Source: Candidatus Geothermocultor quzhuomuensis (GTDB taxonomy: Bacteria > Actinomycetota > Aquicultoria > Geothermocultorales > Geothermocultoraceae). From it: DNA of 39,562 bases. The stretch is taken from positions 1 to 39,562 of the forward strand of contig JACVJC010000020.1 in assembly GCA_015711795.1 (NCBI GenBank), read 5' to 3'. Each line of letters opens with the position of its first letter. Positions within the stretch are counted from its first letter, which is position 1. Made by a program: the position numbers and the translations under genes. The notes under the pieces were generated by a model. The model had not been told where the DNA came from, did not search any database, and saw nothing but the letters and a program-made list of their open reading frames with translations. Positions 1 through 39,562 of the stretch are shown one piece after another.

Positions 1-2
1 TA

Positions 3-617
3 TTTAAAATACTGAAAGCTCAGAAGACTGTGAGCGCATCTCAGTGGGCTGAAAGGATGAAGCTTTCACCTGCTTCAGTATCAGGGATGGTAAAAAAGCT
101 GGAGCAAAATGGTTTTTTGAAGTCAGTTGGTAAAAATGGGATTACTTTAACTAGGAAAGGCGAGAAGGTTGCTAAAGGAGTTATTCGGCGTCATCGGCTC
201 ACAGAACGTTTTCTCACTGACGTTCTTGATATAAGCTGGGATAAAGTTCACGATGAAGCTTGTAAACTAGAACATGTTATTAGCTCTGAAGTTGAAGATA
301 AGCTCGATGAAAAACTGGGAAAACCCGAAACCTGTCCCCATGGTCATCCCATACCTACTAAAGAAGGGAAGATTAAAGAAGAAAAGTTAAAGTCGTTAGT
401 GGAACTCAAACCGAAAAAAAGCGGAGTGATTGTCACTGTTGATGAAGAAAACCCTCAAATGCTTCATTATTTAGCAGATTTAGGTTTAATTCCTCAAGTT
501 GTTGTTGAGGTAGAAGAAGTTGCTCCTTTTAGTGGTCCTTTGCTGGTAAAAGTAAAAGGAGCCAAATATGCTCTTGGTCCAGAAGTGGCATCCAAAATTT
601 TGGTAAGGGAGAAGTAA
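3..617 (+). CDS. DtxR/MntR-family metal-dependent repressor (5' end cut by window)
   Basis: The frame is open to the window edge: codons before the GTG at 30 read FKILKAQKTV and continue smoothly into the winged-helix segment ASQWAERMKLSPASVSGMVK. The real start therefore lies upstream and GTG 30 is only an internal codon. What is visible is a winged-helix DNA-binding domain, then the dimerisation/metal domain with the family pattern H-x-E-x-C-x-x-E-H (in HDEACKLEH), then a C-terminal SH3/FeoA-like domain (about the last 70 residues). Members of this family bind Fe2+ or Mn2+ and repress metal-uptake genes. It ends 5 bp before feoB, so it very likely controls iron uptake in cis. Iron versus manganese specificity cannot be read from the sequence. 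Family assignment is firm. Confidence 0.9.
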   Translation, partial: FKILKAQKTVSASQWAERMKLSPASVSGMVKKLEQNGFLKSVGKNGITLTRKGEKVAKGVIRRHRLTERFLTDVLDISWDKVHDEACKLEHVISSEVEDKLDEKLGKPETCPHGHPIPTKEGKIKEEKLKSLVELKPKKSGVIVTVDEENPQMLHYLADLGLIPQVVVEVEEVAPFSGPLLVKVKGAKYALGPEVASKILVREK

Positions 618-622
618 TTAAA

Positions 623-2734
623 ATGCCACTTTCTTGTCATTCCGCTTTAAATAAAATAAAAGGGGAGACTGATTATACATTTGCTTTAGCAGGCAACCCC
701 AATGTAGGAAAATCAACTTTGTTTAACCGCTTAACCGGGATGGGTGTGGTTACTGCTAATTATCCTGGTAAAACAGTAGAAGTGAATTTAGGGGTAACAA
801 CCTTTGCTGGCAAAAAGATTGGAATAGTCGATTTGCCTGGTACTTATGCTATTGGTGCGGTTTCAGAAGACCAGTGGGTGGCTCGCCAAGCTGTTCTTGA
901 TGGCAAACCTGATGTTGTTGTTGTCATTATTGATGCTACCAACTTAACTCGTAATCTTTATATAGCCCTTCAATTTCTTGACTTGGGTTTTCCATTGGTC
1001 ATTGCTCTCAACCTAATTGACCAGGCAGAAAAGTCAGGGATTAAAATTGATACGCTCGAGCTTTCAAAATATTTAGGGGTTCCAGTTGTCCCAACTGTGG
1101 CTATTCGAGGTCAAGGTTTAGATAAACTGATGGAAAAGGCAATTGAGGTTGCCAGAAGAAGAAAAAAATACAAGCCGCCTCGATATGGCCATGATGTCGA
1201 GAGACTTCTGGAAATTCTCTCACAGGAAATAGAACTGTTTATAAAGGAACTCTCTCTCCCTCGAGATATGTGCAGACATCGGTATAGGTGGGGAGGGAGA
1301 GAAGAAAAAATTCTTCCTCCGATAAAAAAAGAATTTTTTAATCAAAAACTCTTACACCAGTTACCACCTCGAGCTATTGCTATTCTTCTTTTTGAACGGG
1401 ATCCTGAGTTTATTGAAGCATTTAGAGCTTCTCCAACTGGGAAGAAGATTTTAAGAAAAGCTGAGAAATTAATCGAAGAAATGGAAGGGAAACACGGGGA
1501 GAGTTCGTTAACTAGGCTGGTACGTGAGCGCTATGGCTTAGCTGGTTCAATTGTTACCCATGTCCAAAGCATCGAAAAAAAGCCTAAAATTAGGAGAGAT
1601 TTGCTCTGGCGTTATACAACAATGCCCTTCTCGGGCATCCCTCTTTTGATTATTACTCTTATCTTTATTTTTTATGTTCTCTTTAGCTTAGGGGGATTTT
1701 TAGCTAATTCTTTTGCTTTTTTGTGGGGGAGGTATGTTTCTCCCATTCTTGTTAATTTTGCTCAATTAGTTTTTGGGGAGACAATTTTTTCTCGGATTTT
1801 TCTTTGGGGATTTGATGCAGGAGTTGAAGCTGCTTTAGAAGTTGGAATTCCTTATGTTCTCACTTTTTACCTCATCTTAGCTTTTCTTGAGGACACTGGC
1901 TATCTTAACTCTATTGCTTTTCTGACCGACCGGGTGATGCACAAAATTGGCCTTCATGGAAGGGCTATCATTCCTTTAGTTGCTGGTGGTGGCTGTAATG
2001 TTCCTGCTATCATTGGGACGAGAGTTTTAACTACAATGCGGGAAAGGATTATTGCTAGCACCTTAATTGTTTTAATTCCTTGCAGTGCCAGAACTGCAGT
2101 GATTATAGGAGGAATGTCGAAATATGGTGGTTGGTTGCCAGCTATCGGGATTTATCTTATTGATTTGTTTTTAGTCATTCTGGTTGGCTTGGGTCTTAAT
2201 CGAATTATGCCTGGTCAATCAACAGGTTTAGTCATGGAAATGTTTCCTTTTCGCTTACCCTCTCTTCCTTTAATTGTTAAAAAAACCTGGTTTCGCTTTA
2301 AAGACTTTATTTTTGTGGCGACGCCGATTGTTTTAGCTGGTAGTTTTCTTCTTGGTTTTCTTTATGAGAGCGGTTACATTTGGACTGTTTCTTCACCACT
2401 ATCACCTTTAGTTAAAGGCTGGCTCGGTCTTCCACCAGTTGCAGGATTAACCCTTATTTTTGCTGTTTTAAGAAAAGAACTGGCTCTTCAATTACTGGTT
2501 ACTTTAGCAATTGTTAAGTATGGTCATCAGGCAAACGACCTCCTCTATTTTATGAATGTCAAGCAAATTTTTATTTATTCTTTGGTCAATACTATTTATA
2601 TTCCTTGTCTTGCGACCATTGCGGTACTTAGTAGAGAGTTAGGCTGGAAAAAAGCTTTACTTATTTCACTATTTACAGTAAGTTTAGCCCTTTTTATTGG
2701 GGGGATTATTAATCGAATACCTCTTGACTTTTAA
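623..2734 (+). CDS. feoB: Ferrous iron transporter FeoB
   Basis: A 703-aa GTP-gated Fe2+ importer of the cytoplasmic membrane. The N-terminal G domain has G1 GNPNVGKST (residues 24-32), G3 DLPGTYAI and a G4-type NLID. A helical linker of about 150 residues follows, and then a polytopic membrane part with two Gate-type regions, including the conserved segments LEDTGYLN and GCNVPAI and the cysteine-containing IPCSARTA. Length is normal for FeoB. ATG 623 lies 5 bp after the DtxR-like gene, whose last codons provide a GGGAGAAG ribosome-binding site, so the two are cotranscribed. No separate FeoA lies in the window; an FeoA-like SH3 domain is present only at the end of the regulator. A promoter for the next operon overlaps its last codons. 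Confidence 0.97.
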   Translation: MPLSCHSALNKIKGETDYTFALAGNPNVGKSTLFNRLTGMGVVTANYPGKTVEVNLGVTTFAGKKIGIVDLPGTYAIGAVSEDQWVARQAVLDGKPDVVVVIIDATNLTRNLYIALQFLDLGFPLVIALNLIDQAEKSGIKIDTLELSKYLGVPVVPTVAIRGQGLDKLMEKAIEVARRRKKYKPPRYGHDVERLLEILSQEIELFIKELSLPRDMCRHRYRWGGREEKILPPIKKEFFNQKLLHQLPPRAIAILLFERDPEFIEAFRASPTGKKILRKAEKLIEEMEGKHGESSLTRLVRERYGLAGSIVTHVQSIEKKPKIRRDLLWRYTTMPFSGIPLLIITLIFIFYVLFSLGGFLANSFAFLWGRYVSPILVNFAQLVFGETIFSRIFLWGFDAGVEAALEVGIPYVLTFYLILAFLEDTGYLNSIAFLTDRVMHKIGLHGRAIIPLVAGGGCNVPAIIGTRVLTTMRERIIASTLIVLIPCSARTAVIIGGMSKYGGWLPAIGIYLIDLFLVILVGLGLNRIMPGQSTGLVMEMFPFRLPSLPLIVKKTWFRFKDFIFVATPIVLAGSFLLGFLYESGYIWTVSSPLSPLVKGWLGLPPVAGLTLIFAVLRKELALQLLVTLAIVKYGHQANDLLYFMNVKQIFIYSLVNTIYIPCLATIAVLSRELGWKKALLISLFTVSLALFIGGIINRIPLDF

Positions 2735-2751
2735 AAGTGAATTGCTATATT
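2724..2751 (+). promoter_or_regulatory. Candidate sigma-70-type promoter for hydrogenase operon
   Basis: TTGACT (2724-2729), a 16-bp spacer and TATATT (2746-2751). It overlaps the end of feoB and would start transcription near 2758, giving a leader of about 240 nt before the HdrA-like gene. A second TATAAT at 2943-2948 has no good -35 partner. Seen by eye only. Confidence 0.5.
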
Positions 2752-2757
2752 TATAGT

Positions 2758-2777
2758 AGATTACTTAAGATTACTTA
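2758..2777 (+). repeat. Tandem 10-bp direct repeat at presumed transcription start
   Basis: AGATTACTTA occurs twice back to back, directly after the TATATT box. Position and exact repetition suit a regulator-binding site for the hydrogenase operon, but no known consensus is recognised. The rest of the 262-bp gap up to 2996 is AT-rich with no credible gene. Confidence 0.45.
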
Positions 2778-2996
2778 AAAAGATGGACAATAGCGAAAGT
2801 ATTTTAGTTTCACTCTTATTAAGCTTGAGTTAAAAATTAGAATTTTAAAGAAGAAAGAGTAATGAATATAAAAGAGAAAAGAAGAGAGATTATTTTTCCT
2901 TAATGACCGAAGAAATTGTAGCAAATGTTTCAAGATTTTTAGTATAATTAATTTAAATTTTTCGTTATATAGTACAAGACAAAGGGGGTGACGCTT

Positions 2997-4589
2997 ATGA
3001 ATATAGGTCTTTTTATTAGTCGAGCTAATGGAGCTATTAGTCAAGTAATTGATTTAAATGATTTAGCTAAGGAATATCGCAATTTATCAGTCGTAAAAAT
3101 TTATGATAACTTTTTTAAAGCCTCACGAGATTTAATTTACCAAACCCGCCTTAATCAACTTGAAGGAGTTGTTTTGGCGGGAGATTCTAAAATGTTTTAT
3201 CAAACTAACCGCAGTGGTTCTTACCTCATTAGACTTTTTGAAAATGCTGGAATTAATTTAAATAAAATTGGTTTTGTTAACTTAAAGGAGCAAGTTGCTT
3301 TTCCTCATCGAAAGGAGCGGAAATCTGCTTATAAAAAAGCTAAAGCTTTAATTAATGTCGCCCTCGAAAAAGTAAAATTGTCTCCTTTAATTGAAGTTTT
3401 GAGTGTGGCGCCCCGACGTCAAATTGCTATTTTAGGAACAACTGTTAGTGGGCTTTTAGCAGCTCAAAGACTTTTGGAGAAAGGATACAAAGTTTTTTTA
3501 ATTGATCGAGGAGAAAAAATTAGAGATTTAAAAGAAGCAAAAGAGAAGGTTTTACCTACCTTATCCTATATTGATGGTCATAAAAAGGTAGAATATCGCC
3601 TGGGTGTTAAAGTAACTGATGTATCGGGTTATGCAGGTGATTATACAATTGTTCTTGAAAAAGAGGGGAAGCAAGAAGAACTTTTGGTTGGTGGGATTAT
3701 TCTTGCTCTTGATACTGATGAAGACGCTTCCTGGTTTGAAGAATTACATCAATTTATGCATTTACAAATGAGCGATGATGGCTTTTTCTCTCCGCTTGAT
3801 GCTGAAACTCTCCCAGTTCAAACAATTGATGAAGGAATATGTTTAGTTTTTCAAGGTGGTAGCCAATCTTTAAGAGAACTAGCCCTAAGGGCAGATTCTG
3901 CAGCTCTTTCTTTAGGTAATTTGTTAGACCACAATGAGATTATTCATGAGGTAACTATTTCTCGAGTTGATGAAAAAGTTTGTGGTGGTTGTGGAGTTTG
4001 CGTTAAAACTTGTATGTTTAAAGCTTCCTCTATTGACCTTGTTGAGAAACATTCTCATATCGATCCAAGGCGATGTATTGGTTGCGGTAATTGTGTTGCG
4101 GCTTGCCCAACTGGAGCTAGAGATTTGCTTAGTTTTCCCTCAGAGTTTATTTTTAAAGCTATTGACATTCTTTCTCAATATGAATCCCCTAATGGCATTA
4201 AAGTACTTACCTTAGTTTGTGATGGATGTGGTTATGAAGCCCTTGATTATGCCGGAAAAATGGGATTGGAATATTCACCGAGTATTTTACCGCTGGAAGT
4301 TCATTGTGCTGGGCGCATTGATACTCAGTTTATCCTTTATGCTTTTGTCCGCGGTTTTGATGGAGTAATGATTTGTGAATGCGTGGAAGGAAGGTGTCGC
4401 AATTTAGTTGGGAACATTGATTTAGACAGGCGAGCTAATCTCTTTCGTGATGTTTTAAGGAGTCGACAAATTAACCCTGAAAGGCTGAGGATTTTAGGTT
4501 TAACCCCTTGTGAAGGAGTGACTTGCGTCAATGTTGTAGCTGAGTTTATTAATGAGTTAAAAAAATTAGGAGGTGAATCGAGTGGCTAA
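2997..4589 (+). CDS. HdrA-like flavoprotein fused to MvhD (hydrogenase electron-transfer subunit)
   Basis: A 530-aa cytoplasmic electron-transfer protein. ATG 2997 is chosen because the ribosome-binding site AAAGGGGGT (2981-2989) sits 7 nt before it; a GTG at 2988 lies inside that site. Order of parts: an N-terminal region of about 140 residues resembling HdrA but without cysteines; an FAD-type Rossmann segment around residue 147 (ILGTTVSGLLAAQ, a weakened GxGxxG); two 4Fe-4S ferredoxin motifs (C329-C332-C335-C339 and C360-C363-C366-C370); and an MvhD domain from about residue 400 with CDGCGYEAL and CECVEGRC. Family knowledge: MvhD links an Mvh hydrogenase to heterodisulfide reductase HdrA. 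Here both are one chain, and HdrB and HdrC are absent from the window. It overlaps mvhG by 8 nt. Whether it can bifurcate electrons is unknown. Confidence 0.85.
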   Translation: MNIGLFISRANGAISQVIDLNDLAKEYRNLSVVKIYDNFFKASRDLIYQTRLNQLEGVVLAGDSKMFYQTNRSGSYLIRLFENAGINLNKIGFVNLKEQVAFPHRKERKSAYKKAKALINVALEKVKLSPLIEVLSVAPRRQIAILGTTVSGLLAAQRLLEKGYKVFLIDRGEKIRDLKEAKEKVLPTLSYIDGHKKVEYRLGVKVTDVSGYAGDYTIVLEKEGKQEELLVGGIILALDTDEDASWFEELHQFMHLQMSDDGFFSPLDAETLPVQTIDEGICLVFQGGSQSLRELALRADSAALSLGNLLDHNEIIHEVTISRVDEKVCGGCGVCVKTCMFKASSIDLVEKHSHIDPRRCIGCGNCVAACPTGARDLLSFPSEFIFKAIDILSQYESPNGIKVLTLVCDGCGYEALDYAGKMGLEYSPSILPLEVHCAGRIDTQFILYAFVRGFDGVMICECVEGRCRNLVGNIDLDRRANLFRDVLRSRQINPERLRILGLTPCEGVTCVNVVAEFINELKKLGGESSG

Positions 4590-5493
4590 AAAGAAAGTTA
4601 CTGTAGCAACAGCTTCTCTTCAAAGTTGTTTTGGTTGTCACATTTCCTTTTTGGATTTGCACGAAGAGGTTCTTGGAGTTTTCGATTTAATTGAGATTTT
4701 ACATTCCCCTATTATGGATGTGAAAGAAGTTCCTCAAGTAACGGTGGGGTTAATTGAAGGGGCAGTAGCTAATGAAAATAATCTAAGAGTTATTGAGGAG
4801 TTTCGGAAGAAAGCAAAAATTATTTTAGCTATGGGTTCTTGCGCTAATCTTGGAGGGGTTCCTGGAATGCGCAATTTTTTTTATCAAGAAGATGTTTTAA
4901 AAAGAGCTTATGTTGAGACAGAAAGTACTGTTAAAGGGAAAATTCCTACTTCAAATCAAATTCCAAAGCTACTTGATGAAGTTAAGCCAGTCCACAAAGT
5001 AATAAAGGTCGATTATTATATTCCTGGTTGTCCTCCTTTGCCTGAAATGATTAAAGATGCAATTATTGCTTTAGTTCAAGGGAAAGAGCCAGAATGGCCA
5101 ACTTACAATTTATGTAAAGAGTGCAAACGATATCATACCTTAATGTACATCCCTCAAAGAGAATTTCTTACTGAAACTGTTTTCTCACCTATGGAACTGG
5201 AACAAATCGATACGGAAAAATGCTTTTTGGAACAGGGAGTTTTATGTATGGGACCAGCAACTAGAGCTGGATGTCACACCCGTTGTATCAATGGAAATAT
5301 TCCTTGCCGAGGTTGTTTTGGACCTACCCCCGATGCTTTAGAACAAGGTTCAAAAATGATAAATGCTCTGTCTTCTATTCTTCCAGCTGGTACTTTAATG
5401 CATTTAGAGGATGTGGTTGGGGTTGGTTATCGTTATTCACTTCCAGTCTCAATTTATCCTAAAGTTTCTCCACCCAAAGGAGGGAAGAAATGA
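4582..5493 (+). CDS. mvhG: [NiFe] hydrogenase small subunit, MvhG-like (group 3c)
   Basis: A 303-aa Fe-S subunit that passes electrons from the NiFe site to the HdrA/MvhD partner. GTG 4582 is preferred over the GTG at 4573 because TTAGGAGGTGA (4566-4576) is spaced correctly for it. Proximal-cluster residues are visible in SCFGCHISFLDLHE near the N-terminus, GSCANLGGVPGMRN in the middle and PGCPPLPEM after it. Further cysteines in CKECKRYH and in the C-terminal segment (CHTRC, CRGCFGP) fit additional 4Fe-4S clusters as in F420-non-reducing hydrogenases. There is no Tat signal, so it is cytoplasmic. Its stop overlaps the mvhA start (ATGA). Confidence 0.93.
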   Translation: MAKKKVTVATASLQSCFGCHISFLDLHEEVLGVFDLIEILHSPIMDVKEVPQVTVGLIEGAVANENNLRVIEEFRKKAKIILAMGSCANLGGVPGMRNFFYQEDVLKRAYVETESTVKGKIPTSNQIPKLLDEVKPVHKVIKVDYYIPGCPPLPEMIKDAIIALVQGKEPEWPTYNLCKECKRYHTLMYIPQREFLTETVFSPMELEQIDTEKCFLEQGVLCMGPATRAGCHTRCINGNIPCRGCFGPTPDALEQGSKMINALSSILPAGTLMHLEDVVGVGYRYSLPVSIYPKVSPPKGGKK

Positions 5494-6866
5494 GCAAGTT
5501 AGTGGCTATTGAACCAGTTACAAGGATTGAAGGTCATGGAAAAGTCACCATTCAACTCGACAATAAGGGAAGAGTTGCTGATTGTCAATTTAATGTTATT
5601 GAGTTTAGGGGATTTGAAAAGTTCTGTGAGGGCAGAATGCTTTGGGAGATGCCTTTAATTGTCCCAAGAATTTGTGGGATTTGTTCGATTAGTCACCATT
5701 TAGCCTCAGTTAAGGCTTGCGAAGACTTACTTAAAGTAAAACCTCCAAGAGCCGCTGGAAAGTTAAGAGAATTAATGTATATGGGGCAGATTATTCACTC
5801 ACACGCTGAACACTTTTTTATCTTAGCTGCTCCAGACTATGTTGTTGGACCAGATGCTAAGCCAGCTATAAGAAATATTTTAGGAATAATCAAGGCAAAT
5901 CCTAAAATAGCTAAAAAAGCTCTCCAAATTCGGAGAATTGGGGGAATGCTGGTTGAAAAAATTGGGGGGCGAGCAATTCATCCTGTTTCGATAATCCCTG
6001 GTGGAGTGAGCAAACCTTTATCGCATGAAGATAGATATATTTTAAGGAAAGAAATCGATAAGGCTATTCCTCTAGCGGAAGAAACAGTTGGAGTTGCTAA
6101 AAAACTAGCTAAGAAATATGCTGATTTGATACCTCTCCTTGGTGTTTTAGACACCAATTATTTAGGGCTGGTTAAAGATGGGAATCTTTCATTCGTGGGG
6201 GATAAATTGCGCCTTAGTGATTGGAAAGGCAAAGTTAAAGTAGAATTTGAACCCCGTAAATACTTAAATTATTTAGGTGAACATGTTAAAGATTTCTCTT
6301 ATATGAAGTTTCCCTATTACCAAAAGGATGGCTGGCCAAAAGGGATTTATCGAGTTGGGCCTTTAGCCAGGCTTAATGTTGCTGATAGAGCAGGAACCCC
6401 TTTAGCTGATAAAGAATTAAAAGAATTTAAAAAATTAGGAAAAGGTCTCCCAGTTAAGGAAAATTTTTATTATCATTATGCTAGAGCCATTGAAATACTC
6501 TATGCTTGTGAGAGAGCGAAGGAGCTTCTTCAGGATGACGAGATTGTGAGTGACAAAGTAAGAGTAAAAGCGAGCAGGAGAGGCGGAGAAGGAGTTGGAG
6601 TAGTCGAAGCACCAAGGGGAACTCTAATTCATCATTATTGGGCTGATGAAATAGGAAAGATTAAAAAAGTTAATTTAATTGTAGCAACTGTCAATAATAA
6701 TGGTGCTATTAACTTAAGTGTTAAAGAGGTAGCGAGGAATTTTATCAAAAAAGAAAAGCTTGATGAAGGAGTTTTAAATCGGATTGAGATGACAGTGAGG
6801 TGTTTTGACCCTTGTCTCTCTTGTGCTACTCATGAAATTAGAAAGAAGGTGATAGAAAACAAATGA
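5490..6866 (+). CDS. mvhA: [NiFe] hydrogenase large subunit, MvhA-like (group 3c)
   Basis: A 458-aa catalytic subunit that oxidises or produces H2. The L1 motif RICGIC (C62, C65) is followed by SHHLAS, and the C-terminal L2 motif DPCLSCATH has C442, C445 and H448, giving the four Ni-ligating cysteines. A ten-residue tail follows H448, the usual cleavage point for a maturation endopeptidase; no such protease or hyp genes lie in the window. The motifs around L1 and the gene partners put it in the MvhADG group rather than a membrane-bound uptake type. It is translationally coupled to mvhG before it and to the 81-aa gene after it by ATGA overlaps. Confidence 0.95.
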   Translation: MSKLVAIEPVTRIEGHGKVTIQLDNKGRVADCQFNVIEFRGFEKFCEGRMLWEMPLIVPRICGICSISHHLASVKACEDLLKVKPPRAAGKLRELMYMGQIIHSHAEHFFILAAPDYVVGPDAKPAIRNILGIIKANPKIAKKALQIRRIGGMLVEKIGGRAIHPVSIIPGGVSKPLSHEDRYILRKEIDKAIPLAEETVGVAKKLAKKYADLIPLLGVLDTNYLGLVKDGNLSFVGDKLRLSDWKGKVKVEFEPRKYLNYLGEHVKDFSYMKFPYYQKDGWPKGIYRVGPLARLNVADRAGTPLADKELKEFKKLGKGLPVKENFYYHYARAIEILYACERAKELLQDDEIVSDKVRVKASRRGGEGVGVVEAPRGTLIHHYWADEIGKIKKVNLIVATVNNNGAINLSVKEVARNFIKKEKLDEGVLNRIEMTVRCFDPCLSCATHEIRKKVIENK

Positions 6867-7108
6867 CGCCATTCCATGCTCTTCAGCAAGTTGTTAAACC
6901 TGCTTTAGAAAATACATTTGGAGTAGCTATGGCTGCAAATATCATTATGGTAGCAAGGAACAAGTCAGGTGTCCCAGTGGTTGGAATGAGTAAGGAAGAT
7001 TTTAATCGCTTAGTTGAAGAAATTTGTGCTGATGAGCGTGTAGTGGCTATGTGGGGTCAAGCTGGGACAAAGGAACGTTTAGCAAGGTGGAAAAAATCAG
7101 TTGAGTAA
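6863..7108 (+). CDS. Small protein of unknown function in hydrogenase operon
   Basis: An 81-aa protein whose ATG overlaps the mvhA stop, so it is the translationally coupled last gene of the operon. No family is recognised. It is soluble, with no cysteine cluster (a single Cys) and no signal peptide. It has a short hydrophobic segment near residues 20-30 (FGVAMAANIIMVA) and a charged C-terminal half ending in RLARWKKSVE. It is not the large-subunit protease: it is far too short and lacks the HycI/HoxW acidic and histidine metal sites. A role in assembly or regulation of the hydrogenase is inferred from position only. Confidence 0.75.
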   Translation: MTPFHALQQVVKPALENTFGVAMAANIIMVARNKSGVPVVGMSKEDFNRLVEEICADERVVAMWGQAGTKERLARWKKSVE

Positions 7109-7227
7109 AGGTTAAGATTAATTATTATATATTTTTTATCCTCACTTTTTTCTTTTAAAGTTTTATAAACAAAATAATAAATATTTAAGGAAAGATTAAA
7201 AAAATCATCAAAAAATAATATTAATAC

Positions 7228-7240
7228 TGCTTTTAAAGCA
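7228..7240. repeat. 13-bp perfect palindrome upstream of chemosensory promoter
   Basis: TGCTTTTAAAGCA lies 16 bp upstream of the -35 box at 7257. It could be an operator. The surrounding gap 7109-7350 is AT-rich and shows no gene and no clear terminator for the hydrogenase operon. Confidence 0.4.
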
Positions 7241-7256
7241 AGTTTTATGGTTAATA

Positions 7257-7285
7257 TTGACTGATGTTTTTAGGTGATGTAAATT
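7257..7285 (+). promoter_or_regulatory. Candidate promoter of chemosensory operon
   Basis: TTGACT (7257-7262), 17-bp spacer, TAAATT (7280-7285). Predicted start near 7292, leaving a leader of about 60 nt before the first gene. No other convincing promoter is seen before 18724. Confidence 0.5.
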
Positions 7286-7350
7286 AAAATCAAAGGTCAG
7301 AAAAGAAAAAACTTATTGATTTGTAAAAATTTAGAAAAGGGAAAACAAAA

Positions 7351-8292
7351 ATGAGCTTGGAAGGGAACTTAAAAGATTTTTCTCTCCCTGAGATATTCCG
7401 TTTAATAGGCTCAACCAAAAAGACGGGAACTCTCCACTTAAAACAGGACAAGCTAGAAGGAACGGTTTGTTTTCAAGAAGGGGAGATTTTTTTTGCTACA
7501 TCAAATTGGAATAGAACTTCTTTAGGCCAGAGGTTAGTGAAAACTGGGAAAATTACTGAGAAACAGCTTCGTCAAGCATTGGGTTTACAAAAAATTCAAA
7601 AGAAAGAAAAGCAATATCGGCGCTTAGGCCAAATTTTAGTTGATGAAGGTTATATCGCTCAGGATGTTTTAGAATCAACTATCAAGAGCCAAATCATTGA
7701 TACTGTTTTTGATCTTCTTCGCTGGGATGCGGGGGAATATTATTTTGAACCTGATGTTGTTCCTTTAGAAGAGGACATTGGAATTTCTGTAAATATTGAA
7801 AATGTCATTATGGAAGGGGCCCGCCGCCTTGAAGCTTGGCAAACTATCAAGCAAAAAATCAGAAGCCTCGACGAAGTGTTTGAGATGGCAAGTTCAGTTG
7901 CGGAAAGAGCCGTTGAAATTCGGTTAAAACCAATGGAATGGAAGCTTTTATGTTTGCTCGATGGAAAACGAACTATCGCTGATTTAATAAAACTCTTGGA
8001 GTTAAGTGATTTTCATGTCTGTAAAATTATTTATGGACTTTATAGCGTTGGGTTAATTGAGAGAGTCGGTGAAGGTCCGGAAATTTATCGGAAAAGAGTC
8101 GAGTTGGTTTCTACACCTGATGAGGAAGAAAGGGTGAAAGAAGAAGTGGTTGGAGAGCCTTCAGTTGGAGGGCAGCAGGTAGCCAGTGTTCGTCCCCAAG
8201 TTAAGGTGGGGAGCGTTTTTACTCCAACTAACCAATCAAAGCTGACAAAAGAAGTCATCCTTCGCTTAATCACAGCAATAAAAAATTTGTAG
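7351..8292 (+). CDS. DUF4388 (PATAN-type) protein with tandem MshEN-like motifs
   Basis: A 313-aa soluble signalling protein that opens the chemosensory operon. Residues 1-50 show the DUF4388/PATAN signature (SLEGNLKDFSLPEIFRLIG, GTLHLK, GEIFFA), a domain found in response regulators and in regulators of gliding and twitching. Residues 57-80 (SLGQRLVKTG...) and 91-114 (RLGQILVDEGYIAQD...) are two 24-residue repeats. Both fit the pattern xLGxxLxxxGxIxxxxLxxxxxxQ of the c-di-GMP-binding MshEN domain; the first has Ser where Arg is usual. The C-terminal half looks winged-helix-like (WKLLCLLDGKRTIADLI) and ends in a flexible linker. Domain calls are by eye; c-di-GMP binding is inference. Confidence 0.8.
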   Translation: MSLEGNLKDFSLPEIFRLIGSTKKTGTLHLKQDKLEGTVCFQEGEIFFATSNWNRTSLGQRLVKTGKITEKQLRQALGLQKIQKKEKQYRRLGQILVDEGYIAQDVLESTIKSQIIDTVFDLLRWDAGEYYFEPDVVPLEEDIGISVNIENVIMEGARRLEAWQTIKQKIRSLDEVFEMASSVAERAVEIRLKPMEWKLLCLLDGKRTIADLIKLLELSDFHVCKIIYGLYSVGLIERVGEGPEIYRKRVELVSTPDEEERVKEEVVGEPSVGGQQVASVRPQVKVGSVFTPTNQSKLTKEVILRLITAIKNL

Positions 8293-8301
8293 AGGCAGGG
8301 A

Positions 8302-8814
8302 ATGTTGCAGCCAAAAATAATAATTGCTGGACCTTTTGATGCTGGAAGAATTGCAATAATTAAAAATTTGAGCCAGGTAAGCATCAAAGCTGGTGAGAAA
8401 CTTGATGTGGATTTAGGGTTAGGTAACCAAACGGTTCCCATTGATTATGGAAGAGTTGACTTAGAGGAAGATGTAACATTACACCTTTTCGGTGTGAGCG
8501 ATGTTGAAGGAGTTAAGGCTTTAGTGGAAGTTTTAACTGAAGAATTGTTAGGTTTTATCCTAGTGGTTGATGCTCGAGATGAGGAATCAATAAAAAAATG
8601 TCGAGAGCTTGCAAGTTATCTTTTATCAACTAATGCAGGAAACATTGTTTTAGCAGTTGATGGGGTGGAAAGTAGTGATGAGATAAATAAAGTTAAAAAC
8701 GAACTCCAAGTTGACAACAATATCCGTATTTTTTCTTGCAATACAAGTGACAAAGAAAGTTCTAAAGAAGTTTTAATTAATTTTTTTTACGGAGTTTTAA
8801 AGGGCTTATCTTAA
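8302..8814 (+). CDS. MglA-like small GTPase family protein, probably catalytically dead
   Basis: A 170-aa protein starting 9 bp after the DUF4388 gene. It has the overall course of the bacterial Ras-like GTPases often paired with PATAN proteins: P-loop position GPFDAGRI (10-17), a TVPIDYGRV switch segment, LHLFGVSDVEG in place of LFGTPGQ, then GFILVVDAR. The key residues are changed. The P-loop Lys is Arg16, the following Thr is Ile17, and the NKxD specificity motif is replaced by AVDGVE. So it probably does not bind or hydrolyse GTP normally and may act as a fixed-state partner. Family membership is likely; loss of activity is inference from motifs. Confidence 0.75.
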   Translation: MLQPKIIIAGPFDAGRIAIIKNLSQVSIKAGEKLDVDLGLGNQTVPIDYGRVDLEEDVTLHLFGVSDVEGVKALVEVLTEELLGFILVVDARDEESIKKCRELASYLLSTNAGNIVLAVDGVESSDEINKVKNELQVDNNIRIFSCNTSDKESSKEVLINFFYGVLKGLS

Positions 8815-8902
8815 AAAAGGAGAAAAAACGATTCAAAACAATAAGCCTAGTTTTTTAATTAATAGGAGGCTAAAACCTGACCTTTCTCAAGGTGAATTTA
8901 TC

Positions 8903-10336
8903 ATGTTTCGAGATTACATTCATGAACACAGTGGTATTTTTTTGGATGAAAGCAAACTTGATTCCTTGAGGATAAGTCTCCACACCCGAGCTAGTCGAAC
9001 TAACTGCTTTAGCTATAATGACTATTTTCAAATTTTAAAAGGGAGCGAAGAAGAGTTTCGAGAGCTTATCAGCCTAATTACTATTAATGAAACTTCATTC
9101 TTTCGTTATTTTGCCCAATTTGAAGTTTTCAGAAATAATATCTTGCCTGATATTATAAGAAGAAAGGAAAAAATAGGTAATAAATCTCTTCGAATTTGGA
9201 GTGCTGGCTGTTCAACAGGTGAGGAACCATATACAGTTGCTTTGATTATCTTAGATGGATTTCCTGAGATTCTCACTTGGAATATTGAAATTTTAGGAAC
9301 TGATGTGAGTAAAAAGGCATTATCCCAAGCTAAAGAGGGATTTTATCATAGCAGGTCTTTAAGGATTACTCCTCAAAGATATATCGATAAATACTTCGAA
9401 CCTTCAGGTGATGGTTTTCAAATTAAAGATGAAGTTAAGAGAATGGTCAATTTTAAATATCATAACTTGGTTAAAGAACCTTATCCCCTCTCAGTGCTGG
9501 GAAGTTGGGATGTTATTTTTTGTCGTAATGTCACCATCTATTTTAAACCAGAGTCAACTAAGCGAGTTGTTAGAAAATTTTATGAGAGTTTAAATGATGA
9601 TGGTTATTTATTAATTGGTCATTCCGAAACACTTTACCAAATTTCTTCTGATTTTGTTCCTATTGAAATTAATGGTCTTTTTGTTTATCAAAAACAAACT
9701 CAAAAAAGTTGGCTTACTCAATTAAATAATCAGTATATTTCTCACCTTCCTTCTTTAAGAAAAGCTCCCGTTAAGCTAATTGAAATTCCTGAGGAAGAAA
9801 AAATTGAAGCTGATGAGGAGATAGAAAATCTTTTAGGAAAAGCAGTTGAGTTATTAAATGATGGAAAAAATGAAGAAGCTAAAAAGCTTTTAAAAAAGAT
9901 ATTTAAGCAAGACGAGAAAATTTTTCGGGTTCATCTTTTACTTGCTCGTATCTATGCTGATGAAGGTAAATTTGATCAGTCAGTAAATTATTGTCACAAT
10001 GCTTTAAAAATTAATCCTATGCAAGCTGCTCCTCACTATTTGCTTGGGCTTATATATAAGAAACAAGGCAAAATAACCGATGCTATTGATGAGTTTCGGA
10101 AAACTATTTATCTCGATGAAAATTTTGCTCTTGCCCATATTCATTTAGCCCAAATTCTTCAATTAGAAAATAAACTTGATGAAGCTACTAGAGAGTTAAG
10201 AAACGCAATTAATGCAATGAATAGAGCACCGGAAGGGGAATGGCTCCAATTTTCGGGTGGTTACAATAGTGAATTTTTAATCCGGACCTGCCAGGAAATG
10301 CTGAAAAAAATAAAGCCCATTGAGAAATTGGGGTAA
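8903..10336 (+). CDS. cheR: CheR methyltransferase with C-terminal TPRs
   Basis: A 477-aa protein that methylates MCP glutamates with S-adenosylmethionine. Residues 1 to about 265 are the CheR fold, with SAM motif SAGCSTGEEPYTVAL, INETSFFR and FCRNVTIYF. Residues 305-460 hold about four TPR units, which usually mediate protein contacts. ATG 8903 has a fair ribosome-binding site (AAGGTGA, 8889-8895). The frame is nevertheless open back to 8813, and the codons just before ATG read DLSQGEFI, which looks like the start of CheR (LSxxEFxxFRDxIxxxSG). An ATT at 8831, 8 nt after AAAAAAGGAG, may be the true start, giving 501 aa. It is the only CheR in the window and pairs with the downstream CheB. Confidence 0.92.
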   Translation: MFRDYIHEHSGIFLDESKLDSLRISLHTRASRTNCFSYNDYFQILKGSEEEFRELISLITINETSFFRYFAQFEVFRNNILPDIIRRKEKIGNKSLRIWSAGCSTGEEPYTVALIILDGFPEILTWNIEILGTDVSKKALSQAKEGFYHSRSLRITPQRYIDKYFEPSGDGFQIKDEVKRMVNFKYHNLVKEPYPLSVLGSWDVIFCRNVTIYFKPESTKRVVRKFYESLNDDGYLLIGHSETLYQISSDFVPIEINGLFVYQKQTQKSWLTQLNNQYISHLPSLRKAPVKLIEIPEEEKIEADEEIENLLGKAVELLNDGKNEEAKKLLKKIFKQDEKIFRVHLLLARIYADEGKFDQSVNYCHNALKINPMQAAPHYLLGLIYKKQGKITDAIDEFRKTIYLDENFALAHIHLAQILQLENKLDEATRELRNAINAMNRAPEGEWLQFSGGYNSEFLIRTCQEMLKKIKPIEKLG

Positions 10337-10386
10337 CAATTAAACTAAAGAAGGTTGCAGAAAGTTCATGAAAGGATGAAAAAATT

Positions 10387-10755
10387 GTGTCAAAAAAAAT
10401 AATGGTAGTTGATGACAGCCCAACGGTAATTGAGATTGTTAAATCTATCTTAGTGGGGGAAGGCTATGAGGTTATTACGGCTTCCGATGGTTCTCAAGCT
10501 CTAAATTTAGCGAGGGAGAAGTCTCCTGATTTAATTATCCTAGATATCATGTTGCCTAAACTTGATGGTTATCGTGTTTGTCGATTACTTAAATTTGATC
10601 AAAAGTATAAACATATTCCCATATTGATGTTTACTGCAAAGACGGAAGAAAGAAGTGTTGAAACGGGTATGAAAACAGGAGCAGATGCTTATTTAACTAA
10701 GCCAATTGAAGCTGAAAAACTTATCGAGGCAGTTAATAATTTTCTAAAAAAGTAG
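10387..10755 (+). CDS. CheY-like single-domain response regulator
   Basis: A 122-aa stand-alone receiver domain. Acidic pocket DD is at the N-terminus (MVVDDSPT), the phosphoacceptor Asp is in LILDIMLPKLDG, the conserved Thr is in LMFTAK and the Lys is in LTKPIE. GTG 10387 follows GGATG at a suitable distance. It lies between cheR and the PilB-like gene and is presumably phosphorylated by the CheA at 15320. Its target is unknown; with no flagellar switch genes nearby, a pilus or regulatory target is more likely (inference). Confidence 0.92.
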   Translation: MSKKIMVVDDSPTVIEIVKSILVGEGYEVITASDGSQALNLAREKSPDLIILDIMLPKLDGYRVCRLLKFDQKYKHIPILMFTAKTEERSVETGMKTGADAYLTKPIEAEKLIEAVNNFLKK

Positions 10756-10761
10756 GTAGTT

Positions 10762-12657
10762 ATGGTAGGAAGAGCTATGGCTCAGGATGAACCTGAAGGG
10801 TTAATAGAGAGACTTTGCTTTGCTTTAGTTGGCAGAGGTCTTTTATCAGAAAAACAATTAAGTGAAGCAAAAGAAAGGCAAATAAAGACAGGGGAATCTA
10901 TAGGAGATATTTTAGTTGATTTGAATTTAGTCTCCCCTGAAGATATAAGTCTTTGTCTTGAGGAAGAGCTTGAGATTCCCTGGGTTGATCTTTCCAGTTA
11001 CATTCCTGAGAAGGAAGCTTTAAATTTAGTACCGGAACAGTTTGTCCGGAAGTATCTAATCTTACCTTTATTTATTATTGAAGGAGTTTTAACTGTTGCC
11101 CTTTCAAATCCCTTGGATATTTTTGTCCTTGAATCAATTAAAAAAGAAATTGGATGCAAACTGGAGCCTGTCCTTAGTTCTGAAGAAAGCATCATCCAAG
11201 CAATTGCTCAGTATTATGGTGAGAGACCTGGAGCGGAGGAAAAGGAAGTTAAAGAGCCCCCTTTAAAAGAAGAGAAAGTTAAGAAAGAGGAGAAGAAAGA
11301 AAAAAGAGAAGAAAGGGAAATTAAAGAGTTAGTTGCGACTGAGAAAGTCGAAGAAGTTGAAGAAAAGTCAGTTATTATGTCAGGAGAAGAATTTAAGGGA
11401 GAAATTGTAAAAGCCTTGAGCGAAGACGAAACTTTTAAAATAATAGAGGTTAAGGAAGAAGAAATTCCACTCCATATTGACCTTGAGAGGCTAGCTGTTC
11501 CTGACCCTGTTAGCCTCAATAATTTATTTTTAGAAATAATTAAAAAAGCTAAAATTGTTGGTTCAAGAAGTATTCATATTGAACCGGGAAAAACCAGTTT
11601 TGACTTAATCTTTCGGATTGATAATTCTTTGACTAAAGTTGGTTCAGCTCCTTTAAGTCTAGCTAGCCCCTTAGTTTCTAAGATTAAGTCTTTGGCTAAT
11701 TTCCCTGATGAAAAATTTAATCGGATCAGAGAAGGAGAAATAGAGTTAAAAGAAGCTGGTTTTGAGGTTAATCTCAAAGTTTCAATCTTACCGACTTATT
11801 TTGGCGAGAGAGTTGTTTTGACTTTTCTCACTCAAAAGGCATTTCACCTTTCTTTTGAGGAACTTGGGTTGTCTCATTTTGATTTAAATCTTTTGAAAAA
11901 AGTTTTCAGAGAAAGAAACGGTTTGATAATTCTTAGTGCTCCCCATAATAGTGGTAAAACCACTACTTTCCAAGCTACCTTAACAAGTTTTGAGTTAAGA
12001 GAAAGGAATAAGCTTGCTTTGGTTGATACTTTTCAAAGGGAGATTTCTCAAATAAATCAAGTGATTACTTCAGAGTTAAAAGATTTAAGCACATCAGAAC
12101 TTATTTCATCCTTTGTGACCCAAGACCTTAACTTAATCGGTATTGACGAAATAAAAGAAGTTGAAACAATTAAATCAATCATCAAATTAGCCCTGAGAGA
12201 TACTTTAGTTGTTGGAACTTTTGTTGCTAGTAATGTTTTCGACACTCTCAATCGATTTTTTGAACTAGGTCTTGAGCGTTTTTCCCTTTCTTGGTCTTTG
12301 AAAGCAATTTTAAATCAACGGTTAGTTAAGAAAAATTGTCCTAACTGTCGGGAGAAAGTAAAGGTAGAACAGCTTGATCCTTCTCTTTCTCATTTGTTTC
12401 CTGAGAAAGAATTGGTTTTCTATCAAGGCAAGGGTTGCAAAAGTTGCAATAAAACTGGTTATTCAGGTTTAACTGGGATTTTTGAGTTACTAGTGGTAAA
12501 TAAAGAGATTGGTCATCTCATTTCAAGCTTTTCTCCACTTGAGAAGATTTGTGAGGTAGCTAAAGAAGAAGGGATGAAAAGTTTGCTGGAAAACGGAGTT
12601 GATAAAGCTTTAGAGGGAGTTACTACTCTTGAAGAAGTTTTAAGAGTTACTCAATGA
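10762..12657 (+). CDS. PilB/GspE-like ATPase with MshEN domain and altered catalytic boxes
   Basis: A 631-aa protein with type IV pilus/type II secretion ATPase architecture. Residues 17-40 and 46-69 are two 24-residue MshEN repeats with the classical 5-residue spacer, though motif I has Cys for Gly and motif II has Ser for Arg and Glu for the final Gln. A Lys/Glu-rich linker spans about 155-230. The ATPase core has Walker A APHNSGKTTT (Lys399) and a Walker-B-like IDEIKEVET with Glu463 kept. The Asp box reads VDTFQRE rather than EDPVEY, and the His box reads VVGTFVASN with both His lost. A CPNC...CKSC zinc motif is present near residue 525-565. It is probably a regulatory or weak ATPase. ATG 10777, after TAGGAAGAG, is an alternative start. 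Confidence 0.82.
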   Translation: MVGRAMAQDEPEGLIERLCFALVGRGLLSEKQLSEAKERQIKTGESIGDILVDLNLVSPEDISLCLEEELEIPWVDLSSYIPEKEALNLVPEQFVRKYLILPLFIIEGVLTVALSNPLDIFVLESIKKEIGCKLEPVLSSEESIIQAIAQYYGERPGAEEKEVKEPPLKEEKVKKEEKKEKREEREIKELVATEKVEEVEEKSVIMSGEEFKGEIVKALSEDETFKIIEVKEEEIPLHIDLERLAVPDPVSLNNLFLEIIKKAKIVGSRSIHIEPGKTSFDLIFRIDNSLTKVGSAPLSLASPLVSKIKSLANFPDEKFNRIREGEIELKEAGFEVNLKVSILPTYFGERVVLTFLTQKAFHLSFEELGLSHFDLNLLKKVFRERNGLIILSAPHNSGKTTTFQATLTSFELRERNKLALVDTFQREISQINQVITSELKDLSTSELISSFVTQDLNLIGIDEIKEVETIKSIIKLALRDTLVVGTFVASNVFDTLNRFFELGLERFSLSWSLKAILNQRLVKKNCPNCREKVKVEQLDPSLSHLFPEKELVFYQGKGCKSCNKTGYSGLTGIFELLVVNKEIGHLISSFSPLEKICEVAKEEGMKSLLENGVDKALEGVTTLEEVLRVTQ

Positions 12658-12693
12658 TTTTAAAGAATAACGACTTAATTAGGAGAAAAGAAT

Positions 12694-13161
12694 TTGAATA
12701 AAACTGAATCTACTGAGGAATTAAAAGTTCTCGCATTTAAGTTAGGGGATAGGCAATTTGGCATTGACATTGCAAATATTCGCGAAGTCATTAGAATGGT
12801 TGAAATTACACCAGTTCCTGAAGCTCCTAATTTTATTCAAGGGGTTATTAATTTAAGAGGATTAGTAGTTCCAATTCTCGATTTAAGAACCATTTTAGGA
12901 TTGGATTTTCAACCTTATACGCTTCAAACTCCGATTATAATTTCAGAGATTGGTGGTACAGTTGTTGGTTTGGTTATCGATGCGTTAATTGATGTTTTAA
13001 CAATTTCAAAAGATGATATTGAGCTGCCCAGCCAAATAAATGTTTTTATGAACCTTCTCAAAGGTGTTTGCAAACTGGAGGAAAACCTCCTTTTGCTTTT
13101 GGAGCTTGAGAAAATCTTACCAATTGAAAAAAGAGCCCTAGTTCAGCAATTAGAGTTTTAG
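12694..13161 (+). CDS. cheW: CheW adaptor
   Basis: A 155-aa single CheW domain linking MCP to CheA. Typical features are VLAFKLGDRQFGIDI, IREVIRM, PVPEAPNFIQGVINLRG and VPILDLR. TTG 12694 is supported by AGGAGAAAAG (12681-12690). It sits between the PilB-like gene and a second, larger CheW-type gene. Confidence 0.93.
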   Translation: MNKTESTEELKVLAFKLGDRQFGIDIANIREVIRMVEITPVPEAPNFIQGVINLRGLVVPILDLRTILGLDFQPYTLQTPIIISEIGGTVVGLVIDALIDVLTISKDDIELPSQINVFMNLLKGVCKLEENLLLLLELEKILPIEKRALVQQLEF

Positions 13162-13172
13162 TAGGGGGAAAG

Positions 13173-14018
13173 ATGGATTTAGTTTGTCCTAAGTGTAAGA
13201 AGAAATCAGCTTATTATCGTGTTTCAACTAAAGAATGGCGTTGCCGAAAGTGTGGAGCTGTTTGGGAAGATAAGTCAGTTAAGAAAGAAAAACCTCTACC
13301 AAAAAAGAAAGTTTTAAAGAAGGAAAAGCTCAAAAAGAAAGTGAAGGTTTTAAAAGAAGGAAAAGAGGAAAAAGTTGTTAGAACAGAGGCGGAAGAGAAA
13401 ATGGTCGAAGAATTGAAGGGTGAACCACTTGTTCTTAAAGAAGAGGAAAAAACAATAAAACCAGAAGTTTTTCTTTCAATGGATTTGCAAGAAGAAGAAA
13501 AAATGAAAATTTTACATCAAAGAGCAATTCGGTTAAGCCAAATAGAAGAAGAGGAGAAAGAAGAAAAAGTTAATGTGGTCATCTTAATTTTAAATGATGA
13601 GTGGTACGGGATACCGGTAGAAAATGTTAGAGAAATCCTTAAAAGAGGAGAGATTACAAGGGTTCCTTGCGCCCCCCCTGAAGTTATAGGGATTATAAAT
13701 TTAAGAGGAGAAATTATCTCTATAATTGATTTAAAGAAGGTTTTAGGTTTAGAATTGACCTCTTCTGCTTTAGGTTCTCAAATTATAATAGTTCAAGTTT
13801 CTGATTTGAAATTTGGTTTGCTCGTTGATTTTGTCTCTGATTTGGTTGGAGTAAACATTAAGTCTTTAGAATCACCTCTCCCAACTATTGAAAAAGCTAA
13901 GGCAGAATATATTTATGGTGAGATTATCATTGATAAAAGGTTGGTTGGCATTTTAAATGTGGAAAAGATTTCGGTGGCAAGTGAGATATTTAGGGAAGCA
14001 AAAGCAAGTCAATATTAG
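13173..14018 (+). CDS. Zinc-ribbon-CheW fusion protein
   Basis: A 281-aa protein. The N-terminus carries a zinc ribbon (CPKC at 5-8 and CRKC about 18 residues on, WRCRKCGAVW). A long Lys/Glu-rich linker of about 90 residues follows, and then a complete CheW domain (VVILILNDEWYGIPVENV, IINLRGEIISIIDLK). ATG 13173 follows GTAGGGGGAAAG. Together with the plain CheW before it, the operon has two adaptors for one CheA. The zinc ribbon could make this adaptor bind another protein or nucleic acid; there is no direct evidence which. Confidence 0.9.
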   Translation: MDLVCPKCKKKSAYYRVSTKEWRCRKCGAVWEDKSVKKEKPLPKKKVLKKEKLKKKVKVLKEGKEEKVVRTEAEEKMVEELKGEPLVLKEEEKTIKPEVFLSMDLQEEEKMKILHQRAIRLSQIEEEEKEEKVNVVILILNDEWYGIPVENVREILKRGEITRVPCAPPEVIGIINLRGEIISIIDLKKVLGLELTSSALGSQIIIVQVSDLKFGLLVDFVSDLVGVNIKSLESPLPTIEKAKAEYIYGEIIIDKRLVGILNVEKISVASEIFREAKASQY

Positions 14019-14064
14019 CTTAGCAGTATTTTAATTTTTATTTTAATGAGAGGGAGTGGTTAAT

Positions 14065-15360
14065 GTGTTTGAAAAAGGGAAAGGTTTAATCTTATCCCGC
14101 TTATTAGTTAAATTTTATTTTGTCACCGCTTTAGGGATGATTCCACTGCTGGCGATTCAGTTTTATTTAACCTTTATTTTATTTAAACCTTATTTATTAA
14201 AAAATCTCAATTTATCTCTGATAATTGCTCAAGCTATGATAATTGATGGAGCCCTCGGAGTTTTTTTAACTGCTCTCTTCTTTATCGTTGGAAATAACTT
14301 GTTAAAACCTTTGAATCAACTTATCTCAGTTGTTGAAGCTAGTCGGGAAGGTGATTTAAGCCAAAGAGTTAATGTCAATAGCGATGATGAGATTGGTATT
14401 CTTTCTCGTGCTTTTAATGATTTGCTTGATAAGTTAAGTGTTTTGGTTAAGCAAATTCAAGAATCAGGGTCTCGTTTAGCAACTGCTTCCTCTCAAATTT
14501 TGGCTTCTTCTGAATCCCAAGCTTCAGGTGCTTCTGAACAGGCAGCTTCAATTGCTGAGACAACAGCCACTATTGAGCAATTAGCTCAAACAACAAAGCA
14601 GATAGCTGAATATGCTCAATCGGTAGAGGCAGGAGCTGAAGAAACTCTAAGTTCAGCAGAGACAGGCCGTAAGGCAGTTGAAGACACTATTTCTTCAATG
14701 TTAGAGATAAAGAAAAAGACTCAAGCTTCAGCCAATAGAATACTTGTTTTGGGAGAAAAATCTCAGCAAATCGGTTCAGTTCTTGCCATTATCAATGACA
14801 TAGCAGATCAAACAAAAATTCTTGCCCTTAATGCAGCCATTGAGGCAGCTCGAGCCGGAGAAGCTGGAAAAGGCTTTTCAGTAGTGGCTGTGGAAATTAG
14901 AAAGCTTGCAGAATCAGTTGTTGAGTCAACTCAAGAGATAAAGAAGATTATGACTGAAATTCAATCTTCAACTAATGCTTTTGTTATGGCAACTGAAGAA
15001 GAAATTAAAAAGGTCGAAGAGGGTGTTGTTTTGGCTCAAAGAGCAGGAGACGCCTTGAATAAAATTCTTGAGATGATTGAGCAGATGACCGAAGCTGCTC
15101 GGCAAATTTCGATAGCTACCCAACAAGAAAGAAGTGCTTCAGAGCAAGTAGCTATGGCGATGAAAGAAGTAGCAATGGTGGCGGAGCAGTCAGCTAATGG
15201 GAGCAAAGAAATTGCCAGTTCGGTTGAGGAACTAACTAAAATTGCTTCGGAGATGAAAGAAGGAATTAGTGCCATTAAGGTGAGTGATTGGTGGAGAGAA
15301 AAAAAGGAGGAAGCAGCTGATGGCGGAGGTCAATCGAAAGGTTTTTCTCGCAAAGTTTAA
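14065..15360 (+). CDS. Methyl-accepting chemotaxis protein without periplasmic sensor
   Basis: A 431-aa receptor. GTG 14065 is preferred over GTG 14056 because AGGGAG (14051-14056) is spaced 8 nt from it. Two membrane segments (about residues 10-35 and 45-75) are separated by only a dozen residues (KPYLLKNLN), so there is no extracytoplasmic sensor domain. A HAMP domain follows ([20 protein letters not shown]), then a coiled-coil signalling domain with the conserved tip [20 protein letters not shown]. No C-terminal CheR-docking pentapeptide is seen, consistent with a TPR-type CheR. Input probably comes from the membrane, a partner protein or HAMP-proximal changes (inference). The last 41 bp overlap cheA. 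Confidence 0.92.
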
Positions 15361-17551
15361 AGAAGAAGCCACTGAACGTCTTCAAAAAATTAATGAGGGA
15401 ATAATCAATCTAGAACAAGACCCAAACAATCAAGCTCTTCTCAATGAACTTTTGCGAGAATCTCATACTTTAAAAGGTTCTGCTAGAATGGTTGGATTAA
15501 TTGAAATAGGGGAAGTAGCTCATCGGGTTGAAGACATTTTGGTTCAAGTAAAGAAAGGAAATTTAAAAATTGGTGGTGAAAACTCTGAATTATTATTTGA
15601 GGCACTTGATATCATTAGTAATTTAACTGAAGCTGCAATAAAAGGAAAAGAGGCAAGTTTTAATATTGATTCTTTTTGTTCCAAAATTGACCGACTTGTG
15701 AAAGATTCAGGAGAAAAGATTAAGAAAGAAAAATTGGAAGAAAAAGAAGAACAACTTTTAAAGCTTGAAAAAAGGGAAGAAGAGGAAGTTTTACAGGCTA
15801 AGCTAGTTTCTCAAAAAATAGAAACTATTAGGGTGAGGACTTCTCAAGTAGATAAGATTTTAAATTTAGTTGGAGAAATGGTTATTAATCAAATCAAAGC
15901 TGAACAGAGGATTTTTAGCGTTCGAGCTTTAGCTAGTTTAATGGGTGAAATTAATTCACTTTGGAAAGAAATAAAAAGCTCCCTTGATGAGGATGAAGGT
16001 GAGGGTTTATTAAGTGAAGAAAAGGTAAATCAACTGGAGGAGCATATTGACGAGATGAGAAGAAGAGCCATTAACTTTTATAAAGAGTATACTGAAGATA
16101 CCTCTCGAGTTAGCACTATAGTTAATGAGCTTCAAGAAAGTACGATGAATATTAGAATGCTCCCAATATCAACTATTTTTAATACTTTTCCAAGAGCTGT
16201 TCGAGAAATGGCTAAAGAGTACGGAAAGGAAATTAATCTTGAAATTAGAGGAGCCGAGACAGAATTAGACAAAAAGGTTATTGAGGAAATAAATGACCCT
16301 TTAATTCATATCATCAGAAATGCAGTTTGTCATGGAATTGAATCAGTTGAAGAGAGAGAAGCTAAAGGTAAACCACGGAAAGGAAAAATAGAAATCACTG
16401 CTTCACAAGAAGGTGACCATATCCTTATTTCAATTCGAGATGATGGAAGAGGAATTAACCCCAGTCTTGTTAAGGAAACTGCTATTAAGAAAGGCTTTTT
16501 GTCTCCCGTGGAAGCAGAAGCAATGAGTGAGTTAGAGGCTCAGTATCTTATCTTTGAACCAGGTTTTACCACTAGCCAAATCATTACTGATGTTTCCGGA
16601 CGAGGAATTGGTTTGGATGTTGTCAAATTAAATATTGAAGAGAAGCTTAAAGGCTCTATTCAAATTCAGTCAGAGGTGGATAAAGGAACAACTTTCTTGC
16701 TTACCCTTCCTTTAACTTTAGCAATAATTCGCGCTTTGATGGTTAAAAGTTGCGATCAAACCTTTGCTATACCAACTACCTCGATTGAAGAAACAATGGT
16801 CATTTCACCTTCAGAGATTCATCGAGTTGAAGGTAGAGAAGCAATTCAAATTAGAGGGAAAAGTGTCCCTATTGTTCAATTAGCTGAGGTTCTTAAGTTA
16901 GAAAAGGTTAGTGATGAGTTAAATCTCAAAAAATTACCTTTAGTTATTATGGTCTCTGGTGGCCAACGCTTTGGGTTTATTGTCGATGAGTTGCTTGGCG
17001 AACAGCAAATTGTCATTAAAAGCTTAGGTTCTCATTTAAGGAAAGTTGAGAATGTTGCTGGAGCAACCATTTTAGGTGCGGGTGAAGTTGTTATTATTCT
17101 TCATCCCTCAGATTTAGCCAATTCAGCAAAGGTTATAACTGGTTTAAAACCCCTTAAAGAAAAGACAAAGGTTTTAAAAGAAAAGGTAAAAAGAATTTTA
17201 ATAGTTGAGGATTCTCTAACCACTCGTGAACTAGAGCGAAGCATTTTTGAGGCTTCGGGTTATCAAGTGGAAACAGCTCGGGATGGAATTGAGGCTTTAG
17301 AAAAAATTCAAAAAAACCAGTTTGATTTAGTAGTAGCTGATATTCAAATGCCAAGGATGGATGGCTTTGAGTTAACGAGAAAACTTAAGATGGATGAGAG
17401 ATATAAAGAATTGCCAGTTGTTATAGTAACCTCACTTGAGAAAGAAGAGGAAAAGAAAAAAGGGATTGAAGTTGGAGCAAATGCTTACATTTTAAAAAGT
17501 GCTTTTGACCAAGTTTCTCTTTTGGAAGTCGTTGAGAGACTAATCGGGTAA
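15320..17551 (+). CDS. cheA: CheA histidine kinase with C-terminal receiver (hybrid)
   Basis: A 743-aa kinase. ATG 15320 is chosen over an earlier in-frame ATG at 15284 because AAAAAGGAGG (15301-15310) sits 9 nt before it. Domains: Hpt with His49 ([11 protein letters not shown]); an acidic/basic linker with no obvious P2; dimerisation helices; an ATPase domain with N-box [11 protein letters not shown] (Asn334), DDGRGIN and GRGIGLDVV; a CheW-like P5; and a receiver with Asp674 ([11 protein letters not shown]). The CheA-REC fusion resembles FrzE-type systems rather than flagellar chemotaxis. One oddity is that the Asp normally found in the N-box NAxDHG is Cys337. Confidence 0.95.
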
Positions 17552-17689
17552 TTTTTAAAATGCCTGGAAAGTGATAAAGCTTCTCCAGATTGAAGCAAAA
17601 GAACTAAAAGGAAAAAATAGGACGAGGCAGAGGCAAATGGTCTTAGCTCGGAACGAGAATCTGAAATGCTTATTTTTAGGTGAGGGAAG

Positions 17690-18724
17690 TTGGCTACAAG
17701 GGAAAAAATAAAAGTTTTAGTTGTTGATGATTCGTTAGTTTGTCGGGAGTTGATAAAACATATTTTAGAAACGGATAGTTCTATTGAGGTTGTTGGAATG
17801 GCTAAAAATGGAAAAGAGGCTTGTGAACTTATTCCTATCCTTAAACCAAGTCTCATAACAATGGATATTCATATGCCGATTATGGATGGGGTGGAAGCAA
17901 CAGAATATATTATGGCTTACTATCCAACACCTATTTTGGTTGTTTCTTCTTCGGTTCACCAAGAAGGGATTGGCCTTGCCTTTGATGCTTTAAAGGCTGG
18001 AGCCTTAGATGTTCTCAAGAAGCCCGAGCCTCAAATTTGGTCTGACTTAGCAGAAGTTGGCGAGGAATTAATTCGGAAAGTAAAGATGTTACATGGGATT
18101 AAAGTTATTACACACCTAAAAGGAAAGAAAAAAAGGATTCCCAAAGAAGAAATTAAGTCAAAAAAAACATATAAAATTTTAGCGATTGGAGCTTCAACTG
18201 GAGGTCCCAAGGCTCTTTTTCAAATATTGAGCAAATTACCTGCAGATTTCCCCTTAGGAATTCTTGTAGCTCAACATATTGCTGATGGTTTTATCGATGG
18301 CTTAGTTGAGTGGCTTGATGCAGTTTCACCAATTAAAGTGAGAAAAGCTCTAGATGGAGATGAGATTAGACCGGGAGAAGCTCTCGTTTCTCCCACTGCT
18401 TGCCATATGGTTATCAATGAGGAAGAAAAAACTGAACTAGTAGAACCTAGAGCAGGGGAAATTTATTGTCCCTCCATTGATTTACTCTTTTTTTCAGTAG
18501 CAAAAGTTTTTAATTCTAAAGCAATTGGGGTAATTTTGACTGGCATGGGGACTGATGGAGCTGCGGGTTTAAAAAGAATTAATGAGAGTGGTGGTTATAC
18601 TTTAGCCCAAGACGAGCACACGAGTACAGTTTATGGCATGCCAAAAGTAGCTCTTGATATGGGAGGAGTAGAAAAAGTCTTGCCAGTCGACGAGATGTCT
18701 CAATTTATCATTTCTTTACTTTAA
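17690..18724 (+). CDS. cheB: CheB protein-glutamate methylesterase
   Basis: A 344-aa response-regulator esterase/deamidase that opposes CheR. The receiver domain has DDS near the N-terminus and phosphoacceptor Asp59 (TMDIHMPIMDG). The C-terminal esterase has the triad Ser169 (GASTGGP), His196 (AQHIADGF) and Asp289 (GMGTDGAAG). TTG 17690 follows AGGTGAGGGAAG. It is separated from cheA by a 138-bp gap in which no gene or terminator is evident, so it is likely the last gene of the operon. Confidence 0.96.
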   Translation: MATREKIKVLVVDDSLVCRELIKHILETDSSIEVVGMAKNGKEACELIPILKPSLITMDIHMPIMDGVEATEYIMAYYPTPILVVSSSVHQEGIGLAFDALKAGALDVLKKPEPQIWSDLAEVGEELIRKVKMLHGIKVITHLKGKKKRIPKEEIKSKKTYKILAIGASTGGPKALFQILSKLPADFPLGILVAQHIADGFIDGLVEWLDAVSPIKVRKALDGDEIRPGEALVSPTACHMVINEEEKTELVEPRAGEIYCPSIDLLFFSVAKVFNSKAIGVILTGMGTDGAAGLKRINESGGYTLAQDEHTSTVYGMPKVALDMGGVEKVLPVDEMSQFIISLL

Positions 18725-18835
18725 ATCATCTCTAGCTGAGAAGTTTCTTTCTTGTTAACTATTTTTCCCACTTTCTCCAATACAATTTCAATACTTAATT
18801 TGCTAATAACTAGCCAGCTAAACAACGAAACAGCA

Positions 18836-18868
18836 CAAGAACTAAACAGTTTGCGGTTTAGCTTCTTG
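18836..18868. other. Bulged inverted repeat downstream of cheB
   Basis: CAAGAACTAAAC and GTTTAGCTTCTTG form a 12-bp stem with a single bulged G and an 8-nt loop. No T-run follows, so it is not a standard intrinsic terminator, but its place 112 bp after cheB suits a 3'-end structure. The rest of 18725-18914 shows no credible gene. Confidence 0.35.
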
Positions 18869-18914
18869 AATTGGAGCTTAAATTTTGTTTTAAGTAGGGA
18901 TATAGTAATTAGGT

Positions 18915-19673
18915 ATGTATCAAGTATTGAGAGAAATAGAGGTAAAGAACATATTAGTTAAGTCGGGTATACCAGGTGCAACTTACTGTCTCAATCCTTA
19001 TGTTGGATGTGAGCATGCTTGCCGTTATTGTTATGCCCGTTTCATGAAAAGGTTTTCTAAGCACGAGGAAAAATGGGGAAGCTTCGTTGATGTCAAAATA
19101 AATGCTGCTCACCTCCTTAGAAAAATAATTTTTAGAGCGAAGAGAGGAGAGGTTTTACTTAGTAGTGTTTGTGACCCTTATCAACCTCTGGAAAAAAAGT
19201 ATGAATTGACCCGTGCGTGCTTGGAGATACTACTTCAAAATGATTTCCCTGTTTCTATCTTGACTAAATCATCTTTAGTTGTCAGGGATATTGATTTATT
19301 CCTCTCATTTAGTCAGTGTGAAGTTGGCTTAACTGTAACTACTGATAATGAAAGAATGAGAAGAATTTTTGAACCTAATGCTTCGACCATAAAAGAAAGA
19401 GTTGAGGCATTAGCCAAACTTCATCGTTCGGGTGTAAAAACTTATGCCTTTATTGGACCCATTCTTCCTCAGAATCCTGAAAAACTTGCTAATATGCTGG
19501 TAGGGAAGGTAAACTGGATAATGGTTGATAAAATGAACTATCCATGGCTGGTTAAGAATTTATATCAAAAGCTTAGAATAGGTTATGCGTTAACTGAAGA
19601 TTATTTTGAGGAAGTCAAGCAAATTCTAAGAGAAATTTTTAGGAAAAACCAAATTCAATTTGAAGTTGTTTAA
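18915..19673 (+). CDS. SPL-family radical SAM protein
   Basis: A 252-aa cytoplasmic radical-SAM enzyme of the spore-photoproduct-lyase-like family (COG1533 type). The cluster motif is C32-EHA-C36-RY-C39 (CEHACRYCYA), preceded by LNPYVGCEH. LLSSVCDPYQPLEK and ILTKSSLVVRD, found in this group, follow. Length matches the short non-spore members, so it need not be a DNA-repair lyase, and its substrate is unknown. ATG 18915 has only a weak ribosome-binding site. It is not clearly in an operon with its neighbours. Confidence 0.85.
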   Translation: MYQVLREIEVKNILVKSGIPGATYCLNPYVGCEHACRYCYARFMKRFSKHEEKWGSFVDVKINAAHLLRKIIFRAKRGEVLLSSVCDPYQPLEKKYELTRACLEILLQNDFPVSILTKSSLVVRDIDLFLSFSQCEVGLTVTTDNERMRRIFEPNASTIKERVEALAKLHRSGVKTYAFIGPILPQNPEKLANMLVGKVNWIMVDKMNYPWLVKNLYQKLRIGYALTEDYFEEVKQILREIFRKNQIQFEVV

Positions 19674-19773
19674 CATCTAGTGAGCAGGTCGAAGTTAATA
19701 ATCAGCTTACTTTTAACTCTTCACTCTTTTGGATTTTGGAGAGCGAATTGGTTAGAATTTCGTTATTAAATTT

Positions 19774-19802
19774 TTGACAAAAAAGAGTATGAGTTTTAAA
19801 AT
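19774..19802 (+). promoter_or_regulatory. Strong sigma-70-type promoter of hexahaem cytochrome/PerR operon
   Basis: TTGACA (19774-19779), exactly 17 bp, TAAAAT (19797-19802). Predicted start near 19809, inside the palindrome that follows, only about 20 nt before the ATG at 19830. Confidence 0.65.
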
Positions 19803-19805
19803 AAT

Positions 19806-19824
19806 AATAGTAATAATTACTATT
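19806..19824. promoter_or_regulatory. 19-bp perfect palindrome, candidate Fur/PerR-family operator
   Basis: AATAGTAATAATTACTATT is a perfect 9-1-9 inverted repeat. It has the same geometry as a classical Fur box and matches it at 14 of 19 positions (GATAATGATAATCATTATC). It covers the predicted transcription start. A Fur-family regulator is the second gene of the operon, so autoregulation is a natural reading. Metal or peroxide specificity cannot be told. Confidence 0.6.
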
Positions 19825-19829
19825 AACAA

Positions 19830-20444
19830 ATGAAAAGGGATAAAAGACTAAAAGAAAAAAAATTAATAAACTTTGTTTTAATTAGTTTTATTATCTTTTT
19901 TGGACTATTAATCTTATTTTTTGGAGTAATTGCTTTTTCTTCGCGTTCTCAATTTTGCGCTCTTTGTCATGAGCAAAAGGCGCAGGTTGATTCCTGGAAA
20001 GTTTCAACTCACCGAAAAGTCAATTGTATTGCTTGCCATGTTGACCCGGGCTTGGTTAATTTGTTAAAAGATAAACTTTTAGCGAGCAAAAGTCTTTACC
20101 ATCACCTGTTTGGTGGTTTTGAAAAACCAATCAACAAGGAAAGCAAATTAAGTCTTCGTATGAGCAGTGAATCTTGTCTTAGTTGCCATCGACTTAAAGG
20201 GGAAGTTGTCTCACTGGGAATTATTATGAATCATAAAGCCCATGAAAATGTTAATTTTAAATGCCCCTTTTGCCATAACCGTGTCGCTCACCAGATTAAA
20301 GGTTATGAAAAAAGATTGACAATGGAGTATTGTTTAACTTGCCACACAGGAAATCCAATAAGCAATAGGTGTACTCTCTGTCATACCCCTTCTTTTTTGG
20401 AGAAAAACAAAGAAAGGTCAAAAATAAAATCAGGGAGCAAGTAG
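19830..20444 (+). CDS. Membrane-anchored hexahaem c-type cytochrome (NapC/NrfH-like)
   Basis: A 204-aa protein. A short basic N-terminus and one membrane helix (about residues 14-36) are followed directly by six CXXCH motifs: CALCH, CIACH, CLSCH, CPFCH, CLTCH and CTLCH. Anchoring plus early haem motifs (RSQFCALCHE) resemble NapC/NirT/NrfH quinol-oxidising cytochromes, which pass electrons from the membrane quinone pool to outer acceptors; those have four haems, here six. It is the first gene of a unit with a PerR/Fur-type regulator and a CBS protein. Partner enzymes are not adjacent. It may feed the large cytochromes at the right of the window (inference). Confidence 0.88.
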   Translation: MKRDKRLKEKKLINFVLISFIIFFGLLILFFGVIAFSSRSQFCALCHEQKAQVDSWKVSTHRKVNCIACHVDPGLVNLLKDKLLASKSLYHHLFGGFEKPINKESKLSLRMSSESCLSCHRLKGEVVSLGIIMNHKAHENVNFKCPFCHNRVAHQIKGYEKRLTMEYCLTCHTGNPISNRCTLCHTPSFLEKNKERSKIKSGSK

Positions 20445-20870
20445 GTGAGAAGTGACCAGTTAGAAGAGAGGTTTAAGGGAAAGGGATATCGGTTAACCAA
20501 GCAGCGAGAAATTATCTTGGAAGAAATTAGTAAAGGAAAAACTCATCCGAGTGCTGATGAGATTTACCTTATGGTTAAGAAAAAAATTCCCAATATTAGC
20601 TTTGGGACAGTTTATCGCAATTTAAAAGTACTTCGAGATTTAGGTTTAATAAGAGAGCTTGAATTCAGTAAAAGTTTTAGTCGGTATGATGGTAATACCA
20701 AAGACCACTATCATTTTACTTGTACTAAGTGTAATAAAATATTTGATTTAGATATACCTGTTATGGAAGAATTAAATAATAATTTAAGAGCTAAGACTAG
20801 CTTTCAAGTTTTATTTCATCGGCTGGAATTTTATGGAATTTGCCACGATTGTAGTTCAGGATTGAGATAA
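20445..20870 (+). CDS. Fur/PerR-family transcriptional regulator
   Basis: A 141-aa regulator. GTG 20445 directly follows the cytochrome stop and has AGGGAG 7 nt upstream. An N-terminal winged helix (RLTKQREIILEE, SFGTVYRNLKVL) is followed by the metal-binding/dimer domain with RYDGNTKDHYHF, CTKC and CHDC (structural zinc site). The RYDGNT-xx-HYH segment is closer to PerR-like than to classic Fur proteins, suggesting peroxide or redox sensing through Fe, but this is only sequence resemblance. It likely controls its own operon through the palindrome at 19806-19824. Confidence 0.9.
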   Translation: MRSDQLEERFKGKGYRLTKQREIILEEISKGKTHPSADEIYLMVKKKIPNISFGTVYRNLKVLRDLGLIRELEFSKSFSRYDGNTKDHYHFTCTKCNKIFDLDIPVMEELNNNLRAKTSFQVLFHRLEFYGICHDCSSGLR

Positions 20871-20884
20871 TTTCAGGAGAAAAA

Positions 20885-21268
20885 ATGGCAAAAAAAGTTA
20901 GAGATGTGATGAGACACGGAGTGGTTACTTGCCAAGCTAGTTCAAACCTTAGTGAAGTTGCTAAAATTATGATGAATAATAAAACCCAGTTTGTTCTTGT
21001 CGTTGATGAGATGGGAGAAGCTTGCGGGCAAGTTAGAGGTTTTCAGCTTTTGAAATATTTTGGTCAAGACCTTTCAAAGATACCGGTTGAGGAGGTAATG
21101 GAAGAAAACTTTATTACAATTTCTCCCCATGCTGATTTGCCCGAAGCCGTTTCCATAATGCTTAAAGAAGGTATTGAATGCCTTATCATTGTTCACGATA
21201 TCCCCTCGCAACCATTGAAGCCTGTTGGCACAATCTCACTCAGTGAAATTATCGCTGAAATGACTTGA
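20885..21268 (+). CDS. CBS-domain pair protein
   Basis: A 127-aa protein made of two CBS domains (VRDVMRHGVVTC...LSEVAKIM and VEEVMEENFITISPHADLPEAV), a fold that usually binds adenosine nucleotides. There is no effector domain. It lies 14 bp after the PerR-like gene, so it belongs to the cytochrome operon. Its role is unknown; energy-state sensing is a common function of stand-alone CBS pairs. Confidence 0.88.
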   Translation: MAKKVRDVMRHGVVTCQASSNLSEVAKIMMNNKTQFVLVVDEMGEACGQVRGFQLLKYFGQDLSKIPVEEVMEENFITISPHADLPEAVSIMLKEGIECLIIVHDIPSQPLKPVGTISLSEIIAEMT

Positions 21269-21341
21269 AAATATTGTTTACCTAATGAGTTTAAAACGAT
21301 TCTTCTCAATTCCTAAAAGTCTTGTTAAAATTATTTACAAA

Positions 21342-21418
21342 GGGCCCGTAGCTCAATTGGTTAGAGCAACGGACTCATAATCCGTTGGTTCAAGGTTCGA
21401 GTCCTTGCGGGCCCACCA
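21342..21418 (+). tRNA. tRNA with CAU anticodon (Ile2 or elongator Met)
   Basis: A complete cloverleaf: acceptor GGGCCCG/CGGGCCC, D arm GCTC/GAGC, anticodon stem ACGGA/TCCGT with loop CTCATAA (anticodon 21376-21378), T arm CAAGG/CCTTG with TTCGAGT, discriminator A and encoded CCA. It is not initiator tRNA (the G:C pairs expected in the anticodon stem are absent). The body resembles tRNA-Ile2, whose CAU is modified to lysidine, more than Met, but this cannot be settled by eye. CCAACTT/AAGTTGG forms a small stem directly after it (21416-21439). Confidence 0.95.
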
Positions 21419-21651
21419 ACTTTATTTTCAACAAGTTGGAGATTCAAAAATCAAGAATTAAGCAATTTTAATTTATTGAATTTCGAAAACAATAAATGGC
21501 TTGCCAAAGTTACTTTTTAATAAATGCAAGCGAAAAACTTTTATTTTTGATTTTCTCATCATTACCACTTAATTTGCTATCGTGGGTTAAAAAGTTGAAA
21601 AGAAACTGAATTTTTTTGAGATTTAATGAAAAAACTAATAACTGACGAGAG

Positions 21652-22767
21652 ATGCTACTTTCTCTATATAACTTATATAAACGACTAGGTTGGAGCTGGA
21701 AAGAAATTTCTTCTAAACATCAGATTATCTGCCGTGATGCTGGAGCTGGCGGCTATCAAGCTTTTCCTGATATTTGCAAGCTAACTAATGGTGATTTGCT
21801 CTCTGTTTTTTATGCTGGTTATAGTCATGTATCAAAACCTTGCAAAAGCTTACCAAAGGGTGGGCGCATTTGTGGTTCTATTTCATTAGATAATGGAAAG
21901 AGCTGGAGCGCACCATTTATAGTCGTTGACACTGATGGTGATGATAATTCTCCTCATGTCTCTCAATTATCTGACGGGAGAATTATTTGTACCTTTAACA
22001 CTTGGGTTGGGCGAACTAAGCAAGAAACAAGGACAGGAGATGTAAAGATATCATTAGTTGAATCAAAAGATTTTGGAAATACTTGGAGTGAGCCCCATCA
22101 AATTAATCTAAATTCAGATTTAGTTTATTATGTTGCGGCACCAGTTCGTGAGTTAACTGATGGTTCTTTAATACTCGGTCTTTATCACGAGAATCCTGAG
22201 AAAAAGGTTGCCTTTGGGGCTTCAATTAAATCATATGATGGGGGAAAAACATGGACTGATTTAGTTCATATAGGGGAAGGAGCTGGTATTTATCTTGATG
22301 CAGAGACAAATATTATTCAACTTTCTGATGGAAATTTACTTGCGGTGCTCCGAGCCCATGAAGCAGATATGCACTATTCATTTTCGAAAGATTTAGGTAA
22401 AACCTGGAGTAAGGTGAAGTCAATTGGTTTCCCTGGGCATTCTCCTTGTCTCCTCCTTACTTCTAAAGGTATCCTTCTTTTAGCTCACCGTATTCCATAT
22501 ACGGCTCTTCATTACAGTTTTGATGAAGGGAGAACTTGGGACGGTCCGATTATTATTGATACCGTTATTGGAGCTTATCCTGGGCTGGTTGAACTTGATG
22601 ATGGGAAAGTCCTAGCAGTTTATTACGAAGAAGGTAAAAACTCAAAAATTTGTGGGAAACTCATTGAGTTAGATGAAAAAGGGATAAAGTTTAAAAAGAT
22701 TAATCTCTTTCAAAAACTACTTTTTGGCTTAACTGAAGGAGTAAGAGAAAAATCGCGATTTTTTTAG
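21652..22767 (+). CDS. Asp-box beta-propeller protein, sialidase superfamily
   Basis: A 371-aa protein with five Asp-box turns of the S-x-D-x-G-x-T/S-W type (SLDNGKSWS, SKDFGNTWS, SYDGGKTWT, SKDLGKTWS, SFDEGRTWD), typical of six-bladed sialidase-like propellers. An AFPDICKLTNGDLL segment sits where sialidases carry the first catalytic-Arg strand, but that Arg is not evident, so glycosidase activity is unproven. There is no signal peptide, which suggests a cytoplasmic location, unusual for this fold. The ATG at 21652 has a weak ribosome-binding site. It stands alone between two tRNA genes; the gap 21419-21651 shows nothing else. Confidence 0.78.
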   Translation: MLLSLYNLYKRLGWSWKEISSKHQIICRDAGAGGYQAFPDICKLTNGDLLSVFYAGYSHVSKPCKSLPKGGRICGSISLDNGKSWSAPFIVVDTDGDDNSPHVSQLSDGRIICTFNTWVGRTKQETRTGDVKISLVESKDFGNTWSEPHQINLNSDLVYYVAAPVRELTDGSLILGLYHENPEKKVAFGASIKSYDGGKTWTDLVHIGEGAGIYLDAETNIIQLSDGNLLAVLRAHEADMHYSFSKDLGKTWSKVKSIGFPGHSPCLLLTSKGILLLAHRIPYTALHYSFDEGRTWDGPIIIDTVIGAYPGLVELDDGKVLAVYYEEGKNSKICGKLIELDEKGIKFKKINLFQKLLFGLTEGVREKSRFF

Positions 22768-22902
22768 TTAACTTCAAAGAGTAAAACTTTAAAACTTGAC
22801 CCAACGCTTGCTACTTAGAAAAAGCACTTGTTATACTTATTAAATAGTTATTTAATTTTTAATAATCATTGCTAATTTTTTTCGGCTTGTTAAACAGTAA
22901 GT

Positions 22903-22978
22903 GGGGATGTAGCTCAGTTGGGAGAGCGCCGCCCTTGCAAGGCGGAGGTCGTCGGTTCGAATCCGATCATCTCCACCA
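22903..22978 (+). tRNA. tRNA-Ala (TGC)
   Basis: A complete cloverleaf: acceptor GGGGATG/CATCTCC with the G3:U70 wobble pair that defines alanine identity, D arm GCTC/GAGC, anticodon stem CCGCC/GGCGG with loop CTTGCAA (anticodon 22936-22938), T arm with GGTTCGAATCC, discriminator A and encoded CCA. A single gene, not next to rRNA. Confidence 0.97.
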
Positions 22979-23140
22979 AAATTAAAAAAGGCAAGGTTAT
23001 CGAACTAGAGGGCTGAAGGATGTCAAGGTTCCTTGTTTATCATTTTTAAATCAAACTTTTGTTGTTTATGTGAAAATAAGTTATCATGTTGGAGTAAAGT
23101 GGAATTAATAGACAAATAGATTAAATTTAAGGAGACTAAG

Positions 23141-23614
23141 ATGTTAAAAAACCCTCATGTTAAAAATGTTTTATCTGCCCTGGTGGTGGCCATTTTTGGT
23201 TTTATATTATTAAATCTTACCTTTCTTTTAGACTTTTTCTTCCAAAACTTGGTGGATCGATTCATCAAGTTTTTCATCCCACACAATTTAAATATGAGTA
23301 ACAGCTGGTTTCCACTGATGAAGCACGCTATGTTTGTAGTTATTATTGGTTTGATTTCTTGGTATATCTTTCGGTCAAAACTGGGTTTACTTTATAAAGC
23401 AATTTATATGACCGTGCCAGTGGTTGTAGTTTTAGCGACATTTGGGATATTTTTGTACCATTGGCCGCTGATTGCAATTTCAGTAGGTAGCTTGCTTACT
23501 GTCGGCACCCTGTATTATTTTCATCGCACTAAACAATCCTGGCTTTACTATTTTTCTGTAATAATTGTGCCCTTGGTTTTACTAATTATGACTTTAGCAG
23601 GTGGAGAAATTTAA
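23141..23614 (+). CDS. Polytopic membrane protein of unknown function
   Basis: A 157-aa very hydrophobic protein with about four or five membrane segments (around residues 10-35, 62-78, 88-106, 108-125 and 135-153). No recognised family or catalytic motif. ATG 23141 has a good AAGGAG ribosome-binding site (AAGGAGACTAAG). It precedes, in the same direction, a SHOCT and a PepSY-like gene, but a promoter of their own lies in between, so common function is only possible. Confidence 0.75.
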   Translation: MLKNPHVKNVLSALVVAIFGFILLNLTFLLDFFFQNLVDRFIKFFIPHNLNMSNSWFPLMKHAMFVVIIGLISWYIFRSKLGLLYKAIYMTVPVVVVLATFGIFLYHWPLIAISVGSLLTVGTLYYFHRTKQSWLYYFSVIIVPLVLLIMTLAGGEI

Positions 23615-23675
23615 ACTAGCACTTTCTTAAAAGTTTACTACGCTCACCTCGAGTCAGATTTCCATCTCTTTTTGG

Positions 23676-23704
23676 TTGCCTTTTAGCAAACTTACTTATA
23701 ATAT
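23676..23704 (+). promoter_or_regulatory. Candidate promoter of SHOCT/PepSY-like operon
   Basis: TTGCCT (23676-23681), 17 bp, TAATAT (23699-23704), followed by a leader of about 60 nt ending in the strong site AAGGGGGTGAG before ATG 23770. Confidence 0.5.
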
Positions 23705-23769
23705 AAACGTAGGTCTGATAAAGCTTATTTTCCTTTAAATTTCTATATCCTTTAAGGGGGTGAGAAGAA

Positions 23770-24009
23770 ATGATGTGGAATTGGCAATCTGGTGGCTGGG
23801 GAATGGGGCTTGGTATAATTTTCATGGTAGTTTTTTGGGTTTTAATCATCGCTGGCATTATCTTTTTAATTAAATGGCTAGTTGAAGGGGCAAGCAGAAA
23901 AGGACCTTCTGGCAGTGAGGAATCAGCGCTTGATATTTTAAAGAAGCGTTATGCTCGTGGGGAAATCAGCAAGAAAGAGTTTGAAGAAAAAAAGAAAGAT
24001 TTACTTTAG
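23770..24009 (+). CDS. Small membrane protein with SHOCT domain
   Basis: A 79-aa protein. A Trp/Gly/Met-rich N-terminus ([15 protein letters not shown]), one membrane helix (about 15-37), then a C-terminal SHOCT motif ([23 protein letters not shown]), a short helical pair found at protein ends and thought to aid oligomerisation. Very strong ribosome-binding site. It is probably cotranscribed with the PepSY-like gene, with which it shares Met- and Trp-rich stretches. Confidence 0.85.
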
Positions 24010-24054
24010 TTTTTTACCTTTTGAAGATAAACCTTTTAAGGGGAGATGGTGTGA

Positions 24055-24780
24055 GTGAAACAACGGACCTTTTTGTGGTTGGCGCTAGCTCTAATATTAG
24101 TTGGTCTGGTTGGCTTAATTTATTTAGGGCTTTACTCTGGTGGATTTGGGGTGGGTACAGGTGTTTGCCCCTGGTGTGGTGGTCGAGGGACAATTGGTCC
24201 TGGAATCACCAGTCCTGGTATGATGCGCGGCTTTAGAGGACCATCAGGAATTTTCAAAAAGCCATCGGTTAAACCTATTACGATTGAAAAAGCATTGGAA
24301 ATTGCTGAAGAATATATCTCTGGTGATAACCGCTTGGAGATAGACGAAATTATTGAGTTTCCTGACTCTTATGAAGTTGAGTTTCGAGAAAAAGCTGGCA
24401 TTCACGCTTTTGAGATTTTAATTGATAAGGCTACTGGTGATACCTATTTTGAAATGGGTCCCAATATGATGTGGAATACCAAATATGGAATGATGCAAGG
24501 TGGTTGGGGCATGATGCGTGGTCGCTATTTAATTACTCCCACTACTGAGACTCCTATCAGTGAAGAAGAAGCTAAGGCAATTGTTGAAGATTACATTAAG
24601 AAAAACAATCTAGGTCTTAAGGTTGAGGAAGCTGAAGTTTACTATGGTTATTACGAGTTTCATGCTGAGAAAGATGGAAAACCTTTTGCTCAAATAAATG
24701 TTGATGGTTATAGTGGACAAGTTTGGTATGAAAGCTGGCACGGGCCCATTTTAAAAGTTAAGGAAGTAGCCAAAGAATAA
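24055..24780 (+). CDS. Membrane-anchored PepSY-like protein
   Basis: A 241-aa protein. An N-terminal membrane helix or uncleaved signal (about residues 6-28) is followed by a CPWCGG pair of cysteines and two PepSY-like units (about 75-135, TIEKALEIAEEYISGD, and 165-232, SEEEAKAIVEDYIKKN) that flank a Met/Trp/Gly-rich stretch (MMWNTKYGMMQGGWGMMRG). The exposed Met-rich and Cys-pair segments would suit metal binding such as copper, but this is only an idea. GTG 24055 is used with AAGGGGAG 9 nt before it. It lies 45 bp after the SHOCT gene. Confidence 0.7.
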   Translation: MKQRTFLWLALALILVGLVGLIYLGLYSGGFGVGTGVCPWCGGRGTIGPGITSPGMMRGFRGPSGIFKKPSVKPITIEKALEIAEEYISGDNRLEIDEIIEFPDSYEVEFREKAGIHAFEILIDKATGDTYFEMGPNMMWNTKYGMMQGGWGMMRGRYLITPTTETPISEEEAKAIVEDYIKKNNLGLKVEEAEVYYGYYEFHAEKDGKPFAQINVDGYSGQVWYESWHGPILKVKEVAKE

Positions 24781-24817
24781 GCGCTTTGCCCCATGACTAA
24801 TTAAGAAAGGAAGGAAA

Positions 24818-25807
24818 ATGACAGTAAAGATTTTTTTTCAAACTCTTCCCTATTTATTTTTAAGGCTGGTTGTTTATTTTGTCTTTGGTTTAATCCTTCT
24901 CTTTTTCTTAAGCATGATGGGCGGGATGGGCTTTCTAGTTTTGAAGGTTTTTAAGGAAGTAGCCGCTGCTCCCTTGATTTTTATCGCCATTTTCACTGTT
25001 CCAATTCTCATAGCTCTAACTAGGTTTTTCCAGAGATATGCTTTATATCTAGTTCGAGGTGGCCACATTGTTGTTATTACAGAACTGGTTAGAAAAGGAA
25101 AGCTGCCCCAAGGTGAAAACCAAATTTCCTACGGCAAAGACAAAATAGCTAAACATTTTGGGGGTGCTTCTGTGCTCTTTATTGTTGACAACATGGTGAG
25201 AAAGGCAGTCAAACAAGTTTTGAACTGGTTAACGAGTGCTGATGGCTGCCTTGGTCAAATTCCTGGAATGAATTTAGTCCTTTCAGTAATCAAAAGAGTG
25301 CTGAGGATTGCGGGAAATTACATTGATGAAGCTGTCCTTAGCTACATTGTCAGTCACGAAGAAGAAAAAAATGTTTGGAAAACAGCCGCTGATGGAGTGA
25401 TTTTATATGCTCAAAGCTGGAAAAGCTTGCTGATAACGGCTGTCTTTGTTTCTTTAGTGGTTATGTGTATCTGGCTGGCAGTGTTTGGGGTTTCTTTATT
25501 TTTGCTCCTAATTCCAGTTTCAACTTACGGTGGAGAGATTGCAGCAAGAATAACAACTAGCCCTCAAGCACAACAAGGGCTTAAAGTTCTATTTGGGTTT
25601 ATTGCCCTGGCTCTTTCTCAAACAATTGCCAATTTTGTCAAATGGATAACGGTTGATCCACTAGCAACTGTCTCAATGATTGTTTCTTACAATAAAGCAA
25701 TCGACGGAGCCCAGCCATCTTATGACCTTTACACACAGTTAAGTCGTGTTTCCCGAAGTTTTCGCCAGATGACTGAAAGAGCAAAACAACTCCAACCTAC
25801 TGCTTAA
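24818..25807 (+). CDS. Polytopic membrane protein of unknown function
   Basis: A 329-aa protein. Membrane segments at about 10-40, 48-70, 205-240 and 258-280 surround a long central hydrophilic/amphipathic region (KGKLPQGENQISYGKDKIA... and YIVSHEEEKNVWKTAADG). The C-terminal tail is basic and cytoplasmic-looking. No family is recognised with confidence. It follows the PepSY-like gene by 37 bp with an AAGGAAGG ribosome-binding site, so it is probably the third gene of that unit. Confidence 0.75.
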   Translation: MTVKIFFQTLPYLFLRLVVYFVFGLILLFFLSMMGGMGFLVLKVFKEVAAAPLIFIAIFTVPILIALTRFFQRYALYLVRGGHIVVITELVRKGKLPQGENQISYGKDKIAKHFGGASVLFIVDNMVRKAVKQVLNWLTSADGCLGQIPGMNLVLSVIKRVLRIAGNYIDEAVLSYIVSHEEEKNVWKTAADGVILYAQSWKSLLITAVFVSLVVMCIWLAVFGVSLFLLLIPVSTYGGEIAARITTSPQAQQGLKVLFGFIALALSQTIANFVKWITVDPLATVSMIVSYNKAIDGAQPSYDLYTQLSRVSRSFRQMTERAKQLQPTA

Positions 25808-25855
25808 ATCAAGTTAACAGTTAGCCTACCAAAGGTGAGTAAAAAGTTAACCAGG

Positions 25856-25894
25856 GTAGGGAACAGTGAGCAGCTGAGCAGCTTCTCTTCCTAC
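25856..25894 (+). terminator. Possible stem-loop at end of membrane-protein operon
   Basis: GTAGGGAA...TTCCTAC with an inner GAGCAGCT/AGCTTCTC pairing (one mismatch) can fold into an imperfect hairpin about 50 bp after the stop at 25807. There is no T-run, so termination is uncertain. Confidence 0.3.
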
Positions 25895-25915
25895 TAATCT
25901 CACCTATTACTTACC

Positions 25916-26344
25916 TTATTTAAGATACTCTTTCAGGTTTATAATTTTTATTCCTTCATATTCCCTAAGTTTTAACATCTCTTTACCGCTTGAAAATTGC
26001 ATCTGCTTTTCCTGCTAATGCGCACTCAAGTATTCTATTGTGAGGTTCATCTTTAAAGATTTTAATTCTTCTTATTGGTTTCACCATAAAGGCAATATCA
26101 GAAAGGTGAAGATCAAGTACGGCTAATGGCCTCTCTATCTCAGCTGAATTTAGAGGAAAGAAAGAGATTTTAAATATCATCAATAATTTCCTTAGAAATT
26201 ACTGGTGAATCATTGCTTGCTATAACCTTTAAAATAGCTTTCCCGCCTTGAGTGTTTGTCTTGAGACTGTTTGGAATAGTAAAGGCAGAAATATGAAATA
26301 TATATGTTGGTATACAAAAGTTGGTATACAAAAACGATTTTCAC
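25916..26344 (-). pseudogene. PIN-domain (VapC/COG1569-like) toxin remnant
   Basis: Reading the minus strand from GTG 26344, MKIVF is followed by an internal 14-bp tandem duplication (GTTGGTATACAAAA twice on the plus strand, within 26315-26336) and frame changes. Then come TNIYIS, ISAFTIPNS, GGKAILKVIASNDSPVISKE and, in a third frame, VKPIRRIKIFKDEPHN, RILECALAGKADAI. The tail SGKEMLKLREYEGIKIINLK is in yet another frame, ending at TAA 25916-25918. These are consecutive parts of a PIN-type RNase toxin. At least three frame breaks make it a pseudogene. Confidence 0.7.
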
Positions 26345-26498
26345 TTTTCCAGATATCTTTCAATCGTTCCTTTTGCATCATTCTCAATGCGTCTTGAGCC
26401 ACTCCACTTATGGTTTTGCTTCCTTCCTTGGCTATTTTTTCAGCTTCTTCCGCATGATTAGGAGGCAGAGATGTTGTTTTTTAGCTGCTGTTCCCACT
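26341..26498 (-). pseudogene. Ribbon-helix-helix antitoxin remnant
   Basis: Minus-strand GTG 26498 with GAGGAGG six bases upstream reads MGTAAKK. One A is then missing from an A-run, after which the frame continues as TTSLPPNHAEEAEKIAKEG and SKTISGVAQDALRMMQKERL, a typical RHH antitoxin pattern. Its end would overlap the toxin start at a GTGA, the normal arrangement of such pairs. It is broken by at least one frameshift. An assembly error in the A-run is possible, but the partner toxin is damaged as well. Confidence 0.6.
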
Positions 26499-26523
26499 TC
26501 AAACCTCCTCAGTTTGGGATGAA

Positions 26524-26718
26524 TTAATCAGACCATTCCTTGGTTTCCCATTCAAGTCAACCCAATTTTTTCTTAAGTTCATTCTCTACAGTAAACTGGG
26601 ATATAATCTTCATACTTTTTACAGCAGGTTTAAATTTATTTTTAAGTTGTGAACTGGTATGTTCCAATGTTCTTAAGAATTTAAGAATAGTTTGAAACCA
26701 ATAAGTTTTAAGATGATT
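26524..26718 (-). pseudogene. Broken small ORF upstream of antitoxin remnant
   Basis: On the minus strand 53 open codons (with KTYWFQTILKFLRTLEH and KSMKIISQFTVENELKK) run into a TGA at 26557-26559 and then 10 more codons (LEWETKEWSD) to TAA 26524-26526. The sequence reads like protein on both sides of the stop. No family recognised. Confidence 0.3.
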
Positions 26719-26849
26719 TTATTTGATGACTTCAGAATAGGTAATAATGGTTAACCTCAACCCATATGTTTCCAAAGAGATGCAAATTTGTAAAATGAAA
26801 AAGGTTCAAGATTATTCTCTAAAAAATGCAACTTTAAAGCAACTTTAAA

Positions 26850-26987
26850 TTAGGTAGCGTATTTTAGCAATGCGTATGAAACACCCGTGGAATATACCAA
26901 TTCCCATCCCTGATGGTCATGCAAATTCATAATAGTTGTACTTTGATAATAAAGTAAATCCTTATTAACATTCTCAATGCCATAACC
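26850..26987 (-). pseudogene. Short protein-like fragment
   Basis: 45 open minus-strand codons ending in TAA, including KDLLYYQSTTIMNLHDHQG and WELVYSTGVSYALLKYAT. There is no ribosome-binding site and no good start except an internal ATG (MNLHDHQ). Probably the tail of a lost gene. Confidence 0.3.
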
Positions 26988-27057
26988 TCATTCTCAATAT
27001 TTATGAATGAGGAAGTTGCGATAATCCTACAAAAGAATAATATGCAAAAATCACTGA

Positions 27058-27165
27058 TTAGTTTGCGCTCTTATTTGTGGCATTAGCTGAGGGTTCATCC
27101 TGTTGGGGATGGGCACTCAAATCATAAACCCCTCCTCTGCCCAACATGAGCAAGAATACCAAGAA
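27058..27165 (-). pseudogene. Short ORF with hydrophobic start
   Basis: 35 minus-strand codons (VFLLMLGRGGVYDLSAHP, then QQDEPSANATNKSAN) ending in TAA 27058-27060. In the same frame a TAA at 27166-27168 separates it from an upstream IKKFFLW that would complete a signal-peptide-like start, so it may be a nonsense-mutated small exported peptide, or chance. Confidence 0.3.
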
Positions 27166-27306
27166 TTACCACAAGAAGAATTTTTTGATGTAAAGGGTCA
27201 GTAACTTTAGAAATGTCTTTATTGGTATTACAGAAGTGAGCCACAAGTGAAAAGTGACGATTTACAATTTGAGATTTAGAATTTTTTGGATAAAGATTAA
27301 CTTTAA

Positions 27307-27756
27307 TTATTCCAAAACTATAAGCTGAGATATTCTGGCGTTTTCCTTGATCCTAAGTCCTTTTTCTCCAACCCTTAAGATATTTCTAACTTGAGAATCG
27401 GCTGAAGTAACTATTAAAGTAGGATGAAAAGCACCACCCATGATAATTCTTAAATGAGGTTGAATAATTCCCACTTTATCTTGAGGGATTTTTAAGGTTT
27501 CATTATATTCAATTAGATATTCTCCTTTCTCCAATAGCCACCACCCATATTTTTCCTCTTTGCTTTCCTTGATTGGCTCAATTTTAATTTTTTTAGCTTC
27601 TTTGAATTCACTACCACCAAAATCTAAATGAGCTTCTGATTTCAGTTGGGAAATCGTTTTTATAGTAAGGTCAAAGCTAAATGAATTGACTTGCTTTTTT
27701 TCATAAATAAAGCCTTCAATAAAATTTTTTATTTCTTCACCTTTTAAAACTTTCAT
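27307..27756 (-). CDS. dUTPase/dCTP-deaminase-fold protein
   Basis: A 149-aa minus-strand gene. The pattern FSFDLTI, GEYLIEYNETLKIPQDKVGI, then GLRIKENARISQLIVLE matches the Dcd/dUTPase trimeric beta fold. The usual catalytic segments (SSxxR...G and the DPGYxG-type loop) are not evident; in their place is RIIMGGAFHPTLIVTSADSQ. So it may be a non-catalytic or differently specific member. It is divergently placed from polA across a 143-bp gap. ATG 27756 has a weak purine-rich ribosome-binding site. Confidence 0.7.
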   Translation of the reverse strand: MKVLKGEEIKNFIEGFIYEKKQVNSFSFDLTIKTISQLKSEAHLDFGGSEFKEAKKIKIEPIKESKEEKYGWWLLEKGEYLIEYNETLKIPQDKVGIIQPHLRIIMGGAFHPTLIVTSADSQVRNILRVGEKGLRIKENARISQLIVLE

Positions 27757-27899
27757 CTCTTTCTATCTCACTTTTTTAGTTTAAAGAAATTTTACCCTAA
27801 CTTTTCTTTTAAGAAAATTTTATTAAGGTTTCTTTTTATTATTTTTTAAAACAGGTTAAAATGAAATTTGAAAAAATGTTAAGTTAGGGGGAAGGCGAA

Positions 27900-30515
27900 T
27901 TGGGAAGAAAAATTGCTTTAATTGATGGAAACAGCCTTGTTTATCGGGCTTTTTTTGCTTTACCAATTTCAATTAAGACTTCAACCGGGCAGGTAACTAA
28001 TGCTGTTTATGGTTTTACGAGTATGCTCATAAGATTAATTCAGGAAGATAAGCCAGATGCTATTTTAGTTGCTTTTGATAAAGCAGTTCCAACTTTTCGG
28101 GAAGAATTATTTGCGGAATACAAAGCTCATCGTCCATCAATGCCTAATGAGTTAAAAGCACAGTTTCCTCTAGTCAAAGAAGTTTTAAATGCATTTGGCA
28201 TTCCAATTTTAGAGATTGAGGGTTTCGAAGCAGACGATATTATCGCCACCATTTCCAAGCAAGCTGAACAAAAAGGCAATTTAGTTGAGATTGTCACTGC
28301 TGACCGCGATGCCCTTCAACTTGTTTCTGATAAAGTTAAGGTTATTTCTACGCGGAAGGGGGTAACTGAAGTTAAAGTTTATGATGTTAAAAAGGTTTTG
28401 GAAAGATTTGGAGTTTCTCCTGAAAAAATTGCTGATGTCCTTGGTTTAATGGGAGAACCTTCAGATAATATCCCTGGAATTCCTGGGATTGGTGAAAAAA
28501 CAGCCTTAAAATTGATTCAAGAATATGGTTCCCTGGAAAATCTTTTGGAAAATATCGAGAGTATTAAGAGTGACAAATTGAAAGAACTTCTAAAAATTTA
28601 CTCTCAACAAGCAAGGTTAAGTAAAGAGCTAGCTACTCTTCGAGTCGATGTTCCACTTAAGATAAATTTTTCCCAACTGAAATTGAGACCAAATCCTAAA
28701 GCAATAAAGGAGACCTTTCTTTCTTTGGAGTTTAATACTTTGTTAAAGAGGATCAACTTTGAAGGAGAGACTATCCCTCCTAAAATAATTGAAATTTCTC
28801 CCAAGATTGAGAGGGTTGAATCTGAGAAAAGATTGGAAGAAATTTTGATTCGCCTTGAAAAGGAAGGAAAGTTTGGTCTTCTTATTGAGACTTCAGGAGA
28901 GTTTTTAACTGGAGAAATCAGCAAAGTTTACCTTTCTTTTTCAAAAAACTCGGTTATTTATTTTTCTCTTGATGGCTTTCAAAAAACTTTTTTCCTCCCT
29001 TACCTTAAGAATCTTTTAGAATCCCCACAAATAATGAAAATTATTTATGATTTAAAAGCTCTTTTGCCTTATTTTAGGAGGGAGAAAATAAATTTAAGTG
29101 AACCAGTTTTCGATATTCTCATTGCTACCTATCTGCTCTCACCTACTCTGGGGAAATATAACCTTTCTGATGCTGTTAAGAGGTATCTTAGAGCTTCACT
29201 CGGGGGAAAGAAAAAAGTTGAGGAAAACAGCCAAAAAGTTTTAGCCTTACTCAAACTTTATCCAATTTTAAACCAAAAGATTGAGGAAGAAGAGCTAAAA
29301 AATCTCTTTTTCGAAATTGAAATGCCCCTTGCCCGAATCCTTTCTAAAATGGAAGAAGTTGGAATTAAAATTGACCCCAAAATACTCAATAACTTAAGCA
29401 AAGAGATGGAGAGGCTTTTGGAGAAAACAGAAGAGGAGATATATTCCCTGGTTGGAGAAGAGTTTAATCTTAATTCCCCTCAGCAATTAAGTAAGGTTTT
29501 ATTTGAAAAGTTAGGACTTAAATCGAAGAAAAGGACAAAACGGCATTTAGCTACAGACTTTTCGGTCTTGATTAAACTGGTCAACGAGCATCCTGTTATA
29601 GAAAAGATTTTGCAACATCGGGAGCTATTTAAATTAAAGTCAACTTATGTTGATGTCTTGCCCAATTTAATTAACCCTCAGACTAGTCGAGTTCATACTA
29701 CCTTTAATCAAACGGGAACAGCTACTGGACGTTTAAGTAGCAATAATCCGAATTTACAAAATATTCCAATTCGGGGTGAATTTGGTCAAAGAATTAGAGA
29801 AGCTTTCGTGGCTGAACCAGGTTGGTTATTTCTTTCAGCTGATTACTCCCAGATTGACTTGAGAATTTTAGCTCATCTTGCTCAGGATGAAACCTTATGC
29901 CAGTTCTTTAGAAAAGGGAAGGATATTCATGAGATGACTGCTTGTGAAATCTTTGGAGTTAGAGAAGAAAATGTTACTCCAGAGATGAGAAGAGCAGCTA
30001 AGGCAGTTAATTTTGGGATTCTCTATGGGATAAGTGCTTTTGGCTTGGCTGAGCAACTAAATATTTCAAAAGAGGAAGCTCAAAGATATATTGAAAAATA
30101 CCTCTCTCGCTATCCTAAAATTCGAAATTTTATCGAAAGGTCTATTTCTGATGCCTTTCGTACGGGATATGTTAAAACTATTTTAGGTCGGAGGCGCTAC
30201 CTTCCTGAGCTTAAAAGTGATAACATTAAGATAAGAAATTTAGGTGAGAGATTAGCAGTAAATACACCAGTTCAGGGAAGCTCAGCAGATATAATAAAAC
30301 TTGCAATGGTGCAAATAGGAAAAGAGATTGAAGAAAAGAACTTAAGAACACGGTTACTTCTTCAAATTCATGATGAATTAATTTTCGAAGTGCCAAAGGA
30401 AGAAAGAGACGAAGTAGAAAGGCTTGTCAGGGGTAAAATGGAGCGGGCTTACCCTTTAAGTTGTGGCCTTAAAGTAGAAATTTCTCTCGGTCCAAATTGG
30501 GCAGAGGTAAAATAA
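27900..30515 (+). CDS. polA: DNA polymerase I
   Basis: An 871-aa replication/repair polymerase. The N-terminal 5'-3' exonuclease (residues 1 to about 290) shows AFDKAVPTFREE, EADDIIATI, TADRDALQLV and a helix-hairpin-helix around GIPGIGEKTALKL. The middle region has lost the proofreading DxE motif (LLIETSGEF), as in Taq polymerase. The polymerase domain has motif A DYSQIDLRILAHLA, the O-helix RRAAKAVNFGILYG and motif C IHDELIFE. In motif A the near-universal Glu of DYSQIELR is Asp. TTG 27900 is preceded by TTAGGGGGAAGG. It begins the polA-rpsA-coaE run. Confidence 0.97.
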   Translation: MGRKIALIDGNSLVYRAFFALPISIKTSTGQVTNAVYGFTSMLIRLIQEDKPDAILVAFDKAVPTFREELFAEYKAHRPSMPNELKAQFPLVKEVLNAFGIPILEIEGFEADDIIATISKQAEQKGNLVEIVTADRDALQLVSDKVKVISTRKGVTEVKVYDVKKVLERFGVSPEKIADVLGLMGEPSDNIPGIPGIGEKTALKLIQEYGSLENLLENIESIKSDKLKELLKIYSQQARLSKELATLRVDVPLKINFSQLKLRPNPKAIKETFLSLEFNTLLKRINFEGETIPPKIIEISPKIERVESEKRLEEILIRLEKEGKFGLLIETSGEFLTGEISKVYLSFSKNSVIYFSLDGFQKTFFLPYLKNLLESPQIMKIIYDLKALLPYFRREKINLSEPVFDILIATYLLSPTLGKYNLSDAVKRYLRASLGGKKKVEENSQKVLALLKLYPILNQKIEEEELKNLFFEIEMPLARILSKMEEVGIKIDPKILNNLSKEMERLLEKTEEEIYSLVGEEFNLNSPQQLSKVLFEKLGLKSKKRTKRHLATDFSVLIKLVNEHPVIEKILQHRELFKLKSTYVDVLPNLINPQTSRVHTTFNQTGTATGRLSSNNPNLQNIPIRGEFGQRIREAFVAEPGWLFLSADYSQIDLRILAHLAQDETLCQFFRKGKDIHEMTACEIFGVREENVTPEMRRAAKAVNFGILYGISAFGLAEQLNISKEEAQRYIEKYLSRYPKIRNFIERSISDAFRTGYVKTILGRRRYLPELKSDNIKIRNLGERLAVNTPVQGSSADIIKLAMVQIGKEIEEKNLRTRLLLQIHDELIFEVPKEERDEVERLVRGKMERAYPLSCGLKVEISLGPNWAEVK

Positions 30516-30536
30516 AAATAAGGATTCAGGATTCAA

Positions 30537-30580
30537 AGTTCAAGTTCAGTCAAATGAAGCTGGCACTTGAACATTGAACT
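30537..30580 (+). promoter_or_regulatory. Leader hairpin before rpsA
   Basis: AGTTCAAGTTCAGT (30537-30550) pairs with ACTTGAACATTGAACT (30565-30580) apart from two bulged bases, giving a stable stem in the polA-rpsA gap. There is no T-run. S1 genes are often autoregulated at their leader, so a translational role is possible. Confidence 0.4.
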
Positions 30581-30608
30581 GGTCACTAATAAAGGGGGTT
30601 ATTATGAT

Positions 30609-31979
30609 ATGGAAAAAAATACACAAAACGAGATGCCCAATTACGCAGAAACATTTAAGACTTTTGAAGAAGGAGACATTATTAAGGGGACAGTTTTAAG
30701 AATTGACCCTGACGAAGTTTTAGTTGATGTTGGCTATAAATCTGAAGGGGTTATTTCTCAAAAAGAATTAACTTTTAAGGGTGACTGTAAACCATCTGAT
30801 TTGCTTAAGGTTGGACAAGAAATTGAAGCAATGGTGGTTCAAAAAGAAGACAATGAAGGTAGGCTCATTCTTTCCAAAAAGAGAGCTGATTTTGAAAAAG
30901 CATGGATAGAAGTAGAGCGAGTTAAAGAAGAAAATGGAATTATAAAGGGTAAAGTAATTGAGGTTGTTAAAGGTGGTTTAATTTTAGATGTTGGCCTTAG
31001 AGCATTTCTTCCAGCTTCTCTTATTGAACTTTCTCGCGTAACTGACCTTGGTAGCTATCTTGGGAAAGAACTGGAGTGCAAGATTATAGATATGAATAAG
31101 TTGAGGAAAAGCGTTGTCCTTTCCCGAAAAGCTCTTTTAGAAGAACAATCAAAGACAAGCAAAAAGAATTTACTATCCAAAATTGAAAAAGGCCAGGTTG
31201 TTCGAGGCAGAGTCACAAATATAACTGATTTTGGAGCTTTTGTTGACATTGGGGGGATAACTGGTCTTGTTCATCTTTCTGAACTTTCTTGGAAAAAAAT
31301 AAATCATCCTTCAGAAGTGGTTGCTATTGGCGATCAAGTTAAAGTGCAAGTTCTTCAAATTGATGAAGAAAAGGGACGAGTTTCCTTAGGCTTAAAGCAA
31401 ACGCAAGAAGACCCTTGGCGGAAAGCAGTTAAGAAACTTTCAGTTGGGAGTATTGTTAAGGCTAAGGTAACTCATCTTGTACCTTATGGCGCTTTTGTTG
31501 AAGTAGAAAAAGGGATTGAAGGCTTAATTCACATTTCCGAACTCTCCAGTGATTTAATTGAAGACCCTCAACTTATTGTTCGCAAAGGTCAGATTGTCCA
31601 GGTGAAAGTGATTGATATTGATGAGGAAAGGCGAAGGGTTAGCTTCAGCTTAAAGAAGGCAAGGGCAGAAGTAAGAGTAAGGGAAGAGAAGCAGGAAAAA
31701 CTAACTTTAACAAAAGAAGAAAAAATAAAAACTGAAAAAGTTCAAGATAAAATGGAAGAAAAAGTAAAGGAGGGCGTTAAAGCTCAAGCAAAGAGGATAA
31801 AGGAGGAAAAAAAGAAGTTAGAGAAAATAAAAGAGGAATTAGTTGAAGCTAAAGAAGAGATAAAAGAACCTACCCTTCTTGATAAATTGGAGGAACAGGA
31901 AGAGGAATTTCAAGAACCAGTTTCGCTTGAGCAAGTTCTTGAAGAGATGAAAAAATCAAGGAAGCTTGAGAAAAAATAA
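30609..31979 (+). CDS. rpsA: S1 RNA-binding protein (ribosomal protein bS1 type)
   Basis: A 456-aa protein. ATG 30609 is chosen because AAAGGGGGT (30591-30599) precedes it and the product then starts with a normal short acidic leader; a TTG at 30567 falls inside the leader hairpin. Four S1 domains are visible (start segments EGDIIKGTVLRIDPDEVLV, GIIKGKVIEVVKGGLILD, GQVVRGRVTNITDFGAFVD and GSIVKAKVTHLVPYGAFVE). They are followed by a Lys/Glu-rich tail of about 90 residues. Four domains and the place between polA and coaE match actinobacterial rpsA. It promotes mRNA binding to the ribosome. Confidence 0.93.
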   Translation: MEKNTQNEMPNYAETFKTFEEGDIIKGTVLRIDPDEVLVDVGYKSEGVISQKELTFKGDCKPSDLLKVGQEIEAMVVQKEDNEGRLILSKKRADFEKAWIEVERVKEENGIIKGKVIEVVKGGLILDVGLRAFLPASLIELSRVTDLGSYLGKELECKIIDMNKLRKSVVLSRKALLEEQSKTSKKNLLSKIEKGQVVRGRVTNITDFGAFVDIGGITGLVHLSELSWKKINHPSEVVAIGDQVKVQVLQIDEEKGRVSLGLKQTQEDPWRKAVKKLSVGSIVKAKVTHLVPYGAFVEVEKGIEGLIHISELSSDLIEDPQLIVRKGQIVQVKVIDIDEERRRVSFSLKKARAEVRVREEKQEKLTLTKEEKIKTEKVQDKMEEKVKEGVKAQAKRIKEEKKKLEKIKEELVEAKEEIKEPTLLDKLEEQEEEFQEPVSLEQVLEEMKKSRKLEKK

Positions 31980-32008
31980 TAGAAAAAAATAATTAAACAG
32001 GTGTTAAT

Positions 32009-32635
32009 GTGAGGGTTATAGCTGTCACAGGTGGGATAGCTTCGGGGAAAAGCTCCGTAACAAGAATGTTAGAAGCTAAAGGTGCAAGAGGAATTTTTGT
32101 CGATCAGCTTTACAGTGAGCTAATTCAACCAGGGAGTAAACTTTTAGGTGAAATAGTAAAGAGTTTTGGAAGAGACATTTTATTATGGGATGGAAATTTA
32201 AACCGCAGGGCTTTATCAAGAATTGTTTTTTTTCAACCTCTAAAACTCCAAATTTTAAACAAGATTACTCATCCAAAAATAATAGAACGGTTAAGAAAAG
32301 ATTTAGAGGCAATCACCTCTGAGGGAAAAGATGTTAAAATCGTTATTGATGTCCCTCTTTTAGTTGAATCTTACTGGGTTAATTTGGTTGATTTAATTTT
32401 AGTTGTTTATTCTTCTAAGGATAAACAAATTGAACGTTTAGAAAAAAAAGGCATGTCTTTTGCTGAAGCATTAGCTCGCTTGAGAGTCCAAACTCCTTGG
32501 TCAAAACTTTTCAAGTATGCTGATTTTATAATTGAAAATAACGGAACAATAAAAGAGCTTGAAAAAAAAGTTGAGGATTTTTGGGCCAAGTTAGCCAGTG
32601 AAGAATTTGAAAAAGAAGTTACGGGTTTTGCCTAG
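32009..32635 (+). CDS. coaE: Dephospho-CoA kinase
   Basis: A 208-aa enzyme of the last step of coenzyme A synthesis (ATP + dephospho-CoA). The P-loop GGIASGKSS is at residues 8-16, with THPKI and the VPLLVES substrate segment; the lid/C-terminal part ends in ADFIIENNGTIKEL. The DAD motif after the P-loop is reduced to VDQLYSE. GTG 32009 follows an AGGTG. It is 29 bp after rpsA. Its stop lies only 5 bp from the stop of the opposite-strand NHL gene, leaving no room for a separate terminator. Confidence 0.95.
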   Translation: MRVIAVTGGIASGKSSVTRMLEAKGARGIFVDQLYSELIQPGSKLLGEIVKSFGRDILLWDGNLNRRALSRIVFFQPLKLQILNKITHPKIIERLRKDLEAITSEGKDVKIVIDVPLLVESYWVNLVDLILVVYSSKDKQIERLEKKGMSFAEALARLRVQTPWSKLFKYADFIIENNGTIKELEKKVEDFWAKLASEEFEKEVTGFA

Positions 32636-32640
32636 AAATT

Positions 32641-33699
32641 TTAGTAAGTTATTCGAATAGCTTGAATTCGGTTACTTTCTTTGTCGGCAACAAAGATAAT
32701 GCCATCTGGTCGGACAGCAATGTCGTTAGGGAAATTAAAATAGCCACTTCCTCCTCCCCTTGAGCCAAGACGGGCGAGAAGTTCTCCTTTTGGACTAAAA
32801 ACAAGAATGTTAGAGTTTAAAGCATCGATAACGAGCAAATTCCCTTTTTTGTCAATAGCCATTCCTCGAGGGATGCCAATTCTTTCATTTTTAGTTGGGC
32901 CACCATAGACCCACTTCAATTTATTATCTGGTGTAAAGGCTTGAATACGGAAGTTATTAGTATCAGCAACATAAATTGTTCCATCATTACCTACAGCTAC
33001 ACCATTGGGATGGTCCAGCCAGCCTTCAGCAAAACCAATTTTTTTGCTCCCAATTGACCTTATGTGTTTACCTTCAAGAGAAAATATGGCAACTCTAAAA
33101 CTATCGCAAACATAAACTTTATCTCCTTTGACCGTCAAGTTTTGAGGATGGAGCATAAACTTGTGCCCAAGTAATTCTGGGTCAAAGGCTTTTTCTTTGG
33201 GGAAAAAATCAATGAAATCACCATCGTTATCGAAATACTGGACTCTTCCATTTAACATATCAGCTACATAAATTCTTCCATCTTCGCTTACATCGATGCC
33301 ATAGGGGAAAGCAAATTGGCCTCCTCTCCAAGTTGATTCTATTTCACCAGGAGGATTAGCGACACCAAAGCTCCCAAATTCAAAGATAAACCTTCCTTGC
33401 CAGTCAAAGACGCAAATTCGACGGTTGTTAGTATCGGAGACATAAAGATTTTTATTCTTATCAACTCTAACTGCTAGAGGACGCCAGAAGTAAGGAACAG
33501 GACTTTTGGGCCCAGGCCCATAAATGCTGTAAAGAAATTCAATACCGGGTGGAGGTGTTGCTCCTGGATATCTTTCAACAAAGCCACCTTTCCCCCAGTG
33601 ATGAGTGAAATAGTAGTAGGCAAGAGCTAAAACAATAATGAGGAGGATGATTGCCAGAAGTTTAAAGAGCTTATCGATTTTTTCTTGGAGAGATTTCAT
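32641..33699 (-). CDS. Membrane-anchored NHL-repeat propeller protein
   Basis: A 352-aa protein. A basic N-terminus and one membrane helix (residues 12-31, uncleaved by appearance) are followed by six NHL-type blades (for example VDKNKNLYVSDTNNRRICVF, VSEDGRIYVADMLNGRVQYF and VGNDGTIYVADTNNFRIQAF) that should form a beta-propeller outside the membrane. It starts 10 nt after the heptahaem cytochrome stop without a clear ribosome-binding site, so it is probably translated by coupling. NHL propellers often accompany multihaem cytochromes in anaerobes and serve as binding scaffolds; the partner here is inferred to be the cytochrome. Confidence 0.9.
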   Translation of the reverse strand: MKSLQEKIDKLFKLLAIILLIIVLALAYYYFTHHWGKGGFVERYPGATPPPGIEFLYSIYGPGPKSPVPYFWRPLAVRVDKNKNLYVSDTNNRRICVFDWQGRFIFEFGSFGVANPPGEIESTWRGGQFAFPYGIDVSEDGRIYVADMLNGRVQYFDNDGDFIDFFPKEKAFDPELLGHKFMLHPQNLTVKGDKVYVCDSFRVAIFSLEGKHIRSIGSKKIGFAEGWLDHPNGVAVGNDGTIYVADTNNFRIQAFTPDNKLKWVYGGPTKNERIGIPRGMAIDKKGNLLVIDALNSNILVFSPKGELLARLGSRGGGSGYFNFPNDIAVRPDGIIFVADKESNRIQAIRITY

Positions 33700-33709
33700 T
33701 CAAAAAAGC

Positions 33710-34822
33710 TTAAGGCAATTCTGTAGTGATATGACAATTAAGGCAAAGGTCATCTCCTGTTTCCACAGTCATTCGAGGATTATTAACTTCGTGAGGGAAG
33801 TTGTCAGAATAAGTATAAGTGGTGGTGTAAGGAAGTTCTTCAACATCCATTCTATCATCGTGGCAGTTCATGCAAATAGGAGCGGGAGCACCAGATGTTG
33901 CATTGTAGGCGTGATTGAAAAAGTAAACATCATAATTTGCATCGTATGTATATCGGGGATCGGAAACTGGATTTAACGAACTACCGGTTGCCCAATTATA
34001 AGGAGTTGAGGTATCAACTGGGTGGTCAGGGGCGGAAGAAATCATATCAGCTGCTTTCCAGTGGCAAGTGGCACACCAACCCCCACTATAAGTAGTAGCT
34101 GTATTTCCATTGATATACCTTTTTAAGAGCATATTTTGGTCATATTGTCCATAGGAAACGCCACTTGTCCAATCAGGAGAATCGGGCACGGCTGACTTGG
34201 AGTTAAAGATATCTACAATCTTAGTAGAAGTGCCATGGGGGCTGTGACAGGTGGTGCATTTTAAAGGAGTATCAAGAGGTGGGCTCCCTAATGGTATGGT
34301 GGAGGTAGCCCCAGTTTCAAAGTATTTAGTATTGTTGCTATTGACTCGGTGACGGGAAATAGGCCCTAGTGAGGTGGTAACTAATCCATAAATAATGTTG
34401 TTAGCAGTGTAGTATCCTAAAGTGGGATTATAAGCATCAGCATCAATATCTCCATCAACATTCGCTGAGGTCCCATCGTGGCAAAGAAAGCAAAAATCGG
34501 AAATAGTTTGCTCAGGTAAGAGATTTCTCTGCTCAGCTTCGTGGATATCGTGGCAAATTAAACACCAACCAGCTGCTGTTAAGGTTGTCCCGGTATAAGC
34601 GCTACTAATCATATAATCATGGATACCTTTGGTATAAACATTGCGATCTCCTCCGTGACAAGCAGTACACATTTCAGAGCTATTTAAGTTGTGAGTAGAA
34701 TAAGCTTTAGTTTGTGTTGCAAAATCATGTAAAGCTGCCCAGCTAGTTAGAGGGGAAAACAACAATAAAAGGAGGAAAAAACAAATAAGATAAAAATTTC
34801 GAGCCGCTCGAAATTTTCTCAA
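33710..34822 (-). CDS. Secreted heptahaem c-type cytochrome
   Basis: A 370-aa protein. TTG 34822 is chosen because AAGGAGGT (34827-34834) stands just before it; this gives a clean signal peptide (MRKFRAARNFYLICFFLLLL..., cleavage after SWA near residue 29). Seven CXXCH motifs: CTACH, CLICH, CFLCH, CTTCH, CATCH, CMNCH and CLNCH, several followed by HG/HE as in NrfA/OmcA-type multihaem folds. It is presumably extracytoplasmic electron transfer; no catalytic domain is recognised. First gene of a minus-strand pair with the NHL protein, behind a strong promoter. A perfect hairpin lies in codons 2-10. Confidence 0.92.
   Translation of the reverse strand: MRKFRAARNFYLICFFLLLLLFSPLTSWAALHDFATQTKAYSTHNLNSSEMCTACHGGDRNVYTKGIHDYMISSAYTGTTLTAAGWCLICHDIHEAEQRNLLPEQTISDFCFLCHDGTSANVDGDIDADAYNPTLGYYTANNIIYGLVTTSLGPISRHRVNSNNTKYFETGATSTIPLGSPPLDTPLKCTTCHSPHGTSTKIVDIFNSKSAVPDSPDWTSGVSYGQYDQNMLLKRYINGNTATTYSGGWCATCHWKAADMISSAPDHPVDTSTPYNWATGSSLNPVSDPRYTYDANYDVYFFNHAYNATSGAPAPICMNCHDDRMDVEELPYTTTYTYSDNFPHEVNNPRMTVETGDDLCLNCHITTELP
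34793..34817 (-). promoter_or_regulatory. Perfect 11-bp hairpin in first codons of heptahaem cytochrome
   Basis: AAAATTTCGAG - CCG - CTCGAAATTTT: an uninterrupted 11-bp stem with a 3-nt loop, beginning 2 nt after the TTG start codon. In mRNA it could hinder initiation and so regulate synthesis. Both arms also code for the basic signal-peptide start, so chance cannot be excluded. Confidence 0.45.
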
Positions 34823-34850
34823 TACAACCTCCTTATCAAGATGTAAAAAA

Positions 34851-34879
34851 ATAATACAAAAAGATTTTTTTGAAGTCAA
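34851..34879 (-). promoter_or_regulatory. Promoter of heptahaem cytochrome/NHL operon
   Basis: On the minus strand TTGACT (34879-34874), exactly 17 bp, TATTAT (34856-34851). Predicted start about 20 nt before TTG 34822, with the Shine-Dalgarno site between. Confidence 0.65.
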
Positions 34880-34956
34880 GAAAAAAAATTGAAAAAAATA
34901 TAATTTTACAATTTGATTACAAAAATTTTAGATAAAAGATGATAAGTTGAGAAGAA

Positions 34957-35619
34957 TTGAGTCGATTTTTAAAAAAATATAGAGATGCAAAAGATTCAGT
35001 GCTAAAATTATGCGCAACGAAATCGATGAAAAAAAGGTTACTTTTTAAAAAAGGAATATTTGCAATTTTAATAGGACTTATAGTGATAATATTTTTCTTT
35101 TTCACTTTTGAGAAAAGGATTTCAGAAGTTATTCTGTATCAGCCAGTTAAAAAAATTATTCAACCATTTTTTAGTGAAAGAGAAGAACAGATTAGCGATG
35201 AAGAACTGGTTAATCAAGCTCAAAAGACAGTTAAGCTTTGGTATCAGGCTTCTGATGAAAATAACGAGAAAAAACTCAAATCACTATTGGCCGCTAGGTG
35301 GTTTCGGCCAGCAAGAGCCCGCCAGCTTAAGGAGCTTTTAAATTATTGGCTTTTCTCCCCTGAGGAATTCGAAAAAGGCCACAAAGGGATAACCCGGAAA
35401 ATTGAGTTTAAGTTCGCCAAGGTTTTTAAAGATGTTTATGGAAGAGTTGTTAAGTTGAGAGTCATTGTCGAATCAGAAATTTGGGATTCTTCTGGTCACC
35501 ACTTAGTGGAAGGAGAAACCACTTTCATTGTTACTTTTGAAAGGGAAAAAGAAGGCAGTCCCCTTGAACCAAGAGTTAGAGACATCACCTGGCGAGTTTT
35601 AAAAGACACTAAGGTATAA
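34957..35619 (+). CDS. Membrane-anchored protein of unknown function
   Basis: A 220-aa protein. A basic N-terminus and one membrane helix (about 32-50, GIFAILIGLIVIIFFFF) are followed by an extracytoplasmic domain with QKTVKLWYQASDENNEKKLK and, at the end, a beta-rich part (VVKLRVIVESEIW, TTFIVTFERE). The layout resembles NTF2/SnoaL-like cone folds, but I do not recognise the family. TTG 34957 has only a GAGAAG ribosome-binding site; ATG 35026 is an alternative. It is divergent from the cytochrome gene and 174 bp before the giant cytochrome frame. Confidence 0.7.
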   Translation: MSRFLKKYRDAKDSVLKLCATKSMKKRLLFKKGIFAILIGLIVIIFFFFTFEKRISEVILYQPVKKIIQPFFSEREEQISDEELVNQAQKTVKLWYQASDENNEKKLKSLLAARWFRPARARQLKELLNYWLFSPEEFEKGHKGITRKIEFKFAKVFKDVYGRVVKLRVIVESEIWDSSGHHLVEGETTFIVTFEREKEGSPLEPRVRDITWRVLKDTKV

Positions 35620-35684
35620 TTACACTTTTTCAATCGGAAAGGTAGAGAAAATTTTAAATTTTCAAAAAAATTCTCATTTATTTA

Positions 35685-35713
35685 TTGACAGGGTTTCTTT
35701 CTTTTGATAAATT
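35685..35713 (+). promoter_or_regulatory. Candidate promoter for giant multihaem protein
   Basis: TTGACA (35685-35690), 17 bp, TAAATT (35708-35713). A leader of 70-90 nt follows with a small stem (ACCC/GGGT around 35744-35757) and no recognised riboswitch. Confidence 0.5.
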
Positions 35714-35793
35714 TGAGATACCTAAACTGAGTGATAGGGGGTCACCCATAAAGGGGTAGGATAAAGAGATTAAAAGAAAGTGAGGATTTCAAA

Positions 35794-38700
35794 CTGAGCT
35801 CAAAGAAATCCGATGGGAAAAACTGGAAAATTCCCCCTATTTATGTTATATTTTTAATTTTTTGTTTTGTTTTTTTAATTGTCTCTATAGTTAGTGCTAA
35901 GATTAGCTCACTTCAAAATTCTTCTCATCTTTCTAGGAGTAAAAATTCCGATTTAGAGAGTTATTTTCTTGATTTAGATGATGAGCTTGATTTTTCCCTT
36001 CCTCATTCTTTAAGTTTTTCTTCCTTAGGTCTTTCTCGGGGAGGTAATACCCTAGAGAGGACTGGTGTTGAAAGTAGTTCTTCTAGGGGAGTAAGTAATA
36101 ATGGAGGAAAAGGGAATAGCAATGAGGCAATTTTTCAAAATGAAGGAGCTAATTCGGGAATTTCTCAAGAGTCTGAAGAAAGAATAACTAGAGGAGACTA
36201 TGCATTAGAACTTGCTAACAAACTCAAACTTTCTCCTTACTACCCCCAATCTCCAACTTTTCTAGATGTTCACCCAAAAGACTATTTTTATCCCTTTATT
36301 GAAGCTTTAGTTAAAGCAGGCGTCATTTACCCTGAAGACTATAAAGTCGCGGATAAGGCTATAAAAGAAGGGGAAAATGCCCAAGATGGCCTTTATGTTT
36401 TTAGACCCTACTTTGCTATTACTGAAGGGGAGAAAGCTTTATGGGAGGAAAGAGCAAGACAAATTTTTACCCCCATAATTTTATCTAAGTCTCCAGAAGA
36501 TGGAGCAACTGGAGTTTCCATTAATGTTATAGTTACTGTTACCTTTTCCCAGGAGATGGATCCTCAAACTATTAATAATTCTACCTTTAAGCTTTACCAG
36601 GGAGGTAATTTAGTCTCTTCCACGGTAACTTATGATAACGCTACAAAGACAGTTTACTTAAAACCTGACACAAACCTAGCTTATGGAACTGACTATCTCG
36701 CTTGTGTGAGTGAAAGTGTTAAAAGCATTCAAGGATTTAATTTAGGTATTGATCCCTCATGGAGCTTTAAGACAGAAGCAAAGCCAGATACCACCCCACC
36801 GGAAACTACTCTTGAAACTAACCCTTTAACCCCTGATGGGGAAAACGGCTGGTTTATTACCTCTCCTTTCATCTCTTTAACCTCAAATGAACCGGGCATA
36901 ACTTATTACAAGCTTGATTTAGAATCATCATATAATATATATTCTTCTCCCTTTAGTTTTCCCGAAGGAATTCACACTATATATTATTATTCAGTTGACT
37001 TAGCTGGAAATACTGAAGGGGTAAAAGAAGTTCAATTTAAAGTTGACTTAACTGACCCCACATCTTCAATTACTTCTCCAATCGAAGGGGAAGAGATTGC
37101 CTCTTCTCCTTATGAAATTAAAGGAACCTCAACTGATGCTAACTTTTCCTCTTATACTCTAGAATATGCCACAGCTGATTCTCCTCATCTCTGGAATCTC
37201 ATTACAACTTCTCAAGAGAAGAAGGAAGATGACATTTTAGCAAGCTGGGATATGAGTTATTTAAATGGAATTTATTCCTTAAGACTAACTACCTTTGATG
37301 ATTCAGGAAGGAAAAGCACCTTTATTGTTAATGATTTAAAGATTGACAATGGTTTGCCATCTCCTCCTTTAACTTTTCAAGTATATGCTGGTAATTTAGA
37401 AAATAATCTTTCTTGGTCTCCCTCACCTGAATGGGATGTCACTTCTTATAATATCTATCGCTCTACTGCTCAGGATGGAGAATATCAAATAATAGCCAAT
37501 GTTTTAGGGACTTCTTATTCTGACCCCATTCCTGAAAGTAAAATTGGCACTTACTGGTACAAAGTATCTGCTGTTGATATCTTTGGGAATGAAAGCGCTT
37601 TATCAGAAGAAAAAGCTAATACTTTAGTTCATATTGTTAAAGAATTTTCACCTGATACTGAAACGAAAGTAATTGCCTCCAATGGCAAACTGACCTTTAC
37701 TGTTCCTGCTGGTTCATTATCATGCCCTCAAACAATTGAAATTAAAGAAGAAGTAAGTGCCCCACAAGCTTCTGGCTTTACTCCCATATCTTCACCCTTT
37801 GACCTTTCTCCATCAGGTCTTACCTTTGATTCCAGCAATCCAGCCCTTTTAACTATTCCCTACAACCTTTACTTCACTGACCCCGATGTTGCTCAAATAG
37901 TTGAAAAAAATTCGGCTGTCTGGTACTGGAACGAAGCAACCTTAGATTGGGAAAGAATAGAATCTACAGTTGATACAACAGCAAACACTGTAACTGGAAA
38001 GATAACTCACTTTACCTATTACTGGTCAGGAGCGGTTAGTAATCCCCATGGAAGTGAAAGTGTGATGATTGACAAGTGTGATGTTTGTCATTTACCTAAA
38101 GGTGATGTAACAACTTGGAAGGGAAGAGATGTTTGTTATCAATGTCATGGAAATACTACCTCTACAGCTCCAGCTGCTGGCTCAATGGGTCCCAATATTC
38201 AGGGAGAGTTGATTGACTGTGCTAATCAGTCATTTACCACTTCTTCTATGAGCCGCCATGATGTTCCAGAACTTAGCCTTTACTGCAGTGATTGTCACTA
38301 TGCCCATGGAAATGTCAGTGAACATACTGATCTTTTGAGGGTTTGGAGTCCAACAGCATCAGTCTTTGTGAAAACTGGTGGATATTTTTATTCTTATAAT
38401 TCTTCTCCCTTAGGCAATAGCTTTTGCTACGCTTGCCATGGAACTTATTACAACAAACGCATTAACCGTTATCGCTATTCTGGTTACTATACTTTAACTA
38501 AGGGAGATCATCAAACTAACTATCAAGGTTCTATCCATGATATTGGTTTGCCTAATCCTACCACAACTATTGATAATGCTACTGGAACAATATCAACTGA
38601 AATTAAATGTTTAAACTGCCATCAAGAGCACGGCTCAGCTAGTGCTACTGTTTTACTGAGAGGAAACAATATTACAGGAAACAATAATACTTTTTGTGCT

Positions 38701-39562
38701 TCCTGCCACTTAACCTTGAGCAATAACTATCCAACACCAACCATTATAACTAGCGGTAACTATAAAAAGGGTTATCCTGTTACGGGAACATATCCTGGAA
38801 CAGGCACCTATGATGTTTCACCTCACAATACTTCAACTTTGATTTATCCTGGCTCAGGCTATGCTGGTGGAGACTGTAAGAACTGCCACAATCCTCATGG
38901 AACATCTAACTTATTTGATATGCTTGTTTCAACCTTCACTTCCCCTGAAGGTTATGCCTCTAACAACTGTGAGAATGCTTATACTCTCTGTTTTGTTTGC
39001 CATGATGGAAGTCCCGCTTCAAATATCCAGCAATACTATCAAGACTCAGCTTCCCAAAATGAAAGAGTCGGACACAGGATGAAGCAAGAATCAACAATTA
39101 TAGGTAATGCTGCTAGTGCTACTTATTCTCAAAATTTAAAGATGCCATGCTATGTCTGTCACAATCCTCATGAAAATACTTACAAGATGATAAACAAAGA
39201 GCTTGCTAATGAATATGAAGCTGCCTCAGGTACTGTAAATAGTGAGAGAAAATTCTGTCTAGCATGCCATAGGGAAAATGATTCAACAAGGCCAACACCT
39301 TCTGTTCCCACTCGCTATCTTGGTTATGAGATTAAAGTGCTTCCTCCAAGAAGCGGTCATTATCAGTCAGATTCAGTTGCTAACACACCTTGCTCACAAT
39401 GTCATGGTGGTGGGAGTGGCATTGTTGCAGCTCACAAGCCACTACCTCGTCTTTCTGAGGGTGGTCAGGCTTGCTCAACTTGCCATTCCTCAATCTATAC
39501 CCGAATGACCTCAACAACAACTGGTTACCATCACTTAATGACAACTGATACTGCTGACCCAA
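35794..39562 (+). CDS. Giant S-layer/Ig-module multihaem cytochrome (3' end cut by window)
   Basis: One open frame runs from 35752 to the window end (over 1,250 codons). A signal/membrane segment (YVIFLIFCFVFLIVSIVSA, about 35836-35892) is followed by a Ser/Gly-rich linker, an SLH-like region (ITRGDYALELANKL...FLDVHPKDYFYPFIEALVKAG...FRP, 36190-36450), a Big_5-like domain (36470-36780), two further Ig-like domains, an FN3-type domain (37360-37600) and a ZU5-like stretch (to about 38030). Twelve CXXCH motifs then follow (CDVCH, CYQCH, CSDCH, CYACH, CLNCH, CASCH, CKNCH, CFVCH, CYVCH, CLACH, CSQCH, CSTCH) with more likely beyond the edge. It is probably a cell-surface electron conduit. The frame has no ATG, GTG or TTG before the signal segment: CTG 35794 (GTGAGG 8 nt before) is used here. 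ATG 35813 would fit only if one A is missing from an A5 run. Confidence 0.85.
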   Translation, partial: MSSKKSDGKNWKIPPIYVIFLIFCFVFLIVSIVSAKISSLQNSSHLSRSKNSDLESYFLDLDDELDFSLPHSLSFSSLGLSRGGNTLERTGVESSSSRGVSNNGGKGNSNEAIFQNEGANSGISQESEERITRGDYALELANKLKLSPYYPQSPTFLDVHPKDYFYPFIEALVKAGVIYPEDYKVADKAIKEGENAQDGLYVFRPYFAITEGEKALWEERARQIFTPIILSKSPEDGATGVSINVIVTVTFSQEMDPQTINNSTFKLYQGGNLVSSTVTYDNATKTVYLKPDTNLAYGTDYLACVSESVKSIQGFNLGIDPSWSFKTEAKPDTTPPETTLETNPLTPDGENGWFITSPFISLTSNEPGITYYKLDLESSYNIYSSPFSFPEGIHTIYYYSVDLAGNTEGVKEVQFKVDLTDPTSSITSPIEGEEIASSPYEIKGTSTDANFSSYTLEYATADSPHLWNLITTSQEKKEDDILASWDMSYLNGIYSLRLTTFDDSGRKSTFIVNDLKIDNGLPSPPLTFQVYAGNLENNLSWSPSPEWDVTSYNIYRSTAQDGEYQIIANVLGTSYSDPIPESKIGTYWYKVSAVDIFGNESALSEEKANTLVHIVKEFSPDTETKVIASNGKLTFTVPAGSLSCPQTIEIKEEVSAPQASGFTPISSPFDLSPSGLTFDSSNPALLTIPYNLYFTDPDVAQIVEKNSAVWYWNEATLDWERIESTVDTTANTVTGKITHFTYYWSGAVSNPHGSESVMIDKCDVCHLPKGDVTTWKGRDVCYQCHGNTTSTAPAAGSMGPNIQGELIDCANQSFTTSSMSRHDVPELSLYCSDCHYAHGNVSEHTDLLRVWSPTASVFVKTGGYFYSYNSSPLGNSFCYACHGTYYNKRINRYRYSGYYTLTKGDHQTNYQGSIHDIGLPNPTTTIDNATGTISTEIKCLNCHQEHGSASATVLLRGNNITGNNNTFCASCHLTLSNNYPTPTIITSGNYKKGYPVTGTYPGTGTYDVSPHNTSTLIYPGSGYAGGDCKNCHNPHGTSNLFDMLVSTFTSPEGYASNNCENAYTLCFVCHDGSPASNIQQYYQDSASQNERVGHRMKQESTIIGNAASATYSQNLKMPCYVCHNPHENTYKMINKELANEYEAASGTVNSERKFCLACHRENDSTRPTPSVPTRYLGYEIKVLPPRSGHYQSDSVANTPCSQCHGGGSGIVAAHKPLPRLSEGGQACSTCHSSIYTRMTSTTTGYHHLMTTDTADP

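Follow-up and report, generated by a model that had tools for sequence, protein, structure and literature searches.

A multihaem cytochrome gene without a conventional start codon, and its candidate CTG start, at a contig end of Candidatus Geothermocultor quzhuomuensis

The stretch of DNA analysed here (the window) is the whole of one contig, C20, with a length of 39,562 bases, and belongs to a 1.76-Mb MAG of 38 contigs. The right-hand end of the window is occupied by a single stop-free frame of 1270 codons, which opens at position 35752 and runs to the last base at 39562. The frame leaves the window because the contig ends at that point. The gene is genuine, and its product is a multihaem c-type cytochrome, new in sequence and of a kind already known. 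On the convergent side of the neighbourhood, at 32641-34879 (reverse strand), a gene for an NHL-repeat protein adjoins that of a further multihaem cytochrome, in which seven CXXCH motifs are present.

The domains recognized in the translated frame, and the repeat in which it is cut, are situated as follows:

36259-36330, forward strand: weak SLH half-match, probably no working SLH domain (15-17 bits against a cut-off of 20.8)
36472-36774, forward strand: Big_5 bacterial Ig-like domain (E 2.4e-17, over the cut-off)
36901-37044, forward strand: OmpL47-type Ig-like domain (NF047446, 51.2 bits against a cut-off of 40)
37387-37578, forward strand: FN3-like domain (phmmer match to PDB 3mpc_A, E 0.00076; no Pfam fn3 match)
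38077-39486, forward strand: twelve CXXCH haem-binding motifs (motif count and profiles)
39431-39562, forward strand: beginning of a repeat block that contig C21 also carries (the last 103 bases are identical; the contig breaks inside the block)

The haem region matches the Paired_CXXCH_1, Cytochrome_C7, Cytochrom_c3_2 and MtrC/MtrF II-IV profiles over their cut-offs, and the motif count agrees with an earlier note on this DNA, which had given at least 12 haem motifs. The Ig/FN3 spacers described there are also present. The S-layer-binding region of the same description is not borne out. The SLH match spans 23 of the 44 profile positions, corresponding to one half-domain, whereas SLH domains usually occur in sets of three. 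A profile search of the genome found no SLH domain over the cut-off (the best match reached 17.0 bits against 20.8), and a search for CsaB, the pyruvyl transferase responsible for the SLH ligand, gave no genomic hit at E <= 0.001. In an alignment-free structure prediction, the SLH-like and Big_5 region together had a mean pLDDT of 50.6, with the SLH-like part below 50. The wall-binding domain that this genome does use is CWB2, with 49 matches, which are C-terminal in several large surface proteins. It is possible that a CWB2 anchor lies in the missing C terminus of the C20 cytochrome. A 4206-aa ORF on contig C19 (C19:15-12632, forward strand) carries CWB2 domains close to its C-terminal end.

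In its final 132 bases the window matches a block of 584 bases, of which two copies, 99.3% alike, lie within a 2915-aa multihaem ORF of contig C21 (C21:2-8746, reverse strand). This ORF has 30 haem motifs and is itself cut at its contig end. Since the tail of the window lies inside the shared repeat, the 3' cut of the C20 gene is an assembly break. Joining C20 to another contig was considered and rejected, because the tail enters a block found twice in C21 and its continuation is ambiguous. The right ends of C21 and C16 carry multihaem fragments with open 5' ends, which are possible continuations of C20; no overlap proves either.

The 5' part of the frame contains no ATG, GTG or TTG ahead of the signal segment, as the earlier note had observed. 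The earliest such codon is ATG 36556. It had also been claimed that ordinary gene finding misses the gene; instead, the gene would be called 254 codons late, from ATG 36556, as a partial gene of 1002 aa. A 423-kb sample contained 174 ORFs of 250 aa or more, and this 5' stretch was the longest among them to lack a start codon; the frame still ranked first for a late start in larger samples of 763 kb and, subsequently, about 1.12 Mb of the 1.76 Mb. The chance of 268 codons free of start codons is about 0.6%, given the amino acids of the gene and the codon usage of the genome, or about 2% if the codon usage is taken from the remainder of the gene. Coding statistics favour the frame from about 35814, rising steadily as far as the contig end, and reject both alternative frames. 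Between 35794 and 35813 the frame is not favoured (-1.3 bits), which counts against a start at CTG 35794, and the segment 35752-35793 is not coding-like (-2.0 bits).

The features from which translation of this frame might be directed are:

35685-35713, forward strand: predicted sigma-70 promoter, TTGACA - 17 nt - TAAATT with an extended -10 TG (10 of 12 matches; consensus match only)
35750-35763, forward strand: AAAGGGG followed by ATA 35761-35763, an alternative start (Shine-Dalgarno energy -7.4, very short spacing, log-odds 0.83)
35780-35785, forward strand: Shine-Dalgarno-like GTGAGG, 8 nt upstream of CTG 35794 (duplex energy -6.3)
35794-35796, forward strand: proposed CTG start codon (ribosome-binding-site score and comparison of start-less genes)
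35794-35898, forward strand: predicted signal peptide or signal anchor of 35 residues (translation and hydropathy up to 3.04, by eye)
35813-35822, forward strand: out-of-frame ATG, then GG and a run of five A residues (A5, 35818-35822), the slip alternative (Shine-Dalgarno energy -1.9, log-odds -2.53)

The promoter is the best forward-strand candidate of the region and is followed by a short leader after 35713. A search of this leader for a riboswitch or other RNA gave nothing over chance, and no repeat copy of it was found elsewhere in the genome. Ribosome-binding sites were given a score that combines spacing with the energy of pairing to the 16S tail and that was trained on 178 genes with unambiguous starts. 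The earlier note had placed a rare start at CTG 35794 or ATA 35761, or alternatively a slip in the A5 run after ATG 35813, and all four elements lie where it put them. CTG 35794 has the better site, with a position-aware log-odds of 2.25 against a median of 1.66 for starts in the genome, and this half of the rare-start proposal holds up. The ATA half is weaker, its site being too close to the codon. There is no early in-frame ATG, GTG or TTG, and a ribosome-binding site is correctly spaced from another codon, as is characteristic of a non-canonical start. Translated from CTG 35794, with the first residue taken as Met, the product begins LSSKKSDGKNWKIPPIYVIFLIFCFVFLIVSIVSA-K. It has a KK-rich beginning, a hydrophobic core and V-S-A before K, which by eye is a normal export signal, and the cytochrome is probably exported.

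Start-less genes elsewhere in the genome provide a further comparison. Seven were examined in the 1.12-Mb sample, and an in-frame CTG with a good ribosome-binding site lies near the start in three of them, as against 2 of 178 control genes, an excess that rests on seven genes picked after the fact. Besides the C20 cytochrome, the three include a lipoprotein (C1:114685-115125, reverse strand), which has no canonical start codon over its whole length and has CTG behind a good Shine-Dalgarno sequence. The third is an NHL-repeat protein (C21:19399-20502, reverse strand), with no early canonical start and an in-frame CTG likewise behind a good Shine-Dalgarno sequence. In two other cases the codon is ATC. 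One is a methyltransferase (C4:83772-84407, reverse strand), where ATC follows GGAGG (Shine-Dalgarno energy -11.3) and no canonical start precedes the core. The other is hflX, encoding the ribosome-splitting GTPase (C1:108797-109954, reverse strand), which is without ATG, GTG or TTG ahead of its conserved N terminus.

The hflX genes of relatives have ATC, ATA or ATT behind a strong Shine-Dalgarno sequence in many genomes and in several families of the class. The non-AUG start of hflX is found also in one family outside the class; other families have ATG. No earlier description of a non-AUG start for hflX emerged from a literature search, and the pattern is reminiscent of infC, whose rare start is conserved. 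The start-less genes with CTG or ATC, hflX in the relatives and the precedents in staphylococci, considered together, make non-AUG initiation in this clade credible. CUG is an uncommon start codon in bacteria, with weak pairing at the first position (PMC11497404). A search with the N-terminal 240 residues gave no paralogue in the genome and no convincing orthologue among 35 relatives from the class. ATA 35761 likewise has a Shine-Dalgarno-like site, which counts against CTG 35794. On balance, CTG 35794 would best explain the missing start of the cytochrome gene, with a probability of about 0.58.

The main rival is that ATG 35813 is the true start and that the A5 run is one base short, representing either a phase-variable or decaying gene in its OFF state, or a site at which the ribosome or RNA polymerase slips. 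One extra A yields a compact signal peptide starting MGKNWKIPPIY. Two other exported genes of the genome share this arrangement and have better ribosome-binding sites, and 5' poly(A) tracts that switch the frame are documented, with A6 and A7 in a Listeria surface-protein gene (PMC2831843). However, the A5 run of C20 is shorter than these tracts, and the ribosome-binding site of ATG 35813 is among the worst 5% of starts in the genome. Furthermore, 13 of the 178 normal starts (about 7%) have an out-of-frame ATG with A5 nearby by chance. The poor site of the ATG and the A5 run thus make a slip the weaker explanation for C20, and an unlikely one, yet it is kept as the chief competitor of the CTG start.

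A slip could also be apparent, arising from a wrong base count in the A5 run. Many contig ends overlap another end by exactly 127 bases, and the assembly therefore looks like a de Bruijn graph of short reads with k=127, in which a miscall of A5 is unlikely. A frameshift-aware coding model applied to 1.12 Mb gave 135 frame changes, most of which were ordinary gene overlaps. Filtering left 16, most of which can also be accounted for by overlaps with weak sites; few are real shifts. An assembly rich in frameshifts in general was rejected on this basis, internal frameshifts being rare in the 1.12 Mb. Possible frameshifts or pseudogenes were noted individually at C9:16478 (reverse strand), a poly-G shift; at C28:7704, a shifted anchor protein; and at the right end of C11 and at C12:19333-20029, which carry split or broken CWB2 genes. 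An ABC permease-like frame at C1:41931-42632 (reverse strand) has one in-frame TGA soon after its ATG.

The two genes with the same pattern are a lipoprotein and a subtilase. The lipoprotein (C5:88155-88634, forward strand) has a near-perfect Shine-Dalgarno sequence (-11.3) and an ATG followed by A6, with a textbook lipoprotein-signal frame one A off. The subtilase (C29:4615-6789, reverse strand) has three CWB2 repeats and begins ATG GCACT A7, one A short, with a Shine-Dalgarno energy of -6.4; an in-frame CTG is its alternative start. It is conceivable, although rather doubtful, that the C20 cytochrome, the C29 subtilase and the C5 lipoprotein form an exported set switched by A-runs after the ATG, each now one A short. 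If true, this would mean phase-variable electron-transfer surfaces.

A start at ATA 35761, giving a signal region of 46 residues, is improbable. The AAAGGGG just upstream pairs well with the 16S tail, and hflX of relatives apparently starts with ATA in some cases, but the spacing is too short and the segment between ATA and CTG 35794 is not coding-like. Finally, there is very little chance that the frame is a fragment or pseudogene with its 5' end lost and the rest out of use: it has no canonical start, and the genome does contain CWB2 pseudogenes (C12:19333-20029, for example, has stops), but the 1270 codons are stop-free and score strongly as coding sequence, all twelve haem motifs are intact and a promoter is in place, which argues against decay.

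Assuming that CTG 35794 is the start, the following account can be proposed. Transcription of the cytochrome gene would be driven by its own promoter, which lies immediately upstream, and translation would begin at the non-AUG codon CTG 35794, selected by the Shine-Dalgarno sequence GTGAGG. The weak CTG start would probably hold expression low. The first 35 residues would act as the signal peptide, and the Ig/FN3 stalk would display, outside the membrane, at least 12 haems in a C-terminal chain, from which, once the motifs are loaded with haem, electrons could be handed on. The wall-spanning conduit envisaged in the earlier note is plausible as a putative role of the protein.

Standard gene calling would drop the 254-codon N terminus of this large surface cytochrome, including its export signal, and the protein would therefore be mis-described as cytoplasmic or partial. 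In this Actinobacteria-like clade, several genes appear to begin at non-AUG codons, hflX being the conserved example.

The closest counterpart of the C20 cytochrome within the genome is the 30-motif ORF of C21, which has 72% DNA identity with it over the haem region 38695-39562, in addition to the shared repeat block. The two differ in the N-terminal half, where the C21 protein has a TolB-like propeller, recognized by eye, and fn3 by Pfam. Carboxydothermus ferrireducens and Thermincola potens are known to have multihaem surface cytochromes that serve extracellular electron transfer, with 4-22 haem motifs each (PMC7829351). The common ground is an exported multihaem c-type cytochrome in a Gram-positive-type envelope, export being predicted in the case of C20. 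The C20 protein is distinguished by its fused Big_5, OmpL47-type and FN3-like spacers and its non-canonical start, and no orthologue of it was found.

The 5' poly(A) phase-variable genes (PMC2831843) resemble the C20 gene in having an A-run just behind the ATG and a long frame out of step. In C20, which is known here from one assembly, the run is A5 rather than A6 or A7, and the ribosome-binding site is weak. Conserved non-canonical starts have been described for infC (AUU/AUA), ccpN (AUA) and cvfC1 (AUU); the staphylococcal AUA and AUU starts, which have a strong Shine-Dalgarno sequence, are conserved and work at about 10-30% of the efficiency of AUG (PMC13009471). The likeness to C20 is that a strong or extended Shine-Dalgarno sequence makes up for a start codon that is weak and reduces expression. 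In the C20 gene, however, the proposed codon is CTG and the product would be an exported structural protein.
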